In this document: in pieces, positions 1-64,000 of the stretch
Layout: the number at the start of each line of letters is the position of its first letter
Position numbering within the stretch: the stretch's first letter is position 1
Source: Clostridia bacterium
GTDB taxonomy: Bacteria > Bacillota > Clostridia > Christensenellales > Borkfalkiaceae
Assembly (NCBI GenBank): GCA_017471785.1
Contig: JAFURP010000038.1
Location: 1-64,000, forward strand
Length of the DNA stretch: 64,000 nucleotides
Direction: 5' to 3'
Program-made: the position numbers and the translations under genes
Notes under the pieces: model-generated
What the model was told of the DNA's origin: nothing
Database searches by the model: none
The model's input: only the letters and a program-made list of their open reading frames with translations

Positions 1-740
1 TGGGCGAGCTGGATAGACCGAAGATCGAAAATATGCTCGAACAAAACAGGCAGCTCAAAGCCAAGATGGAAGCGGAAAAGAAAGAGATGGGTATGCTTGC
101 TATTTGTACGGGCACGGGACTTTCCGACATCTTCCGCGATTTGTCCGTAGACCGCATTATCGAGGGCGGTCAAACGATGAACCCGAGCGCGAGCGATATC
201 GCCAACGCGGCGCAAAAGATCAATGCGGAGCATATTTTCGTGTTCCCCAACAATAAAAACATCATTCTTGCGGCGGAGCAGGCGAAAAATCTCGTGGAAA
301 ACAAGACCATTCACGTTATCCCCACCAAAAACGTACCGCAGGGTTTCGCGGCGGCTTTGGAATTCAATCCCGAGGTCAGCGCGGAAGAAAACAAGACGAA
401 TATGATCCACGCGCTCGACAACGTGAAGGCGGGTCAAGTAACCTACGCGGTGAGAAATACCCAACTCAACGGCTTTACCATCAAAGAGGGGGATATCATC
501 GGCTTGGACGATAAAAAGATCCTTGCAAAATCTCACTCCGTAGAGGAAACGGTGCTCAAGCTCATCGGCAAGATGAAAGAGGATTTCCACCAAATGATCA
601 CCCTCTACTACGGCGAGGAGGTCAAGGAATCGGACGCGGAGGAGCTTTGCGCTACCATCGCGGAAAAATATCCCGATTGCGACGTCGATTTCCACAACGG
701 CGGTCAGTCCGTATATTATTATATCCTCTCTTTGGAGTAA
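1..740 (+). CDS. fakA: Fatty acid kinase ATP-binding subunit FakA (YloV/DAK2 family), 3' part
   Basis: This is the C-terminal part of a FakA/YloV protein. The reading frame is already open at base 3, so the gene starts before the window; the first in-frame Met at base 33 is internal. The motif GGQTMNPS near the start of the visible part and the ending GGQSVYYYILSLE are typical of the FakA C-terminal half. The ATP-binding DAK2 domain must lie upstream, out of view. Known role: with a fatty-acid-carrying FakB (DegV family) it phosphorylates exogenous or recycled fatty acids in the cytoplasm, feeding phospholipid synthesis. A DegV-family gene lies at 4837-5712. The next gene is recG, and the yloV-recG neighbourhood is common in Bacillota. 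High confidence in the family. Confidence 0.9.
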   Translation, partial: GELDRPKIENMLEQNRQLKAKMEAEKKEMGMLAICTGTGLSDIFRDLSVDRIIEGGQTMNPSASDIANAAQKINAEHIFVFPNNKNIILAAEQAKNLVENKTIHVIPTKNVPQGFAAALEFNPEVSAEENKTNMIHALDNVKAGQVTYAVRNTQLNGFTIKEGDIIGLDDKKILAKSHSVEETVLKLIGKMKEDFHQMITLYYGEEVKESDAEELCATIAEKYPDCDVDFHNGGQSVYYYILSLE

Positions 741-792
741 CGTATAAAAATTGCATAGAGTGTATAAATATACAAGATAATAGAAATAACGT

Positions 793-824
793 AAGGCGGG
801 GTGCGGTCGGCAACCTGCCTTTTT
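793..824 (+). terminator. Possible weak terminator between fakA and recG
   Basis: AAGGC at 793-797 pairs with GCCTT at 817-821, with further GGGT/AACC pairing inside, followed by a short T run. It lies between the fakA stop and the recG ribosome binding site. It could be a terminator or attenuator; the stem is short. Confidence 0.35.
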
Positions 825-849
825 GCGTGGAATAGGGAAAGGAGCGGTT

Positions 850-2856
850 ATGAAGCTTTCGGCATTGCGTAACGTCGGAGAAAAGCGCGAGAAAGAATTT
901 AATAAGCTGGGCGTTTACGAGGCGGAGGATCTCGTGAAGCTGTATCCGCGCGCCTATTTGGATATGACGAGCCGCATTTCCATACGCTCCGTCTACCACA
1001 ACGACGTGGTGCTCGTCGCGTGCGAGGTAACGCGGCTTGCGCCCGTGCATTTCGGCTCCTCTCGTAAGGTGGTGCGCGCCTTTTGCACGCAGGACGGCTT
1101 TGCCTTTACGGCGATTTGGTTCAACCAACCGTACGTGGCGCAAAAGCTCAAGGCGGGGGAATATCTTTTCTACGGTAGGGTGCAAAACAAGTTCGGGCAG
1201 GTGTCTATCGTCAATCCCACCTTCGAGCCGCTCGATAAAAACTACCGCTTAAAGGGGGTCGTGCCCGTGTATTCCTTAAAGGGCAGGCTCAATCAAAAGA
1301 CGGTGCGCGACGCGGTAAAGGAGGCGTTGCAAAAGGTGGATATCGACAGCGTTATTCCCTATCCGATTATAAAAAAATACAATTTGCCCTCGCTAGCCAA
1401 AGCGTATTTCGAGGTGCATAATCCCCCCGACGAAAAAGCCTTGGCGCTCGCTTCCGAGCGGATCGCCTTGGAGGAATATTTCGTGTTGATCTCGGCGTTC
1501 AAGATCATCAAAGGCGGCAAGGAGGAGGCGCGGCTCAATAAATACCGCGTGAACGCAAGCGAGGTGAAAGAGTTCGCCGCACGCTTCGGGTTTGAATTTA
1601 CCGACGGTCAAAAGCACGCCGTCAACGATATTTACGAAAATTTGCACGCGCCTACCCGTATGAACAGGCTGTTGCAAGGGGACGTGGGCAGCGGTAAGAC
1701 CGCCGTGGCGCTTTGCGGTATTTTTATGGCGGTCAAGAGCGGTTATACGGCGGCGTATCTTTCCCCGACCGAAGTGCTCGCCGCGCAAAATTACAAGCTT
1801 TTACAACGGTATTTTCCCGAATACAGAGTGGGATATCTCGCGGGTGGTATGACGGCGAAGGAGAAGCGGGAGATGAAGGACCGTTTGAAAAGGGGGGAGA
1901 TCGATATCGTTTGCGGCACGCACGCGATCTTGCAGGGGGACGTGGAAATTCCCTCGCTTTCCTTTATCGTATGCGACGAGCAGCACCGTTTCGGCGTGGC
2001 GCAACGCAGCGCGCTCGCGGAAAAGGGGGAGGGCGTGGATATGCTCGTTATGAGCGCGACCCCCATTCCCCGTACGCTGTCTTTGATCTTTTACGGAGAT
2101 CTGGACGTTACGACGATCGCGGACAAGCCCAAGGCAAGGCAGGAGATATCGACGAGCATCATTCCCGAAAGCAAGTACGGGGATATGCTGGAATATATCC
2201 GCGAGCAAGCGCAGGCGGGCAGGCAAGCCTATTTCGTTTGCGCGAAGATCGAGGACGACGAGGAGAACTCTATCGTCAGCGTGACCGAGCTGTTCGAGGA
2301 GCTGAAAGGTCGGCTTCCCACCGTGCGGTTCGGGCTTTTGCACGGGCGAATGAAGGAAAAGGAAAAGGCGGAGATAATGACCGCGTTTAAGGACGGGCAA
2401 TTCGATTGCTTGGTTTCCACGACGGTCATCGAGGTCGGCGTGGACGTACCCAACGCGACGACGATGATCGTTTATAACGCCGAGCGGTTCGGGCTTTCGC
2501 AGCTGCATCAGCTGCGCGGCCGCGTGGGCAGGGGCGCGGAAAAGAGCTATTGCTTCCTTTTGATCGGCTCGGAGAGCGAGAGCGCAAGGGAGCGTTTGCT
2601 GACTTTGAAAAACGAAACGGACGGCTTCAAAATAGCCGAAAAGGATTTGGAAATGCGGGGCGGCGGCGATTTCTTCGGCACGCGGCAATCGGGCAAGATG
2701 TTGGGGGATATCAAGAATTTGCACTATCCCATGCAGGTCGTTTTCGCGGCGAAGCGGCTTTCGGACGATACGTTCGAGGGGCGGCTTGACGACGAGGCGT
2801 TGCGCGAAGCGGCGCTCAAAAAGTACGACAGCTTGAAGGACGTGGTGCTTAATTGA
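850..2856 (+). CDS. recG: ATP-dependent DNA helicase RecG
   Basis: A 668-residue RecG, close to the usual family length. RecG is a superfamily 2 helicase that remodels stalled replication forks and Holliday junctions. The N-terminal wedge/OB region covers about residues 50-150. The helicase core follows: Walker A GDVGSGKT near residue 278, the DEQH box near residue 376, SATPIPRTL (motif III) and QLRGRVGRG (motif VI). The ATG at 850 is preferred over an upstream TTG at 823 because AAAGGAG lies just before it at 838-844. It follows fakA, a common gene order in Bacillota. Nothing is missing from the motif set. Confidence 0.96.
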   Translation: MKLSALRNVGEKREKEFNKLGVYEAEDLVKLYPRAYLDMTSRISIRSVYHNDVVLVACEVTRLAPVHFGSSRKVVRAFCTQDGFAFTAIWFNQPYVAQKLKAGEYLFYGRVQNKFGQVSIVNPTFEPLDKNYRLKGVVPVYSLKGRLNQKTVRDAVKEALQKVDIDSVIPYPIIKKYNLPSLAKAYFEVHNPPDEKALALASERIALEEYFVLISAFKIIKGGKEEARLNKYRVNASEVKEFAARFGFEFTDGQKHAVNDIYENLHAPTRMNRLLQGDVGSGKTAVALCGIFMAVKSGYTAAYLSPTEVLAAQNYKLLQRYFPEYRVGYLAGGMTAKEKREMKDRLKRGEIDIVCGTHAILQGDVEIPSLSFIVCDEQHRFGVAQRSALAEKGEGVDMLVMSATPIPRTLSLIFYGDLDVTTIADKPKARQEISTSIIPESKYGDMLEYIREQAQAGRQAYFVCAKIEDDEENSIVSVTELFEELKGRLPTVRFGLLHGRMKEKEKAEIMTAFKDGQFDCLVSTTVIEVGVDVPNATTMIVYNAERFGLSQLHQLRGRVGRGAEKSYCFLLIGSESESARERLLTLKNETDGFKIAEKDLEMRGGGDFFGTRQSGKMLGDIKNLHYPMQVVFAAKRLSDDTFEGRLDDEALREAALKKYDSLKDVVLN

Positions 2857-2907
2857 CGAAAAAAGATGAAAATTGTAAGAAATTACAAGAAAAATTTCTT
2901 CAAGCTA

Positions 2908-2936
2908 TTGACGAAACAAAAAAATTAGTGTATAAT
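2908..2936 (+). promoter_or_regulatory. Sigma-70-type promoter for the hisIE-like gene
   Basis: TTGACG at 2908-2913, a 17-base spacer, and TATAAT at 2931-2936. It sits 32 bases before the ATG at 2969. An AT-rich hairpin (AAGAAATT/AATTTCTT, about 2877-2900) lies just upstream and may end the recG transcript. Confidence 0.8.
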
Positions 2937-2968
2937 AAAAATGGAAGATGCCAAACGGAGGTGCGGAT

Positions 2969-3607
2969 ATGTCGTTGAAAAAAGAAGAATGGAACGTAAA
3001 CGAGTTAAAATTCGGTGAAAACGGTTTAATTCCCGTCGTAGCGCAGGATTACGAGAGCGGCGAAGTGTTGATACTAGCTTATATGAACGAAGAAGCGGTG
3101 AATAAGACGTTTGAAACGGGATACGCGCACTATTACAGCCGTTCGAAAAAGACTGTGACCAAATACGGCGAAACGCTCGGCAATACGCAAAAGCTGATCG
3201 TTGCGTTCCTCGATCGGGACAACGATACCCTGCTTATCAAGGTAAAGCAAAGCGGGAAAGCGGATATGGAGGGGAACAGCTTTACCTGCTTCCCCAAGCA
3301 GATCAAGGGCGAATATAAGGAGATCGGCGGCGAGATGCTCGGTCGTTTACAGCGTATCGTCGGGGAATATAAGAAAAACCCCGAGGACGGCGCGTATACC
3401 AGCTTCCTCTTTGCGCGCGGCGTGGACAGGATCGCCAAGAAGGTGGGCGAAGAAGCGGTGGAGTTCGTGATCGCGAGCAAGAACGCGGATAAAGACGGCG
3501 TCGTGAACGAAGCGGCGGATCTTTTGTATCATACCATGGTGCTGTTGTCCGCAAAGGGCGTGAAGCTGTCCGAGGTATGCTCGGAGCTTTGCAAGCGTAA
3601 CCGCTGA
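2969..3607 (+). CDS. HisIE-like protein with degenerate HisI domain and intact-looking HisE domain
   Basis: This 212-residue protein has the layout of bifunctional HisIE: a phosphoribosyl-AMP cyclohydrolase domain (about 10-112) and a phosphoribosyl-ATP pyrophosphohydrolase domain (about 120-208). The HisE half keeps GAYTSFLF, KKVGEEAVE and EAADLLYH, the acidic helices that bind Mg. The HisI half has lost key positions: the usual DCDxD is DRDND (82-86), the usual ACHTG...SCF is ADMEG...TCF (98-108), and WxKGExSGN is VTKYGETLGN. Only one of the expected zinc-binding cysteines (Cys107) remains. The ATG at 2969 has GGAGGTG seven bases upstream. No other histidine gene is in the window, and the gene has its own promoter and terminator. 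It could be repurposed as a nucleotide pyrophosphohydrolase. Confidence 0.8.
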   Translation: MSLKKEEWNVNELKFGENGLIPVVAQDYESGEVLILAYMNEEAVNKTFETGYAHYYSRSKKTVTKYGETLGNTQKLIVAFLDRDNDTLLIKVKQSGKADMEGNSFTCFPKQIKGEYKEIGGEMLGRLQRIVGEYKKNPEDGAYTSFLFARGVDRIAKKVGEEAVEFVIASKNADKDGVVNEAADLLYHTMVLLSAKGVKLSEVCSELCKRNR

Positions 3608-3623
3608 TATACATACGAACAAG

Positions 3624-3660
3624 AAAAAGCAGTTCGATCAAAAAGCCGAGCTGCTTTTTT
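3624..3660 (+). terminator. Terminator after the hisIE-like gene
   Basis: AAAAAGCAGTTCG (3624-3636) pairs with CGAGCTGCTTTTT (3647-3659), with one G-U pair, and a T run follows. Confidence 0.65.
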
Positions 3661-3705
3661 TGTAAATTGCGGTTGGAATTTTCTTCCAAATTTTATCAAA
3701 TCTTC

Positions 3706-3734
3706 TTCAAAAGGACAAAATCCGACGCTATAAT
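3706..3734 (+). promoter_or_regulatory. Promoter of the minD operon
   Basis: TATAAT at 3729-3734 with TTCAAA (four of six bases match) 17 bases upstream at 3706-3711, lying 65 bases before the minD start. Confidence 0.5.
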
Positions 3735-3798
3735 TATGATATGATTTTTGTTGCTGAAAAATTTTTCGGCGTAAGGCTTGAGGAAAGGAGCGCAAAAA

Positions 3799-4569
3799 AT
3801 GGCAAGAAAGATCGTCGTAACGTCGGGAAAGGGCGGCGTGGGCAAGACCACGGTTGCCGCGTGTCTTTCCGCACAGCTTGCTAAAAAAGGACAACGGGTC
3901 GTGCTTTGCGACGCCGATTTCGGATTGAATAACGTGGACGTCGTAACGGGCGTGGAAAATTTGATCACCTACGATATCGTGGACGTGATCGAGGGTAGAT
4001 GCCGCGCCAAGCAGGCGCTCGTACGCCACCCCGATTTTTATAATTTACATATACTTACGAGTATCCACTCCGCACCCGAGCGGTATATATCGCCGCAATC
4101 GTTGAAGCTCGTTTTGGACGCGCTTTCGCCGCAGTTCGATTACATTTTTATCGATTGTCCGGCCGGCGTGGACGAGGGCTTTCACCGCGCGGTGGCTTCG
4201 GCGGACGAGGCGCTCGTGGTCACGACGCCGCACGTTTCCGCTTTACGCGACGCGGATAAGGCGATCACCCTTTTGAAAAGCTACGAGTTAAACTCCGTTT
4301 CCGTGGTGATCAACAAGGTGCGCGGCGAGTTGCTGGCGGTGGGGGAAAGCCTTACGCCCTCGGAGATAGAGGAGCTTTTGAAAACGCCCGTTATCGGCGT
4401 TTTGCCCGAAGAATATTCCATATTCGGAGGCGAATTTTCCAAAACGCATCCTGCGTTCAAGCTCCTTGCCGGCAACCTGCTTTTGGGCAAGAGCAAGCTG
4501 TATAACGTCACCCGCGCGTACACGGGGCTTTTGGGTAGCCTACGTAGAGCGATAAAGCGGCGGTTGTGA
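3799..4569 (+). CDS. minD: Septum site-determining ATPase MinD
   Basis: A 256-residue MinD/ParA-family ATPase that helps place the division septum by membrane cycling. The deviant Walker A motif KGGVGKTT is at residues 11-18, DADFGLNNVD follows strand 2, and FIDCPAG is the Walker B-like segment. The C-terminus (GLLGSLRRAIKRRL) is basic and amphipathic, as expected for a membrane-targeting helix. The ATG at 3799 has GAAAGGAG eight bases upstream, so the earlier in-frame start at 3778 is not used. No minC is seen. It leads an operon with a small gene (4580) and degV (4837). Confidence 0.92.
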   Translation: MARKIVVTSGKGGVGKTTVAACLSAQLAKKGQRVVLCDADFGLNNVDVVTGVENLITYDIVDVIEGRCRAKQALVRHPDFYNLHILTSIHSAPERYISPQSLKLVLDALSPQFDYIFIDCPAGVDEGFHRAVASADEALVVTTPHVSALRDADKAITLLKSYELNSVSVVINKVRGELLAVGESLTPSEIEELLKTPVIGVLPEEYSIFGGEFSKTHPAFKLLAGNLLLGKSKLYNVTRAYTGLLGSLRRAIKRRL

Positions 4570-4579
4570 GGGTGCGCGT

Positions 4580-4810
4580 ATGCGGAAAACGAACGACTAT
4601 AAACGGATCAACGACGTGATACAAGCGGATAAATCGGTGATGACGGGCGCGTGTAAGGCGCTCGTGTTACAGGATTTCGCGGATAAATTCAACGAATATT
4701 TCGACTTGACGGGCTTGCCGAGAATGGAGATATCGTGCAAAAACGGCGTGTATAAGATCGAAATCGTATTCGAGGCGGAACGGATCAAGAAATTTAACGT
4801 ATTGAAATAG
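4580..4810 (+). CDS. Small protein after minD, possible divergent MinE
   Basis: A 76-residue protein encoded 10 bases after minD, with only a weak ribosome binding site (GAGGGTG), which suggests translational coupling. I do not recognise it with certainty. Its layout resembles MinE: a RINDVIQADK segment like the RLKLVLVHDR segment of MinE, a helix ending in FNEYFDLTG like the ISKYVEID segment, then a strand KIEIVFEAERIKK like the EVNIPIKKIK segment. MinE sets the MinD oscillation by triggering its ATPase. The N-terminal membrane helix typical of MinE is not evident. Position favours a Min-system role; sequence support is suggestive only. Confidence 0.7.
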   Translation: MRKTNDYKRINDVIQADKSVMTGACKALVLQDFADKFNEYFDLTGLPRMEISCKNGVYKIEIVFEAERIKKFNVLK

Positions 4811-4836
4811 AAAACAAACCAAAGGAGAACGAAAAA

Positions 4837-5712
4837 ATGGCAAAAAGATCGTTTGATATCCTCGTCGATTCGGCGTGCGATATGACCAAAGAGTATCTTA
4901 AACGGCACGAGATCGAATGCGTAAAGCTCGGTTTCACCATGAACAACGTCAACTACGAGGGCGAGGGCGGGGAAAGGATCGACGAAAAGACCTTTTACGC
5001 ACGGCTTCGCGACGGGGCTATGCCCACCACCTATCAGGTGACGGGCGAAATGGCGAAAGCGGGCATTGAAAAGAGCCTGCAAAAGGGGCGCGACGTACTC
5101 GTTATCGCCTTTTCCTCCGCGCTTTCGGGTACGGCGGGAAGCTTCGCCGTCGCGGCGCGCGCGCTGTCCGAAGCCTATCCCGACAGGAAAATTTGCGTGG
5201 TCGATTCCCTTTGCGCGTCTATGGGCGAGGGCTTGCTTTTGGACTACGTTATCAAGAAAGCGGAAACGGGTGCGGATATAGAGGAAACGGCGAAGTATGC
5301 CGAGGATCTGAAATTGCATATTTGCCATCACTTCACCGTGGACAATTTATTCCACTTAAAGAGGGGAGGTAGGGTTTCGACGGCGACGGCGGTCGTGGGA
5401 TCGATCTTGAAGATCAAACCGATTATGCACGTGGACGACAACGGTAAGCTCGTGGCGATCGGTAAGGTGATCGGCAGAAAGAAATCGCTCAATACGCTCG
5501 TGGAGAACGTATTCGAAAGCGCGGATATGGACGAAAACGACCCTATCTTCATCAGCCACGGCGATTGTATGGAGGACGTGGAGTACGTGAAGTCGTTGAT
5601 TTTAGCAAGAATGCCGAAAAAGGAGATCGTCGTAAACTACGTGGGCACGGTCATCGGCACGCACGCAGGTCCCAACGTGTTGGCGATTTTCCATAAGGGC
5701 AAAAAAAGATAA
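4837..5712 (+). CDS. DegV-family fatty-acid-binding protein (FakB type)
   Basis: A 291-residue DegV-family protein. Known members (FakB) hold a fatty acid in a hydrophobic tunnel and present its carboxylate to FakA for phosphorylation. Visible family marks are ILVDSACDM at the N-terminus, PTTYQVT, SSALSGTAGS in the fatty-acid-binding region, FHLKRGGRVS, and HAGPNVLAIF near the C-terminus. The start has AAAGGAG about 10 bases upstream. It lies 26 bases after the MinE-like gene, apparently in the minD operon, while the partner fakA is at the left edge of the window. Ligand chain preference cannot be read from the sequence. Confidence 0.88.
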   Translation: MAKRSFDILVDSACDMTKEYLKRHEIECVKLGFTMNNVNYEGEGGERIDEKTFYARLRDGAMPTTYQVTGEMAKAGIEKSLQKGRDVLVIAFSSALSGTAGSFAVAARALSEAYPDRKICVVDSLCASMGEGLLLDYVIKKAETGADIEETAKYAEDLKLHICHHFTVDNLFHLKRGGRVSTATAVVGSILKIKPIMHVDDNGKLVAIGKVIGRKKSLNTLVENVFESADMDENDPIFISHGDCMEDVEYVKSLILARMPKKEIVVNYVGTVIGTHAGPNVLAIFHKGKKR

Positions 5713-5737
5713 AAGATAATAGGGAATAGAAAAGAAA

Positions 5738-5762
5738 AAGGACGCTTGCGACAAGCGTCCTT
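5738..5762. terminator. Bidirectional terminator between degV and araC
   Basis: AAGGACGCTTG (5738-5748) and CAAGCGTCCTT (5752-5762) form an 11-bp stem with a CGA loop. On the minus strand it is followed by a T-rich tract, so it suits the convergent araC gene best. Confidence 0.65.
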
Positions 5763-5817
5763 AATTTCATATTGCAGGGGGAACTCCGCTACTTGGGGCT
5801 CCCCTTTTTCGTTTGTG

Positions 5818-6606
5818 TTATTTTTGAGGGGGGGGGGTGGTTTTTTGTGCGCTTTTCGTCTTGTAATAAGCGCTTAACGAGGAGAAGCCCTCGTCTAAAA
5901 TGGTGTGCGTCTTGTTCGTTTCCTTGTTCTTCTTTTGATCGATCTTGGAAAGCCGAATGGAGTTGATGTAGGCGGGCAAGGAGCAGTTGAAGGTCTTATT
6001 GAAAAACCTTGAAAAATACCATTTGCTATATCCGAACTCCGTCGCGAGCACGTCTAAATTGATCTTTTCCTTGGAGTGATTTTCTATGTACTGAATGATG
6101 CCGATGATCAGCTTATTGTACCGTTGGATATGATCGTAATTGTCGTTGATGGGGGAATCGTAATGCTCGATGATAAGCGCCAGGATCGTTTGCGCGTAAC
6201 CTTGGAAAAGCAGGTCGGGCATATCGTTTTTCGGCTTTTTGCCGATAAGCGGTCGACATTCCTCGATAAGCGACCGTATCTTCAAATTGATATCGGGCTT
6301 GTCCAGCTTTTGAAAGAGCAGATCGACGTTGTTTTGGGAGAATATCTCGAAATACTTGAACGGCAACATAAAGGTAATGGATTTCGTGCTGCCGATCGGT
6401 GTGAGCGCGTGGGGGAAATAGCTCGGAAAAAAAGCGATCTCGTTTTGGTGCAACAAATAGTGGTTGGAGCCCGATTGCACGCGAAACGAACCCTCCAAGC
6501 AATAGACGAGCTCTATCGCTTGGTGAAAATGCAACGGTGCGTAAATGTTTTCAAAATACGCAAATCGCGGTGTTTGCGTAACGTCGCGAATCGGTTCGTA
6601 ATACAT
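5818..6606 (-). CDS. AraC-family transcriptional regulator
   Basis: A 262-residue regulator with an N-terminal cupin (residues about 15-80; APLHFHQAIELVYCLEG and NEIAFFPSYFPHAL) and a C-terminal AraC helix-turn-helix pair (NLDVLATEFGYSKWYFSRFFNKTF and a second helix pair ending GFSSLSAYY). The start is ATG at 6606: the promoter TTGACA-17-TACAAT ends at 6633, so the upstream GTG at 6642 would precede the transcript. The last codons lie on a run of ten C on the coding strand (5828-5837), giving a TTPPPQK tail; slippage there would change the C-terminus. The second helix pair is less canonical than the first. Target genes are unknown; the nearest candidate is the divergent gene at 6813. Confidence 0.85.
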   Translation of the reverse strand: MYYEPIRDVTQTPRFAYFENIYAPLHFHQAIELVYCLEGSFRVQSGSNHYLLHQNEIAFFPSYFPHALTPIGSTKSITFMLPFKYFEIFSQNNVDLLFQKLDKPDINLKIRSLIEECRPLIGKKPKNDMPDLLFQGYAQTILALIIEHYDSPINDNYDHIQRYNKLIIGIIQYIENHSKEKINLDVLATEFGYSKWYFSRFFNKTFNCSLPAYINSIRLSKIDQKKNKETNKTHTILDEGFSSLSAYYKTKSAQKTTPPPQK

Positions 6607-6632
6607 ACGCCTTGCCCCCCTGTTCGTTTTTA

Positions 6633-6661
6633 ATTGTAGCACCCGTTTTGCTTTTTGTCAA
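6633..6661 (-). promoter_or_regulatory. Promoter of the araC gene at 5818-6606
   Basis: On the minus strand: TTGACA (6656-6661), 17-base spacer, TACAAT (6633-6638). It fixes the start at the ATG of 6606, with a 5' leader of about 20 bases. Confidence 0.85.
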
Positions 6662-6758
6662 TACTTTTGTAAGAAAAAAAGCCGAAAAAAATCGTAAAAG
6701 CGCAATATTTTCGAAAAATTGGGCAAAAAAAGGGATAGAAAAAGACAAAAAAAGGCGT

Positions 6759-6764
6759 TATAAT
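6759..6764 (+). promoter_or_regulatory. Putative -10 box for the MBL-fold hydrolase gene
   Basis: TATAAT at 6759-6764, with a weak -35 (TAGAAA, 6736-6741) 17 bases upstream. Confidence 0.45.
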
Positions 6765-6812
6765 AAAAACACGCTACAATGGCGGAGGTTTGCCGCCAAG
6801 GAGGAAAAAAGC

Positions 6813-7655
6813 ATGAAATTCAGGTTTTTGGGAACGGCGGCGGCCGAGGGTATGCCCGCGGTGTTTTGCCGCTGCGAGGCGTGTGAAAAAGCGCGTGCGT
6901 TAAAGGGTAAAAATATCCGCTCTCGCGCCCAGGCGATCGTCAACGGCGAGCTGCTTTTGGACTTTTCTTCGGATACCTATTGGCACGCCGTACAAAACGG
7001 GTTATATTTGGACGAGGTGAAATATATCTACTTTACCCATTCGCATATGGACCATTGTTCCTGCGTCGATCTACAGCTTCGCGGAAAGCCGTTCGCGCAC
7101 GGTATGAAAGAGCCCGTCGTGACCTTATACGGCAACGAGGCGGTAAAGGCGCAATTCGATATCGTTTGCGAGGGCGAGGGTATGTTTCCGTCCGCGCGGA
7201 GCGGTATCGTGTTTCAGGCAATCAAGGCGTTTGAAACGGTCAAGAGCGGCGATTACGAGGTGACGGCGTTGCCGGCGCGTCACGCACCGCAGGAAAACGC
7301 GTACGTCTACGTGATTTCCCGACGCGGTAAAACGGTCTTTTATTGCTTGGATACGGGCTGGCTGTTGGACGAAACGTTCGCGTATTTGCAAGAGAAAAAA
7401 TACCGCTTCGATATGATCGCGCTCGATTGTACGAGCGTAGACAATCCCAGCGCGGATACGGCAGGACATATGAATTTGCAGCAAAACGCGCGCGTCGTCG
7501 AAAAGCTGCGCGCGTTCGGTTGCGTGGACGAGAGGACGAAAATTTTCGTCACCCATTTTTCGCATAACGGTAATCCCTTGCACGAGCGGGTGGAGGCGCT
7601 TTGCGAGCCGTACGGCTTTGCGGTAGCCTACGACGGCTTGGAAGTGGAATTATAA
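6813..7655 (+). CDS. Metallo-beta-lactamase-fold metal-dependent hydrolase (PhnP-like)
   Basis: A 280-residue MBL-fold hydrolase. The metal-binding motif THSHMDH lies near residue 74, with later His/Asp ligands in LPARHAP, CLDTGW and VTHFSHNG. The N-terminus (FLGTAAAEGMP followed by CRCEACEKA) resembles PhnP-type phosphodiesterases that carry an extra Cys-bound metal site. PhnP hydrolyses a cyclic ribose phosphate, but the substrate here is not known and no phosphonate genes are near. The ATG at 6813 is chosen because AAGGAGG lies at 6798-6804; the longer frame from 6612 would read through the divergent promoter region. Probably cytoplasmic: no signal peptide. Confidence 0.85.
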   Translation: MKFRFLGTAAAEGMPAVFCRCEACEKARALKGKNIRSRAQAIVNGELLLDFSSDTYWHAVQNGLYLDEVKYIYFTHSHMDHCSCVDLQLRGKPFAHGMKEPVVTLYGNEAVKAQFDIVCEGEGMFPSARSGIVFQAIKAFETVKSGDYEVTALPARHAPQENAYVYVISRRGKTVFYCLDTGWLLDETFAYLQEKKYRFDMIALDCTSVDNPSADTAGHMNLQQNARVVEKLRAFGCVDERTKIFVTHFSHNGNPLHERVEALCEPYGFAVAYDGLEVEL

Positions 7656-7783
7656 CAAAAAAGGCGAAAAATAGCACCGGTTGCCCGTATTTTGTAGCTT
7701 ATATGCGCGTGCGAGAGAGAATAAGGACAATATTTTCCACAAATCACGCAATAAACGGCATAGGCAAATGACAAAATATGCGC

Positions 7784-7789
7784 TATAAT
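7784..7789 (+). promoter_or_regulatory. Putative -10 box upstream of the glycan island
   Basis: TATAAT at 7784-7789, 35 bases before the ATG at 7825. No good -35 box is seen at 17 bases, so an activator may be needed. Confidence 0.4.
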
Positions 7790-7824
7790 AAAAACATAAA
7801 ATCAAAAAACACGGAGGTAGGGAA

Positions 7825-10071
7825 ATGACAAGAAAACCGATCCAAATGCTTTTTAGCGTTATTATGGCGATGGCAATCGCCGTCGGTTTTGTGCCTACGA
7901 CGCTTTTCAAGGGTAACGCGCAAGGCTCGTACGCAGGCTTGCCCAAAGGCGCGAGAATAGGCGATACCATTTACGAAGAAGCCTTATCGGCAAGCGCCTT
8001 AAACGAATGGACGGTAGCGGATACGGGCGATAGCTGGCAATGGAATCCCGACGTTGGCGAAGTTGTATACGACGATCAATTAAACGGCGTAAAAATGAGC
8101 GCGGAAAACGGTATGCAGGTGGCGACGCTTCCTGCGCTTGGCGTAGTAGATTACGCATATACGGCGGAAATTCAAGTGCTTAGTAAAAACGGCGAATTCG
8201 GTTTAGTGACCGATATTGCGGAAAATTCGCAAAGCGCAAGCTATGCAACGGCGTATATCGGCGACGATAGCGCTTTAAGCTTATTGCATTGCGATAACGT
8301 AAACGGCGTGTTGTATAATCAAAATTATGCCGGCGCGGTAGAGCTGTTAGGCAAAGAGATTACGCAAAACGAAACGTATACCCTTGCGGTGTATAGCTTG
8401 GAGGGGACGGCGTATTTCTTTATCAACGGCGTGCTCGTCAACGGCAAATCCGTTTATTCAGGCGGTGCGGAAAACGATATCGTAGGCTTGTATGTTGCCA
8501 ACGGTGAAATTCTCGTAAAAAGCGTTAGCGTGAAAGCGTACCGTTATCCGTTGGAATGCGTGCGTATTGAAGGCTTAAGCGTGCGCTATGCCGACGAGGA
8601 CGGGTTTACGACGGGCAAGGGCTCGTCCGGCTTGCGGTATACGGTTATCGTCGAGAAGAACGCGGAGGATTACGATAGCAACGCGGAATACGGTATATTG
8701 ATTATTCCGAGCGATATTTTGGGCGAAAAGGACTTGACGGTAGACGTAGGCTTGGCGAAGAACATTCGCTTGACGAACGTTTACGAAGAAACGGACGGGA
8801 GCTTGAAATTTACGGCGTCCCTTTTGGATATTCCGACGGCGTCTATGCACAGAAGCTTTGTCGCAAGAGCTTATATGCGCGTACAAGACGGGGACGAATG
8901 GGTATATAGCTACGGAAAAGTGGTCGAGCAAAGTATGGTAAAAACGGCGAATATCGATTACGAAGAAACGGAGGATATGCACGTGAAAAATCGGTTGGAT
9001 AAAATTTTTGAAAACGCAACGGGTTACGCGCAAAGAATTACGTTCTCGCTGTTCGCCGATTTCCATTACATAGAAAATACCTATATGTCGTCCGTTGCCG
9101 ACTTGAACGCCATTTTCCAAAAGGGCGTGGAGAATAACGTGGATTTCGTCCTGCACGCAGGCGATTTCAGTAACAATTACACCGGCTCGCCCGAGCTGAT
9201 CAAGGCGTATAAGGAAAATGCGTACAACCTGCCCGTATACGGCATTTACGGCAATCACGAGCTGGAGGGGTCGAAGGATACGATGGCGTTCGTAACGCCT
9301 GCGTTGACCAACCAAGCGGATAAGGTTACTTGGGGTACGGAAAGCGGAAAAATCGAAGACGGCAGTATCGGTTATTATTACTTCGACGTGAACGGGATTC
9401 GCGTGATTTGTACGGATACCAACTATTCTTGGAATCCTACCTTAAGCAGATGGGAGCATCGCGAAGAACTGAGAAGTAATTCGGGAAACAGCTACGATAA
9501 TTCGTTCGGCGAGCCGCAAAGAACGTGGCTCAAAGCGGTGTTGAACGACGCGGCGGATAAGGATATTTCCTGTATCGTCATTTCCCACCACCCGACTTCG
9601 GGATTGTTAAATCAAGCGCCGTCCGACGCAATGCAGGTACGGGAAATTTTCAAGCAGGCGAACGCAAAGCGTGCAGGAACGGTATTGATGGTGATGAACG
9701 GGCATTTGCATACCAACCATATCCAGTTTGTAGACGATATTTTATATTTTGACGTGAACGTCGTGCGTAACGGTCAATGGCTCAGCGGTAGTACGGCGCA
9801 TTACGGGAATAATACTTTCGATAAGGTAAGCTACGACGACGAGGGCAACGAAACGGGAACGGCGCCGTTGCTGCTCAACAGCTTAAAGCAAGGCGCGAAC
9901 ACGTGGTTCTTCACCGATCCGCTCAACGCTATCGTGACCGTGTCGAGTACGGGTAAGATCGTCGTCGAGGGTATGGAAACGACGTGGCTGTTCGGTATAG
10001 AGCCGCCTTCTTTGTACGACGGTACGGAGCCGAGGATTTCCAGCGGCGTGTATAAAATGCCTGCGGATTGA
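7825..10071 (+). CDS. Secreted calcineurin-like metallophosphoesterase with N-terminal beta-sandwich modules
   Basis: A 748-residue exported protein with a Sec signal peptide (about 1-33, no lipobox). Residues about 45-240 look like a concanavalin/LamG-type sandwich. Residues about 245-385 form a module with LRYTVIVEK, GILIIPSDIL and RSFVARAYMRV, which resembles the N-terminal domain of the secreted protein at 21853. The C-terminal catalytic domain has every metallophosphoesterase motif: FADFHY (Asp412, His414), HAGDF (Asp447), GNHE (Asn477, His478), SHHP (His588) and NGHLHTNH (His627, His629). It would hydrolyse phosphate esters outside the cell; the substrate is unknown. It opens the glycan island, with GGAGG just before the ATG. 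Confidence 0.88.
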   Translation: MTRKPIQMLFSVIMAMAIAVGFVPTTLFKGNAQGSYAGLPKGARIGDTIYEEALSASALNEWTVADTGDSWQWNPDVGEVVYDDQLNGVKMSAENGMQVATLPALGVVDYAYTAEIQVLSKNGEFGLVTDIAENSQSASYATAYIGDDSALSLLHCDNVNGVLYNQNYAGAVELLGKEITQNETYTLAVYSLEGTAYFFINGVLVNGKSVYSGGAENDIVGLYVANGEILVKSVSVKAYRYPLECVRIEGLSVRYADEDGFTTGKGSSGLRYTVIVEKNAEDYDSNAEYGILIIPSDILGEKDLTVDVGLAKNIRLTNVYEETDGSLKFTASLLDIPTASMHRSFVARAYMRVQDGDEWVYSYGKVVEQSMVKTANIDYEETEDMHVKNRLDKIFENATGYAQRITFSLFADFHYIENTYMSSVADLNAIFQKGVENNVDFVLHAGDFSNNYTGSPELIKAYKENAYNLPVYGIYGNHELEGSKDTMAFVTPALTNQADKVTWGTESGKIEDGSIGYYYFDVNGIRVICTDTNYSWNPTLSRWEHREELRSNSGNSYDNSFGEPQRTWLKAVLNDAADKDISCIVISHHPTSGLLNQAPSDAMQVREIFKQANAKRAGTVLMVMNGHLHTNHIQFVDDILYFDVNVVRNGQWLSGSTAHYGNNTFDKVSYDDEGNETGTAPLLLNSLKQGANTWFFTDPLNAIVTVSSTGKIVVEGMETTWLFGIEPPSLYDGTEPRISSGVYKMPAD

Positions 10072-10089
10072 TGAAAGGGGGATGATAAG

Positions 10090-10341
10090 ATGAAGAAAAG
10101 AATTTTAGCGTTTTTGACGGCGATAACGGCTTTGACCTGTTTGGCTTTCGGCGCGTGCTCTAAAGAAGAAACGGGGGATACGCCCGTTAGTACGGAGCAA
10201 AGCGCGACGAGCGGCGGAAAGGAGGGAAGCGGCGCGCCCGCGGCAGGCTCCCCCTCCCGTTCGGAGGAGGAAGACCCCGAGTTTCCCGACAACGATTACG
10301 GTAAGGATAACGAGGATAGCTATCCGAACGCTTGGAATTGA
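10090..10341 (+). CDS. Small lipoprotein, unknown function
   Basis: An 83-residue protein with a lipoprotein signal (lipobox AFGAC, Cys23) and a short, acidic, low-complexity tail rich in Ser, Glu, Asp and Gly, ending DSYPNAWN. There is no recognisable domain after the lipid anchor. It lies 18 bases after the metallophosphoesterase and 25 bases before the oxidoreductase, so it is probably co-transcribed. It may be a surface-exposed tether or a remnant of a larger lipoprotein. Confidence 0.75.
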   Translation: MKKRILAFLTAITALTCLAFGACSKEETGDTPVSTEQSATSGGKEGSGAPAAGSPSRSEEEDPEFPDNDYGKDNEDSYPNAWN

Positions 10342-10366
10342 CGAAAAGAAGTAGGAAGTAGGAAAA

Positions 10367-11620
10367 ATGTTGGAATTTGCAATCGTCGGTTTTGGCAATA
10401 GGGGCAGTACCTTTGCGAAATTACTGAAAAATGAAAAAAGAGCAAGACTCGTCGCCGTTGCCGAAGTGGACGCGGATAACCGTAAGCTTGCTCAAACGCA
10501 ATTCGGCGTGAAAGCGGAGCGCTGCTTTTCCTCCGCGGACGAATTTTTTGAAAAGGGAAAGATATGCGACGCGGTGATCCTTTGTACGCAGGACGCGCAG
10601 CATCGTGAAATGGCGATCCGCGCTATGCGGTTGGGGTACGAGCTGTTGCTCGAAAAACCCGCCGCGACGACGTTGGAGGATTGTATCGCCATTCGCGATA
10701 CGGCAAACGGCTTGGGGAGAAAGGTGATGCTCGCGCACGGGTTGCGCTACGCGCCCTTCTTCTACACCATCAAGAAGCTGATTTCAGAGGGTAAGCTGGG
10801 CGAGGTGGTGACCGTCAACCAAACGGAAAACATCGCCTTTTGGCATTTCGCGCTCTCTTACGTGCGCGGTCCTTGGCGGAATATGGCGGCTTCCACGCCC
10901 ACGATATTAGCCAAGTGCTGTCACGATCTCGATCTGATCGCTTGGTTTATGAACAAAAAATGCAAGAGCGTAAGCTCGTTCGGCGGCTTGCAGTATTTCC
11001 GTCCCGAGTGCGCGCCCGAGGGCAGCGCGAAGTATTGCGTGGACTGTAACGCGGAAACGCGTAAAAGCTGTTTATACAACGCCTACGAGGTATACACCGA
11101 GGCGCAGGTGCAAAGGGGCACGGGCGGCACGCGGAAGCTGATCGGCAAGGACGTAAAGGGGCTTATCGAAAGCCGAGCGCACGAGATCGGACGGTGCGTG
11201 TATCACGGCGACAACGACGCGGTGGACCATCAAGTGGTCAACCTTTTGTACGAGGGGGGCGCGACGGCGCATTTGACGATGACGGCGTTTTCCCAACGTT
11301 GCTACCGTTTCGTAAAGGTACACGGTACGAAAGGGGAGGTATACGGCGACGCGGGCAAGGGGATCTTGCATTACACGCCCTTCGGCGGCGAGCGGCAGGA
11401 AATCGACGTGAATAATGCGATCGCGGTGGACGACGCTGCGTTTTTGGGACACGGCGGCGGCGATTATTTCCTGCTGATGGATTTTATCGGATACCTGCTC
11501 GGCGAGGAAAAGACGGTCACGCGGACGACGATCGACGAATCGATCGAAAGTCATATCATCGGCTTCAAGGCGGAGGAGAGCCGCTTAAACGGCGGCGCTA
11601 TGCTGACTATTGAAAGATAA
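10367..11620 (+). CDS. Gfo/Idh/MocA-family oxidoreductase
   Basis: A 417-residue NAD(P)-dependent sugar or cyclitol oxidoreductase. The Rossmann start is AIVGFGNRG, and the family's EKP motif (LLEKPAAT) carries the catalytic lysine near residue 97. The C-terminal alpha/beta domain includes a Cys-rich stretch (PECAPEG...CVDC...KSCLY, about 205-240) seen in one subgroup. No signal peptide, so it acts in the cytoplasm, presumably on a sugar brought in by the ABC importer encoded next (permease gene starts 14 bases later). The substrate is unknown. Confidence 0.88.
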   Translation: MLEFAIVGFGNRGSTFAKLLKNEKRARLVAVAEVDADNRKLAQTQFGVKAERCFSSADEFFEKGKICDAVILCTQDAQHREMAIRAMRLGYELLLEKPAATTLEDCIAIRDTANGLGRKVMLAHGLRYAPFFYTIKKLISEGKLGEVVTVNQTENIAFWHFALSYVRGPWRNMAASTPTILAKCCHDLDLIAWFMNKKCKSVSSFGGLQYFRPECAPEGSAKYCVDCNAETRKSCLYNAYEVYTEAQVQRGTGGTRKLIGKDVKGLIESRAHEIGRCVYHGDNDAVDHQVVNLLYEGGATAHLTMTAFSQRCYRFVKVHGTKGEVYGDAGKGILHYTPFGGERQEIDVNNAIAVDDAAFLGHGGGDYFLLMDFIGYLLGEEKTVTRTTIDESIESHIIGFKAEESRLNGGAMLTIER

Positions 11621-11634
11621 ATAAAGGGGTACGT

Positions 11635-12576
11635 ATGGAAAATTTGATGGAACGACCGATGCCTAAAAAACGGATAACGGCGGCAAAGAAAAAAGAAACG
11701 ATTTTCTTGTTTTTGATGCTGGCGTTGCCCGTCGTGCAATGGCTGATATATTTCTTTTACTTAAATATCGATTCGATATTGCTTGCTTTCCAAGACAAGC
11801 GTACGGGCGCGTTTACATTCCAAAACTTTCAGTTGGTTTGGGAACAGCTCGTAGACCCGCGCGGCGATATCAATATAGCGATCAAGAATACGATGATCTA
11901 TTTCTCGACCGACTTCCTCATTATATTACCGCTGAGCTTGTTGATGAGCTACTTCTTCTATAAAAAGATATTGTTTTATAAGGGGTTTCGGGTAATTTTC
12001 TACCTCCCTGCCATCGTTTCGGCAATGGTCATGGTAGAAAGCTTTGCCAGCTTCGTGGCGCCGAACGGTCCCGTTGCGACCGTTTTGGAATGGTTTGGCT
12101 ACACCATACCGCCGCAGGGGCTTTTCGCCGATTCGGATACGGCGACGAACACGATCGTTATCTACTGTATTTGGACGGGTTTTTGCTCTAAGGTATTGCT
12201 CTTTGGCGGCGCGATGGCGCGTATCCCCGTAGAGCTTTTGGAATCGGCGCGCTTGGACGGCTGCGGACCGTTCAGAGAGCTGTGGCAAATGATCTTCCCC
12301 TTGATCTGGGCGACGACCTCTACGCAAATCGTATTGCTCTTTACGGGGCTGTTCAATTCGTCGGGACCCATTTTGCTGTTCACGAACGGCGCGTACGATA
12401 CGCAAACGCTCAACTATTGGATATTCGCGCAAATTTACGGAAGCGGTAAGTACGGCGGCAACACGGGCAACTACAATATCGTATCGTGTACGGGCTTGTG
12501 CTTTACGCTCGTAGGCGTACCCGTGATCCTGTTTATCCGTTGGCTGATGGATAGAGTGCCTGCGGTGGAGTATTAA
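11635..12576 (+). CDS. Carbohydrate ABC transporter permease 1 (CUT1, MalF/UgpA type)
   Basis: A 313-residue inner-membrane permease with six likely transmembrane segments. The EAA loop is recognisable (ELLESARLDGCGPFRELWQM) and would contact an ATPase subunit. It pairs with the permease at 12588 and the binding lipoprotein at 13548. No ATPase gene is present in the window. AAAGGGG lies six bases before the ATG. The imported sugar is not known. Confidence 0.9.
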   Translation: MENLMERPMPKKRITAAKKKETIFLFLMLALPVVQWLIYFFYLNIDSILLAFQDKRTGAFTFQNFQLVWEQLVDPRGDINIAIKNTMIYFSTDFLIILPLSLLMSYFFYKKILFYKGFRVIFYLPAIVSAMVMVESFASFVAPNGPVATVLEWFGYTIPPQGLFADSDTATNTIVIYCIWTGFCSKVLLFGGAMARIPVELLESARLDGCGPFRELWQMIFPLIWATTSTQIVLLFTGLFNSSGPILLFTNGAYDTQTLNYWIFAQIYGSGKYGGNTGNYNIVSCTGLCFTLVGVPVILFIRWLMDRVPAVEY

Positions 12577-12587
12577 GGAGGAAGGCT

Positions 12588-13529
12588 ATGAAAAACGAAA
12601 AGAAAAATAATTCCTTCTTGAAAAAATTCCGAAAAGAGGAATCCATTTTAACGCAACGTAACAAATCGGAAAAGATCCTTTTCGGCGTGGTATTCGTGTT
12701 CTTCGCTATTTACGCCGTTACCTTGGTCTTCCCGTTTATCTTTATGTTTTTAAGCTCGCTCAAGGGCAGCTTGGAATACGTGGACGATCTGGTCGCGGGC
12801 ACGGTGTTGAGCTTGCCCGATAATTGGCTGTTCTCCAACTATGCGGACGCGTTTACGGGTATGAGCATCAAAAATTCGTGGGGCGTGCCCATCTATTTAC
12901 CCGAAATGCTGTTCAACAGTATCGTCTATACGGCGCTCACTATTTTCTCGAGCGTTGCGGCGAGCGCGCTTACGGGCTATTGCTTGGCGAAATACCGCTT
13001 CAAGATACGCGGGTTTATGTACGGCGCGGCGATATTCTCCATGACCATTCCCATTATCGGTACTTCGGGCGCGTCGTTAAAGCTCGCGCACACCTTGGGG
13101 ATATACAACACCCTGTTCTATCCGCTCCTGCCCAGCTTTTCGGGCTTTGGCTTCAATTTCCTTATATTGTACGGATTTTTCAGTAATATCCCTTGGAGCT
13201 ACGCGGAGGCGGTGTTTATCGACGGCGGCGGACACGGCACGACCTTCTTCAAGATCATGCTTCCCCAAGCTTGGCCGGCGATCCTGACCCTTTGTATCAT
13301 GGCGTTCATCAACGCCTGGAACAACTACTTGACGCCGCTTATGTATATGCCCGATTATCCCACGCTGGCTTCGGGTATCTACCGTATCGAGCTGACCTTT
13401 ACGAGAAAGGGGAACTATCCCGTCTACTACGCGGGGCTTATGGTGGCGACCCTGCCCGTGATCGTGGTGTTTGCGTGCTTCTCGGACGTCATTATGAAGA
13501 ATTTTACAGTCGGTGGACTGAAAGGTTAA
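12588..13529 (+). CDS. Carbohydrate ABC transporter permease 2 (CUT1, MalG/UgpE type)
   Basis: A 313-residue permease with six likely transmembrane segments after a basic N-terminal cytoplasmic tail. The EAA loop reads YAEAVFIDGGGHGTTFFKIM, and the C-terminus NFTVGGLKG is typical of MalG-like subunits. It follows permease 1 by 11 bases with a strong AAGGAGG site. It forms the heterodimeric channel with the product of 11635. Confidence 0.9.
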   Translation: MKNEKKNNSFLKKFRKEESILTQRNKSEKILFGVVFVFFAIYAVTLVFPFIFMFLSSLKGSLEYVDDLVAGTVLSLPDNWLFSNYADAFTGMSIKNSWGVPIYLPEMLFNSIVYTALTIFSSVAASALTGYCLAKYRFKIRGFMYGAAIFSMTIPIIGTSGASLKLAHTLGIYNTLFYPLLPSFSGFGFNFLILYGFFSNIPWSYAEAVFIDGGGHGTTFFKIMLPQAWPAILTLCIMAFINAWNNYLTPLMYMPDYPTLASGIYRIELTFTRKGNYPVYYAGLMVATLPVIVVFACFSDVIMKNFTVGGLKG

Positions 13530-13547
13530 TATCAGGAGGAAAAAACA

Positions 13548-15188
13548 ATGAAAAAGATGAAAAAAATAGGGAGTATCTCGCTGGCGCTTGCGCTCGGTGC
13601 TTCCGCGGCGGCAGGCTTGGCTGGGTGCAATAAACAGCCCGAGGATTCCGTGGACGCGTTGGACATTTACGTATTACATAAGGGTAACGGCGTACAATGG
13701 TGCTACGATATGGCGGACGCCTTTTTAGAACAGGACTGGGTAAAGGAAAAATACCCCAATCTTACCATTTCGCCGATTGTAACGAACGACGAAGAAAGCT
13801 ACGCTTCGGGTATGCTCAACGCGGGCGAGGGTAGAAACCGTTTCGATTTGATGTTCGTACACTTGGACGGACAGCTGTACGCAGGTCCGAGCGGCTCGCT
13901 GGAGGATCTGACGCAAAGCGTATATTATGCGGACGTCCCCGGCGAAGAAGGCGTGAAGTATATCGACAAGCACAACGATTCGTATACCTTCATCAACCGT
14001 TATATCGACACGACGGACGCTTCGAAAGAGGCGTATTATCAAACGACTTGGAACCACGGTATGGACTCGTTCGTTTACAACGAAACGCTTCTTAACGCGC
14101 TTGGCAAGGACGTGCCCAACACCACGGACGAATTTTTGGAAATTTGCGAGTACGTTTTGAATATCAACGACCGACCTGCCGGCGTATACGATAAGACGTT
14201 CACCATTCAACAGGCGGAAAACGGCTATTGGAACTATATATTCCCCGTTTGGTGGGCGCAATACGAGGGGATCCAAGGGTATAAAAACTTTTGGAACGGT
14301 ATCGACGAAAACAATACGAGATCGCCTGCGATCTTCGATCAAGACGGTATCGAGGAAGCCTTGAAATTTATGGAGAAGGCGCTTACCTACGAAACGGGCT
14401 ATATCGCGAAAGACTCTATGTCCTACGCCTTTATGGAGGGGCAAACGGTGTTTATGCGCGGCAACGGTATCTTCCACGCCAACGGCGACTGGTTCGATAA
14501 CGAAATGAGCGAAATCGCTCAGCAAATTAAGGACGAGGGCGGCGAAGCGTCCAACTACGTGTTCAAGATCATGAAAACGCCCATCATCAGCGCGCTCGGC
14601 ACCAAGCTCGGTATCGACGACGCGACCTTGTCCGCGCTCGTGGATTACGTAGACGGTGAAACGACTACCGCGCCCGAATTTACCTCCACCGAGGGATATA
14701 CGAAAGACGAAGTGATCGACGCGGTGAAAGAGGCTCGTACGATCGTTCATTCGCTTGGTCCCAAGCACGCGGGTATTATTCCCAAATACGCGCTTTGTAA
14801 AGACCCTGCTATCGACTTCTTGCGGTTTATGGCGACGGATACGGCGCAGGAGATTTATATGAAAGCGACGGGCGGTTCTTGCTTGCCGTTCGAATACAAC
14901 GTCAAGGAAAAAAATCCCACGCTGTATAGCCAAATGACGCCTTTCCATCAAGCGAAGCTGGACTACTTCTGCTCTACGCAGTACGACGTGTACACCTTGC
15001 CCGACGACAGCGCGTTCCCCTTGGCGCAATACGGCGGCTTGACGGCTACTTACGACGTGCAGTATTATACCACCTTCATCGAGGAAGGACATACCAAGAC
15101 GGCGGCGGATTTCATTCAGGAAACCAAGGACACTTGGACGCAGGATAAATTCAACACGGCTTTGGCGACCGCAGGTATCGCCGGTTAA
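13548..15188 (+). CDS. ABC transporter extracellular sugar-binding lipoprotein
   Basis: A 546-residue lipoprotein (lipobox LAGC, Cys27) of the family 1 solute-binding fold, longer than the usual 400-450 residues. It has the expected pattern of a ligand-binding two-lobe protein: an N-terminal lobe with RFDLMFVHLDGQLYAG, a Tyr/Trp-rich middle (YWNYIFPVWWAQYEG) and a hinge with FMRGNGIFHANGDWF. It is anchored on the outer face of the membrane and delivers sugar to the permeases at 11635 and 12588, 18 bases upstream. Size and aromatic content suggest an oligosaccharide ligand. Confidence 0.88.
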   Translation: MKKMKKIGSISLALALGASAAAGLAGCNKQPEDSVDALDIYVLHKGNGVQWCYDMADAFLEQDWVKEKYPNLTISPIVTNDEESYASGMLNAGEGRNRFDLMFVHLDGQLYAGPSGSLEDLTQSVYYADVPGEEGVKYIDKHNDSYTFINRYIDTTDASKEAYYQTTWNHGMDSFVYNETLLNALGKDVPNTTDEFLEICEYVLNINDRPAGVYDKTFTIQQAENGYWNYIFPVWWAQYEGIQGYKNFWNGIDENNTRSPAIFDQDGIEEALKFMEKALTYETGYIAKDSMSYAFMEGQTVFMRGNGIFHANGDWFDNEMSEIAQQIKDEGGEASNYVFKIMKTPIISALGTKLGIDDATLSALVDYVDGETTTAPEFTSTEGYTKDEVIDAVKEARTIVHSLGPKHAGIIPKYALCKDPAIDFLRFMATDTAQEIYMKATGGSCLPFEYNVKEKNPTLYSQMTPFHQAKLDYFCSTQYDVYTLPDDSAFPLAQYGGLTATYDVQYYTTFIEEGHTKTAADFIQETKDTWTQDKFNTALATAGIAG

Positions 15189-15205
15189 AAAATCAGGAGC
15201 GAGCT

Positions 15206-17731
15206 ATGAAAAAAACAGGATTAAAAGTTCTTGCGGTGCTTTCCGCGCTCGTATGTCTAACGAGCGCAGGCTGTAAGAACGATAAAGCCGAGGCGCTCGT
15301 TTGGGGCGGCTTGTCCGACGCGGATATTTGGGGCGCGCCCGCCACGGAGAAGGTGTATCAAGACATCTCCACGGGCTACGAGGCCTTCCGCACGGACGCG
15401 CAGGTTTCCGTAACGGCGGCGCGCGGCGAATACGAAGCGGGGCAGATCATCGTTACGGCAAAGGATAAGGACCTCAAATACGAGGTGTCCGCCGCCGATT
15501 TGACCGCCGCGGACGGCACGAAATTCCCTGCGGCGAGCATTGAAATTTTCCATGAAAAGTATATCGAGATAACGCGAAACTGGGAAAACAACGGTATGCC
15601 TTTGGGTTGGTATCCCGACGCGCTCGTGCCCGTGGAAAACATCAAGCAGGTTGGGGAAAACGTGATCGCCCCCAACCAAAACCAAGGCTTGTACGTGCGC
15701 TTTAACGTGCCCGTAGACCAAAAGGCAGGGGTATATACCGGCTCCATCGCGCTCAAGATCGGCGACGAGAGCAAGAGTATTCCCGTGACTTTGAACGTTT
15801 TGGACGTCGAGGTGAGCGAAAAAACGCACACGCAAAGCCATTACGCCGTCAATTATCAATATTTCCGCGGCGAGCTGGAGCAATCGCAATCGATGTACGA
15901 AAAGTATTGCGAAATGCTGATGGATTACCGCTTGAGCGCGGCGATCCCCATGGAAAAGGTAACGACCGAGCCCGAGGACGTGGAATATTACGTCGATCTG
16001 GCTTATAAATGGATAACGGAATACGGTTGTACGACGATCGACGTGCCCTACGGCGCCGGCGTGGAGATCGTCAACGGCAAGAAATATAACAGTATCGACA
16101 GGGCGACCTTTTCGTTGTATTTGAAAGCGTTCGCCGAAAAATCGTTTGAAACGGGCTACAATATGTTCGACCAGCTCATCACCCGTACGGGTACCTTGAT
16201 CGACGAGCCGCACGGTAAAAAGGACGGCGAAGCGAGGGTACAGGCGGTGGCGACGGCTTGGAAGGAAACGAAATTGCAAGTGGCGCAGGAGCTTGAGGAC
16301 GACGATACGATCACCTCGCCCATTAAAGACGAGGTGGTGGAGGGCATTCGCGAGCTGATCGACGTCGTAACGGCGGCGTACAGCGAGGTTTACGAGGGCT
16401 ACGTGGAAACGTTTTGCCCGGGGTTTACCGAGTACGATACGGAAGCGAGCCGCGCAAAGTACGCGGATCAAGAGCGGAAATGGTTCTACGGCTGTATCAA
16501 TCCCCGTTCCCCCTATCCGACGAATAAGATCGACGATACGCTGCTTTCCACGCGCGTAGTGGGCTGGATGCAAGCGCAATACGACGTTTCGGGCGTTTTG
16601 TATTGGACGACTACCTTGTATCAGCAGGGCGCGGAAAGCGGCTATATGGATATCGAGGATTATTACGGCGTAGCCGAGCGTTACGGCAAAGCGAACGGCG
16701 ACGGTTTATTGTTCTACCCCGGGAAGCGCTACGGCGTGGACGGTCCCGTGGCGAGTATGCGTTTGGAAGCCATTCGCGACGGTTTGGAGGAATACGAGAT
16801 GCTGTACGCTTTGGAAGAAGCGTACGGGGCAAAGCAAGCGAGGTTGCAGGCAAACGGCGAGGATATTTCCTTTGATTTCGACGCGTTGATCGCGAGCTTG
16901 ACCGAGAGCTTATATTCGGGCACGCGCGTTTCGGCAACGACGGAAACGTTCGCAAGCGCGCGCAACGCCTTATTGCAGCTTTGTCTTTTGCAATCGGGCG
17001 CGGATACGTATTTGGCGGACTTTGCCGACGACGGTTACGGAACGGCTTCGTATACCTTCCTCGTAGGCGACGGCGCGACGGTGAAGGTCAACGGCGAAAC
17101 CAAGACGGCAAGCGCGACCGTTACCGACGGGGACGGCAAGGAGTATGGAAAGTATTCGTTCGACTGCGCTTTGTCCGAAGCGGAAAATTGGTTGCATATG
17201 CAAGTGATCGTAGGCGAAGGCACGTTTGCGTACGACAGCTATTTGGGCGGTAAGGTACAACGTATCGACGCGGCGCAAACGGTTGCGGGGGATTTCGGCA
17301 AGGAACAGGCTACGCCCGTTTACGAGCTTATCCAAGACGCGAGCACGGTGGACGGAACGCTGACGGGCTCGATCGTAAAGCTTGCTATTCCCGAATGTTC
17401 GGCAAAGAGCGCGCAATCCGTCCGTTTGGGCGGTACGCTCGTCAAGGATATCGACGCTACGACGGGTAAGGCGATCGTACATATCTATTACGACGGCAGC
17501 GACGAGCCGACCTTACAGCTTAGCGGAAGCTACAGCTTGGATACGGTATATTACGTGTTCGGCTCGACGACCTTAAAGCAGGGTATGAACGAGATCGAGA
17601 TCACGTTCCCCTCGGGCAGATACGAAAAGGCGACCTTAAATTATATGGTGGCGATCGTCAATCCCTCGTCCAAGCAAGCGGAGCCTGCGCGCGACCTGTA
17701 TTTCAAGGATCTGATCCTGTACGCAAAATAA
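15206..17731 (+). CDS. Lipoprotein with GH123/DUF4091-like glycoside hydrolase domain
   Basis: An 841-residue lipoprotein (lipobox TSAGC, Cys23). Residues about 45-210 are a beta-sandwich, and the DUF4091/GH123-like TIM-barrel region covers about 210-570. Its C-terminal signature is clear: WTTTLYQQG, DGLLFYPGKRYGVDGP and SMRLEAIRDGLEEYEML. A further beta-rich, possibly carbohydrate-binding part follows (about 600-841). Characterised GH123 enzymes remove beta-GalNAc from glycolipid glycans, so an amino-sugar substrate is plausible; the exact activity is inferred. It lies 17 bases after the binding-protein gene in the same operon. Confidence 0.82.
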   Translation: MKKTGLKVLAVLSALVCLTSAGCKNDKAEALVWGGLSDADIWGAPATEKVYQDISTGYEAFRTDAQVSVTAARGEYEAGQIIVTAKDKDLKYEVSAADLTAADGTKFPAASIEIFHEKYIEITRNWENNGMPLGWYPDALVPVENIKQVGENVIAPNQNQGLYVRFNVPVDQKAGVYTGSIALKIGDESKSIPVTLNVLDVEVSEKTHTQSHYAVNYQYFRGELEQSQSMYEKYCEMLMDYRLSAAIPMEKVTTEPEDVEYYVDLAYKWITEYGCTTIDVPYGAGVEIVNGKKYNSIDRATFSLYLKAFAEKSFETGYNMFDQLITRTGTLIDEPHGKKDGEARVQAVATAWKETKLQVAQELEDDDTITSPIKDEVVEGIRELIDVVTAAYSEVYEGYVETFCPGFTEYDTEASRAKYADQERKWFYGCINPRSPYPTNKIDDTLLSTRVVGWMQAQYDVSGVLYWTTTLYQQGAESGYMDIEDYYGVAERYGKANGDGLLFYPGKRYGVDGPVASMRLEAIRDGLEEYEMLYALEEAYGAKQARLQANGEDISFDFDALIASLTESLYSGTRVSATTETFASARNALLQLCLLQSGADTYLADFADDGYGTASYTFLVGDGATVKVNGETKTASATVTDGDGKEYGKYSFDCALSEAENWLHMQVIVGEGTFAYDSYLGGKVQRIDAAQTVAGDFGKEQATPVYELIQDASTVDGTLTGSIVKLAIPECSAKSAQSVRLGGTLVKDIDATTGKAIVHIYYDGSDEPTLQLSGSYSLDTVYYVFGSTTLKQGMNEIEITFPSGRYEKATLNYMVAIVNPSSKQAEPARDLYFKDLILYAK

Positions 17732-17744
17732 GGAGGTGGCAAGG

Positions 17745-18983
17745 ATGAAAAGAAAAATAGCTCTTTTGGCGGCGTTGCCGTTTGCTTTTGCCTCCTTTGC
17801 GTTCGCAGGCTGTAAGGAGGAAGCAAAAGCGCCCGAGCAGGTAGTATTGTGCGATTTCGAGCAGTTCGAGCCGGACTTCCAGCTCATGCGTTTGCAACAC
17901 GAGTTCGGCGCGGTGCGCGTGAATACGGACGAAAAATACGTAAAAAGCGGTAAAACGTCGGCAAAGCTTATGCCGATAGGCGGCTATACGAGCGGCGCGG
18001 TGCCCTACGCGTATATTCAAACGTTCAGCGACCGTTTCGATTACGATTACCGCGATTTCACCAAGGTAAAGTCCTTCTCTATGTGGATGTATAACGCGCA
18101 GGAAACGACGGAGGTGGTGAAATTCGGGCTTATCGGGGAGATCACCAGCACGACGAGCTGCGTGAAGGTGCCTTGTATACAATATGCGCTGGAAAGCGGC
18201 TGGAATAAGGTGGTGGTATATCTCGAGCACGATAAATTGGCGTTTTCCTTGGACGTTGCGGACGTTCCTGGGCTGTACGTGGAATTTGAAAACGCAGGCG
18301 TGCGCGATATCGAGGAAGCCCCCGTGTTCTATATGGACGACGTAGCTTTGAATACGCTGGAAACGCCCGTCGAGATAGACGACGATTACGAATTCGCCAA
18401 GGGCGAGATCGCCGATTTCGAATACGATTATCAGGCGAATATGATCACCTACCAAAACACCAAGGATACGAGTATGCCCAACGCGTACGTCGTAAAGGCG
18501 GCAAACGAGGGACTTATCGCGCCGAGCGGCGAGAAGATACTTAAAGTCGTTACCAAGGGCGATAAAGAAAGGAGCGGCTGGCCGAGCATTTTGATCCCCC
18601 AAAAGATCTTGGAGGCAAGCGGCTTTAACCAAATACCCAAGGAGCAATGGGCGAATTACGTATTCCGTTTCGAGGTGTATACGGAGGTGGAGGATATCGA
18701 TTTCAAGCTGTATTCCATCCTCTACGCGCAAAAGGGTAGTCAGGGTAAACAAACGATCAAAACGAAAGCGGGAGAATGGGTAACGCACGAGGTCGCGTTC
18801 TCCACCGTCGGGTATTTCGACTCGAATACGACGGAGGAGAAATTGCAAACCGCTACGGAAAATATCCTCACCGCGCCTGCGAAATGGGCGATCAACTGGG
18901 GCGGCTATAACGACGCCGAGGAGAAGGTGTTCTATTTGGATAACTTCCGCTACGTGAATATCACCGAGGAGGGCGCGCAATGA
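17745..18983 (+). CDS. Lipoprotein with two carbohydrate-binding-like beta-sandwich domains
   Basis: A 412-residue lipoprotein (lipobox AFAGC, Cys23). It has two similar halves (about 30-205 and 215-405). Each begins with a DFE-type strand (LCDFEQFEPDFQ; IADFEYDYQAN), contains a segment on altered strain or spread (KSFSMWMYNAQ; YVFRFEVYTE) and ends with a [YL]-D-[DN] strand (FYMDDVAL; FYLDNFRY), the pattern of jelly-roll carbohydrate-binding modules. There are no catalytic motifs. The ATG at 17745 has AGGAGG eight bases upstream. Its stop overlaps the next gene's ATG by 4 bases (ATGA), so they are coupled. Function is inferred from fold-like pattern and context. Confidence 0.78.
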   Translation: MKRKIALLAALPFAFASFAFAGCKEEAKAPEQVVLCDFEQFEPDFQLMRLQHEFGAVRVNTDEKYVKSGKTSAKLMPIGGYTSGAVPYAYIQTFSDRFDYDYRDFTKVKSFSMWMYNAQETTEVVKFGLIGEITSTTSCVKVPCIQYALESGWNKVVVYLEHDKLAFSLDVADVPGLYVEFENAGVRDIEEAPVFYMDDVALNTLETPVEIDDDYEFAKGEIADFEYDYQANMITYQNTKDTSMPNAYVVKAANEGLIAPSGEKILKVVTKGDKERSGWPSILIPQKILEASGFNQIPKEQWANYVFRFEVYTEVEDIDFKLYSILYAQKGSQGKQTIKTKAGEWVTHEVAFSTVGYFDSNTTEEKLQTATENILTAPAKWAINWGGYNDAEEKVFYLDNFRYVNITEEGAQ

Positions 18984-21580
18984 GAAGGAGCAAAAAGATA
19001 GGTCTTTTGACGGGCTTGGCGCTTTCCGTATGCGCTTGCGGCTTTGCGCTCGGCGCGTGCAAGACGACGCCCGAGATCGCGTTGTTGGATTTCACCGATA
19101 TCGAGCGTACGGCGGAGCTGGACAGCACCTACGTACTTCCCGTTTGTAACGTTACGGACGAGAGCGGCAACGATTATCGGGTGTCGTATACGGTCAAAAC
19201 GGCGGGCGGCGAGGAGATCGTCGTGGCGAATAATTCGTTTGCCGTGAAGCTGTTGGAGGATTATTATATCACCTGTACGGCGGAGCTTGGCGGCGGCGAT
19301 ATCCGTACGCGCACGATCACCTTAAAGGTGGAGGATAAGGGCTTGCCCGAAATTACGTTTGCGGAAGCCAAGCGCGGTATTGAAAATACCGAATACACCC
19401 TGCCCGAAGTGACCGTGACCGATTCTTCCAAGGAAACGATCACGCCGAGCGTGAAAGTCTTTGCCTTAAACGGCGAGGAAAAGGGCGCGGAGCAAACGGT
19501 TGCAAACGGCAAGTTCACGCCTACGCAAAGGGGATATTACCTCTTGGAAGCGACGGCAACGGACGGCTCGGGGAATACGAAAGTGGATAGTACGAAAATT
19601 TTCGTGCGTGAAGCGCCCGAAGCGAGCGAGATCGTGTCCTTTAAGTACGCCGAGGATACCGATTGCCTTGCCTTTAAGGGCGATATCGCTTGGGAGGAAA
19701 GCTACGCAGGCGAAAGCGGCGTGGCAAAGCTCACCTATACGGGCAATAAAAACGCCAATGCGTTGTGTATCGGCTCGCTTCAGGATATTTCCGAAAGCTC
19801 GTCCTTGTATACGGCGTACGATACGCTCGTCGTGAGAATGTATATCGTACGATCGAGCGAGATCACCAACTATTTCAACCCGACGGACGGAAACCTCCGT
19901 ATCAGTCAATGCACGGACGGCAGGGCGATCGCTTCCAGCAATATTTACAGCCAAAACGCCGTGGAATACAACAAATGGGTGAATTATTTATTCGATATCG
20001 AAGCGTTGCGGTATTTCGATATGGAAAAACCCAATACGAATAACGCAAAGCTTTGGTCGGACGGCGTGATCAAGGACGGCGACGACGCGCTCGTTCACAG
20101 CGGCGAGTTTTACATAGCGGATATTTACTGCACCAACACGGTGGACGTGGAGGTGAGCGGCTCGTATCAAGTGGGGCAGACCCTGTCGTTTGGCGTTTCG
20201 TCGGGCGAGGCGAGCTACTTGGTGGAAAAGCCCGACGGCACTATGGATACGGTGCAGGGCGATTCGTATACCATCACGCAAAAGGGTACGCATAAGGTAA
20301 TTGCAAACGGCGAGGGCGTGTACGGTGAAGCGAGGTTTACGGCGCTCCGCGCAGGCGCGACGGGCGAGGTGCTTTCCTTTGACGAAGCGGACGATATCGA
20401 CTTGGCGTACAACACCGTCGCAAATAGTCTTTCCATCGTCGAGCACGCGGACGAAACGGGCGTTTTGAAGCTGGAATGGAGCGGCGGCAGATGGCCCACT
20501 ATTTCGTTCCAATCGCTTGCAAGCCAAGCAACGCGCGCGACGTACGATTACGTGACGTTCCGTATGTACCTGCCGAGCGGTACGGCTTTCGAAAGCGTTT
20601 CGATCAAAAACGGCGCGTCGGGGAATAAACAGCCGATAGAGGGTACGACGATCGTATACGATCAATGGTTTGATTGCCGTTTTGCGGTAAGCGCGGCGTC
20701 CAATTGGACGGACGGCGCGTCGGCGAGCGAGCTTTGGACGAATGAGTGTAAATTCTTCCTCACCATTCCCGCCGTTGACGGACAAACGGAATATCAAGCG
20801 ACGATCTATATCGCGGATATCCGTTTGGAAAAGCAAGCGACGGTGAGCGTTACGGGCGCTACTTCGGTGGATAGCCAAGTAACGTTCGGCGCAACGCAGG
20901 GCAATCAAGCGCTGTCTATGACGGACGCAAGGGTGATCGTGACCACGCCGAGCGGAACGACGACGAGCGTGACGGGCGCGAGCTATACGATCGCGGAAAA
21001 GGGCGTGCATACGGTGGAGGTAACGGGCGCGAATTTCTACGGTAAAACGACGTTTACGGCAACGCGCGCGGTTGGCGCGACCGAGCTGATCTCCTTCGAC
21101 TACGAGGAGGATATCCAAAACGTTGCGGTGACTGCGGCGACGGATACGAAAGCGGGCGGTACGGCGGTGCGTTTGGCAAGCTATGCGGAAGAAACGGGCG
21201 TATTGCAGCTGACGTGGAGCGGTAACAAATGGCCGACGGTAGCGATATCCTTCTTGCAAAGCAAAGCGGTATATCAGCAATACAGTTACGTCGTGTTCCG
21301 CGTTTACGCACCCGACGGATTGGCGAATTTTGCCGTTCAAAGCGGTTATAAAGACGGAACGACCGAAAAGCAAAATTATTATCCGACGATAGGCAATACG
21401 GCGCTTGCCGCAGGCGAGTGGCACGACGTCAAATTCACGACGAGCTGTTTTGCCAAGTGGACGGACGGCGCTTCGGCGAACGAGCTTTTGAGTGCGACTT
21501 GCGTGCTTTGGGGAACGTTTGCGGATTCCGCTGTCTCGGGTACGCTGTATATCGCAAACGTGTATATGTCGAACGAATAA
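18980..21580 (+). CDS. Large modular lipoprotein with Ig-like and repeated beta-sandwich domains
   Basis: An 866-residue lipoprotein (lipobox LGAC, Cys27). Residues about 30-210 form one Ig-like unit (TRTITLKVEDKGLPEI ... NGKFTPTQRGYYLLEATATDGSGN). Three carbohydrate-binding-like modules follow, starting near SEIVSFKYAEDTD, GEVLSFDEADDID and TELISFDYEEDIQ, each with an ETGVLxLxWSG-type strand, a Tyr-Asp-Tyr or Tyr-Val strand and a TLYIANVYM-type end; the modules are joined by short domains with YTIxxKGxHxV. The same parts recur in the proteins at 21853 and 24034. It is probably a surface glycan-binding or structural protein; no enzyme motif is seen. Confidence 0.8.
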   Translation: MRRSKKIGLLTGLALSVCACGFALGACKTTPEIALLDFTDIERTAELDSTYVLPVCNVTDESGNDYRVSYTVKTAGGEEIVVANNSFAVKLLEDYYITCTAELGGGDIRTRTITLKVEDKGLPEITFAEAKRGIENTEYTLPEVTVTDSSKETITPSVKVFALNGEEKGAEQTVANGKFTPTQRGYYLLEATATDGSGNTKVDSTKIFVREAPEASEIVSFKYAEDTDCLAFKGDIAWEESYAGESGVAKLTYTGNKNANALCIGSLQDISESSSLYTAYDTLVVRMYIVRSSEITNYFNPTDGNLRISQCTDGRAIASSNIYSQNAVEYNKWVNYLFDIEALRYFDMEKPNTNNAKLWSDGVIKDGDDALVHSGEFYIADIYCTNTVDVEVSGSYQVGQTLSFGVSSGEASYLVEKPDGTMDTVQGDSYTITQKGTHKVIANGEGVYGEARFTALRAGATGEVLSFDEADDIDLAYNTVANSLSIVEHADETGVLKLEWSGGRWPTISFQSLASQATRATYDYVTFRMYLPSGTAFESVSIKNGASGNKQPIEGTTIVYDQWFDCRFAVSAASNWTDGASASELWTNECKFFLTIPAVDGQTEYQATIYIADIRLEKQATVSVTGATSVDSQVTFGATQGNQALSMTDARVIVTTPSGTTTSVTGASYTIAEKGVHTVEVTGANFYGKTTFTATRAVGATELISFDYEEDIQNVAVTAATDTKAGGTAVRLASYAEETGVLQLTWSGNKWPTVAISFLQSKAVYQQYSYVVFRVYAPDGLANFAVQSGYKDGTTEKQNYYPTIGNTALAAGEWHDVKFTTSCFAKWTDGASANELLSATCVLWGTFADSAVSGTLYIANVYMSNE

Positions 21581-21668
21581 AAAAGCCAAATGTTATATGG
21601 TAAATCTCATAGAGAAACAAGTAACGAAAAATAAAAAATAAACAATAAAAATTTTAGGAGGTAGTATG

Positions 21669-21851
21669 ATGCAGGAACAACACGAAGTTAAACAAGCTTC
21701 CATGTATGAAAGCCCGAAAGTGTCCTTGGTACGGCTTTCGACGGACGTTGTGAAAACGAGTACAGTCGGCACGCTTTCTTGGAATAGCGTGGATTGGGGC
21801 GATTCGTTTACGCAAAATCGGGACAATACCTTTATAGGGGAGGGCGAATAA
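21669..21851 (+). CDS. Short peptide gene, 60 residues, unknown function
   Basis: A short open frame with a strong AGGAGG site at 21656-21661. Two ATGs lie in frame, 21666 and 21669; the second has the better 7-base spacing. The peptide has no signal sequence and contains MYESPKVSLVRLSTDVVKTS followed by a tail rich in Thr, Ser, Trp, Asn and Asp. Its stop is one base before the ATG of the secreted protein at 21853, so the two are likely translated together. I do not recognise a named family. It could be a leader that tunes translation, a small precursor peptide or a chaperone-like partner. The ribosome site and coupling support a real gene. Confidence 0.65.
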   Translation: MQEQHEVKQASMYESPKVSLVRLSTDVVKTSTVGTLSWNSVDWGDSFTQNRDNTFIGEGE

Positions 21852-21852
21852 T

Positions 21853-23949
21853 ATGAAAAAGAAAGCATTATTAAGTATCGTAGCCCTTTTGGCGTGCGGC
21901 AGCGCGGCGGCAGGCGTAGCCTCGCTTGCGCCCAAAACCGCTTCGGCGGCAAGCGCAAGCTTCTATTCGGAGGGCGCTTCCGTTAAGATCACTTCGAGCG
22001 TAGCCGAGGCTCAGGTGCGTTTCAATACCACGATGACGGACGAGTTCTACGGCGGTTATTTCACGAACGGCGTAGCGAACGAGGGGGTTGAAACGGGTAT
22101 GCTCGTCGTGCCCTACGACGTATATCAGGCAAGCGGCGTAAGCGAGCTTACCTTGGAAACGGCGGAAACGTGTCACGCAACGCCCGTGGAAACGACCACC
22201 CTTTGGGCGGACGCGCAAACGAGCGGCTTGAAGGAGGCGTACGCGGTGCTTCCGACCAACGCGATCCCCGAAGAGAGCCACAACCGCGTATTGCTCTTTG
22301 TCGGCTACGTAACGGACGGTACGACCCCCGTATATACGGCGCCGAGAAAGACCTCTATGTCGCACGTGGCTTGGAAAGCGCAAAGCGCGGCGGAGGACGT
22401 GGTTTCTTCCACGAACAAAGCGGCTTTGAAGGAAGCGTATATGCACGATTACGAGGTCACGTTTAACGACGCGTACGCGCGTACGATGACCCTCGAATAC
22501 GGCACCTATATCAACGCGCAAACGAGCAAGACGGTATATTGGGACGAGGAATGTACGGAAGCGGTGGCGGACACCGACTACGTTTCCTGTGCGGCGCAGG
22601 TTTACGTAAAAGACGAGGAAAAGGATACGAGCGAATTGCTTTCCTTCGATTACGCTTGCGATACGGAAAGAGCGACGGACAAAGCCGTTTGGATTTCGAA
22701 TAATTATAGTCCCGAAACGGCTTACGTGGAAGAATTTGCAGGCGAAACGGGCGTTATGCAGGTAACGCACCACAGCGTCGATAGGACTACCTCTTACGAT
22801 ACTTGGTCGCCGCAATTTACGCTTCAAAATCCCAAGCAATCTATGGTGGCAACCTCGACCGTATACGATAATTACGAATATCTCGTCGTAAGAATGTATA
22901 TCGTGAAAACCGACGAGTATCAAGTCGATTGGGATTACGTGGCGATAGAAGACCGCAATGCGAGCGGCTGTAAGGTTACGTTGGACGCGGCAAACGATTA
23001 TAATAAATGGATCGACGTGAAATTTGCGTTGACTTCGATCAAAGACGTTATAGGAGAAAAAACGACTTTGAAGATTTACGGTGAAGACGCGGGCGCGGCG
23101 GCTAAGACGGGCGACGGCGCGTATACCAATCAAGTGGGTATGTACTACGTTGCCGGCATTTGGCTTGAGAACGCACAAACGCAATATACCTTTACGGAGG
23201 ATAATTATGCGGACTATGTCGCTTCGTACGTTACCGGTTCGGCAACTGCTTCGATTTCTTGGAGCGATACGGCAGAAGCTGTTCAAATCGATTATACCAT
23301 AACGGGGACCGGCGCGATCTATCCCGGATTTAAGCTGTTGAACGATAACGTTGATTACGGCGCAATCTCGAATAATTACGATTATTTCACGGTTGAGGTT
23401 TATTACGTTGCGACAGGTACGGATCCTTATGACGAGAACGCGACGATATCGCATACGTTGGATCAATATATTGCCAGCAACGGCACGGGCGGTAAGCTGT
23501 GTTTAGGAACGACGGACGGTAAGGTAACTTCCGGAAACGGAAGTAGCGCAGGGCAATGGATAAAGATCATCGCGCCTATCGAATGCTTGGCAGGCGACAG
23601 CGGTTATTACGGAAGAATGAATGCTACTCAAAAAACGACGGGTACGGCAAGAATGTACGTAAAGGGCTTCGAGCTTTGCAAAGCGGAGCTTGCCGTAGAG
23701 GCTACGGGTACGAACGGCTTGGTTTCGGCTGAAGCTTTGACGGTGAGCGTAACGGACGGCGAAGGCGCGACGGTTACGACGTATACCGGCTTTGCCGCGA
23801 GAACGACAGGCGGAAACAGCACGACGATAAAGAACGGAGCGTTTACCGTTAATAGCGGTCGCGAGGGCGATTGGTACGTGGTCGTAGTGGACGGAAACGG
23901 TAAGGTCGGTTTGACGAAGATCACCGTAGCGGCGGCAGCGACCGCGTAA
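21853..23949 (+). CDS. Secreted multi-domain beta-sandwich protein
   Basis: A 698-residue exported protein with a signal peptide ending near ASA (about 33), not a lipoprotein. Residues about 35-260 form a domain (VRFNTTMTDEFY, GMLVVPYDVYQ, HNRVLLFVGYVTDG) resembling the middle module of the metallophosphoesterase at 7825. Residues about 265-698 match the C-terminal half of the lipoprotein at 24034 in order: SFDYACD, FAGETGVMQVTHHSV, YEYLVVRMYIVK, QVDWDYVAIE, KIYGEDAGAAAKTGD, TGTARMYVKGFELCKAELAVE and an end domain. No anchor is visible, so it may be released or held by another surface protein. Its job is probably glycan or surface binding (inference). Confidence 0.8.
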   Translation: MKKKALLSIVALLACGSAAAGVASLAPKTASAASASFYSEGASVKITSSVAEAQVRFNTTMTDEFYGGYFTNGVANEGVETGMLVVPYDVYQASGVSELTLETAETCHATPVETTTLWADAQTSGLKEAYAVLPTNAIPEESHNRVLLFVGYVTDGTTPVYTAPRKTSMSHVAWKAQSAAEDVVSSTNKAALKEAYMHDYEVTFNDAYARTMTLEYGTYINAQTSKTVYWDEECTEAVADTDYVSCAAQVYVKDEEKDTSELLSFDYACDTERATDKAVWISNNYSPETAYVEEFAGETGVMQVTHHSVDRTTSYDTWSPQFTLQNPKQSMVATSTVYDNYEYLVVRMYIVKTDEYQVDWDYVAIEDRNASGCKVTLDAANDYNKWIDVKFALTSIKDVIGEKTTLKIYGEDAGAAAKTGDGAYTNQVGMYYVAGIWLENAQTQYTFTEDNYADYVASYVTGSATASISWSDTAEAVQIDYTITGTGAIYPGFKLLNDNVDYGAISNNYDYFTVEVYYVATGTDPYDENATISHTLDQYIASNGTGGKLCLGTTDGKVTSGNGSSAGQWIKIIAPIECLAGDSGYYGRMNATQKTTGTARMYVKGFELCKAELAVEATGTNGLVSAEALTVSVTDGEGATVTTYTGFAARTTGGNSTTIKNGAFTVNSGREGDWYVVVVDGNGKVGLTKITVAAAATA

Positions 23950-23975
23950 CGCGGCGGTTTATGAACACGCGGCTT

Positions 23976-24003
23976 GTTTCTACGCTCGAAAGGGCGTAGA
24001 AAC
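23976..24003 (+). terminator. Hairpin between two secreted-protein genes
   Basis: GTTTCTACGC (23976-23985) pairs perfectly with GCGTAGAAAC (23994-24003). No T run follows, so it may be a processing or partial-termination hairpin rather than a full terminator. Confidence 0.35.
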
Positions 24004-24033
24004 GGGCGATAAATAAGGGTAAGGAGAATTCCT

Positions 24034-26637
24034 ATGAAAAGGAATAGTAAAATTTGCACGCTACTCGCTATGGCAACCGTTTGTTGCGGTTTTGCCTTTG
24101 CGTCGTGCGAGAATAGTGCGGAAGTAACGTTACAGGATTTTGCCGATACGCAAATGTCCGCGGTTTTGGGTGAGGAATGTACTTTGCCAAGCTCCGCTAT
24201 TAGCACGGCAGGTGCGAAATACGCCGTGGATTATACGGCAAAAACCAAATCGGGCGAAACGGTTACGGTGGAAAACAGCGAGTTCGTCGTGGAATATTTG
24301 GAAGAACACACGCTTACGGCAAGTGTAAAAATCACGGAAAGCGACGTGCGTACGCGCACGATCACCCTGTCCGTAACGGACGAGCACGCGCCCGTCATTT
24401 CCTTTTCCGACGCGACGATCGGCCACGTAGGGAGCGTATATACCTTGCCTACGGTAGACGTTTTAGACGATTCGGGAGAAACGGTTTTACCGACGGTAAA
24501 GCTTTATAAATACAGCGAAAGCGGCGTAAAAGGCGTGGAGGTCGGTTATGCAAACGGCGTGTTTACTCCGCAGGATAAAGGCTTGTATTTGTTGGAGGCT
24601 ACGGCAAAGGATAGTAGCGGAAACGAAGCGGTGCTCGGTAAAATTTTGTACGTAGATACCGTTTCCTTGCAAAGCTTTGAAAATGCGGCAACGAGCGTGG
24701 TTTTAGGCGGTGAATACACTCCGCCGAGCGTTGCCTTGGGCGTAGACGGTACGGAGTATGAGGTTTCTTACGACGTCGTAACGAGTGCAGGGCGTAAGCT
24801 TGGACTGTTAGACGGAAAGCTGTTCGTGCGCTATTATGAAACGCATTATTTGATCGCGAGCGTGCAGGCAGGCGGCGGCGCGGTGCATATTCGTACGATT
24901 ACCGTGAACGTAACGGACGAAGGCGCGCCCGAAATCGTGTTCGGCGAAGCGCAAACGGGCGAAATCAACAGCGAATACGTATTGCCGAGCGTAACCGTCG
25001 TAGACGATTCCCGAGAAACGATCACGCCTGATTTGAAGCTATTCGCTTACAGCGAAAAGGGCGTAAAGGGCGACGAGATTTATTTCAAAAACGGCGCGTT
25101 TACACCGAGCGCGAGCGGTTATTATTTGCTCGAAGCGACGGCGCAGGACAGTAGCGGCAACGAAAGCACGACGGCAAGCAAGATTTTGTACGTGCGCTCA
25201 AACGAAGTATCGGCTACCGAAATCGTAAGCTTTGACGACCCCGAGGACGCTACTTGGCGCGAGGGCGGATACGTGTTGGGCAATATCGGCGTCAGCAACA
25301 ACTATAAGCCTACCGTTACTTGGCAGCATTCGTTTGCAGGGGAAACGGGGGTTATGCAGCTGGTGCATCATAGCGTAGAGAAAGAAGCGGCGTATGATAC
25401 GTGGTCCTCGCAATTTACGATTTACAATTCTAAGCAAGACCTTGGTATCGATTCGGATATTTATGATCAATACGATTATTTGGTCGTAAAAATGTTTATC
25501 GTTAAAAACGCCGAATATCAAGTGGATTGGGATTACGTTGCCATTCAAGAACGGTCGAAGTGTAAAACAGCGACCTTGACTGCTGACGATTACAATCAAT
25601 GGATTACGTTGAAATTCCCGCTGTCGCAGGTTTTGGAAGCGCAAAACGCAGTAATTGACAACGCGGAAACAAAAGCGTATAACGATGCGATTAAAGCGGG
25701 AAAAACGGAAGAGGAAGCTTTGGAAGCAGGCGCAACGGCAAGAGCAAACGCAATAGAAAAGGCAAAACGTCAAATTAAGATTTACGGTCAAGACGCGGGT
25801 GCAGCGGCTAAGACGGGCGATAACGCTTATACCAACCAAGTGGGTATGTTCTACGTTGCGGACGTGTACCTGGAGGGCGTTGAGCCGAATATCGTTTTGA
25901 CGGAAGATAATTTCGAAACGTACGTAACCGAAAAGGGAAATTCCAGCACCGAGCATAAATGGAACGGCGTTGCAAACGCGGTACAGGTAGACTACGACGG
26001 CGACGAAGCTTCTCAGTTGGATAAATACCCCGGGTTTACCTTGCGTGGGCTTTGGAATTACGATACGGTAAAGGCTAAGGGCTACGATTATTTCACCGTG
26101 CAGGTATATATCGTAAACGGCGTTGACCCGTATGATGCAAGCTACGTACCCGAAACGACGCTTGGAAACAGTCGATATATGTCCGTTACAGTACCCGATA
26201 AAATCCGTTTAATGAAGATGAGCGGTGGATTATCGAGCGGAAGTAGCGATAAAGGGCAATGGAATACGTACGTTTTGCCGTTGGAATGCTTGAAATCTTC
26301 GTCTATGGATATTTGGGGCGAGCTGGCTACGCTGTACGGAACGGCCAGAATGTACGTGAAAAATATCGAGCTGAAAAAGGCGGAGCTTGACGTGGAGGTT
26401 ACAGGCGTAAACGGCTTGTACGTAAACGAAACGCTTACCGTAAGCGTAACGGAAAACGGCGAAGCGGTAGATTCGTTTATGGCGTGCGCTGCAAAAGAAG
26501 GCGGTGGAAATCAGGCTACTGTAACGAACGGCACGACGAGTATTTCGATTGCGGACGACTGGTACGTATTCGTAGTGAGCGGTGATAAAGTAGGTTATAC
26601 GAGAATTACCGTGAGCGAGCCGACGGCAACGGAATAA
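24034..26637 (+). CDS. Large modular lipoprotein with duplicated Ig-like unit and helical insertion
   Basis: An 867-residue lipoprotein (lipobox FASC, Cys25). Residues about 30-210 and 211-392 are two copies of one Ig-like unit (both have TRTIT or IRTIT, VTDExAP, YxLPxVxVxDDS and NGxFTPxxxGxYLLEATAxDSSGN). The lipoprotein at 18980 has only one copy. The rest matches the C-terminal 430 residues of 21853. Within that match there is an extra helical stretch of about 45 residues, rich in Ala, Glu and Lys (around residues 530-575, starting EAQNAVIDNAETKAYNDAIK), in place of a short link in 21853. The last domain has VNETLTVSVTENG. Likely surface-bound and glycan-facing; no enzyme motif. Confidence 0.8.
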   Translation: MKRNSKICTLLAMATVCCGFAFASCENSAEVTLQDFADTQMSAVLGEECTLPSSAISTAGAKYAVDYTAKTKSGETVTVENSEFVVEYLEEHTLTASVKITESDVRTRTITLSVTDEHAPVISFSDATIGHVGSVYTLPTVDVLDDSGETVLPTVKLYKYSESGVKGVEVGYANGVFTPQDKGLYLLEATAKDSSGNEAVLGKILYVDTVSLQSFENAATSVVLGGEYTPPSVALGVDGTEYEVSYDVVTSAGRKLGLLDGKLFVRYYETHYLIASVQAGGGAVHIRTITVNVTDEGAPEIVFGEAQTGEINSEYVLPSVTVVDDSRETITPDLKLFAYSEKGVKGDEIYFKNGAFTPSASGYYLLEATAQDSSGNESTTASKILYVRSNEVSATEIVSFDDPEDATWREGGYVLGNIGVSNNYKPTVTWQHSFAGETGVMQLVHHSVEKEAAYDTWSSQFTIYNSKQDLGIDSDIYDQYDYLVVKMFIVKNAEYQVDWDYVAIQERSKCKTATLTADDYNQWITLKFPLSQVLEAQNAVIDNAETKAYNDAIKAGKTEEEALEAGATARANAIEKAKRQIKIYGQDAGAAAKTGDNAYTNQVGMFYVADVYLEGVEPNIVLTEDNFETYVTEKGNSSTEHKWNGVANAVQVDYDGDEASQLDKYPGFTLRGLWNYDTVKAKGYDYFTVQVYIVNGVDPYDASYVPETTLGNSRYMSVTVPDKIRLMKMSGGLSSGSSDKGQWNTYVLPLECLKSSSMDIWGELATLYGTARMYVKNIELKKAELDVEVTGVNGLYVNETLTVSVTENGEAVDSFMACAAKEGGGNQATVTNGTTSISIADDWYVFVVSGDKVGYTRITVSEPTATE

Positions 26638-26655
26638 TTGCGTATAAAAAAGACG

Positions 26656-26695
26656 AATGGGAAACGTCGAGTACGTTTGGCGTTTCCCATTTTTT
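26656..26695 (+). terminator. Rho-independent terminator ending the first glycan operon
   Basis: AATGGGAAACG (26656-26666) pairs with CGTTTCCCATT (26681-26691), followed by a T run. Confidence 0.88.
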
Positions 26696-26737
26696 ACAAA
26701 AAATGGAGATGGGACGGCGTAAGGTCGTAAAAAAATT

Positions 26738-28432
26738 ATGAAATTAAACGATATTTGGGGCTACGGACAGCTGTTCGGGTATTCGGGCTTGGACGGAAAA
26801 AATAAATGGGAAAAGGACTTTATCGGCACGCTGACGGCGGAGAAGATCGGGATACGCTTCGAGCTTCGCGAGTGGATAAAGGTATATTTCCCCGTGGAGG
26901 AGGTCGTATTTTCCGCGATCACGGGGGATATGATCGACGCGCAGGCGCAGGGCGGCGCGCTGTTCGTTACCTTTGCGGACGCGGATACGCTCGTAGGCTA
27001 CGCGCCCGTATTGCCCGAGATTAGCGGCGAAAAGGGCGTTTCCGTAACGGAACGAGGCGAAGCGAAAGCGTACGCTACGGCGTACGATACCTTGCTCGTA
27101 TGCACACGTGCGGCAAAGGACGGGTATACGTTTGCGATCCACCGCGATTGCGGCGATAACGCGGATATGCGCGCGTATTTGGAAACGGATATCGGCGCGT
27201 TGAAAAAAGCGAGATACGCGTATTTCGAGAAGCTGCCCGAATGTAAAAACAAGCAGTACGAACAGCTTTATTATAAAGCGTTGTCCGTGCAAAAGGTGAA
27301 CGTACACTCGGCGGAGGGGCTCGTGCCCTGCACGTGGACCACGCCCGATCGGGTGCCGCATAGGCATTTGTGGCTTTGGGATAGCGTATTCCACGCGCTC
27401 GCGATCGTTACCTACAACGAGGAGCTGGCGAAAAACAGTATCCGCGCGATCCTGTCGCAAGCGCACGGGGACGGGTTTATTCCGCATATGGTACGCCCGA
27501 CGGGACATTCGGATATGACCCAACCGCAGGTGCTTGCGTGGGGCGTTTGGGAGGTGTATAAAAAGACGGGCGACAAGGCGTTTTTAAGCGAGTGCGCGCC
27601 CACGATCGCGCGCTTCCTCGATTGGTGCGCCGTAAACCGCGACAAGGACGGAAACGGCTTGTTGGAATGGTCGAGCGGCTCGGACGAAAAGCATTGCCGT
27701 TGCGACGAGTCGGGCTTGGATAATTCTCCCCGTTTCGATATGGAAGAGCCGATGAACGTGGTGGATTTCTCCACCTTCTTGGCGCACGACGCGCTCTATC
27801 TTTCCTATATCTTCCACGAGCTTGGCGATAGGGAAAACGGCGAGAAGTGGAAGGGCGTGTACGAGCGGGTCAAGCAAAAGATCAACGCCGAGCTTTGGGA
27901 CGAGCAGGACGGCGTGTATTACGATAAGCTTTTCAAGGGCGATTTCAGCAAAGTGCTTACGCCGATGAGCTTTTTCCCGCTGATGGCAAATATTCCGTCC
28001 AAAAAGCAAGTGGAAAGAATGGTTAAGGTATTGACGGACGAGAAATTGCTTTGGACGAAGCTGCCTCTTGCCACGGTTGCGCAAACGCATCCTACCTTTT
28101 CTACGGATATGTGGCGTGGCGGCGTATGGCTCAATATTAATTATTTTATCGTGAAAGGCTTGATGCAGTACGGCTATACCGAGCTTGCGGAAAGCTTAAA
28201 AACGAAGCTCTTGGACGAAGTGCAAAAGTGGTATGCCGTAACGGGCGGCGTGTTCGAGTTTTACGCGCCGGACGGGGAAACGTGCCCTTTTGCTTGCGAG
28301 AGAAAGGGCGCGCCGATCGATCCGCCCGATTGGAGAAAGCATATACACTCGATCATCGACTATAATTGGACCTCGTGCTTTACCTTGATGTTTATTCAAG
28401 ACGAGTTGTATATTGGAGAAAAGGTAGAATGA
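26738..28432 (+). CDS. GH63/MGH1-like glycoside hydrolase
   Basis: A 564-residue protein without a signal peptide, so cytoplasmic. After an N-terminal beta domain (about 1-160), an (alpha/alpha)6-barrel typical of clan GH-G runs from about 180 to 560. Motifs seen are WLWDSVFHALA, GDGFIPHMV, QPQVLAWGVW, RDKDGNGLLEW, SGLDNSPRFDM (expected general acid Asp) and GGVFEFYAPDGE (expected base Glu). Related enzymes cut alpha-glucosides or mannosylglycerate, but the substrate here is unknown. The ribosome site is weak. Its stop overlaps the start of the GH28-like gene by 4 bases. Confidence 0.82.
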   Translation: MKLNDIWGYGQLFGYSGLDGKNKWEKDFIGTLTAEKIGIRFELREWIKVYFPVEEVVFSAITGDMIDAQAQGGALFVTFADADTLVGYAPVLPEISGEKGVSVTERGEAKAYATAYDTLLVCTRAAKDGYTFAIHRDCGDNADMRAYLETDIGALKKARYAYFEKLPECKNKQYEQLYYKALSVQKVNVHSAEGLVPCTWTTPDRVPHRHLWLWDSVFHALAIVTYNEELAKNSIRAILSQAHGDGFIPHMVRPTGHSDMTQPQVLAWGVWEVYKKTGDKAFLSECAPTIARFLDWCAVNRDKDGNGLLEWSSGSDEKHCRCDESGLDNSPRFDMEEPMNVVDFSTFLAHDALYLSYIFHELGDRENGEKWKGVYERVKQKINAELWDEQDGVYYDKLFKGDFSKVLTPMSFFPLMANIPSKKQVERMVKVLTDEKLLWTKLPLATVAQTHPTFSTDMWRGGVWLNINYFIVKGLMQYGYTELAESLKTKLLDEVQKWYAVTGGVFEFYAPDGETCPFACERKGAPIDPPDWRKHIHSIIDYNWTSCFTLMFIQDELYIGEKVE

Positions 28433-29841
28433 AAGGAAATATTAAGGAACGTACCTATTATAACGTAAAGGATTTCGGCGCGGTGGCGGACGGAAAAACC
28501 TTGAACAGCAAAGCGTTGCAAAAGGCGATCGACGCCTGCCACGCAAACGGCGGCGGCGAGATCATATTCCCCAAGGGGCAATACGTGCTTTCTACGGTGT
28601 TCTTAAAGAGCAACGTTTGGATCTATTTGGAGGAGGGCGCGGAGATCTTGGGTAGCCTGGATTTCTACGATTACGCGCCCGAGGAGGAGATCGACTATCC
28701 CAAATATCAGGATTCGTCGCATACCTACTACCACTGTTCTATGTTCGTGGGTATCGATTGTGAGAATATCGCGATCTACGGCAACGGCAAGATCGATATG
28801 CGCTCGGTGTGGGACGAGGACGACGTGCGTAAGATCGTACATAGAGGTCCCAAATGTATCGCGCTGAAGAATTGTAAGAACGTGGAGATCGGCGGGCTTG
28901 GTATCTATAACGTAACCGATCTCGGCGTGTACTTTGCGGGCTGTGAAAACGTAGACGTGTTCGGGTTAAAAATGCGCGTGTATATCGACGGTATCTCTCC
29001 CGATAATTCCAAAAACGTGCGTATCCACGATTGCGAGGTGGAGGCAGGGGACGACGCGATCGTGTTCAAATCCTCGTATACCTTAAATCGCTTGGATATA
29101 TGCAAGGATATCCACGTATGGAGCTGTAAATTAAAGAGCCGCTGCTACGCGCTTAAATTCGGTACGGAAACGAACGGCGGTTTTGAAAATATCTTGATCG
29201 AAAATATCCAGATCAAGGAAACGCGGATAGGCGGTATCGGGATAGAGAGCGTGGACGGCGCGGTCATCGACGGCGTAACGATACGAAACGTTGAAATGAA
29301 AAACGTAAACGCGCCGTTGTTTATCCATTTGGGTAAGCGCATGCGCGGACCTGCGGGGCGCGAGATCGGTGAAATTAAAAATATTTTGATCGAGAACGTG
29401 ACGGCGGAGGGTCCGTACGAGCCGTACGAGATCGTGGCTTGGAATTACGAAAGCTTCGTCAAAAACGATTTCTATCAAGCGCCTTGGGCGTTCGGTAGAG
29501 CAACGGGCTTTGACGATAGAATGCAAGGAATGACCGCCGAGAGTCCTTGGCAAATGACCTCGAACGCTTGCGGTTTGGAGGGAAAACCGTTAAAGAATAT
29601 CGTGTTACGCAACGTTCATTTGAAATTGGACGGCGGCGTGCAAACGTTCGAACGCAACGTGCCTGAAACGGCGCAGGCGTATCCCGAGGTGTACGTGTAC
29701 GGGCGCATTTTGCCCGCCAAGGGTATCTACTTCCGCTACGTGGACGGCTTGACCTTGGACAACGTGACCGTGGAAACGGCGCGCGCGGACGTGCGAGAGG
29801 ACTTCGTATTCGACAAGGTGGAAAACGTAAAAGTGTCGTAA
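28429..29841 (+). CDS. GH28-like right-handed beta-helix glycosidase
   Basis: A 470-residue beta-helix protein of the polygalacturonase-like family, no signal peptide. The N-terminal start is the usual YYNVKDFGAVADGKTLNSKALQKAI. The catalytic region keeps IDGISPDNS (matching NTDGIDPDSS, with the first Asp kept) and GDDAIVFKS (matching GDDCIAIKS). The usual GHG motif is replaced by CYALKFGTE, so the histidine is missing. It may act on a different sugar or be a related enzyme class. The ATG at 28429 overlaps the preceding stop (ATGA). The intracellular pair with the GH63-like enzyme suggests processing of imported oligosaccharides. Confidence 0.8.
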   Translation: MKGNIKERTYYNVKDFGAVADGKTLNSKALQKAIDACHANGGGEIIFPKGQYVLSTVFLKSNVWIYLEEGAEILGSLDFYDYAPEEEIDYPKYQDSSHTYYHCSMFVGIDCENIAIYGNGKIDMRSVWDEDDVRKIVHRGPKCIALKNCKNVEIGGLGIYNVTDLGVYFAGCENVDVFGLKMRVYIDGISPDNSKNVRIHDCEVEAGDDAIVFKSSYTLNRLDICKDIHVWSCKLKSRCYALKFGTETNGGFENILIENIQIKETRIGGIGIESVDGAVIDGVTIRNVEMKNVNAPLFIHLGKRMRGPAGREIGEIKNILIENVTAEGPYEPYEIVAWNYESFVKNDFYQAPWAFGRATGFDDRMQGMTAESPWQMTSNACGLEGKPLKNIVLRNVHLKLDGGVQTFERNVPETAQAYPEVYVYGRILPAKGIYFRYVDGLTLDNVTVETARADVREDFVFDKVENVKVS

Positions 29842-29845
29842 AAAG

Positions 29846-29874
29846 AAAAACGACTGCCAAGCGCAGTCGTTTTT
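29846..29874 (+). terminator. Terminator after the GH28-like gene
   Basis: AAAAACGACTGC (29846-29857) and GCAGTCGTTTTT (29863-29874) form a perfect stem with a CAAGC loop and T-rich end. Confidence 0.88.
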
Positions 29875-29880
29875 CCATAG

Positions 29881-29910
29881 ATAAAGCGAGCGTATTTACG
29901 CTCGCTTTAT
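29881..29910 (-). terminator. Terminator-like hairpin at the 3' end of the XRE gene
   Basis: ATAAAGCGAGCG (29881-29892) pairs with CGCTCGCTTTAT (29899-29910). The XRE stop codon at 29907-29909 lies inside it. Confidence 0.55.
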
Positions 29911-30119
29911 TCGTTTGCTTCAATACCCTCCGTCAATTCCTCAAAGGTAACGTTCAATACCTTCAGCATTTTCAAGATATTGTACAAAGACGGCTCAACC
30001 TTATTACATTCCCACTCGCTTACCCGTTGTTGCGTGGTGTTCATGCGCTTAGCAAACTCCTTTTGACTTATTTTATTCACTTTTCGTAACGATTTCAAAT
30101 TTCCACCCAAAGTATCCAT
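29907..30119 (-). CDS. XRE-family (Cro/C1 type) small transcriptional regulator
   Basis: A 70-residue DNA-binding protein that is one helix-turn-helix domain: LKSLRKVNKISQKEFAKRMNTTQQRVSEWE, then PSLYNILKMLKVLNVTFEEL. There is no sensor or dimerisation extension. It diverges from the glycosyltransferase gene at 30228, and the 108 bases between them hold a palindrome placed inside a promoter (30160-30175) and a second imperfect copy beside its own start (30131-30146). The likely role is a repressor of the divergent operon and of itself (inference). Confidence 0.9.
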   Translation of the reverse strand: MDTLGGNLKSLRKVNKISQKEFAKRMNTTQQRVSEWECNKVEPSLYNILKMLKVLNVTFEELTEGIEANE

Positions 30120-30130
30120 AAAAATATTTT

Positions 30131-30146
30131 ACACTATACTTGATGT
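30131..30146. promoter_or_regulatory. Imperfect operator-like palindrome near the XRE start
   Basis: ACACTA-TACT-TGATGT: the left half is identical to the operator at 30160, and the right half matches four of six positions. It lies 12 bases before the XRE start codon, suiting autoregulation. Confidence 0.45.
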
Positions 30147-30152
30147 TTTTAC

Positions 30153-30181
30153 TTGACATACACTAAATATAGTGTTAAAAT
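30153..30181 (+). promoter_or_regulatory. Promoter of the glycosyltransferase/epimerase operon
   Basis: TTGACA (30153-30158), 17-base spacer, TAAAAT (30176-30181). The leader also carries an ACACG/CGTGT inverted repeat (about 30184-30205). Confidence 0.85.
30160..30175. promoter_or_regulatory. Operator palindrome inside the promoter spacer
   Basis: ACACTA-AATA-TAGTGT, a perfect 6+4+6 palindrome. It fills bases 2-17 of the spacer between the -35 and -10 boxes, so a bound repressor would block polymerase. The adjacent XRE protein is the obvious candidate. Confidence 0.7.
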
Positions 30182-30227
30182 AAAACACGCTTATTAGTGT
30201 CGTGTGTGTTTTACAAAGGAGTAAGTT

Positions 30228-31619
30228 ATGGTAGAAAAAGTGGTTACGACGGTGTATTTCGTTTTGTTGAATATTACTTCCGTATTCGTGTTATATTATG
30301 CGTTTTTGGGAGTTGTCGGGTTATTCGTGCGTAAGCAGAGATACGCAATGCGCGAGGACGAATTGAAATTTTGCATATTCGTCCCCTGCCACAACGAGGA
30401 AACGGTTATCGGGGCGACGGTAGAGAATTTGGCGAAAATACGGTACGCCCCACGGTTGTTCGATATTTATTTTATAGCGGATAATTGTAGCGACCGTACG
30501 GCGGAGGCGATACGACGGGCGATCGAAGGCTGCAAGGCTTCCAACTTTTACGTATTGGAGCGGAACGTGAGCGATCCTGCCAAAAAGGGAAAGCCGCACG
30601 CAATGAATTGGGGCATAGAGTTATTAGAGGCGGAGGATAAATTTTATAATAAATACGATATGTTTATGATCTTCGACGCGGATAATTTCGTGGACGCGGA
30701 TATATTAAAGCACGTAAACAGTCAGTATTTAAGCTTTAAGGAAAATAAACGCCCCGTAATGATCCAAACGTATTTGGACAGTAAAAACAAAAACAGCTTG
30801 ATCGCGAGAGGGTATTACGCTTCCTACCGCATCACGAACGGCTTTTTTCAGCTGCCGAAATACGCGTTGGGGCTCGTGCCTGCTATCGGGGGTACGGGCT
30901 TTGCGATGACGACGGATTTTTTGAAAGAGATCGGCGGATATCATTGTACGTCGCTGGTGGAGGATTTGGAAATTCAAACGATCGCGACCTTAAAGGGAAA
31001 GAGGATTGCTTATAACCATAACGTGAGGATCTACGACGAGAAGCCGACGAAGATAAAGCAATCCGCCGTGCAAAAAACGCGTTGGGCGCAAGGACATTGG
31101 TTCGTGTTTTTCAAATACGGGTGGCGAATGTTTTTACATATGCTCAATCCCAAGCAAATTAAATTCTTTTTTAAGCGTCTAGATAATTTGCTTTATTTAT
31201 CCTCGACTCTTTTTTTGTTGATATCGATGATCACGGTTGTTTTTTCGGTTGTTTGTATAAGTATGGGTATCGTGCCTCATACGCCCTTTTTGTTTACTTT
31301 TTCCATTTCGCTTTTTTTAACGCTATTATTTCCCTTGTCTTCCTTGCTCGACGGAAATAAAAAGGAAAAGAAACGGGCGTTACTTGCGTTTTTCCCCAAT
31401 CTTTTGGCGAGCTTTATCGGTGGATTGATATTTTGCTACGCCGATATCGTTGGTTTGTTGCATTGCGGCAATCAAAAGGTATGGAAAAAAACCGCACATA
31501 GGGTAACGACGATGGAAACGGAGAAAGAGGAGCTACGTATCGTACCGTCAAGGGCGATAGAAATTATGGTAGAGGTCGCCGCGACGGAAGAGGAAGAAGA
31601 GAACGGGAGAGTGGGTTAA
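30228..31619 (+). CDS. Membrane glycosyltransferase family 2 (processive type)
   Basis: A 463-residue GT-A-fold enzyme with an N-terminal transmembrane helix (about 8-34) and several C-terminal ones (about 310-420). The family marks are CHNEE near residue 54, FDADN (Asp150, Asp152), LVEDLE (acceptor base, Asp246) and QKTRW (282-286). The Q-x-x-R-W motif is found in processive synthases such as cellulose, hyaluronan and poly-GlcNAc synthases. The C-terminal cytoplasmic tail is Glu-rich. It precedes a UDP-GlcNAc 2-epimerase by 2 bases, so the polymer may contain ManNAc (inference). Control by the divergent XRE repressor is likely. Confidence 0.88.
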   Translation: MVEKVVTTVYFVLLNITSVFVLYYAFLGVVGLFVRKQRYAMREDELKFCIFVPCHNEETVIGATVENLAKIRYAPRLFDIYFIADNCSDRTAEAIRRAIEGCKASNFYVLERNVSDPAKKGKPHAMNWGIELLEAEDKFYNKYDMFMIFDADNFVDADILKHVNSQYLSFKENKRPVMIQTYLDSKNKNSLIARGYYASYRITNGFFQLPKYALGLVPAIGGTGFAMTTDFLKEIGGYHCTSLVEDLEIQTIATLKGKRIAYNHNVRIYDEKPTKIKQSAVQKTRWAQGHWFVFFKYGWRMFLHMLNPKQIKFFFKRLDNLLYLSSTLFLLISMITVVFSVVCISMGIVPHTPFLFTFSISLFLTLLFPLSSLLDGNKKEKKRALLAFFPNLLASFIGGLIFCYADIVGLLHCGNQKVWKKTAHRVTTMETEKEELRIVPSRAIEIMVEVAATEEEEENGRVG

Positions 31620-31621
31620 CA

Positions 31622-32737
31622 ATGGAAAAAATTAAAGTTGTATTGGTGTTCGGCACGCGCCCCGAGGCGATTAAAATGGCGCCGTTGGTCTTGGAATTGA
31701 AAAGCCGAAAGGAATTTGAAGCGGTCGTTTGCGTTACCGCACAGCATAGGCAAATGTTAGATCAGGTATTGGAAACGTTTGGTATCGTTCCCGATTATGA
31801 TTTGAATATTATGAGCCAAAATCAAACGTTATCTATGATAACCTCCAAGGCAATGTTAGGGGTGGAAGAGATAATTAAAAAGGTACGGCCGCATATCGTA
31901 CTCGTGCACGGCGATACGACGACGAGCTTTGCCGGCGGATTAGCCGCCTTTTATAATCACGTGAAAATAGGACACGTGGAAGCGGGCTTGCGTACTTACG
32001 ATCTGCAATCCCCCTTTCCCGAAGAGGCAAATCGCGTTTTCGTGGACGATATTGCCGATTTGTTTTTTGCGCCGACGGAGCACAGCAAGGCGAATTTAAT
32101 AAAGGAGAATAAAGAGGAACAAAGTATTACCGTTACGGGGAATACGGCGATCGACGCGTTACGATATACGGTGCGCGCCGATTATCAAAACGAGATTTTG
32201 GATTGGGCAAAAGGCAGTCGGTTGATCATGCTGACGGCGCACAGGCGCGAAAATTTAGGCGCGCGTATGCGAGGCTTTTTTAAGGCAATCAAAAAAGTTT
32301 TGGAAACAAAGAAGGACGTGAAAATAGTTTACCCCGTGCATTTGAACCCCGTTGTTCGAAGTCTTGCGGAAGAGATGTTTTCAACGGAAAAAAGAGTGCG
32401 TTTAATAGAGCCGTTGGACGTTATCGACTTTCATAACATTATGGCGAGAAGCTATATGATTTTAACGGATAGCGGCGGTGTGCAGGAGGAGGCGCCGAGC
32501 TTGGGTAAGCCCGTTTTGGTCTTGCGAGATACGACGGAACGTCCCGAGGGAGTAGAAGCAGGTACTTTACAGGTCGTAGGTACGAGCGAGAAGGGCGTGT
32601 ACGAAGCGATCGTTCGGCTGTTAGAGGATACGGAAGCGTATACCGCAATGAGCAAAGCGAAAAATCCCTACGGCGACGGAAAGGCGAGCGAACGGATCGC
32701 CGATCGCATACTGACGTATTTTACTTCGTTAGAATAA
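31622..32737 (+). CDS. wecB: UDP-N-acetylglucosamine 2-epimerase, non-hydrolysing
   Basis: A 371-residue enzyme that converts UDP-GlcNAc to UDP-ManNAc in the cytoplasm. It has FGTRPEAIKMAPL at the N-terminus, HGDTTTSFAGGLAAF, GHVEAGLRT, PEEANR, TAHRREN and TDSGGVQEEAPSLGKPVLVLRDTTERPE, all canonical. Length is as expected for the WecB/MnaA group. It is translationally close to the glycosyltransferase (2-base gap), so the activated sugar it makes may be the donor for that enzyme. No ManNAc dehydrogenase is near. Confidence 0.94.
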   Translation: MEKIKVVLVFGTRPEAIKMAPLVLELKSRKEFEAVVCVTAQHRQMLDQVLETFGIVPDYDLNIMSQNQTLSMITSKAMLGVEEIIKKVRPHIVLVHGDTTTSFAGGLAAFYNHVKIGHVEAGLRTYDLQSPFPEEANRVFVDDIADLFFAPTEHSKANLIKENKEEQSITVTGNTAIDALRYTVRADYQNEILDWAKGSRLIMLTAHRRENLGARMRGFFKAIKKVLETKKDVKIVYPVHLNPVVRSLAEEMFSTEKRVRLIEPLDVIDFHNIMARSYMILTDSGGVQEEAPSLGKPVLVLRDTTERPEGVEAGTLQVVGTSEKGVYEAIVRLLEDTEAYTAMSKAKNPYGDGKASERIADRILTYFTSLE

Positions 32738-32741
32738 AAAC

Positions 32742-32769
32742 AACCCCGACTGCCTTGGCAGTCGGGGTT
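32742..32769. terminator. Bidirectional terminator between wecB and the acyltransferase gene
   Basis: AACCCCGACTGCC (32742-32754) and GGCAGTCGGGGTT (32757-32769) form a 13-bp stem with a TT loop. It serves both converging genes. Confidence 0.75.
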
Positions 32770-32779
32770 ATTATACGGA

Positions 32780-33511
32780 TTATAAAATTCGTAAAAGTCG
32801 GTTTATGTACGCTTCGTTGTAATTTTGTATATCGAGCAGGACGAATACGTCCACGCTGCCGAAATCCCTGTCCGTAAAGCTTTGCGCGGAGGTTTTTGCG
32901 CCGAACGAAAGGTAGGCGCGAATGAGGGGAGGTAGCTCGCGCTTGATATCGGTCACGCATAATTCCTCTTTCGCAAGCGTTTGTATTTGCTCTTCCTCCA
33001 ACGAGCGGATACCGTAGCTTTCGTCCACGGCGTGGAAATGGGTAAGATAGGACAGCTCGCGCAAATACTTGCCTTTATCCGTGCCGCCGAAGCTCGCTTC
33101 GCCGATAATGAAGCGGTAGCCGTTTTCGCGAATATACAGTACGATAAAACGCAATAAAAGCATTAAAACGGCGGTGTTTCGGTATTCCCGTTTTACGCAG
33201 GCGCGGCTGAGCTCCGCGATCGGCTCGCCCGTGGCTTTGAGCGTTTCGAAAGAAAATTCTTCCTCGCTTACGAACCCCTTACCCTCGGGGATCGAATCGG
33301 AGGTGATGATACGATAGCAGCCTACGACCTCGCCCGTTTCGTTGTCGATACAAATAATTTGCTTGGCGTACTCGTCGTAAGGCGTGATATCCATACCGTC
33401 CACGAATTGCATCTCCGGTCTGAATTCCAAGATCATATCGCGATAGCGCAGGGCGTATACCGCATTTTTTTCTTCTTGCGTTTTGGCAAATCTTACGGTA
33501 AATCTTTCCAT
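32780..33511 (-). CDS. GNAT-fold N-acyltransferase, OlsB-like
   Basis: A 243-residue protein of the OlsB/hemolysin-like acyltransferase family. It shows FAKTQEEKNAVYALRYRDM, GEVVGCYRI, IAELSRACVKREYRN and the characteristic PPLIRAYLSFGAK ... FVLLDI end. OlsB transfers a 3-hydroxyacyl chain from ACP to ornithine, the first step of ornithine lipid synthesis; other family members acylate glycine or lysine, so the acceptor is open. The partner O-acyltransferase OlsA is not visible. It has its own TTGACA-17-TAAAAT promoter. The ornithine-making arg operon lies 1 kb away, which may be chance. Confidence 0.82.
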   Translation of the reverse strand: MERFTVRFAKTQEEKNAVYALRYRDMILEFRPEMQFVDGMDITPYDEYAKQIICIDNETGEVVGCYRIITSDSIPEGKGFVSEEEFSFETLKATGEPIAELSRACVKREYRNTAVLMLLLRFIVLYIRENGYRFIIGEASFGGTDKGKYLRELSYLTHFHAVDESYGIRSLEEEQIQTLAKEELCVTDIKRELPPLIRAYLSFGAKTSAQSFTDRDFGSVDVFVLLDIQNYNEAYINRLLRIL

Positions 33512-33537
33512 AATGTATTCTCCGTGCTTTCCATATT

Positions 33538-33566
33538 ATTTTATACCAAAAATTTCCGTTTGTCAA
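33538..33566 (-). promoter_or_regulatory. Promoter of the OlsB-like gene
   Basis: Minus strand: TTGACA (33561-33566), 17-base spacer, TAAAAT (33538-33543). Confidence 0.8.
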
Positions 33567-33586
33567 GTGCTGAAAGGGGCTTTTCT

Positions 33587-34276
33587 CTATTCCCTTTCCA
33601 CGGCGGTTACGGTTAAACGATTATCCTCTACTTGAAACTTGATTTCAAAACGCGCGAATTTCATTCCGTAGACGCGCGCCGGCTCGTTTTGATAGGAGGG
33701 ACGGGGATCGTCGGCAAGACATTCCAACAGTCCGTCGCGCTTTTCTTGCGGTATCTTGGACAGCAGCTCTTGCGGAAATTCCACCTCTAAGCGGTGCGCT
33801 TCGTGTTCCGTCGCGTAGCCGCCCGTCGCGTCCGTTTGGCAATCGGTGAACGGGATATACGGCTTGATATCCAAGATGGGCGTACCGTCGAGCAGGTCCG
33901 CGCCCGAAACGATCAAAATATCCCCGTCCGTTTCCGTGTGCTTGATCTCCGTTAATCTTACGCAGGAAAGTCCGATACGGTTGGGACGGAAGGGAGAGCG
34001 GCTCGCGAACACGCCCACGCGCGTATTGCCGCCCAGCCGCGGCGGTCGGACGGTGGGGGAGAATTCCCCCTCCGCCGTTTGCGAAAAATCAAATAGCAGC
34101 CAAAGATGGGAAAAGCCCTCTATCCCTCTAAGCGCCTCCCTGTTTCTATAGGGCGGCAAAAATACGAGCTCCGCGCGGAGGGAGGGCGCCCTGCCGCTTT
34201 GACGGGGTATGCCGAATTTTTCTTTGAAATCGGAACGGATATATCCGATGGGACTGACCGTGCGCTCGTCTTGCAT
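33587..34276 (-). CDS. trmO: tRNA (adenine-37 N6)-methyltransferase TrmO (TsaA/YaeB family)
   Basis: A 229-residue protein. TrmO methylates the N6-threonylcarbamoyl group of A37 in certain tRNAs, using S-adenosylmethionine. Family marks are IGYIRSDFKEKFGIPRQ, GIEGFSHLWLLFDF, RPPRLGGN, VGVFASRSPFRPNRIGLS and LLDGTPILDIKPYIPFTD. The N-terminal beta-barrel domain and a C-terminal extension (about 150-229) are both present. It has a perfect TTGACA-17-TATAAT promoter (34294-34322) and runs opposite to the arg operon. Confidence 0.94.
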   Translation of the reverse strand: MQDERTVSPIGYIRSDFKEKFGIPRQSGRAPSLRAELVFLPPYRNREALRGIEGFSHLWLLFDFSQTAEGEFSPTVRPPRLGGNTRVGVFASRSPFRPNRIGLSCVRLTEIKHTETDGDILIVSGADLLDGTPILDIKPYIPFTDCQTDATGGYATEHEAHRLEVEFPQELLSKIPQEKRDGLLECLADDPRPSYQNEPARVYGMKFARFEIKFQVEDNRLTVTAVERE

Positions 34277-34293
34277 AACCTTACCTCTTACTC

Positions 34294-34322
34294 ATTATAA
34301 ATAAATCGCGCGTTTTTGTCAA
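34294..34322 (-). promoter_or_regulatory. Consensus promoter of trmO
   Basis: Minus strand: TTGACA (34317-34322), 17-base spacer, TATAAT (34294-34299), a full match at both boxes. Confidence 0.9.
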
Positions 34323-34364
34323 GCGTTTTGCTTTCCCGTAGCTACTCCCACCGTTTATGCAAAA

Positions 34365-34420
34365 ATTCAAAAAATATTCACGGTTTTATGCATTTATACG
34401 ATATATTCACAAAATATTCA
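34365..34420 (+). promoter_or_regulatory. ATTCA repeats upstream of argG, possible ArgR boxes
   Basis: ATTCA occurs at 34365, 34376, 34405 and 34416, in two pairs each 11 bases apart, ending in an 11-base palindrome TATTCAGAATA. ATTCA is the half-site of the known ARG box, and the array lies upstream of the arg promoter. The usual inverted TGAAT half is not paired here, so ArgR binding is only inferred. Confidence 0.45.
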
Positions 34421-34451
34421 GAATAAAATCAAAATAAATGTATAAAAAGGT

Positions 34452-34480
34452 TTGACAATCGAGAGAGAGTGGCGTATAAT
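34452..34480 (+). promoter_or_regulatory. Consensus promoter of the arg operon
   Basis: TTGACA (34452-34457), 17-base spacer, TATAAT (34475-34480), a full match at both boxes, 52 bases before the argG start. Confidence 0.9.
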
Positions 34481-34532
34481 GAAATCGTAAAGTGAAAGAA
34501 GAAATAAATCACAACGCAAGGAGATCAAGATT

Positions 34533-35762
34533 ATGGATAAGAAAGACATCAAAAAAGTAGTGCTTGCCTATTCGGGCGGCTTGGACACCTCGATCATTAT
34601 TCCGTGGTTGAAGGAGAATTACAACGACTGCGAGGTCATCGCGGTAAGCGCGAACGTCGGGCAGGCGGACGAGCTGGAGGGCTTGGAGGAAAAGGCGATC
34701 AAAACGGGCGCTTCCAAGCTGTATATCGAGGATTTGACGGACGAATTCGTGGACGATTACGTAGTGCCTACCATGATGGCGGGCGCGAAGTACGAGGAAT
34801 ACCTTTTGGGTACCTCCTTTGCCCGTCCCGTTATCGCAAAGCGTATCGTAGAGATCGCGAAGAAAGAGGGTGCGGACGCCATTTGCCACGGCTGTACGGG
34901 TAAGGGTAACGACCAAGTCCGTTTCGAGCTTACGATCAAAGCGTTTGCTCCCGATATGCCCATTATCGCGCCTTGGCGCGAGTGGTCGATCAAATCGCGT
35001 GAAGAGGAGATCGATTACGCGGAAGCGCACAACGTGCCCTTGAAGATCAACCGCGAAACCAACTATTCCAAGGACAAAAACCTTTGGCATTTGAGCCACG
35101 AGGGCTTGGATCTGGAGGACGCAGGCAACGAGCCGTTGTACGAAAAAGAGGGCTTCTTGGAAATGGGCGTATCTCCCTTGCAAGCGCCCGATAAGCCTAC
35201 CTATATCACGCTCGAATTCGAAAAGGGTCGTCCCGTAGCGCTCGACGGCAAGAAGATGAGCGCGAAAGAGATCGTCTTGGCGCTCAACAAGGTGGGCGGC
35301 GAGAACGGTATCGGGCTTTTGGATATCGTAGAAAACCGTTTGGTGGGTATGAAGTGTCGCGGCGTATACGAAACCCCCGGGGGAGAGATCCTCTACGCGG
35401 CGCACAGCTATTTGGAAACGCTTTGCCTCGACAAGTACACGGCGCACAAAAAGCAAGAGCTTTCCGTTTGCTTTGCCGAGCTCGTCTACAACGGACAATG
35501 GTTTACCCCGCTTCGCGAAGCGCTTTCCGCGTTCGTCGATAAGACGCAGGAGAACGTAACGGGTAAGGTAAAATTGAAGCTGTATAAGGGCAATATCATC
35601 AAGGCGGGCGCTTGGAGCGATTATTCCCTCTATTCGGAGGAGATCGCGACCTTCGGCGAGGATCACGTGTTCAACCAAGCGGACGCGACCGGCTTTATCA
35701 ATTTGTTCGGGCTTCCCATTAAGGTACAAGCGCAGGTAAACGAGAAAATAAATAAGAAATAA
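34533..35762 (+). CDS. argG: Argininosuccinate synthase
   Basis: A 409-residue enzyme that joins citrulline and aspartate with ATP to form argininosuccinate. The N-type ATP pyrophosphatase loop AYSGGLDTS is at about residues 11-19; [20 protein letters not shown] and the EGLDLED region follow in the expected order. Length is normal. It is first in the operon, after a consensus promoter, with AAGGAG 10 bases before the ATG. A hairpin (35781-35810) separates it from argH. Confidence 0.96.
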
Positions 35763-35780
35763 AAAACGGAAAAAGGAACA

Positions 35781-35810
35781 GCCTGTCGCGGCGAAAGGGT
35801 CGCGGCAGGC
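35781..35810 (+). other. Hairpin between argG and argH
   Basis: GCCTGTCGCG (35781-35790) pairs with CGCGGCAGGC (35801-35810) with one G-U pair. No T run follows, so it could modulate processing or read-through rather than end transcription. Confidence 0.45.
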
Positions 35811-35826
35811 GAAATGTGTATTAAGT

Positions 35827-37227
35827 ATGGAAAAAATGTGGGCAGGGCGGTTTCAAAAGGCGCTCGATCAAAAGGCGGACGATTTCAATTCCTCTTTGCG
35901 GTTTGATTGCAGAATGTACGCGCAGGATATCAAGGGTTCTATGGCGCACGCGGCAATGCTGGCGCGGCAGGGTATTTTGCCCCAAGCGGAGGTCGATCGG
36001 ATCATCGACGGCTTGGAGGGTATTTTGCACGATCTTAACGAGGGTAAGCTCGCGTTCGATACGGGCGCGGAGGATATCCATATGTTCGTCGAAGCGGAGC
36101 TGACCAAGCGTATCGGGGACGCGGGCAAGCGGTTGCATACGGCGCGTAGCCGTAACGACCAAGTGGCGCTCGATATCCGTTTATATCTCCGCGACGAAGC
36201 GAAAAAGATCGTCGCGCTCATCAAGGAAACGGTGAAGGCTGTGGTGGATAAGGCGGAGGAGAGCGCGGATATCATCGCGCCTGCGTACACCCATTTGCAG
36301 CGCGCGCAACCGATCAGCTTCGGACATCAATTGATGGCGTACGCTATGATGCTGCTTCGCGATATCGACCGTATCCAAGACGGCGTAAAGCGTATGAATT
36401 TTTCGCCGCTCGGCTCGTGTGCGCTCGCCGGTACGACCTATAACACCGACAGGGCGTTCGTGGCGCAAAGGTTGGGCTTCGACGGCGTAACGGCGAATAG
36501 TATCGACGGGGTGTCGGACAGGGATTTTTGCTTGGAGCTTATGAGCGCTTTCTCTATTTTAATGATGCACCTTTCGCGCTTTGCCGAGGAAATTATTTTG
36601 TGGTCGAGCTGGGAGTTCAAGTTCGTGGAGCTGGACGATTCGTACACGACGGGCTCGTCCATTATGCCGCAAAAGAAAAACCCCGATATGGCGGAGCTTA
36701 TCCGCGGTAAGACGGGCAGGGTATACGGTAATTTGATGGCGCTTTTGACCACGCTCAAGGGCTTGCCGCTTGCGTATAACAAGGATATGCAGGAGGACAA
36801 GGAAGCGATCTTCGATTCCCTCGATACGGTGACGATGTGCTTGGAGGTGCTCGCACCTATGGTCGCGACGATGAAGATCAACGGCGAAAACACCTACCGC
36901 GCGGCGCAAAAGGGTTTCATCAACGCCACCGACCTCGCCGATTATTTAACGAAAAAGGGTATGCCGTTTAGAGCGGCGTACAAGATCGTCGGACAGATCG
37001 TAGCCGAGTGTATTGCCAAGGACTGCGTGCTGGATACCTATCCGCTCGACGAGTATAAAAAACACAGCGAGCTTTTCACCGAGGACTTATACGACGAAAT
37101 TTCGTTAAAGACCTGCGTAGAAAAGCGCAACAGCGAGGGCGGCGCTTCCCCCAAATCGGTGCGCGAGCAGATTGCTTTGGTTAAAAAGCGGTTGGAAGCG
37201 GAAGAATTGAAAGAGGAATTACAATAA
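35827..37227 (+). CDS. argH: Argininosuccinate lyase
   Basis: A 466-residue enzyme of the fumarase/aspartase superfamily that splits argininosuccinate into arginine and fumarate. It begins MEKMWAGRF, near the usual KLWGGRF, and carries TARSRNDQVA, THLQRAQP and the superfamily signature GSSIMPQKKNPD. No clear ribosome binding site precedes the ATG, which may lower its expression relative to argG. It lies 64 bases after argG. Confidence 0.96.
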   Translation: MEKMWAGRFQKALDQKADDFNSSLRFDCRMYAQDIKGSMAHAAMLARQGILPQAEVDRIIDGLEGILHDLNEGKLAFDTGAEDIHMFVEAELTKRIGDAGKRLHTARSRNDQVALDIRLYLRDEAKKIVALIKETVKAVVDKAEESADIIAPAYTHLQRAQPISFGHQLMAYAMMLLRDIDRIQDGVKRMNFSPLGSCALAGTTYNTDRAFVAQRLGFDGVTANSIDGVSDRDFCLELMSAFSILMMHLSRFAEEIILWSSWEFKFVELDDSYTTGSSIMPQKKNPDMAELIRGKTGRVYGNLMALLTTLKGLPLAYNKDMQEDKEAIFDSLDTVTMCLEVLAPMVATMKINGENTYRAAQKGFINATDLADYLTKKGMPFRAAYKIVGQIVAECIAKDCVLDTYPLDEYKKHSELFTEDLYDEISLKTCVEKRNSEGGASPKSVREQIALVKKRLEAEELKEELQ

Positions 37228-37232
37228 GGACT

Positions 37233-38159
37233 ATGAAAAAGATATTTATCGACGGCAGCGTGGGTACGACGGGACTTCGGATATTCGAACGCCTTTCGGC
37301 GCGTAAGGATCTGGAGCTTATCACGCTTCCCGAGCATTTACGCAAGGATATTCCCGCGAGAAAAGAGGCGCTCAACGGCGCGGATATCGCGTTTTTGTGC
37401 CTGCCCGACGACGCGGCGAGAGAGGCGGTCTCCTTGGTGGAAAATCCCGCCGTTACCGTTATCGACGCGTCCACGGCGCATAGAACGCTGGATGGTTGGG
37501 CGTACGGCTTTCCCGAGCTTGGCAAGGCGTTTGCGGATAAGATTGTAAACGGGAACCGTATCGCCGTTCCGGGGTGTCACGCGAGCGGCTTTATCGCCCT
37601 CGTCTATCCCTTGATCAAAAACGGCTTGTTGTCTTCCGATGCGCTGCTTTCCGCACATTCTATCACGGGGTATAGCGGCGGCGGCAAAAAGATGATCGCC
37701 GATTACGAGAACGAGGAAAGGGAAATCTTACTCGGCGCGCCCCGTCAGTACGGCGTAACGCAAACGCACAAGCATTTGCCCGAAATGACCAAGATCACGG
37801 GTCTTAAAAACGCGCCCGTGTTTTGCCCGATCGTAGCCGATTTCTATTCGGGTATGGAGGTGAGCGTGCCCCTGTTCAGGGAATGGCTCAACGGCGACGA
37901 GAACGCGGTGAAAGAGGTATACGCGGAATTGTATAAAGGTCCTATCGTATGCTATAAGGAAAACGATAGCGAGAGCGGATTTTTGTCGGCGGCGAAGCTG
38001 TCGGGCAAGGACGGTATGCAGATCGAGGTACACGGCAACGGCGAGCGTATCTTGCTCGTGGCGAGATACGACAATCTCGGCAAGGGCGCGAGCGGCGCGG
38101 CGGTCGAGTGTATGAATATAAAGCTCGGCGTAGAGCAAACGAGCGGTTTGATTTTATAA
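37233..38159 (+). CDS. argC: N-acetyl-gamma-glutamyl-phosphate reductase (short type)
   Basis: A 308-residue NADPH-dependent reductase of arginine synthesis. The N-terminal Rossmann start is IFIDGSVGTTGLRI. The active cysteine is in PGCHASG, and the His-bearing region is HKHLPEM. It is the shorter ArgC form (about 310 residues) rather than the longer 340-residue type. It starts 5 bases after argH with a TAAGGA site, so it is co-transcribed. Confidence 0.94.
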   Translation: MKKIFIDGSVGTTGLRIFERLSARKDLELITLPEHLRKDIPARKEALNGADIAFLCLPDDAAREAVSLVENPAVTVIDASTAHRTLDGWAYGFPELGKAFADKIVNGNRIAVPGCHASGFIALVYPLIKNGLLSSDALLSAHSITGYSGGGKKMIADYENEEREILLGAPRQYGVTQTHKHLPEMTKITGLKNAPVFCPIVADFYSGMEVSVPLFREWLNGDENAVKEVYAELYKGPIVCYKENDSESGFLSAAKLSGKDGMQIEVHGNGERILLVARYDNLGKGASGAAVECMNIKLGVEQTSGLIL

Positions 38160-38178
38160 AAACGAAAAGGAAAAGAGT

Positions 38179-39393
38179 ATGTTGAAACAAGTACAAGGCG
38201 GCGTATGCGCCGCAAAAGGCTTTACGGCAAACGGCGTGCATTGCGGTATCCGCAAAAATAAGACCAAGCGCGATTTGGCGCTCGTTTACAGCCAAGTAAA
38301 ATGTACGGCGGCGGCGGTGTATACGAAAAACCTCGTCAAGGGCGCGCCCCTCGCCGTGACGAAAAACAATATCGCGGACGGGTACGCGCAGGCGGTCATT
38401 TGCAACAGCGGTAACGCCAACACCTGTAACGCGAACGGTATCGAGATCGCCGAGCAAACGTGCGCGCTTATCGCAAAAGAGCTGGGAATTAGCGCAACGG
38501 ATATCGTCGTGGCTTCGACGGGCGTTATCGGTCAGCCCCTCGATATCACCCCGATCGCAAACGGTATTCCCTCCTTGGTTTCGGGCTTGGGCGCGCATAG
38601 CGACTTTGCCTGCGAGGGGATCATGACGACGGATACGAAGGTCAAGGAGATCGCGGTGGAATTTACCGCGGGCAGAAAGACCTGCCGCGTAGGCGGTATC
38701 GCCAAGGGCAGCGGTATGATCCACCCCAATATGGCGACGATGCTCGTGTTCGTTACGACCGATTGCAGGATCTCCGCAAAAATGCTGCAAAAGGCGTTGT
38801 CCGCGGACGTGGAAAGCTCGTTTAATATGATCAGCGTGGACGGCGATACTTCCACCAACGATATGGTCAGCGTTTTGGCAAACGGTATGGCGGGTAACGA
38901 AGAGATCGCGTGCGAGGGCGAGGATTACGCCGCGTTTTGCGAAGCGCTCAACGCGGTCACGACCTATCTTTGCCGCGGTATTGCGGCGGACGGCGAGGGC
39001 GCGACCAAGCTTTTGGAATGTAAGGTATGCGGCGCGAAAGACGGACAAACGGCAAAGACGGTAGCCAAGTCCGTGGTATGCTCCTCCCTGTTGAAAGCGG
39101 CTATGTTCGGCGCGGACGCCAACTGGGGGCGCGTGCTTTGCGCGATCGGTTATTCGGGCGCGGAGGTGGACGTCGACAAGGTAGGCGTTGCGTTCCGTTC
39201 CAAAAAGGGTACGATCGTCGTTTGCGAAAAGGGCGCGGGCGTGGAATTTTCCGAAGAAAAAGCCAAGGAAATTTTGCTGGAAAACGAGATCGAAATTTTA
39301 ATTTCGTTAGACGACGGCGACGGAAAAGCGACCGCTTGGGGCTGCGATCTTACCTACGATTACGTTAAGATAAACGGCGATTACCGCACGTAA
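38179..39393 (+). CDS. argJ: Ornithine acetyltransferase / bifunctional ArgJ
   Basis: A 404-residue self-processing enzyme. ArgJ moves the acetyl group from N-acetylornithine to glutamate, so acetyl groups are recycled; bifunctional forms also use acetyl-CoA, which would explain the lack of argA and argE here. The autocleavage site is KGSGMIHPNMATML, cut just before the Thr. Other marks are NSGNANTCN and ANWGRVLCAIGYSG. It follows argC by 19 bases. A 280-base non-coding repeat separates it from argB. Confidence 0.95.
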   Translation: MLKQVQGGVCAAKGFTANGVHCGIRKNKTKRDLALVYSQVKCTAAAVYTKNLVKGAPLAVTKNNIADGYAQAVICNSGNANTCNANGIEIAEQTCALIAKELGISATDIVVASTGVIGQPLDITPIANGIPSLVSGLGAHSDFACEGIMTTDTKVKEIAVEFTAGRKTCRVGGIAKGSGMIHPNMATMLVFVTTDCRISAKMLQKALSADVESSFNMISVDGDTSTNDMVSVLANGMAGNEEIACEGEDYAAFCEALNAVTTYLCRGIAADGEGATKLLECKVCGAKDGQTAKTVAKSVVCSSLLKAAMFGADANWGRVLCAIGYSGAEVDVDKVGVAFRSKKGTIVVCEKGAGVEFSEEKAKEILLENEIEILISLDDGDGKATAWGCDLTYDYVKINGDYRT

Positions 39394-39673
39394 AACGACG
39401 TATATGCGTCGCAATACTTCGTTGGGCTTACGTTTTTCTTGGTCGCGTACGAATAAGTACGCTTCCTGCGAAAAAACCGTGCCCTCCTTGTCTTGCTCGC
39501 AGCTCCTCGCTTTAACGGGTCGAGCGTAATGTCATTGACGCAGCTTTAGCTATTTGGCGCAGCCGAGCCCCCGTAAGGGCGTGGCAATCGCATAAAATTT
39601 AGCCGCAACGTAACGAAAGCGTTGCAATGCACGAAAACGGAGTTTTCAATTCATTAAAAAGGAAGAACGACAA
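39394..39673 (+). repeat. Intergenic repeat copy A (argJ-argB)
   Basis: This 280-base gap holds no gene. It shares a series of blocks with the argB-argD gap in the same order: a GTAC-rich inverted repeat (around 39473-39490), GAGCGTAATGTCATTG, a large stem flanked by ATTG/CAAT with GGCAATC, then GCCGCAACG, then small palindromes: GCAACG/CGTTGC (39605-39625) and GAAAAC-GGA-GTTTTC (39633-39647), followed by CAATTCATT. The copies are clearly diverged. It looks like a dispersed non-coding repeat. Transcription must pass through it to reach argB. Confidence 0.75.
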
Positions 39674-40540
39674 ATGGAACTTACGAGAGAACAAAGAGCG
39701 GAAATTTTGATCCAAGCTTTGCCCTACATTCAAAAATACAACGATAAGATCGTCGTGGTCAAATACGGCGGTAACGCTATGATCAACGAGGAGCTGAAGG
39801 AAGCGGTGATGGGGGATATCGTCCTGTTGTCGCTCATCGGCGTAAAGGTGGTGCTCGTGCACGGCGGCGGTCCCGAAATTACCGATATGCTTACCAAGGT
39901 GGGCAAGAAATCGGAATTCGTCGACGGGCTTCGGGTGACGGACAAGGAATCGGTGGAGATCGTGCAAATGGTGCTCGCCGGAAAGGTGAATAAAAACCTC
40001 GTCAACCTCCTGCAAATGAAAGGGGGCAAGGCGATCGGGCTTTGCGGTATCGACGGACATATGATCAAGGCGAAAAAGGCGGACGAGCGGCTCGGCTTCG
40101 TCGGCGATATCACCAACGTCAACGTCGAGCCTATCGTGGACGTACTCGAAAAGGGGTATATTCCCGTCGTTTCGACCATAGGCTACGACGACGAGGGCAA
40201 CGCGTATAACATCAACGCGGACACGGTGGCGGCGCGGCTTGCGGGCGAGCTCAAAGCGGAAAGCTTGATCTCTATGACGGACATCGTCGGCTTGCTTCGC
40301 GACAAGGACGACCCCACCACGCTGATCCCCAAGGTGTACGTTTCCGACGCGCCCCGTCTTATTCGCGACGGCGTGATCAGCGGCGGTATGATACCCAAGG
40401 TAAACTGCTGTATCGAAGCCATTCGCCGCGGCGTAAGCAAGGTGTTTATTATCGACGGACGTATTCCCCACTCCATTCTTATCGAGGTATTGACGGACGA
40501 GGGGATCGGGACGATGTTCGTTTCGGGCACCTCCAAATAA
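39674..40540 (+). CDS. argB: Acetylglutamate kinase
   Basis: A 288-residue amino acid kinase that phosphorylates N-acetylglutamate, the committed and often arginine-inhibited step. Marks are VVKYGGNAM, VHGGGPEI, GLCGIDGHMI, NINADTVAARLA and GGMIPKV. The N-terminal extension before the kinase fold (about 25 residues) is typical of arginine-sensitive forms, though feedback inhibition cannot be proven from sequence. AAGGAAG precedes the ATG. Confidence 0.96.
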   Translation: MELTREQRAEILIQALPYIQKYNDKIVVVKYGGNAMINEELKEAVMGDIVLLSLIGVKVVLVHGGGPEITDMLTKVGKKSEFVDGLRVTDKESVEIVQMVLAGKVNKNLVNLLQMKGGKAIGLCGIDGHMIKAKKADERLGFVGDITNVNVEPIVDVLEKGYIPVVSTIGYDDEGNAYNINADTVAARLAGELKAESLISMTDIVGLLRDKDDPTTLIPKVYVSDAPRLIRDGVISGGMIPKVNCCIEAIRRGVSKVFIIDGRIPHSILIEVLTDEGIGTMFVSGTSK

Positions 40541-40809
40541 TAAAATCGCGTATATACTTCGCATTTCGGCGTTGTCGTTCGGTTACGTACTAACGGTACG
40601 CGCCCTCACTCCGCCTTGAACTGCTCGTATCTCCGTCGTTTTGACGGATTGAGCGTAATATCATTGCGAGCGTAGGCGTTAGCCGAAGCGCGGCAATCTC
40701 ATATAAATTCTGCCGCAACGCCGCCACAAGCGGCAATTCACGAGAACGAAGTTTTCAATTCACGAACGCATAGCGTTCCATTTACTATTCATTACTACAG
40801 GAAACGATT
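40541..40809 (+). repeat. Intergenic repeat copy B (argB-argD)
   Basis: This 269-base gap holds no gene. Blocks match copy A: ACGTACTAACGGTACGC, GAGCGTAATATCATTG, a stem bounded by ATTGC (40663-40667) and GCAAT (40693-40697) with GGCAATCTCATA, then TGCCGCAACG. Small palindromes follow: GCCGC/GCGGC (40720-40734), GAGAAC-GAA-GTTTTC (40742-40756) and GAACGC-ATA-GCGTTC (40764-40778), joined by CAATTCAC. The last palindrome has no partner in copy A, so the units appear to be added or lost one at a time. Confidence 0.75.
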
Positions 40810-41970
40810 ATGACTATTCAAGAACTTGACAATCAATATATCGCGCACACCTACGCGCGGTTTCCCGTGCAGCTCGTTTCGGGGAACGGCTCGTTGGTAT
40901 ACGACGAGAGCGGCAAGGAATATATCGACCTTGGCACGGGTATCGCCGTCAACGGCTTCGGCGTGAACGACGAGGCTTGGAAGGAGGCGGTGATCGCGCA
41001 GCTTGACAAGATCCAGCACACCTCCAACCTCTATTACAGCGCGCCTTGCGCCAAGCTCGCCGAAGCGCTTTGCGTGCGTACGGGTATGAAAAAGGTGTTC
41101 TTTTCCAACTCGGGCGCGGAGGCCAACGAGTGCGCTATCAAAGCGGCGAGAAAGTACGGCGAGCTGAAAAAGGGCAAGGATTATTATACGATCGTCACCC
41201 TGAAAAACAGCTTTCACGGCAGAACGATCACCACCCTTTCGGCAACCGGTCAAGACGTATTCCACGAGCATTTTACCCCTATGACGGAGGGCTTCGTATT
41301 TGCGGCGGCGAACGATATTGCGGAGGCGGAAGCGCTCGTGAAAGCGCATAAATGCTGCGGCGTGATGATAGAGCTCGTACAGGGCGAGGGCGGCGTTACC
41401 GCGCTCGATAAAGAATACGTGCAAAGGCTGGAAGCGCTCGCGCGGAAAGAGGACCTGCTCTTTATCGTGGACGAGGTGCAAACGGGCAACGGGCGCACGG
41501 GTACGCTGTACGCGTATATGGATTACGGCGTTACGCCCGACGTGGTCACTACGGCAAAGGGGCTGGGCGGCGGTTTACCCATCGGTGCGACGATGCTGGG
41601 CGAGCGTGCGGAAAATTTATTCACGGCAGGCTTGAACGGTTCTACGTTCGGCGGTAATCCCGTTTGCGCGGCGGGGGCGCTGAGTATCCTCGAGCGTATC
41701 GACGACGCGCTTTTGGAGGAGGTCAAGAAAAAGAGCGCGTATATCTTCGGCGAGCTCACGGGCGCGACGGGCGTAAAAGGCGTTTCGGGCAAGGGCTTGA
41801 TGATCGGCGTGGAATGTGAAAAGGACGCGAGCGCGGTGATCGCCGCGTGCCGCGAAAAGGGCGTGCTCGTCATCAAAGCAAAAAACAAGGTACGGCTTTT
41901 GCCGGCGCTCAATATCCCTTGGGAGCAATTACAAAAATCAATAAAAATCGTAAAGGAAGCGTGTAAATAA
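40810..41970 (+). CDS. argD: Acetylornithine aminotransferase
   Basis: A 386-residue PLP-dependent class III aminotransferase that converts N-acetylglutamate semialdehyde to N-acetylornithine. The PLP lysine is in VTTAKGLGGGLPIGA, with FIVDEVQTGNGRTG before it (PLP-binding Asp) and FSNSGAEANE near residue 100. Its stop codon shares one base with the argF start (TAATG), so translation is coupled. It follows repeat copy B. Confidence 0.95.
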   Translation: MTIQELDNQYIAHTYARFPVQLVSGNGSLVYDESGKEYIDLGTGIAVNGFGVNDEAWKEAVIAQLDKIQHTSNLYYSAPCAKLAEALCVRTGMKKVFFSNSGAEANECAIKAARKYGELKKGKDYYTIVTLKNSFHGRTITTLSATGQDVFHEHFTPMTEGFVFAAANDIAEAEALVKAHKCCGVMIELVQGEGGVTALDKEYVQRLEALARKEDLLFIVDEVQTGNGRTGTLYAYMDYGVTPDVVTTAKGLGGGLPIGATMLGERAENLFTAGLNGSTFGGNPVCAAGALSILERIDDALLEEVKKKSAYIFGELTGATGVKGVSGKGLMIGVECEKDASAVIAACREKGVLVIKAKNKVRLLPALNIPWEQLQKSIKIVKEACK

Positions 41971-42875
41971 TGCATTTATTAAAACTTATGGATCTATCCA
42001 AAAGACAAATCAACGAAATTCTCAATCTTGCCGATCAGCTCAAATTCGAGAAAAAGAACGGCATCAAGCATCACCTGCTCAAAGGCAAAACGCTGGGTAT
42101 GATCTTTTCTAAATCGTCCACGCGTACGCGCGTATCGTTCGAGGTGGGAATGTACGACCTCGGCGGCTCGGCGCTGTTTTTAAGCTCGCGCGATCTACAG
42201 ATCGGGCGCGGCGAGCCTGTGGAGGACACCGCGCGCGTGCTTTCGCGCTATCTCGACGGTATTATGATCCGTACGTTCGAGCAAAAAGAGGTGGAGGATC
42301 TGGCTAAGTACGGCTCTATTCCCATCATCAACGGCTTGACCGATTATTGCCACCCCTGCCAGGTGCTTGCCGACCTTATGACCATTCGCGAATATAAGGG
42401 CGCGCTTTCGGGCACGAAGCTTTGCTATATTGGCGACGGTAACAATATGACCAATTCGCTCATCGTCGGCGGTATCAAGATGGGTATGGAGGTAGCCGTC
42501 GCTTGTCCCAAGGGCTATCTTCCCGACGCGGAGATTATGAAATGGGCGGCGGAGAACGGCAAATTCACTTGCACGGAGGACGTGCTCAAGGCCGCGGAGG
42601 GCGCGGACGTGCTCTATACCGACGTTTGGGCTTCGATGGGGCAAGAGAGCGAAGCGGAGGAGCGCAAGAAGATATTCAAGGGCTATCAGATCAACGCCGA
42701 AGTGATGAAAGTCGCGGACGAAAAAGCGATGGTATTGCACTGCTTGCCCGCGCACCGCGAGGAGGAGATCACGGCGGAGGTGTTCGAGGCGCACGCCAAC
42801 GAAATCTTCGACGAGGCGGAAAATAGACTGCACGCGCAAAAAGCGGTGCTCGTGAAATGCTTAGGCGGTAAATAA
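41970..42875 (+). CDS. argF: Ornithine carbamoyltransferase
   Basis: A 301-residue enzyme that makes citrulline from ornithine and carbamoyl phosphate. Carbamoyl-phosphate-binding SSTRTR is near residue 50, HPCQVLADL near 130, and the ornithine-binding HCLPAHR near 253. Length is normal. It completes the set argG-H-C-J-B-D-F; carbamoyl phosphate synthase genes are not in the window. Confidence 0.96.
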   Translation: MHLLKLMDLSKRQINEILNLADQLKFEKKNGIKHHLLKGKTLGMIFSKSSTRTRVSFEVGMYDLGGSALFLSSRDLQIGRGEPVEDTARVLSRYLDGIMIRTFEQKEVEDLAKYGSIPIINGLTDYCHPCQVLADLMTIREYKGALSGTKLCYIGDGNNMTNSLIVGGIKMGMEVAVACPKGYLPDAEIMKWAAENGKFTCTEDVLKAAEGADVLYTDVWASMGQESEAEERKKIFKGYQINAEVMKVADEKAMVLHCLPAHREEEITAEVFEAHANEIFDEAENRLHAQKAVLVKCLGGK

Positions 42876-42886
42876 GGAGAAACGGT

Positions 42887-43735
42887 ATGCGATATACGAT
42901 AGAAAGCACGGCTTTGCGGGTTACGGTGGAAAGCTACGGCGCCGAGCTCGTCAGCGTTTTGCATAGGGGCAAGGAACGCCTTTGGCAAAACGAAACGGGC
43001 GAGTGGGCAGGGCACGCACCCCTCCTGTTCCCCGTTTGCGGGCATTTCGGGATCACCCATAAGGGTAAGACTTACGATATAGCGGCGCACGGCTTTGCCA
43101 AGCGTACGGAGTTTACGCTTGCCAAACAGTCGGAAAACAGTTTGACCTTTACCATACGAGCGAACGCGGCGACGAAAGAGGCGTATCCTTTCGATTTCGT
43201 ATTCAGCGTGACCTACGCGGTGGAGGGCGATAAGCTTTCCGTTCTTTACGCGGTGGAAAATCCGTCGAGCGAGCCGCTGTATTTTGCTTGCGGCGGACAC
43301 GAATCGTTTGCGCTGGAGGACGACGTGGACGAATACGAGCTGGTATTCGAAAAGGAGGAAAACCTCCTCCATTACCATACGGACGAGAGCGGCTATCTCA
43401 CGGGCGAAACGTACGATTACGGCACGGCTACCGTATTCCCGTTGCCCGTAGATTTCCTGCAAGAGGGTAGGACGCTCATCTTCAAGGACGTGCGCTCGCG
43501 CAAGATAACCTTGCGAACGCGCAAAGGGGAAGAGAAGGCTACGGTTTCCTTTGAAGTATGCGGCAATCTTTTGCTTTGGCGCGCGGGGAGCGGCAAATTT
43601 ATTTGTATCGAGCCTTGGACGAACCTGCCTGATCTCGCGGGCGTAGCCGATACCGAATTTTCCGAAAAGGAGGGCGTCGTGGAGGTCGCGCCCCAATCGG
43701 TCAAGACGGTCGCGCGTACGGTCGAATATAAATAA
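42887..43735 (+). CDS. Aldose 1-epimerase-like mutarotase family protein
   Basis: A 282-residue beta-sandwich protein of the aldose 1-epimerase superfamily (LacX/YeaD-like). It has LLFPVCGHFG, HGFAKRTEF, GGHESFAL (a His position of the active site) and a late IEPWTNLPD. It would interconvert anomers of a sugar or sugar phosphate in the cytoplasm. It lies 11 bases after argF with a good AAGGAG site and may be the last gene of the operon, even though its role is unrelated to arginine. Confidence 0.85.
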   Translation: MRYTIESTALRVTVESYGAELVSVLHRGKERLWQNETGEWAGHAPLLFPVCGHFGITHKGKTYDIAAHGFAKRTEFTLAKQSENSLTFTIRANAATKEAYPFDFVFSVTYAVEGDKLSVLYAVENPSSEPLYFACGGHESFALEDDVDEYELVFEKEENLLHYHTDESGYLTGETYDYGTATVFPLPVDFLQEGRTLIFKDVRSRKITLRTRKGEEKATVSFEVCGNLLLWRAGSGKFICIEPWTNLPDLAGVADTEFSEKEGVVEVAPQSVKTVARTVEYK

Positions 43736-43756
43736 GCGGTACATACACGAAAAAAG

Positions 43757-43782
43757 CGTTGCGAACGATCGCGACGTTTTTT
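43757..43782 (+). terminator. Terminator ending the arg operon
   Basis: CGTTGCGA (43757-43764) pairs with TCGCGACG (43769-43776, one G-U), followed by six T. Confidence 0.6.
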
Positions 43783-43850
43783 ATTTGTCGGATTTTGCAA
43801 GAATTGTAATATATTTTGCGCTTTTTATTATTTCATTGTAGCTATTGCCG

Positions 43851-43859
43851 TGATATAAT
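43851..43859 (+). promoter_or_regulatory. Extended -10 promoter of the amino-sugar cluster
   Basis: TGATATAAT: an extended -10 (TG at 43851-43852, TATAAT at 43854-43859). No good -35 box is visible. Confidence 0.6.
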
Positions 43860-43901
43860 ATAGAAAATCCCCAAAGGGAGAAACGGAAAAGAGGTGAAAA
43901 T

Positions 43902-44768
43902 ATGTTTAGAGTAGGCATTATCGGTAGTGAAAATTCGCACGCTGACGGGTTTATGAATATCTTTGCGAACGACCCCGATTACAGCGATATCAAGGTGGTG
44001 GCGGTCGGCGGTATCGACCCCGAGGCGAATAAGGCGCTCTATGAAAAATATAAATTGGAAATGATCGCGGAAAAGCCCGAGGATATGCTCGGCAAGGTGG
44101 ACGCGGTCATGGTCACGGCGCGCGACGGTATCTATCACGCTCCGTACGCCCGTCCTTTCTTGGAGGCGGGACTTCCCATGTTCATCGACAAGCCGTTCAC
44201 GGTAGACGAGAAGGAAGCGGTCGAATTTGCGCAGGAAGCGAAGCGCCGCGGCGTGCCTCTCGTCGGCGGCAGCGGCTTGAGAGATATCGACGACGTGCTT
44301 GCGCTTAAGAAAGAGGTGCTTGAAAAAGGGGATCTGGTACGCGGCGGTACGGTCAACGCGCCCTTGGATATCAACAGCGTTTACAGCGGCTGGTTCTTCT
44401 ACGCTTCCCACCTTACCGAGATCAGCTTGAAGATCTTCGGCTACGACCCCAAAGCGGTAACGGCGTTCCGTCGCGGCAACAGCGTAACGGCGTTCGTTGA
44501 TTACGATAAATATTCTGTGACCAACAGCTACGTGGCGAATTGCTATCACTATTTCGCACAGGTGTTCTCGCAAAACGCTATGTGCTCCAAGCTTCTCGAC
44601 GTTTCCCAAATGTTCAAAAAAGAGGGCGACGAGTTTGCGGATATGCTCCGTCACGGTAAGATGAGCACGACTTATGAAGAGCTTATCTATCCCGTGTTCT
44701 ATATGAACGCGATCAAGAAATCGTACGAAACCAATCAAACGGTCAAATTGGAAAGGGTGGAATTGTAA
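43902..44768 (+). CDS. Gfo/Idh/MocA-family oxidoreductase
   Basis: A 288-residue NAD(P)-linked oxidoreductase, shorter than the usual 330-400. The Rossmann start is VGIIGSENSHADGF, an unusual variant without the GxGxxG form, and the catalytic-lysine motif is FIDKPFTV near residue 97. It shares one base with the next gene (TAATG), a NagB-like isomerase, so they are made together. The substrate is probably an amino sugar or cyclitol derivative (inference from neighbours). Confidence 0.82.
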   Translation: MFRVGIIGSENSHADGFMNIFANDPDYSDIKVVAVGGIDPEANKALYEKYKLEMIAEKPEDMLGKVDAVMVTARDGIYHAPYARPFLEAGLPMFIDKPFTVDEKEAVEFAQEAKRRGVPLVGGSGLRDIDDVLALKKEVLEKGDLVRGGTVNAPLDINSVYSGWFFYASHLTEISLKIFGYDPKAVTAFRRGNSVTAFVDYDKYSVTNSYVANCYHYFAQVFSQNAMCSKLLDVSQMFKKEGDEFADMLRHGKMSTTYEELIYPVFYMNAIKKSYETNQTVKLERVEL

Positions 44769-45535
44769 TGGCGCAAATAAAAGCATTTTGGAAGGATAGG
44801 CTTTTGATCAAGCAATACGACGCGCGTGAGGAGATGGGCGCAAACGCAGCCAAGGAAGCGGCGGAGGCGATCAAAGCGGTGATCGCCGCGCGCGGCGAGG
44901 CGAATATCGTATTTGCCGCCGCACCCTCGCAAAACGAGTTTTTGGCGCATTTATTGCAAGATCCTACGATCGAATGGGAAAAGGTCAACGGCTTACATAT
45001 GGACGAATATATCGGCTTGCCAGAGGGGGACGAACATTCCTTCGGGCAATACCTCTATCAGCATGTTTTCCGTCATAAGAGCTTCAAGAGCGTACATTAT
45101 ATCCACGGCTGGGAAAAGGAAAAGGCGTGCGAAGAATACGCGCAAACCTTGAAGGACTTCGCGCCCGATATCGTTTGTATGGGTATCGGCGAGAACGGAC
45201 ATATCGCGTTCAACGACCCGTGGGTCGCCGATTTCAACGACGAAAAGCTCGTGAAGGTCGTACCCCTCGACGAGGTGTGCCGCAACCAACAAGTCAACGA
45301 CGGTTGCTTTAAGACGATCGACGAGGTGCCCACGCACGCCGTCACGCTCACTTTGCCCGCGCTTTGCTCGGCGAAACGGATCTTTTGCGTCGTACCCGCG
45401 CCGACGAAAGCCAACGCCGTGAAAAATACCGTGTACGGCGATATTACGCCCGATTGTCCCGCAAGTATTTTACGGACGCACCCGTCCGCGATCTTGTACT
45501 GCGATAAGGACAGCGGTAAATACTTAAACGAATAA
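44768..45535 (+). CDS. Glucosamine-6-phosphate deaminase-like protein (NagB family)
   Basis: A 255-residue sugar-phosphate isomerase of the NagB/6-phosphogluconolactonase fold. NagB turns glucosamine 6-phosphate into fructose 6-phosphate and ammonia. It keeps GLHMDEYIGL and GIGENGHIAFNDP. Compared with E. coli NagB (DGH and NEP), the ring-opening Asp is Asn and the Glu is Asp; Asn at the first place is also seen in other bacteria, so activity may be kept. It may act on a related substrate given its tight pairing with an oxidoreductase. nagA lies 2.8 kb downstream. Confidence 0.8.
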   Translation: MAQIKAFWKDRLLIKQYDAREEMGANAAKEAAEAIKAVIAARGEANIVFAAAPSQNEFLAHLLQDPTIEWEKVNGLHMDEYIGLPEGDEHSFGQYLYQHVFRHKSFKSVHYIHGWEKEKACEEYAQTLKDFAPDIVCMGIGENGHIAFNDPWVADFNDEKLVKVVPLDEVCRNQQVNDGCFKTIDEVPTHAVTLTLPALCSAKRIFCVVPAPTKANAVKNTVYGDITPDCPASILRTHPSAILYCDKDSGKYLNE

Positions 45536-45541
45536 AAAGCA

Positions 45542-45581
45542 AAGAGGAGATCGCGCCCGATTAGGTACGCGGCCTCCTCTT
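45542..45581. terminator. Possible terminator hairpin after the nagB-like gene
   Basis: AAGAGGAG (45542-45549) pairs with CTCCTCTT (45574-45581) with a long loop. The T run is lacking on the plus strand. Confidence 0.35.
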
Positions 45582-45707
45582 GTTGCAATTTCGATATGCC
45601 AAGAAAGTACAAATAAGTAGCAAGTATTTCTATGGTAAATCCCCGTTCTTTGTGGTAAACTATAAAAAAGGAAATAAAAAAATACAAATACAAGGAGAAA
45701 TAAAATT

Positions 45708-46574
45708 ATGATCATCGATACGCACAACCATCCCGATTGGTACCATATGACTATGGATAGATTTTTAGAGGATATGGAAAAGACGGGCATTGAAAAAACG
45801 TGGCTTTTGAGCTGTGAAATTCCCGAAGGGGATTACAATCCGTACGAGGCTGCGATCATTCCTTTGTTCGATCAAGCGAAGAAGAATATTCCTTTCGAAC
45901 GTTGCGTTCCTTATTATGAAAAACATCCCGATAAGTTTATTCTCGGCTACGCGCCCGATCCCCACGATCCGCTTGCTTTGGAAAAGCTGACGTACGCAAT
46001 GAAAGCGTACGGCGTAAGGGTTTGCGGCGAGCTGAAATACAGAATGATGCTCGACGATTACGACGCGATCAGATTATACCGTTTTTGCGGTAAGAACAAT
46101 TTGCCCGTAGTCGTGCATATTCAAAAGCCCGTCGAGCACGTCGGGGATAAATATCCTCGCGATAGATGGTGGTACGGCGGCGATATCGATTCGTTCGAGC
46201 GCGCGATCAAGGCTTGTCCCGAAACGACGTTCATCGGACACGCGCAATCTTTTTGGTCGGAAATTTCGGGCGACGGCAAGGGGGATACCGACCTGTATCC
46301 CACGGGCAAGATCGTCGAGGGCGGTAAGCTGATCAAGCTTTTGGATACCTATCCCAACCTGTATTGCGACATTTCCGCGGGCTCGGGTAGAAACGCGCTC
46401 ACGCGCGATCCCGAATTTGCGGTGAAATTCCTTACGAAATACGCCGATCGTATTTTGTTCGCGCGCGATTCGTTCGGCGCAAAGCACAAGGAGGTATTGC
46501 TTTCCTACAACCTGCCGCAAGACGTGCTGGATAAGATATTCTATAAGAACGCGCAAAAGCTGATCGGCGAATAA
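45708..46574 (+). CDS. Amidohydrolase-superfamily metal-dependent hydrolase
   Basis: A 288-residue TIM-barrel hydrolase of the amidohydrolase 2 group. Metal and active-site positions appear in DTHNH (residues 4-8), VVHIQKP, FIGHAQSF and CDISAGSGRNAL, with a late FARDSFG (catalytic Asp). Such enzymes hydrolyse lactones or decarboxylate small acids; the substrate is not known. AAGGAG precedes the ATG. It is followed 6 bases later by an AraC regulator gene, so regulator and enzyme are co-expressed. Confidence 0.83.
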   Translation: MIIDTHNHPDWYHMTMDRFLEDMEKTGIEKTWLLSCEIPEGDYNPYEAAIIPLFDQAKKNIPFERCVPYYEKHPDKFILGYAPDPHDPLALEKLTYAMKAYGVRVCGELKYRMMLDDYDAIRLYRFCGKNNLPVVVHIQKPVEHVGDKYPRDRWWYGGDIDSFERAIKACPETTFIGHAQSFWSEISGDGKGDTDLYPTGKIVEGGKLIKLLDTYPNLYCDISAGSGRNALTRDPEFAVKFLTKYADRILFARDSFGAKHKEVLLSYNLPQDVLDKIFYKNAQKLIGE

Positions 46575-46580
46575 AAGGGT

Positions 46581-47453
46581 ATGGAAAGGGAAACTTTTCA
46601 CGAAACGGTGGTGTTTGGCGACGGTATTTTTCCGGCGACCGTGCATAGAGATTGTCGGTTGCAAAAAAATACCGCCGTACCTGCCTTGGGGCAGGCGTGG
46701 CACGAGGAATTCGAGATCAAATATTTTTGCGAGGGCAACGCCGTCGTGGAGATCGAGGACGAGCGCTACCAAGTGTCCGAAGGGGATATCCTCCTCGTCA
46801 ATCCGTACGAGAGCCATAAAACGATCGGCGGAGCGGAGGGGTGCGGTTATCATATGATCATCTTGGACTCCTTTCACCTGTATATGGACGGCGTAGGCGA
46901 TCCACTCGGCTATTGTCGCTATTTACGGACGGGGCGCTTGAAGTTTCCGCATATCGTAAGAAGCGATGCGGTCGGGGAAACGATCTTAAAGCTCGCGCGA
47001 TTGCGTAGGGAGGAGCCCTATTGCGATCTGGCGAAGATGAGCTTGGTGCATTATTTGTTTTTCCAGCTGTTCGCCTTGAAAGAGGTGGGCGTGGAGAGCG
47101 CCGGCTATTTCGACAGTATGAAAACGAAAAGCCGTATCGAGCCCGCGCTTAAATACATCAACGGCAATTTACATAAGAACCTGTCGTTGGACGAGCTTGC
47201 CGAGGTGTGTTGCGTGAGCAAATACTATTTTTGCAAGCTGTTTTCCGAAACGATGAAGATCAGTCCGTATAAATACGTTTGCGCTCTGCGTGAGAAAAAA
47301 GCGGAGGAGCTGTTGAAAAAAACGGACAAAAAAATGATCGAGATCGCGCGGACGATCGGGATCAACGACGAGTTTTATTTCAGTAAATGGTTCAAAAAAA
47401 CGCACGGGATCGCTCCGACGGAGTATCGGGCGAGAAACGCGAGCGACCGTTAA
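46581..47453 (+). CDS. AraC-family transcriptional regulator
   Basis: A 290-residue regulator: N-terminal cupin (about 30-100; WHEEFEIKYFCEG and GDILLVNPYESHKT) and C-terminal AraC domain (about 190-285) with both helix-turn-helix units intact (LSLDELAEVCCVSKYYFCKL; MIEIARTIGINDEFYFSKWF). It is probably a sugar-responsive activator of the surrounding amino-sugar genes. It converges on a second AraC gene whose stop is 25 bases away. Confidence 0.88.
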   Translation: MERETFHETVVFGDGIFPATVHRDCRLQKNTAVPALGQAWHEEFEIKYFCEGNAVVEIEDERYQVSEGDILLVNPYESHKTIGGAEGCGYHMIILDSFHLYMDGVGDPLGYCRYLRTGRLKFPHIVRSDAVGETILKLARLRREEPYCDLAKMSLVHYLFFQLFALKEVGVESAGYFDSMKTKSRIEPALKYINGNLHKNLSLDELAEVCCVSKYYFCKLFSETMKISPYKYVCALREKKAEELLKKTDKKMIEIARTIGINDEFYFSKWFKKTHGIAPTEYRARNASDR

Positions 47454-47456
47454 AAG

Positions 47457-47502
47457 TAAAAAAGCTCCGACGAGCGAATCACTTGTCGGAGGGGGCTTTT
47501 TT
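47457..47502. terminator. Bulged terminator between the converging AraC genes
   Basis: AAAAAAGC followed by TCCGAC pairs with GTCGGA and GCTTTTTT, with a run of G bulged out. It overlaps the last codons of the minus-strand AraC gene. Confidence 0.4.
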
Positions 47503-48264
47503 GAAATGGCTTCGATAGGCTCTGAAAAAGGTTGGATAATCTTTATAACCGCACAGGGTAAAGATCTCGGTGGGCTTGCGACCCTCTTTTAAGAGGGATT
47601 GCGCCAAAAGGAGCCGTTTGTTCTTAATGTATTTCATCGGGCTGATCCCCATCGTTTGCTTGAATTGATGGGAAAGGGAGGATTTGCTCGTGAAAAAATG
47701 ATTTGCGATCTCGTCGAGCGTGGATACGGTAGTCAGGTTTTGATTGATGTATTCCACGACCGCCGAGCAAACGGATTCCGAAACGGTATCCTCGGGAGAA
47801 TGACAGCTACGCTGTAAGCGCAAAATTTGCAAGAGGACTTCGGTGAGCAGGGTCTTGCAGGCAAGCTCGTTATAGCTATCCTCCTTTTGTTGGGCAAAGC
47901 TACGCATTTGCTCGAACAAGCGGACGATCTCCGAAGCTTTTTCAAGGTGAAAGTATTGCGCTTGCGAAAATACCTCCTGTAAGAGCCTCCCGTTCACGTA
48001 ATCGTGTGAAAAATCGACGACGAAACGCTTGTACGGTTTTTCCGAGTGGATATCCGCAAAATGGTATTTCGCGGAGGGAATGATCAAAAGATCGTAGGGC
48101 TGCAACAAATAACGCTTGTTTTCGATAACGTAGGAAACGTCCCCCTCCTCGAAAAGCAAAATTTCGTATTCGTAGTGCATATGCTTGGAGAAATGCTCCT
48201 TTTGCGGTCGCGCTATATCTCGATAGGTAAATCGGTAATTGTTCAGTTCGTTCGTGATATCCAT
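47479..48264 (-). CDS. AraC-family transcriptional regulator
   Basis: A 261-residue regulator with an N-terminal cupin (EHFSKHMHYEYEILLFEEG; LLIIPSAKYHFAD) and a C-terminal AraC domain (TLDEIANHFFTSKSSLSHQF; PTEIFTLCGYKDYPTFFRAYRSHF). It diverges from nagA (start 93 bases away), which is the usual layout for a regulator of the adjacent operon. The ligand is probably an amino-sugar derivative (inference). Confidence 0.87.
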   Translation of the reverse strand: MDITNELNNYRFTYRDIARPQKEHFSKHMHYEYEILLFEEGDVSYVIENKRYLLQPYDLLIIPSAKYHFADIHSEKPYKRFVVDFSHDYVNGRLLQEVFSQAQYFHLEKASEIVRLFEQMRSFAQQKEDSYNELACKTLLTEVLLQILRLQRSCHSPEDTVSESVCSAVVEYINQNLTTVSTLDEIANHFFTSKSSLSHQFKQTMGISPMKYIKNKRLLLAQSLLKEGRKPTEIFTLCGYKDYPTFFRAYRSHFKKAPSDK

Positions 48265-48357
48265 AAAGCTATTGTATCACAAAAAGGTGGAAAGAAGCAA
48301 GCATTTTTTGTAATATTTTTTGTTTGAAGCCCCGAATAAATTGTAAAAGGTGTGTAT

Positions 48358-49509
48358 ATGGTAACGAAGATCAAAAACGGCAAGGTATTTACAAACGGCG
48401 CGTTTGCAAGCGTTGATTTGTATATAAGCGATACTAAGATCGCGTCCGTCGGAGGGGAAATGCCGTTTGACGAAGAAATAGACGCAAAGGGCTGTTTCGT
48501 CAGCGCGGGCTTTATCGAGCTGCATTGTCACGGCGGCGGTGGCGGCGATTTCAACGATATGACGAAAGAAGCGGTCGTGACGGCGGTAAACACGCATTTG
48601 GCGTGCGGCGCGACCACCATTTTTCCGACCTTGAGCGCAACGGATATCCCGCGAATGGAGGCGGCGCTCGACGCCATTCACGAGGTGATGCCGCAATTGC
48701 CCTCGATCGCCGGCGTGCATTTGGAGGGACCTTATTTTTCGCCTGCGGCAAGCGGCGCGCAGATCGTGGAGGCTATGACGGGACCCGTCAAAGCCGATTA
48801 CGAGCGGATCGTAGGCAAGTACGAGATCGCCCGTTGGAGCTACGCGCCCGAGTTGGACGAGAATTTTGAGTTTTTGGAGTTTTTGAACGCGAACGGCGTG
48901 GTTGCCGCGGCGGCGCATACGGACGCTACCTGCCGCGAGATGGAGGAGGCGGCAAAGCGCGGCTGTAAGCTGATCACGCATTTGTATTCCTGCACCTCGA
49001 CGATCAAGAGAAAGGGCGGTTTCCGTATCGCAGGCGTTACGGAGGCGGCGTATCTCGTGGACGATATTTGCGTGGAATTGATCGCGGACGGTTGTCATTT
49101 GCCTCCCGAGCTGTTGCGCCTTGCTTATAAATGCAAGGGAAAGGAAAGGATCGCGCTCATCACCGACGGTATCCGCGCGGCGGGGTATAAGGGCGAGGAG
49201 CCGTATATCGCCAAGCAGGGTACGGGCGGCGATTGTCTTATCGAGGACGGCGTAGCCAAGCTTCCCGACAGGAGCGCGTTTGCAGGCAGTATCGCAACCT
49301 CGGATAGATTGATAAAAACTTGCTTGGCGGCGGGGATACCGCTGGAAAGCGTGTTGACGATGATGACGACCACCCCTGCGCGCATTATGGGCTTGAAAAC
49401 CAAGGGCGAGATCGGCGTAGGTTACGACGCGGATATCGTTATCTTCGATAAAGATATACGAATAAAAACGGTTATTTTGCAAGGCAAAGAGCAAAAAGGA
49501 GGAAGGTAA
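48358..49509 (+). CDS. nagA: N-acetylglucosamine-6-phosphate deacetylase
   Basis: A 383-residue amidohydrolase-superfamily enzyme that removes acetate from GlcNAc 6-phosphate in the cytoplasm. It has ELHCHGGGGGDF (metal site), GVHLEGPYFSPAASGAQ, AAHTDATC, ITHLYSC, ADGCHLPPE and ITDGIRAAG (catalytic Asp). The ATG at 48358 is preferred to a GTG at 48352 because AAAGG is 7 bases before it. It begins a run of four tightly spaced genes (nagA, isomerase, aminotransferase, oxidoreductase). The product would feed a NagB-type deaminase such as 44768. Confidence 0.92.
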   Translation: MVTKIKNGKVFTNGAFASVDLYISDTKIASVGGEMPFDEEIDAKGCFVSAGFIELHCHGGGGGDFNDMTKEAVVTAVNTHLACGATTIFPTLSATDIPRMEAALDAIHEVMPQLPSIAGVHLEGPYFSPAASGAQIVEAMTGPVKADYERIVGKYEIARWSYAPELDENFEFLEFLNANGVVAAAAHTDATCREMEEAAKRGCKLITHLYSCTSTIKRKGGFRIAGVTEAAYLVDDICVELIADGCHLPPELLRLAYKCKGKERIALITDGIRAAGYKGEEPYIAKQGTGGDCLIEDGVAKLPDRSAFAGSIATSDRLIKTCLAAGIPLESVLTMMTTTPARIMGLKTKGEIGVGYDADIVIFDKDIRIKTVILQGKEQKGGR

Positions 49510-50352
49510 ATGGTACGACTCAGCGTATTTGCCGACGAGGCAGGCGACAGCTTAAAAGAACAGATCGACGCGCTCGTGGAAAACGGGCTGGCGGAAACGG
49601 ACGTAAGAGGTATCAACGGCAAGAACGTTTTGGCGTTCGAGGAGGCGGAAGCCAAGGCGTACGGGGAGGAGCTTGCGGCGGCGGGAATTTCCGTCGCGTG
49701 TATCGGCTCGCCGCTCGGAAAGCGCGACGTGTGCGATTACGCGGAATTTGAAAAGGATCTGGATAAGATCCTGAAAACGGCGGAGATATTCAAAACGGAC
49801 AGGATCCGTATCTTCAGCTTCTACCATTCGGAGGGCAAGCGCGCGCAAGTGATGGATTGCTTGGGGCAAGCGGTACTGCACGCCAAAAAATACGGCGTCA
49901 CCCTCTATCACGAAAACGAACACGCCGTATACGGCGAACGGGCGGCGGAGTGTAAAGACCTCTTGGATACCGTCGGTTGCGGTTGCGTGTTCGACCCTGC
50001 CAACTTCGTGCTTATCGGTCAGGATATCACGGAAGCGGAAAAGCTGCTGTTGCCCTATTCCGATTTTTACCACGTAAAAGACGGTCGGTATACGGGCGAT
50101 ATCGTGCCGGCGGGCTACGGCGACGCGAACGTGCGCGAGCTTTTGAAAAGGGACGGCGTACTGCTCACGATCGAGCCGCATTTGTTTGAATTCGGCGGCT
50201 TGGCGGGCTTGACGGAAAAGGACTTGACGAGAGGGGAGTTCGTGTATAAAACGCAACGCGAGGCGTTTGACGCGGGCGTTACGGCGGTGAAGAATATCCT
50301 CACGGACAACGGATTTGTAAAAGACGCTCACGGGCGTTGGAATAAAAAATAA
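49510..50352 (+). CDS. Sugar phosphate isomerase/epimerase (xylose isomerase-like TIM barrel)
   Basis: A 280-residue TIM-barrel protein of the AP-endonuclease-2-like family that includes hexulose, inosose and tagatose epimerases. Metal-ligand segments are visible in YHENEHAVYG, FDPANF, YHVKDG and TIEPHLFEFG. It starts right after the nagA stop (no gap), with AAAGGAGG inside the nagA end. The substrate is unknown; keto-sugars or inososes are the usual ones. Confidence 0.85.
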   Translation: MVRLSVFADEAGDSLKEQIDALVENGLAETDVRGINGKNVLAFEEAEAKAYGEELAAAGISVACIGSPLGKRDVCDYAEFEKDLDKILKTAEIFKTDRIRIFSFYHSEGKRAQVMDCLGQAVLHAKKYGVTLYHENEHAVYGERAAECKDLLDTVGCGCVFDPANFVLIGQDITEAEKLLLPYSDFYHVKDGRYTGDIVPAGYGDANVRELLKRDGVLLTIEPHLFEFGGLAGLTEKDLTRGEFVYKTQREAFDAGVTAVKNILTDNGFVKDAHGRWNKK

Positions 50353-50377
50353 TTTTGTAAAATAAGGAGTAAGAAAA

Positions 50378-51700
50378 ATGGAAAATGCAAAATTGGCTTT
50401 ACTTGGCGGCGAAAAGAGCGTAAGCAGATCGCTTGCGGACGTTTCGGCAAAGGTAGTTCCTCAAAAGGCGTATAAGACGATCGAGACGATGCTCGACAAC
50501 GGTCAAATTTCCGAAGCGCCTATCGTAAAAGAATTCGAGAAAAAATTCGCAAGCTATATCGGCGCGGATTACGGTCTTTGCGTGGTCAACGGTACGACCT
50601 CCATTCAAGCGGGTTTGTTTGCCGTAGGCGTACAGCCCGGAGACGAAGTTATCGTACCTTCCTTCACTTTTTGGGCGACGGTAGGTCCCGTCGTTGCCAA
50701 CGGCGCGATCCCCGTATTTGCCGACGTGGACGAGGATACGCATAACCTCTCGGCGGCGAGCGTGGAAAAGCTCGTTACCGAAAAGACCAAAGCCATTCTC
50801 TTGGTGCACGTTTGGGGCAACCCTTGCGATATGGACGCGATCATGGCGGTTGCGAAAAAGCATAACTTGAAAGTGGTCGAGGACTGCTCGCACGCGCACG
50901 GCGCTACTTATAAGGGAAAGAAAGTGGGCAGTATCGGCGACGTAGGCTGCTTCTCTATGCAGGGCTCGAAGGTGCTTGCCGCAGGCGAGGGCGGTATTTT
51001 GGTCACGAGCAAAAAGGAATACTACGATAGAGCGGTCGCGCTCGGGCATTACGAGCGTTGTCGTTTGCTTGGCGAGGATTCCCCGTACGCGCAATACAGC
51101 TTGACGGGTTACGGCTATAAGCACAGGATCAATCCGCTTGCGGCGGCGGTTGCGGACGCCAACCTCGATCGATTGGACGAGATGAACGCTATCCGTTCCA
51201 AGAACGCACGCCGTTTCGAGGAATTGCTTGCGGATATTCCTTTCATCAAGTTCCAAAAAGAGCCCGAGGGCGCGGATAAGGTATTTGCATATCACTACGC
51301 GCAGTACGTACCCGAAAGCTTCGGCGGCGTGAAGCTGGGCACCTTGTTGTACGCGCTTGCAAAAGAGGGCGTAAGCTGCGGCTCCTGCGGTTACGGTAGA
51401 TTGCACTACGCGCCGCTCTATAACAAGGAAGGACCTTTCGGACAGGAATTCCCGTTCAATCTTAAGGGCTATCCCAACGGCAACGTGAGAAAATTGCCGA
51501 ACACGGAAAGACTCGGTCAAACGGTGTTTATGGCGGCGCCCCGTTTCGAAACGGCAACCGAGGCGGATTTGCAGGAATACGCGGCGGCTTATCATAAGGT
51601 AGCGGCGAATATGGAAGCGCTCCTTGCTTACGAGAAGGAGCAAGCGGAAGCGACGACGATTGCGAATAACGGAAGAAGTATCAATTATGTCAAGGTGTAA
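50378..51700 (+). CDS. DegT/DnrJ/EryC1/StrS-family PLP-dependent enzyme
   Basis: A 440-residue member of the sugar aminotransferase family. The PLP lysine is in FSMQGSKVLAAGEGG (near residue 200), with the PLP-binding Asp/His pair in VVEDCSHAHGA and VNGTTSIQAG near the N-terminus. Such enzymes put an amino group on keto-sugars or, in some lineages, on inososes; the family also includes dehydratases. Together with the Gfo/Idh genes it suggests oxidation followed by amino transfer, or the reverse as a breakdown path. It overlaps the next gene by 14 bases. Confidence 0.88.
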   Translation: MENAKLALLGGEKSVSRSLADVSAKVVPQKAYKTIETMLDNGQISEAPIVKEFEKKFASYIGADYGLCVVNGTTSIQAGLFAVGVQPGDEVIVPSFTFWATVGPVVANGAIPVFADVDEDTHNLSAASVEKLVTEKTKAILLVHVWGNPCDMDAIMAVAKKHNLKVVEDCSHAHGATYKGKKVGSIGDVGCFSMQGSKVLAAGEGGILVTSKKEYYDRAVALGHYERCRLLGEDSPYAQYSLTGYGYKHRINPLAAAVADANLDRLDEMNAIRSKNARRFEELLADIPFIKFQKEPEGADKVFAYHYAQYVPESFGGVKLGTLLYALAKEGVSCGSCGYGRLHYAPLYNKEGPFGQEFPFNLKGYPNGNVRKLPNTERLGQTVFMAAPRFETATEADLQEYAAAYHKVAANMEALLAYEKEQAEATTIANNGRSINYVKV

Positions 51701-52709
51701 AATTAAGATCGGTATTATCGGTTGCGGCATGATAGCGGAGTTTCATATCTCCGCTCTCTCCGCTTTGGACGACGCGGAGGTGATCGGCGTATTCGATACG
51801 AGCGCCGAGCGTAGTCGCGCGTTTGCGCAAAAGCACGGTATCGAGGTATACGAAACGATGGACGCGCTGCTTGCTTCGGCGGCGGAAGTGGTTGCGATTT
51901 GTACGCCGAGCGGCTTGCACGCAAGCCTGGCGATCGCCGCGCTCCACGCGGGTAAGAACGTCGTCGTGGAAAAGCCCGTCGCACTCACGAACGAGGATTG
52001 CGAGCGGATATTGGAGGCGGAAAAGACCTCGGGCAAGGTATGCGCGGTCGTTTCCCAGCTCCGTTACGCCGACGGGATCCGTCAAGCGAAAGAGATACTC
52101 GATTCGGGCGCGCTCGGTAAGCCCGTGCTTTGCGATCTATATATGAAATACTATCGCGAAAAGAAGTATTACGAGGGCTCCTGGCGCGGCACGTTCGCTA
52201 TGGACGGCGGCGGCGCGTTGATGAATCAAGGCATACACGGTATCGACGTTTTGCGATATCTCGTGGGGGACGTCAAGATCGTCAACGGTAAGGTACGCAC
52301 CCTGGTACACGATATCGAGGTGGAGGATACCGCGGTGGCAAGCGTGCAGTTCGTAAACGGCGCGCTGGGCGTGATAGAGGGCACGACCTCCGTTCGCCCC
52401 GGCTATCCCCGTCGTATCGAGATCCATTGCGAAAAGGGCAGTATGCTGATCGAGGAGACCGAGATCGTTTCGGTGGATCTACCCGATTTCGATCCGAATA
52501 AAGAGGAAAAAGACCCCGATTTCGCAGGGTTTAAGGACCCTGCCGCCATTTCCGCAGAAGGGCATTTGCGGCAATATAAAAACATACTCGCCGCCGTACG
52601 GGGCGAAGCGGAGCTGTTCTATACGGCAAAGGAGGCTTCGGAAACGGTAAAGACGATCTTGGCTATCTACGAATCGTCGAAAACGGATAGAGATATCCAT
52701 TTGAATTAA
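51687..52709 (+). CDS. Gfo/Idh/MocA-family oxidoreductase
   Basis: A 340-residue NAD(P)-dependent oxidoreductase with GIIGCGMIAEFH, the catalytic-lysine motif VVEKPVALTN near residue 95, and MDGGGALMNQGIHGIDVLRYLVGD, which carries the active-site His of the family. The ATG at 51687 lies inside the end of the aminotransferase gene, with GGAAGAAG 8 bases upstream; the longer frame from 51624 has no such site. It is a likely partner of the DegT-family enzyme, supplying or using a keto-sugar. Confidence 0.9.
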   Translation: MSRCKIKIGIIGCGMIAEFHISALSALDDAEVIGVFDTSAERSRAFAQKHGIEVYETMDALLASAAEVVAICTPSGLHASLAIAALHAGKNVVVEKPVALTNEDCERILEAEKTSGKVCAVVSQLRYADGIRQAKEILDSGALGKPVLCDLYMKYYREKKYYEGSWRGTFAMDGGGALMNQGIHGIDVLRYLVGDVKIVNGKVRTLVHDIEVEDTAVASVQFVNGALGVIEGTTSVRPGYPRRIEIHCEKGSMLIEETEIVSVDLPDFDPNKEEKDPDFAGFKDPAAISAEGHLRQYKNILAAVRGEAELFYTAKEASETVKTILAIYESSKTDRDIHLN

Positions 52710-52712
52710 CGA

Positions 52713-52742
52713 AAAAAGCTCGCTTGTAAGCGAGCTTTTTTT
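52713..52742. terminator. Bidirectional terminator
   Basis: AAAAAAGCTCGCTT (52713-52726) and AAGCGAGCTTTTTT (52729-52742) form a 14-bp stem with a GT loop. It ends both the oxidoreductase operon and the converging membrane-protein gene. Confidence 0.88.
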
Positions 52743-53409
52743 ATTTTCGACGCGTACCTGCCTCTCTCCTTTTTTCCTTTAACCGCGCGTATAACGCGGC
52801 GAGAGCGAGGGTGATAAAGGTGAAAAGGGCAAACCAATAAAAGGAGCCGATAAAAAAGGGAAATTCGCGGGAAAAGCCGAACAGTCCCACGGGGGAGCGG
52901 TAGTGCATAAAAAAGTAGGGATAGGGCACGCCGCGCCCGAAATCCACGCTAAGGAAATATAAAACGCTTGCGATAGAGAAGTAAACGAGGGGCGGCAGGG
53001 CGGCGGATAGCACGCCCTTTCTATCGATCGTAAACGGACGGTCGTCCAAGAAAAAATCGAGTATGGAAAAAAGAGGCGCGGCGATATGCGTTAAGAGGTT
53101 GGGAAACGACCACGGATGAAAGCTTTTATCCGAAAACGGACCGAGCAGGGCGCAATATACGATCCCCGTAATGGTAATGGCTACGGTAAAGACGAATTTT
53201 TGTCGATACAGGCGGAGGTTTTGCGGACGGAACAAAAGCGCGAGGGAATTGAAGCCTATCCAAAGGTTGGATTGCGCGGTGAAATAAAGTAAGCGCCTGC
53301 TCCAATGAGAATACCCGTCGTATCGCGCGAATACAAGGCTGAGCAACACGCCGCCGAAGGACGAGAGGACGATAAGAATTTTTAAGCTACGGGAAACGAT
53401 TTTTCGCAT
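52741..53409 (-). CDS. Pr6Pr-like integral membrane protein
   Basis: A 222-residue protein (start taken as the Met at 53409, with an alternative at 53427) with about six hydrophobic segments. It resembles the Pr6Pr family in FTAQSNLWIGFNSLALL near the start, SFPNLLTHIAAPLFSILDFFLDDR in the middle and YFFMHYRSPVG late, the regions with conserved His residues. Function is not established for the family. It is transcribed towards the oxidoreductase operon and has no clear partner. Confidence 0.75.
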   Translation of the reverse strand: MRKIVSRSLKILIVLSSFGGVLLSLVFARYDGYSHWSRRLLYFTAQSNLWIGFNSLALLFRPQNLRLYRQKFVFTVAITITGIVYCALLGPFSDKSFHPWSFPNLLTHIAAPLFSILDFFLDDRPFTIDRKGVLSAALPPLVYFSIASVLYFLSVDFGRGVPYPYFFMHYRSPVGLFGFSREFPFFIGSFYWFALFTFITLALAALYARLKEKRREAGTRRK

Positions 53410-53479
53410 ATCCGCTATTGTGTGCAATTTTTATAAAAATAATCTTTTTGTTACAAGGCGTTCGTCTTTTCGTAAACCG

Positions 53480-53508
53480 TTGACAAACGGGTCGTTTTGG
53501 AGTATAAT
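53480..53508 (+). promoter_or_regulatory. Consensus promoter of the flavin reductase-like gene
   Basis: TTGACA (53480-53485), 17-base spacer, TATAAT (53503-53508), full matches. Confidence 0.9.
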
Positions 53509-53535
53509 AGAAGAAAAAAAGAGGAGTGAAAAATT

Positions 53536-54096
53536 ATGAGAAAAAATTTGAAAGCGAAAGCGTATATTTATCCCTTGCCCGTGCTGATCGTCGGCACGTA
53601 CGACGAGAACGGCGTGCCCGACGCCATGAACGCGGCGTGGGGCACCGTTTGCGATACGGCGCAGGTATCCGTATGTTTGAGCGCAGGTCATAAAACGGTC
53701 AAAAATTTATTAAAAACGAAAGCGTTTACGGTAGCGATCGCCGACGCGAAAAACGTGCTTCCCGCCGATTACGTGGGCGTAGTTTCCGCGAATAACGTTC
53801 CCGATAAGCTGAAGAATACGGGTTGGCATATCGTCAAGAGCGAGGTCGTCAACGCGCCGATCATCGAAGAGCTTCCGCTCGTTTTGGAATGTAAGCTCGT
53901 CAGCTACGATACGGAAACGGAAATTTGTATCGGGGAGGTCGTGAACGTTTCCGTGGACGATAGTATCTTGGACGAGAAGGGCAAGATCGATTTGACCAAA
54001 TTCCAGCCGATCTGCTACGATTGCGACACGCACGGCTATTACAAGCTGGGCGAAAGAGTGGGGCAAGCGTTCTCGGACGGCTTAAAATTGAAATAA
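53536..54096 (+). CDS. Flavin reductase-like FMN-binding protein
   Basis: A 186-residue split-barrel protein of the flavin reductase-like family: YPLPVLIVGTYDENGVPDAMNAAWGTVCD, HKTVKNL, FTVAIA, and CDTHGYYKLGERVGQAF at the end. Such proteins bind FMN and reduce flavins with NAD(P)H or act as electron carriers. GAGGAG precedes the ATG and a consensus promoter lies 28 bases upstream. Followed 5 bases later by a GrpB-like gene. Confidence 0.87.
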   Translation: MRKNLKAKAYIYPLPVLIVGTYDENGVPDAMNAAWGTVCDTAQVSVCLSAGHKTVKNLLKTKAFTVAIADAKNVLPADYVGVVSANNVPDKLKNTGWHIVKSEVVNAPIIEELPLVLECKLVSYDTETEICIGEVVNVSVDDSILDEKGKIDLTKFQPICYDCDTHGYYKLGERVGQAFSDGLKLK

Positions 54097-54101
54097 CAAA
54101 T

Positions 54102-54659
54102 ATGAGTAAACAACTGTCTGAAATGTCGTTGGAGGAATTGTGGGAGTTGTTCCCCGTTTTCTTGACCGAACACAAACCGTATTGGACGGAGTGGTATTTG
54201 GGAGAGAAGGAAAATTTGCTGAAATTGCTTTCGTTTCCCGTCAAGATCCATCACGTCGGCAGTACGGCGGTACGGGGCATTTGGGCGAAGCCCATCGTCG
54301 ATATTTTAGTGGAAACGGAAGATGAAGCGGCGCTAAATACCGCTACGCGTATTTTGCAGGAAAACGGATATATCTTGATGGGGCAAACCTCTACGCGTAG
54401 CTCTTTGAATAAGGGCTATACGGAAAGGGGGTTTTCGGAACGGGTATTCCATATCCATATCCGTTTGAGAGGGGATAACGACGAGGTGTATTTTAGAGAT
54501 TATTTGCTTGCAAATCCCGACGTTGCCAAGGAGTACGAGAGGTTGAAGCTTGCTTTATGGAAACGGTACGAGCACGACCGCGACGGGTATACAAACGCAA
54601 AAACGGAGTTCGTGAAAAAATACACGAAAATCGCAAAAACGATAGGGGCAGGTACGTGA
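54102..54659 (+). CDS. GrpB-family protein (nucleotidyltransferase fold)
   Basis: A 185-residue protein of the GrpB/UPF0157 family, a nucleotidyltransferase-like fold of uncertain function. The core motif is HHVGSTAVRGIWAKPIVDI near residue 47, followed by ERVFHIHIRL, FRDYLLANPDVAKEY and DRDGYTNAKTEFV. The ATG at 54102 excludes an upstream frame that overlaps the flavin reductase-like gene. No strong ribosome site is visible. Co-transcription with the preceding gene is likely. Confidence 0.85.
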   Translation: MSKQLSEMSLEELWELFPVFLTEHKPYWTEWYLGEKENLLKLLSFPVKIHHVGSTAVRGIWAKPIVDILVETEDEAALNTATRILQENGYILMGQTSTRSSLNKGYTERGFSERVFHIHIRLRGDNDEVYFRDYLLANPDVAKEYERLKLALWKRYEHDRDGYTNAKTEFVKKYTKIAKTIGAGT

Positions 54660-54714
54660 TGAATAGACCGTGTATCCTTTTACGGGCGGTATAAACGTTG
54701 AACAAAATAGGATA

Positions 54715-54738
54715 GCGGCGGATCTTTCGATCCGCCGC
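54715..54738 (+). terminator. Terminator after the GrpB-like gene
   Basis: GCGGCGGATC (54715-54724) and GATCCGCCGC (54729-54738) form a perfect 10-bp stem with a TTTC loop, followed by CGTTTCTTTA. Confidence 0.6.
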
Positions 54739-54778
54739 CGTTTCTTTATTCCGTCAAGCCGCACGAAGGAAAAATTGA

Positions 54779-55642
54779 TTATTTTTCGATCGTAAATCCG
54801 ATTTCGTTTTTCAAATAGGCTATGAATTTCGTCGCGCCCAAGGAACGGACGGCGTTTTTCTTATACGAAAATCCAAGCTCGCGCGCGATCTCGGGCTTGA
54901 GCTTAAGGGCGCGCACGCCCTTGTACTGCTTTTGGAATACGAGCGAGGGTAAAACGGTAACGCCTATGCCCTCGTTCACCATCGAGATCGCCGACATATC
55001 GTCCACCGAATCAAAACGGATAATCTCCTTGAAACGGCTCTCGTCGAAATATTTCCGCAAAGCGCTTTCGTTCGTGGAGATATACGGATATTCGTACAAT
55101 TCCTCGCGTTCGACGGACTTTTGTCCCGAGAAGCTCCCGTGGGGGACGATCGCGACGAACGGGTCGGTCATGATCGGCACCCATTCGTTTTGTCCAACGG
55201 CGCCGAGATCCGCGAAAACGACGTCCGCAAAGCCCTCCTCCAACCAAGTATGCAGGTCGTTGCCCACGCGAATAGATACTTGTACGCTCGGATGCGCTTT
55301 TTTGAAGGATTTCAAGATTTCGGGCAAAACGTATTGCGATATGCTGGAATAGGTGCCGATGCGCAGCTCCCGTTCCTTTTGCGAGGAAAGCTTTTCCGCC
55401 GCGTTAAAAAGCTCCTTTTCCGCTTTTATCACGGCGACTAAGCTTTCGTACAGGCTTAAGCCGTCCTCCGTCCATTCCACGCCCAAGGGCGTGCGCTTTA
55501 ACAGCCGAACGCCCAGCTCCGCCTCCAAGGAATCCGCCATATGCGACAGCGCCGACGGCGTATAGGAAATTTCTTCCGCCGCCTTGGACAAGCTTTTGTG
55601 CTTGACCGCGGATAGCAAAGCCCGTATTTTCAAGGTGTCCAT
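54779..55642 (-). CDS. LysR-family transcriptional regulator
   Basis: A 287-residue regulator: N-terminal winged helix (LRALLSAVKHKSLSKAAEEISYTPSALSHMADSLE in outline, residues about 5-60) and a C-terminal periplasmic-binding-like effector domain (about 90-285; LRIGTYSSISQYVLPEIL, EGFADVVFADLG, ISMVNEGIGVTVLP). The ATG at 55642 follows a GGAGAGG site and a TTGACT-17-TATAAT promoter; the longer frame upstream runs through that promoter. It diverges from the DMT transporter gene at 55753, probably its target. The effector is unknown. Confidence 0.9.
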   Translation of the reverse strand: MDTLKIRALLSAVKHKSLSKAAEEISYTPSALSHMADSLEAELGVRLLKRTPLGVEWTEDGLSLYESLVAVIKAEKELFNAAEKLSSQKERELRIGTYSSISQYVLPEILKSFKKAHPSVQVSIRVGNDLHTWLEEGFADVVFADLGAVGQNEWVPIMTDPFVAIVPHGSFSGQKSVEREELYEYPYISTNESALRKYFDESRFKEIIRFDSVDDMSAISMVNEGIGVTVLPSLVFQKQYKGVRALKLKPEIARELGFSYKKNAVRSLGATKFIAYLKNEIGFTIEK

Positions 55643-55656
55643 ACTTCGCCTCTCCT

Positions 55657-55716
55657 TGTGAAAGTTTTTCACAGCCCTATTATAAATCTCCGTTTCACAA
55701 AAGTCAAGGGTTGTGA
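55657..55716. promoter_or_regulatory. Inverted repeats between lysR and the transporter gene
   Basis: TGTGAAA-GTT-TTTCACA (55657-55673) is a perfect palindrome, and TCACAA (55695-55700) pairs with TTGTGA (55711-55716). The second repeat encloses the -35 box of the lysR promoter and touches the -10 region of the transporter promoter, the usual arrangement of LysR-type sites. Confidence 0.6.
55679..55707 (-). promoter_or_regulatory. Promoter of the lysR-type gene
   Basis: Minus strand: TTGACT (55702-55707), 17-base spacer, TATAAT (55679-55684). Confidence 0.8.
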
Positions 55717-55722
55717 TATAAT
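55714..55722 (+). promoter_or_regulatory. Extended -10 promoter of the DMT transporter gene
   Basis: TGATATAAT (TG at 55714-55715, TATAAT at 55717-55722). It overlaps the region of the inverted repeats. Confidence 0.65.
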
Positions 55723-55752
55723 TTTTGAAAAATTTAACGTGGAGCGAAAAAA

Positions 55753-56739
55753 ATGGAAGAAGAAAAGAAGCGGCAAACGGAGAAAAAATCGAGGGTAAAG
55801 GTGCAAGCGTTGACGTACGGAGCGTTGATCTTCGTCGTGTTCGTGTGGGGCGCGGGGCCGCTTTTGAACGCGTATTTGTATCGGTACTATACGGCAACGA
55901 TCTGTACGGCGGTCTCGTCGCTGATCTCGGCGATTTCGCTGCTGTTGATCTCCTTGCCGCATTTGAAAAAATTAAACCGCGATTATTTCAAGGTAGCCGT
56001 GCCGACGGGTATTTTCAATTCGGTTGCTTCGCTGTTGCAAAAAATAGGCTTACAATATACGACCCCTACGAAATACGCGTTTTTGGAGAATTTGTCCTGC
56101 GTCGTCGTACCCGTGCTGTTGTTTTTCTTTATCAAAAAGAAGCCGAGCTTTTTGACGGTATTTGCAAGCTTTTTGTGCTTGGCGGGGTCGTTTATCTTAA
56201 GCGGTATGGATTTTTCGAGCAACAGCGTTTCCTTTGGAAAGGGGGAGATCTTATGCGCGCTCGCAGGACTGCTGTACGGCGTTAATATCGCGGCGACGGG
56301 CGCGTACGCGAAAAAGCTCTACGCGCCGCTCTACGTTATGATACAAATTTGGATACATACGTTTATATCCTTTGCGACGGCGTTTGCGTTGCATTTTATC
56401 ACGATTGACGGCGTGCCGATCGAGCCGCTCGCGTTCTCGTGGGAGATAAAGCGTCTTTTGCTCGTCGCGGCTTTGGGACTTGTGTCCAGTACGTTGTGTT
56501 GGATCATTCGTACGAACGTAATGAAATATATCAACGCTTCGGTAGTGGCGGTGATCATGCCTTTTTCCGCCGTGATCGCAGGCGTGCTTTCCGTGTCGTT
56601 CGATATGGACGCGTTGACCCTCGATCTCGTGTTGGGCGCGGGTATCGGCTTTACCGCCGCCTTGCTATCCAGCGTGGCGGATATCCTGGAGAAACGGAAA
56701 GAGCGGAAAAAGGAAGAGAAAGGGACGATCGCGCCGTGA
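55753..56739 (+). CDS. DMT-superfamily (EamA) transporter
   Basis: A 328-residue inner-membrane protein with about ten hydrophobic segments in two EamA repeats (about 22-150 and 165-310). The N- and C-termini are highly charged (many Lys and Glu). Motif-like parts are FVVFVWGAGPLLN, LQYTTPTKYAFLENLSCVVVPV and NASVVAVIMPFSAVIAGVLS. It is a metabolite exporter or importer; the substrate is unknown. Probably controlled by the divergent LysR regulator. Confidence 0.87.
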   Translation: MEEEKKRQTEKKSRVKVQALTYGALIFVVFVWGAGPLLNAYLYRYYTATICTAVSSLISAISLLLISLPHLKKLNRDYFKVAVPTGIFNSVASLLQKIGLQYTTPTKYAFLENLSCVVVPVLLFFFIKKKPSFLTVFASFLCLAGSFILSGMDFSSNSVSFGKGEILCALAGLLYGVNIAATGAYAKKLYAPLYVMIQIWIHTFISFATAFALHFITIDGVPIEPLAFSWEIKRLLLVAALGLVSSTLCWIIRTNVMKYINASVVAVIMPFSAVIAGVLSVSFDMDALTLDLVLGAGIGFTAALLSSVADILEKRKERKKEEKGTIAP

Positions 56740-56756
56740 CCTTTGTAAAATAAAAG

Positions 56757-56795
56757 GACCTCTCTATGCCATCGGGTACGGAGAGGTCTTTTTTT
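56757..56795 (+). terminator. Terminator after the DMT transporter gene
   Basis: GACCTCTC (56757-56764) pairs with GAGAGGTC (56781-56788), followed by seven T. Confidence 0.72.
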
Positions 56796-56802
56796 ATTGC
56801 TT

Positions 56803-57597
56803 TTACGTTTCCTGGAAATTGAATTTACGGAATTCCGTAGGCGGTACGCCCTCGCGGCTTTTGAAGCATTCCGTAAAATAGTTCGCCGAGGAAAAACCGC
56901 ATTGTTCGGAAATTTGTTCGATGCTCATTTTTTGCGGCGTCAACAAAAATTCCTTGGCTTTTTCCAGTCGAATATTCAAAAGATAGTCGATGGGCGATAC
57001 GTTCAAATGCTTCTTGAAATTATAAATGACCGTCGTTTTCGAAATATAAAATTTTTCCGCCAACAGATCGAGGGATATTTTTTCCTTGTAATGCGTGTTG
57101 AAATAATCCATCATTTTCAAAAGGATAGGCGGTAGCTTGGTGCTTGACGGCGCGTCGGGCGGCTGCGTGGTGTTTCTTGCGATAAAAGCGAGGATACAAT
57201 TAAAAAACGACCGCATCATATAATCGGAAAATTCTTCGTCTTTTTCTTGAAACTCCAATAAAAAATCAAGTAAGCGAAGAATGGTTTTTTGGTCCTTCTC
57301 GGAAAAGGTAAGAGGGGCTAACGCCCGTTTGGAGAGTAAGGTCTTTTCCGTCGCGTCGAGATATTTCGGCAATATATTGATATTAAAGCGTTCGTAGCCG
57401 CCGCCCTCCGTTTTGTGCATGATAAACGGGGGAATGATGATGCAGGCGGGCGCTTTTATCGTATATAAGGTATTGTAGAAAAATACGGTGCGCTCTCCCT
57501 TCGTCAATATGTAAAACTCGTAATGGGAATGAGAATGAAAGACGTTCATCGTATGGCTTTGGCTTTTGGCAACTTTATCCACGGATAGGAAATTCAT
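56803..57597 (-). CDS. AraC-family transcriptional regulator
   Basis: A 264-residue regulator: N-terminal cupin (HSHSHYEFYILTKGE; CIIIPPFIMHKTEGG) and C-terminal AraC domain with both helix-turn-helix units (ISLDLLAEKFYISKTTVIYNF; SIEQISEQCGFSSANYFTECF). It diverges from a sugar ABC importer operon at 57761 and is the probable regulator of it. The 163-base gap holds three TCTATG(A/T)- or TCTACGA-type repeats that may be its binding sites. Confidence 0.88.
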   Translation of the reverse strand: MNFLSVDKVAKSQSHTMNVFHSHSHYEFYILTKGERTVFFYNTLYTIKAPACIIIPPFIMHKTEGGGYERFNINILPKYLDATEKTLLSKRALAPLTFSEKDQKTILRLLDFLLEFQEKDEEFSDYMMRSFFNCILAFIARNTTQPPDAPSSTKLPPILLKMMDYFNTHYKEKISLDLLAEKFYISKTTVIYNFKKHLNVSPIDYLLNIRLEKAKEFLLTPQKMSIEQISEQCGFSSANYFTECFKSREGVPPTEFRKFNFQET

Positions 57598-57623
57598 ACC
57601 AGCCTCCTCGCTTTTGTAATATA

Positions 57624-57695
57624 TCTATGATTTTATTATATTTTAGCATATTTTCTATGTTAAATCAAGTTTTTTTATGGTACAATATCTACGAT
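57624..57695. promoter_or_regulatory. Direct repeats TCTATGA/TCTATGT/TCTACGA
   Basis: Seven-base related motifs start at 57624, 57654 and 57689 (30 and 35 bases apart) in the gap between the AraC gene and the importer operon. Spacing near three helical turns fits AraC-type direct-repeat operators; the region is AT-rich, so chance matches are possible. Confidence 0.35.
57679..57687 (+). promoter_or_regulatory. Extended -10 promoter of the second ABC importer operon
   Basis: TGGTACAAT (TG at 57679-57680, TACAAT at 57682-57687), 74 bases before the ATG. No good -35 box, consistent with an activator-dependent promoter. Confidence 0.5.
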
Positions 57696-57760
57696 AATAT
57701 GAAAAATGCGAAAAAGTCGGTGTTTTCGCTTAAAAAACAATAGGGAAAGGAGAATATTGT

Positions 57761-59374
57761 ATGAAAAAGCAAATTGCAAAACGCGTAACGAGCTGTTTGA
57801 TGGGGCTTACGATGCTCACGGGGCTCGTAGGTTGTGCCGACGGCGACGGCAAGAAGGTGGATCCGAATAAAACGCAGCTGTATCTGGGCGTGACGTCGGA
57901 GGGTATCGACGAGGCGTGGCTCGATTCCGTGATCGAGGGCTTCGAAAAGGAATATCCCGATTATCAGGTTTGGGTGGATCCGATCACGGACACCGAGCTG
58001 GATACCCTGGAAACGGATATGCCCACCTCTAGACAAGACTTGTATTATTTGCAAAATATGTCCAACCCGAAGGGCTGGTACGACAAGGGGCTTATCGACG
58101 ATATTACGGACGTCGTGACCGTCGGAGATCCCGCGTTTGAGGAGGGAACGACGATCGAATCGAAAATTATGGACGACGTGATCGATACCTACCGTTTTGA
58201 AAACGAGAGCGGCGATACCCGTTATTTCGGCGTGCCTTACGTTCTCGTAACGTACGGTATCGTTTACGACGCCGATCTGTTCACGCGAAAAAACTTGTTT
58301 AACCTTGCGGCGTATAAGGGCTTGGACTGCGTCGAGGGCACGGCAGACGACAATTACGGGCCCGACGGCGTAGAGGGCGGCTTCGACGACGGCTTGCCGG
58401 CAACTTGGGAGGATTTCAAGGCGTTGATGTCCACGATGGTCCAGCGCGGCGTGACGCCGTTCGTATGGTCGGGTGAGCACGCGTACTACCGTATCAATCT
58501 TACGAAAGCGATGCTTGCCAGCTACGAGGGCGCTGCCCAACATCGGCTCTATTACGACCTGAACGGGTACGACGAGCAGTTGAAGATAGACATAACGCCG
58601 TCGAACGCTTGGAAGCTGGTGGAACGCCCCTCGCAAGAGGCGGTGTTGACGGCGGTAAGCGATATCGTTAAAAACACGAAAAATTATTCGGCGAAATCCT
58701 TCTATTTGTCCACCTCGCACTTGCAGGCGCAAAACGAATTTATTTTGAGTACGCGCACGGAAACCCCGATCGGTATGCTGATCGAAGGCGGCTGGTGGGA
58801 GAACGAAGCGAAATCGACCTTTGAGGAGATGGAGCGCTACGGCGAACAATACGGCTACGGAAAACGGAATTTCAAATATATGCCGTTGCCCAAATTTATC
58901 GGTACGGACGGGGTAGAGGACCAAATTTACAAGGGTACGACGGTATATTCGGAGTTCGGCGAATCGATGGTATGCTTAAATTCGGCGTCGTCGAACAAAG
59001 AGGGCGCGAAGCTCTTCTTGCGCTATTCGCATACGAACGCGTCGCTGAAGGCGTTTACGCTGGATAACGGTATGGCAAGACCCTTCGAGTACGATTTCGA
59101 CGAAACGGAATTTGCTTCGCTTTCCAAATACGCGCAAAGCGTTTGGTCAATCGTCCGCGACGAGAACACGGAGATCGTTACGCCGGCAAAGAGCAATCCG
59201 ACCGCGATCGCGCACGCGGAGGTCGTGAACGGCTTGCGTTTGACGGGTACGAACGGTACGGCGAACTACACCGATCCCTTCCTTGAGTTTTACAGGACGG
59301 CGAATATGACGGTAGCCGATTATTTGACGGCGATGAAAAACAAATATAACGAAAGCACCTGGAATATCTCCTGA
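57761..59374 (+). CDS. ABC transporter extracellular sugar-binding lipoprotein
   Basis: A 537-residue lipoprotein (lipobox LVGC, Cys25) with the family 1 solute-binding fold. It has an N-terminal lobe starting LYLGVTSEGIDEAWLDSVIEGF, then SRQDLYYLQNMSNPKGWYD, YFGVPYVLVTYGIVYD, GMLIEGGWWENEA (ligand-contact aromatic residues) and a C-terminal helix. Length is similar to the binding protein at 13548, so it may also take oligosaccharides. It supplies the permeases at 59401 and 60379, with GGAAAGGAG before the ATG. Confidence 0.88.
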   Translation: MKKQIAKRVTSCLMGLTMLTGLVGCADGDGKKVDPNKTQLYLGVTSEGIDEAWLDSVIEGFEKEYPDYQVWVDPITDTELDTLETDMPTSRQDLYYLQNMSNPKGWYDKGLIDDITDVVTVGDPAFEEGTTIESKIMDDVIDTYRFENESGDTRYFGVPYVLVTYGIVYDADLFTRKNLFNLAAYKGLDCVEGTADDNYGPDGVEGGFDDGLPATWEDFKALMSTMVQRGVTPFVWSGEHAYYRINLTKAMLASYEGAAQHRLYYDLNGYDEQLKIDITPSNAWKLVERPSQEAVLTAVSDIVKNTKNYSAKSFYLSTSHLQAQNEFILSTRTETPIGMLIEGGWWENEAKSTFEEMERYGEQYGYGKRNFKYMPLPKFIGTDGVEDQIYKGTTVYSEFGESMVCLNSASSNKEGAKLFLRYSHTNASLKAFTLDNGMARPFEYDFDETEFASLSKYAQSVWSIVRDENTEIVTPAKSNPTAIAHAEVVNGLRLTGTNGTANYTDPFLEFYRTANMTVADYLTAMKNKYNESTWNIS

Positions 59375-59400
59375 TTGGCGTTGGAGTTGGAGGAAAAGGC

Positions 59401-60369
59401 ATGAAAGAACATACGACCGACGTTTCTTTGAACGTTGCGTTCAGTAAGAAAAATAAAAAGAAGCAAAAGATCTTGGAGGACCTGTTCGTCGCCTCGATCG
59501 TGATATGGCCCTTGTTATTGTTCGTCGTGTATTGGATCGGCGGCAATATCACCAATATTATGCTCGCTTTTCAGGAATATAACATTGAAGAGCAAAGCTT
59601 CACGTTTCTACCCTTAAATAGGATTTTTACGAATTTTACTCGATTTTTCAAAGAGTTTTCGGGTACTTCGGGTATGGGCGTGATGTTTGGGCGTTCTATC
59701 TTGTATTGGTTTATAACCTTCGTGATGCTCATTCCGCACATCTTGGTTTCTTTTTGTATACATAAAAAGGTGCGCGGCGCAGGCGCGTTCAAGATCATTT
59801 TGTTCTTGCCGAGCGTCATTTCCAGCGTCGTTTGGATAATGCTGTATAGAATTTTCGTGGAGTACGGATTGCCCGTCTTTTTGGGGTGGTTTGGCAAAAA
59901 AATTTCCATCAGCTTGTTTATGAACAGCGACACGGTGTTCGGTACGTTGGTGACGTACGGGATATGGTTGGGCTTTGCCGGCGGCTTGGTATTGTATACG
60001 GGCGCGATGAGCCGTATCCCTCCCGAGCTCGTGGAGGCGGGAAAAATGGACGGTATGAATACGTGGCAGGAATTTTGGCTGATCACGATGCCGTTGATCT
60101 TCCCCACCGTATCGATCGGTATGTATACGGGGATCGTGGGTATCTTCACCTCCTCGCCGTCGACGTATACCTTCTTCGGCGGAAACGCGCCGTCGGAAAC
60201 GTATACGTTCGGATACTATTTCTTCGTTATGGTATTCGGCGGACAAAAGACGCCCGTCAATTTCCCGTACGCGTCGGCGACCTCTTTGATCTTCACGGCG
60301 TTTGCCGCGCCTACCTCCCTGCTTTTGAAGCATTTGTGCGAAAAATACGGACCGAATACGGAGTTTTAA
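59401..60369 (+). CDS. Carbohydrate ABC transporter permease 1 (CUT1, MalF/UgpA type)
   Basis: A 322-residue inner-membrane permease with six likely transmembrane segments after a Lys-rich N-terminal tail. The EAA loop reads ELVEAGKMDGMNTWQEFWLI. It pairs with the permease at 60379, nine bases after its stop. No ATPase gene lies nearby; a shared ATPase is presumed. Confidence 0.9.
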   Translation: MKEHTTDVSLNVAFSKKNKKKQKILEDLFVASIVIWPLLLFVVYWIGGNITNIMLAFQEYNIEEQSFTFLPLNRIFTNFTRFFKEFSGTSGMGVMFGRSILYWFITFVMLIPHILVSFCIHKKVRGAGAFKIILFLPSVISSVVWIMLYRIFVEYGLPVFLGWFGKKISISLFMNSDTVFGTLVTYGIWLGFAGGLVLYTGAMSRIPPELVEAGKMDGMNTWQEFWLITMPLIFPTVSIGMYTGIVGIFTSSPSTYTFFGGNAPSETYTFGYYFFVMVFGGQKTPVNFPYASATSLIFTAFAAPTSLLLKHLCEKYGPNTEF

Positions 60370-60378
60370 GGAGTGGTT

Positions 60379-61284
60379 ATGGAAAAGACTGAAAAGAAAA
60401 AGAAAAGTAAGGGTATCCGTGCGAACGGTCTTGTATTCGAAATCATCGCGATCACGGTTTTGGGGTTGTATAGCTTTACGCTGCTGTTTGCGTTGGGTTG
60501 GGGAATTATTATTTCCTTAAAGGATATTATCGATTTCACGCTCAATCCGTTGGGCTTCCCTGCCGAGCTGCGCTTTGAAAACTATCTCAACGCTTTCAAG
60601 GAGCTTAAAGTAGAGGTCGCTTGGGGCGAGGGACGGCGCACGATCGAATTTCTCGAGCTGTTGTTCAACTCCATCTTATACGTCGTGGGCTGTACGCTCA
60701 TTTCGACCTACACGCATTTGACCTGCGCCTACGTTTCCGCGAAATATCCCCGTTGGATAACCAAATTGATGCACACGATCGTAGTCGTGGTGATCGCGTT
60801 CCCGATGGTCGGCAGTCTTTCCTCGGGCTTGGTGCTTTTGAAGGCGACGGGCGTGTATAACAACCGTCTGATGTATTTCCTGTATTGCGGCGGTTTTACG
60901 GGTACGAATTTCTTGATCTACTATTCGGCGTTCAAGGGCGTTTCGTCCACCTACGCCGAGGCGGCGAAGATAGACGGCGCAGGGCATTATACCATTATGT
61001 TCAAAATTATGATACCGATGGTCAAAAACCTTTTGACGGGTATGATGCTGTTGGCGGTCATCGGATATTGGAACGATTGGTATACGGCGATGGTGTACTT
61101 GCCCTCCTATCCCAATATTTCTTACGCCTTATATAAATTTCAATTTAATACGAACAATTCGGTGAGCAGCGTACCCGTGCAAACGGCAGGCTGTATGTTG
61201 GTTATGCTGCCTACGCTGTTGATATTCCTCGTCTTTAGAAACAAGTTTATCGGGAATATCTCTTACGGCGGCTTGAAAGGGTAA
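60379..61284 (+). CDS. Carbohydrate ABC transporter permease 2 (CUT1, MalG/UgpE type)
   Basis: A 301-residue permease with six likely transmembrane segments. The EAA loop is YAEAAKIDGAGHYTIMFKIM and the end is GNISYGGLKG, typical of MalG-like subunits. The ATG at 60379 follows AAGGAG at 60368-60373; an in-frame GTG at 60373 lies on that site itself and is rejected. It is a paralogue in layout of the permease at 12588. Confidence 0.9.
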   Translation: MEKTEKKKKSKGIRANGLVFEIIAITVLGLYSFTLLFALGWGIIISLKDIIDFTLNPLGFPAELRFENYLNAFKELKVEVAWGEGRRTIEFLELLFNSILYVVGCTLISTYTHLTCAYVSAKYPRWITKLMHTIVVVVIAFPMVGSLSSGLVLLKATGVYNNRLMYFLYCGGFTGTNFLIYYSAFKGVSSTYAEAAKIDGAGHYTIMFKIMIPMVKNLLTGMMLLAVIGYWNDWYTAMVYLPSYPNISYALYKFQFNTNNSVSSVPVQTAGCMLVMLPTLLIFLVFRNKFIGNISYGGLKG

Positions 61285-61306
61285 AACGGGGCAATCAGGA
61301 GTGAAA

Positions 61307-64000
61307 ATGAAAAAGACGACGATAAAAAAAGGTATATTGACGTGCGGCGCGATAGGCGCGTTCGCGCTTGTTCTCGGGGCAAGCTCGTTGCCGTTGAAGG
61401 CTTCCGCTCTCGTGTTTTACGAGGATCTTTTTTCAGGTAAAAACGTCGCGAAAACGTATTCGCTTGCGCCCGAAAGGATCGAGAACGTCGACGAACGCGG
61501 CGGACTGAAGCTCGTGGCGGAGCGCGAGGGCGCGTCCGCGCGATTTTCGGACGCGGCGAGCGGAAAATTTTCCGTCGAATACAGGGCGTTTTCCCAAACG
61601 AATAACGTGTACGACGCGGAAAGCCTGCGGTTCGTGTTCAGCGACGCGTATACGGCGGATACGTTTGCCGTGGAGATCGGTTTGACGGAGGACGGGCATA
61701 CGTGGCACAACACCGACGCCGCCGATTTGGTGCGCGCGGTGGTGGATACGGGTAGCGGAAAGGGCTACGGGATCGATAGCGGCACGGGCGCGATCACGGC
61801 GTACGGGCAAAAGCTCAATTCCTCCTATTGTAATTTGCGCTCGGGAAGCGTCGTGTTGGAGTTCGATCCCAATACAATGGAGGTTTCCGTCGGTACGGGC
61901 AACAGCGACTTGCGGTATTTGCTGTTGGATTTGGACGATAGCGAGCATTTGGCGGCGACGGGGCGTTTTGACGGCTTGAGCGATTTTTCCGAATATTGCG
62001 TGGATATCGAATTTTCGCGGTTTAGCGAAACGGCGAAAAGCGCGGGCGTGATGATCTATTCGTTATTCGGTAACGAGATAGACGGCGCGATCTTATCCGC
62101 GACGCAAGGCCCCGGCGTATACGCAAAGCGCGTCGGGAAAACGCTGGTCGGACAAGAATACGACGGCTTACAAAACGTGAAGGCGTACGATCTGCTCGAG
62201 GGACAGATCGCGTTCGACGGCGAGATGGAAATAACCGATCCCGACGGAGAGCGCGTCGCCGCGTCCAACGGACGCTTTACGCCCGAAACGACGGGCGTGT
62301 ACACCCTTGCCTACACGGCGAAGAACGCCGTCGGCACGTACGGTGAGACGACGAGATACTGTTTGGAGGTCGTTCAAAACGCCGAAATTTTCGATTTTAA
62401 GACGTCGAGACGTTTTGAAAACGCGACGGTCGGCGTGGGTAGCTCGTTGCTCCTGCCCTCGGCAACGGTGGAGGGAAGCTACGCGGAAAACGCGGCGGCT
62501 TGCCGTTTGACGGTGAAAAAGGAGGATGAAACGCTTTTGCGCGTGCAAGAAACGGCGGCGGAAACGGCGTTTTCGTTCGATACCGTCGGCGAGTATACCG
62601 TGACGTACGATTATGTAAGAGAGGGACGGGTCGTATTCGAAAAAACGTACGTCGTGACGGCTTCGGGGGATATCCCCGCGTTCGTCGGGGCAAGCGCGTC
62701 CGCGCAATACGCCTACGGCACTACGTTCCACGTACCCGTCAGGAAAGCCGTTTTGAACGGTACGCAGTACGAAGCGACGGCGCAGGTGCTGTTTAGCGAC
62801 GGACGGGCAAACGGTTATTCGCAGGTCGTTTTGGACTGTAAGGGCGAAGCCGAATTGCGTTATACGGCGCTGATCGACGGCAAAACGTATAGCTATAGCG
62901 AATATTTTACGGTCGTAAAGAGCGCGGCGGATTTATGGGAAAACGTTGCAGGCGTGAATATACAAGGGAATACGGAGCTGCCCGATTACGCGGACGTTTA
63001 CGGCAACGGGGTATTGCTTACCTCCACGCGTAGCGGCGGTACGGCGCGTTATGCCAACACCGTCGATCTATCGGAAAGCGATTTGGTCACGCCCGTTTTA
63101 ACGGCGATGTTTACGCCCGAAACGATGGGCGTGAAAGAGATCACCTCCTTGCAGATACGCATGATAGACGCGCACGACGAAAGCAATTACGTTACGGTGC
63201 TTATCAGCGCGGTGGCGTACGGCTACGATTACGATTCCTCGGTGGTTTGCGGCGCGAATAAAAATTACGAGTTGGTCGGCTTGACGTCGGGCGGCGTTAT
63301 TACGACTACGCAAACGACGGCGACCAAGATCCGTTCTACGCTGAAAGGAAAATACGACGGGCAATACGGCTGTTTGCGTAGCTTACCGTTCACGATTTAT
63401 TTCGACGCGAAAAGCAACGCCGTTTACGCGGGTCCGAGAGCAAACTCCACCTTGCTTTCGCTGGTAGCGGATCTGGACGATCCTAAGCACGTGGGCGAGG
63501 GGAACGAGTGGCACGGCTTTACGACGGGCGAGGTGAAGCTGGAGATCACCTTTAACGGTAGCCTGTTGAGCCGCGCGAATTTAACGGTGCTCAGCGTGCT
63601 CGGTCACGATATGTCGGGCGAGGTCTTTACCGATACCGTCAGTCCGTACGTGATCCTGAAAAATTACGATAAAACGAGCGTGCCGAACGCGCTCGTCGGC
63701 ACGGAATATCCCGTTTTCGACGCCCTTTTATCCGACGGCGCGGAGGGAGAGATAGGAAGCGTTGGCGGCGTGAGCGTCTATTATTACGAGCAGGGCGAAA
63801 AGAAAGAGCTTCCCGTCGTGAACGGTGCGTTTACGCCGAGCGTTTCGGGAACGCATTATATCGAATATTTCGGCTCGGACAGCGCCGGAAATGCGGTCGT
63901 AAAAACCGTGGAGCTCCAAGCGAAATCGTCGTTACCTGCTTTGAGCTATACTATGCAGGGCGAGCTCGAAGCCGGCGCGTACGTAGGAGAGACCGTTTCT
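61307..64000 (+). CDS. Very large secreted modular protein, 3' end cut off by the window
   Basis: The frame is open from the ATG at 61307 to the last base, at least 898 residues. AGGAG lies 7 bases before the start. A signal peptide ends near KASA (about 34) with no lipobox. Residues about 35-260 and 550-760 look like concanavalin-type sandwiches (each ends with a LLDLDD or LVADLDD segment). Between and after them are Ig-like units with the NGxFTPxxxGxYxxEYxxxDSAGN pattern, the same unit as in the lipoproteins at 18980 and 24034. No catalytic motif is visible in this part. It may be an enzyme with accessory domains or a glycan-binding surface protein. Confidence 0.8.
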   Translation, partial: MKKTTIKKGILTCGAIGAFALVLGASSLPLKASALVFYEDLFSGKNVAKTYSLAPERIENVDERGGLKLVAEREGASARFSDAASGKFSVEYRAFSQTNNVYDAESLRFVFSDAYTADTFAVEIGLTEDGHTWHNTDAADLVRAVVDTGSGKGYGIDSGTGAITAYGQKLNSSYCNLRSGSVVLEFDPNTMEVSVGTGNSDLRYLLLDLDDSEHLAATGRFDGLSDFSEYCVDIEFSRFSETAKSAGVMIYSLFGNEIDGAILSATQGPGVYAKRVGKTLVGQEYDGLQNVKAYDLLEGQIAFDGEMEITDPDGERVAASNGRFTPETTGVYTLAYTAKNAVGTYGETTRYCLEVVQNAEIFDFKTSRRFENATVGVGSSLLLPSATVEGSYAENAAACRLTVKKEDETLLRVQETAAETAFSFDTVGEYTVTYDYVREGRVVFEKTYVVTASGDIPAFVGASASAQYAYGTTFHVPVRKAVLNGTQYEATAQVLFSDGRANGYSQVVLDCKGEAELRYTALIDGKTYSYSEYFTVVKSAADLWENVAGVNIQGNTELPDYADVYGNGVLLTSTRSGGTARYANTVDLSESDLVTPVLTAMFTPETMGVKEITSLQIRMIDAHDESNYVTVLISAVAYGYDYDSSVVCGANKNYELVGLTSGGVITTTQTTATKIRSTLKGKYDGQYGCLRSLPFTIYFDAKSNAVYAGPRANSTLLSLVADLDDPKHVGEGNEWHGFTTGEVKLEITFNGSLLSRANLTVLSVLGHDMSGEVFTDTVSPYVILKNYDKTSVPNALVGTEYPVFDALLSDGAEGEIGSVGGVSVYYYEQGEKKELPVVNGAFTPSVSGTHYIEYFGSDSAGNAVVKTVELQAKSSLPALSYTMQGELEAGAYVGETVS

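Follow-up and report, generated by a model that had tools for sequence, protein, structure and literature searches.

Results

A peptide gene directly upstream of an exported protein

What could be the role of a gene for some 60 residues that lies between large surface-protein genes and ends immediately before one of them? This question is raised by a locus in the window analyzed here, a stretch of 64,000 nt from the Clostridia bacterium assembly GCA_017471785.1 (contig JAFURP010000038.1). The original prediction held that the peptide fits no known family and that it might be a small precursor, a translational leader or a dedicated partner of the exported protein. The peptide ORF at 21666-21851 (+ strand) starts with the ATG at 21666, ends with the TAA at 21851 and encodes 61 amino acids, MMQEQHEVKQASMYESPKVSLVRLSTDVVKTSTVGTLSWNSVDWGDSFTQNRDNTFIGEGE. 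Its ribosome binding site, AGGAGG at 21656-21661 (+), was recognized from the sequence and is located 4 nt before this first ATG and 7 nt before a second one, so that the product would comprise 61 or 60 amino acids. Both the gene and the ribosome site that had been predicted are real, and the proposed lack of a signal sequence agrees with the N-terminus of the 61-aa peptide, which is devoid of a hydrophobic stretch. As had also been described, a single base separates the TAA (ending at 21851) from the next ATG (21853). The ribosome site of the following gene, GGAGG at 21839-21843, lies within the final codons of the peptide gene, and peptide and exported protein are therefore probably translationally coupled. 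At the junction between the two genes, no promoter-like site or terminator above chance was detected.

The following gene (21853-23949, +) encodes an exported protein of 698 amino acids with a signal peptide and an N-terminal GASVR domain (approximately residues 34-220). Together with a lipoprotein gene of the same operon upstream of the peptide gene (18980-21580, +), it provides the surface-protein setting that had been noted at the outset. A second lipoprotein gene of this operon is located downstream of the exported partner (24034-26637, +). The operon as a whole is of the glycan type and contains genes for ABC permeases, a substrate-binding protein, a GH123-like protein, lipoproteins, the peptide, the exported protein, a lipoprotein and then a glycosidase. 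The operon at 13548-26637 of the window is paralleled in the same order on contig C61 (L003, G000:C61:44000-62000), where a GH123-like protein, two lipoproteins, the peptide, a GASVR exported protein and a lipoprotein follow one another.

A family of peptides with a predicted leader and core

In a direct search with the peptide, a 57-aa paralog with the same motif was detected in its own genome, within the parallel operon copy. Profiles based on relatives recovered 11 and then 13 copies in this genome, and the total amounts to approximately 15 if weaker copies reached via the exported partner are counted. The copies are scattered, and nearly all of them adjoin genes for exported proteins. Throughout the genus, which takes in Candidatus Scatosoma pullicola (record L137 holds locus L083 of genome G007 exactly), peptide matches were found in 49 of 57 genomes, with up to 17 per genome. 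For one close ortholog pair, the C61 copy and its counterpart in G003, dN/dS was approximately 0.34 overall, the tail (0.24) scoring lower than the leader (0.44). The motif-sharing paralog, the matches across the genus and the dN/dS value demonstrate that the ORF did not arise by chance; conservation in relatives and, for this one pair, selection at the protein level both speak in favor of the original prediction. One copy (L073:7185-7355, - strand, on G000:C7) is located alone near ribosomal-protein genes, without an exported partner. Identical 38-aa members are encoded on separate contigs of genome G071, which belongs to another family (L076:6387-6503 and L077:6719-6835).

The leader consensus of the family consists of a short basic or variable start, the motif Y-E-x-P (Y-x-x-P), alternating hydrophobic residues and the sequence [DE]-V-[VI]-[RT]-T-S. 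After T-S, a variable tail of approximately 20 residues follows, which is rich in Gly, Asp, Asn, Glu and Trp and has a mean net charge of -4. The Ser of T-S is invariant in both family alignments (A1 and A5), and its distance from the Tyr is +18 in the window peptide and +18 or +19 across the family. Substrates of stand-alone RREs are characterized by a YxxP motif with a strand-like stretch after it.

Pfam and NCBIfam contained nothing relevant for the peptide or for 49 family members, a literature search with literal motifs (DVITTS, DVVRTS and similar) retrieved no paper, and neither the peptide nor its profile gave a meaningful match among PDB sequences. As far as Pfam and NCBIfam are concerned, the claim that the peptide fits no family thus stands; beyond these databases it fails, since the peptide matches the precursors of the linear polyphosphorylated peptides (LPP), a RiPP family described by Popov and colleagues in May 2026 (PMC13381572). 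The genes lppA-K-B-S-D-N of Paenibacillus alginolyticus encode a precursor, an HprK-like kinase, an RRE, a leader peptidase resembling archaeal-type signal peptidases, an MsbA-like exporter and a nucleotidyltransferase (PMC13381572). The LPP leader has the consensus YxxPxVLxHQxIxFETxxS; its Tyr and Pro are held by LppB, in which D70 forms a hydrogen bond to the Tyr, LppS cleaves after T-1 together with LppB, and LppK adds several phosphates to Ser3 of the core (PMC13381572). LPP are said to be restricted to Bacillota, with 1-3 precursors per cluster (PMC13381572).

Based on the family alignments A1 and A5, we annotate 21666-21851 (+) as the gene of a putative LPP-like precursor peptide of 61 amino acids (60 from the second ATG). 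The predicted leader spans residues 1-29 (21666-21752, +), its end being placed by the cleavage position of LPP, and harbors a candidate RRE-binding motif, Y14-x-x-P17 (Y14 codon at 21705-21707, +), as judged from the YxxP and a spacing as in LppA. Residues 30-61 (21753-21848, +) form the predicted core, which is assigned by composition and variability, with a putative boundary; it is acidic, rich in Trp, Asn, Asp and Gly, as the originally reported Trp/Asn/Asp-rich tail had indicated, and varies among copies. S32 (codon at 21759-21761, +) is the predicted phosphorylation site, because it is invariant in both alignments and lies at Tyr +18, the spacing of the phospho-Ser in LPP.

The probable exported partner and its GASVR domain

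Among 41 distinct peptide copies with a readable downstream ORF, the next protein had a signal-peptide-like start in 39 cases, compared with a background of 33 of 156 genes according to the same crude signal-peptide rule. The downstream partner is mostly found at -14 to +30 nt from the peptide copy. Many partners have an N-terminal domain in common (GASVR...GIRF...RSM..VA), for which there is no Pfam family. In the reverse analysis, carried out for two genomes, a peptide was adjacent at 28 of 30 GASVR-domain loci, 26 times upstream and twice downstream, a few of these 28 matches being weak by score. Related peptides are thus placed before the same exported family, and gene order, with the peptide nearly always beside an exported protein, suggests that this protein is its dedicated partner, as had been proposed. 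GASVR loci without an adjacent peptide are C59:35162 and the window's own protein at 7825-10071 (+). The latter is an exported protein of 748 amino acids whose GASVR-like domain lies away from the N-terminus.

Distances between cores followed the distances between partner domains weakly (Mantel r=0.14, p=0.006), and no correlation was found for the leaders (Mantel r=-0.02). A pattern in the core and not in the leader would be expected if the leader interacts with a machine common to all copies and the core with its own partner; alternatively, the weak correlation could stem from shared descent. The predicted fold of the N-terminal partner domain is a beta-sandwich (pLDDT 81.6). Foldseek with the predicted GASVR domain found nothing under E 0.01, and VIA-align superposed it on many unrelated beta-sandwiches, CBM56 and the RsgI4 sensor domain among them, with Z-scores reaching 8.3. 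These likenesses may merely reflect a common arrangement and would give no function.

A kinase-RRE-peptidase-exporter cassette co-occurs with the peptides

The genome contains one clear PqqD/RRE protein, which is stand-alone and encoded outside the window at G000:C44. It belongs to a cassette that is conserved in the genus (L080:6298-9475, - strand), where its gene occupies L080:8478-8741, and in which a P-loop HprK-like kinase is located upstream of the RRE, and a signal-peptidase-like protein of the SipW/Sec11 type as well as an MsbA-like ABC exporter are located downstream. The kinase is assigned by its P-loop and weak ScmC/HprK-related matches, its top NCBIfam match, ScmC, being well below the cut-off; for the RRE, the top NCBIfam match was the lasso PqqD model, also below the cut-off. 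The RRE is present in 32 of 57 genomes of the genus (11 of the 12 good ones), and the RRE loci read in the genus have the same operon. A scan of genome contigs revealed 273 RRE relatives; in most of the 80 that were inspected, kinase and peptidase lie beside the RRE. By the residue mapping of the 9x8z alignment, N33, Y60, D70 and F74 of LppB correspond to N35, Y62, D72 and F76, which do not vary within the genus alignment and are largely retained in 77 RREs from the wider loci. The peptidase (L080:8010-8468) retains Ser26 and His64, and Glu85 is invariant (alignments A4 and A7); position 85 is the site of the catalytic Asp in Sec11-type enzymes.

Among the neighbors of this cassette, no nucleotidyltransferase (LppN) and no Asn-synthetase-like cyclase C were found, no other precursor family was evident beside it, and the cassette itself contains no radical SAM genes. 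The lasso B2 leader peptidase (PF13471) gave no match in the own genome, one weak match below the cut-off and broken by stops in 18 further genomes of the genus, and one partial match at the cut-off, from outside the genus, in 33 further genomes. Elsewhere, radical SAM proteins are encoded near peptide/PqqD genes (L165:2618-3973 and, in Collinsella ihumii, L179:10271-12901), and Cys residues in the YxxP peptides of the Collinsella locus suggest a different modification. Kinase-RRE-signal-peptidase-like cassettes also occur in Actinomycetota, namely in Bifidobacterium (L161 and L175), Olsenella (L153) and an Eggerthellaceae member (L189); at L161 and L153 a YxxP peptide adjoining an exported protein is present as well.

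At the order level (297 genomes), the RRE was detected in 13 of 17 peptide-positive genomes, compared with a total of 27 genomes that have it (Fisher p=2e-12, phylogeny ignored), and four genomes had the peptide without an RRE match. In the own family, two genera contain both peptide and RRE, and both are absent from the listed members of the remaining sampled genera. No significant association was seen at the genus level (p=0.12), with 19 peptide-positive genomes in which no RRE was found, probably because many of the genomes are incomplete. The connection of peptide and cassette is therefore based on the order-level data and on gene neighborhood. Outside the genus, 10 of 12 peptide matches lie at most 2.5 kb from the cassette, a zone that makes up 41% of the sequence inspected (p=0.003). 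The peptide adjoins the cassette in [Ruminococcus] torques ATCC 27756 (L182) and at L160, L178 and L185. The [Ruminococcus] torques locus (L182:5878-10267) encodes an exported protein, the peptide, the peptidase, the kinase and the RRE contiguously in a cultured organism that is accessible to laboratory tests.

Discussion

Sequence and gene order establish that the peptide family and the cassette exist, that they co-occur and that the peptides are paired with exported proteins. The predicted status of the peptide as a precursor is well supported by a conserved family that co-occurs with RRE, kinase, peptidase and exporter genes, which supports the earlier suggestion of a small precursor. We consider it likely that the peptide is an LPP-like RiPP precursor which is matured in trans by the one cassette, and that its exported core serves the neighboring exported protein. 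The peptide would be made in translational coupling with this partner. The single RRE of the genome (G000:C44) would bind the leader via Y14 and P17, with the leader joining the RRE as an additional beta strand, the HprK-like kinase would phosphorylate S32, the SipW/Sec11-like peptidase would cleave near V29 while the RRE presents the leader, and the MsbA-like ABC transporter would export the acidic core of approximately 32 residues. Binding, phosphorylation, cleavage and export are here inferred from the biochemistry of LPP and from homology. Outside the cell, the core would act on or with the neighboring GASVR-domain protein, one core per partner, as gene order and the weak co-variation suggest. 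A bolder version, which we put forward tentatively and hold to be somewhat doubtful, is that each GASVR-domain protein is served by a dedicated phosphopeptide, which is exported and binds this protein or assembles it on the cell surface, with one machine acting in trans.

A genuine LPP-like RiPP might also release its core as a diffusible signal or antagonistic peptide, the exported protein being merely a neighbor in the operon. The many divergent cores per genome would suit such a function, as would the patchy distribution of LPP with many gains and losses, which its authors read as typical of conflict genes (PMC13381572). We nevertheless regard it as unlikely, since the peptide pairs with a specific N-terminal domain rather than with arbitrary genes of the operon (28 of 30 loci), the core and not the leader co-varies with the GASVR domain, and none of the copies in the own genome has an evident immunity gene next to it. 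Quite improbable is a small cytosolic or co-secreted helper, such as a chaperone or pilot, that would never be a substrate of the cassette, the latter then serving other peptides. The near one-to-one neighborhood with exported proteins and the non-significant RRE association within the genus are compatible with a helper, but the YxxP leader, the Tyr-Ser spacing and the invariant Ser match LPP precursors, the peptide co-occurs with the cassette at the order level and stands side by side with it in other taxa, and the own-genome cassette has no other evident precursor family next to it.

The originally suggested translational leader, or attenuator, would control the synthesis of the exported protein irrespective of its own amino-acid sequence. 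It is hardly credible given that the amino-acid motif is conserved genus-wide, that the protein sequence is under selection (dN/dS 0.34 for one close ortholog pair) and that some copies stand alone or sit downstream of the partner; the one-base spacing and the partner's ribosome site inside the peptide codons would fit it, but the RNA fold of the junction is no better than that of shuffles (z-score +1.0) and has no match in Rfam. Least credible of all is a lasso precursor, in which residue 1 of the core would form a ring with an acidic residue (Asp or Glu) at about position 7-9. Such a precursor would share the YxxP leader, and the RRE does have the sub-cut-off lasso PqqD model as its top NCBIfam match, but acidic residues occur at no fixed position after T-S, a signal-peptidase-like gene occupies the cassette instead, and B2 was found neither in the own genome nor, as a clear match, in the genus. 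For lack of this peptidase, a lasso system is rejected on present evidence.

If the preferred reading, an LPP-like precursor, holds in its bolder version with a dedicated phosphopeptide per GASVR protein, it would be the first role for LPP-type RiPPs, and a structural or adaptor rather than an antibiotic one. The LPP gene set is already known (PMC13381572); the new part is the dispersed precursors paired with exported GASVR proteins. In this genus, one cassette faces up to 17 such precursors, nearly all tied to one class of exported proteins in glycan-type operons, and the purpose of LPP-type peptides thereby becomes directly testable. GASVR is a newly named domain of exported proteins and the likely target of the cores. 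The range of the cassette is widened to uncultured gut Clostridia, to cultured species of the human gut, for example [Ruminococcus] torques, and apparently to Actinomycetota.

Several known systems resemble the one described here. With SynChlorMet (ScmC/ScmD) it shares an HprK-related kinase adjoining a PqqD-like protein, whereas the present cassette contains no radical SAM gene, has another precursor and includes a signal-peptidase-like gene. Paeninodin-like phosphorylated lasso peptides (PadeA/K/B1/B2/C/D) have a [Y/W]xxP-type leader, a discrete RRE (B1), an HprK-like kinase and an ABC exporter in common with it; here, however, the leader carries Tyr and not Trp, a signal-peptidase-like protease is present and no B2 was found. 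The LPP system is matched by the same gene order K-B-S-D, by a precursor with an N-terminal YxxP (Y14, P17), a constant leader and a variable core, by a Ser at Tyr +18, the position of the phospho-Ser in LppA, by the conserved leader-binding residues of LppB, and by an apparently linear product, no B2 having been found. In contrast to LPP, the peptidase carries Glu where the catalytic Asp would be expected, up to 17 precursors are dispersed over a genome rather than 1-3 lying in the cluster, and the precursors are found with exported GASVR-domain proteins in glycan-type operons instead of at capsule loci. The full LPP leader consensus is matched by the window peptide, YESPKVSLVRLSTDVVKTS, at Tyr, Pro, Val and Ser but not at HQ-I-FET, the middle of the leader reading x-x-[DE]-V-[VI]-[RT]-T-S as opposed to HQxIxFETxxS. 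Because of this mismatch and of a cassette without an adjoining nucleotidyltransferase, we refer to the system as LPP-like, a variant rather than a strict member of the family.
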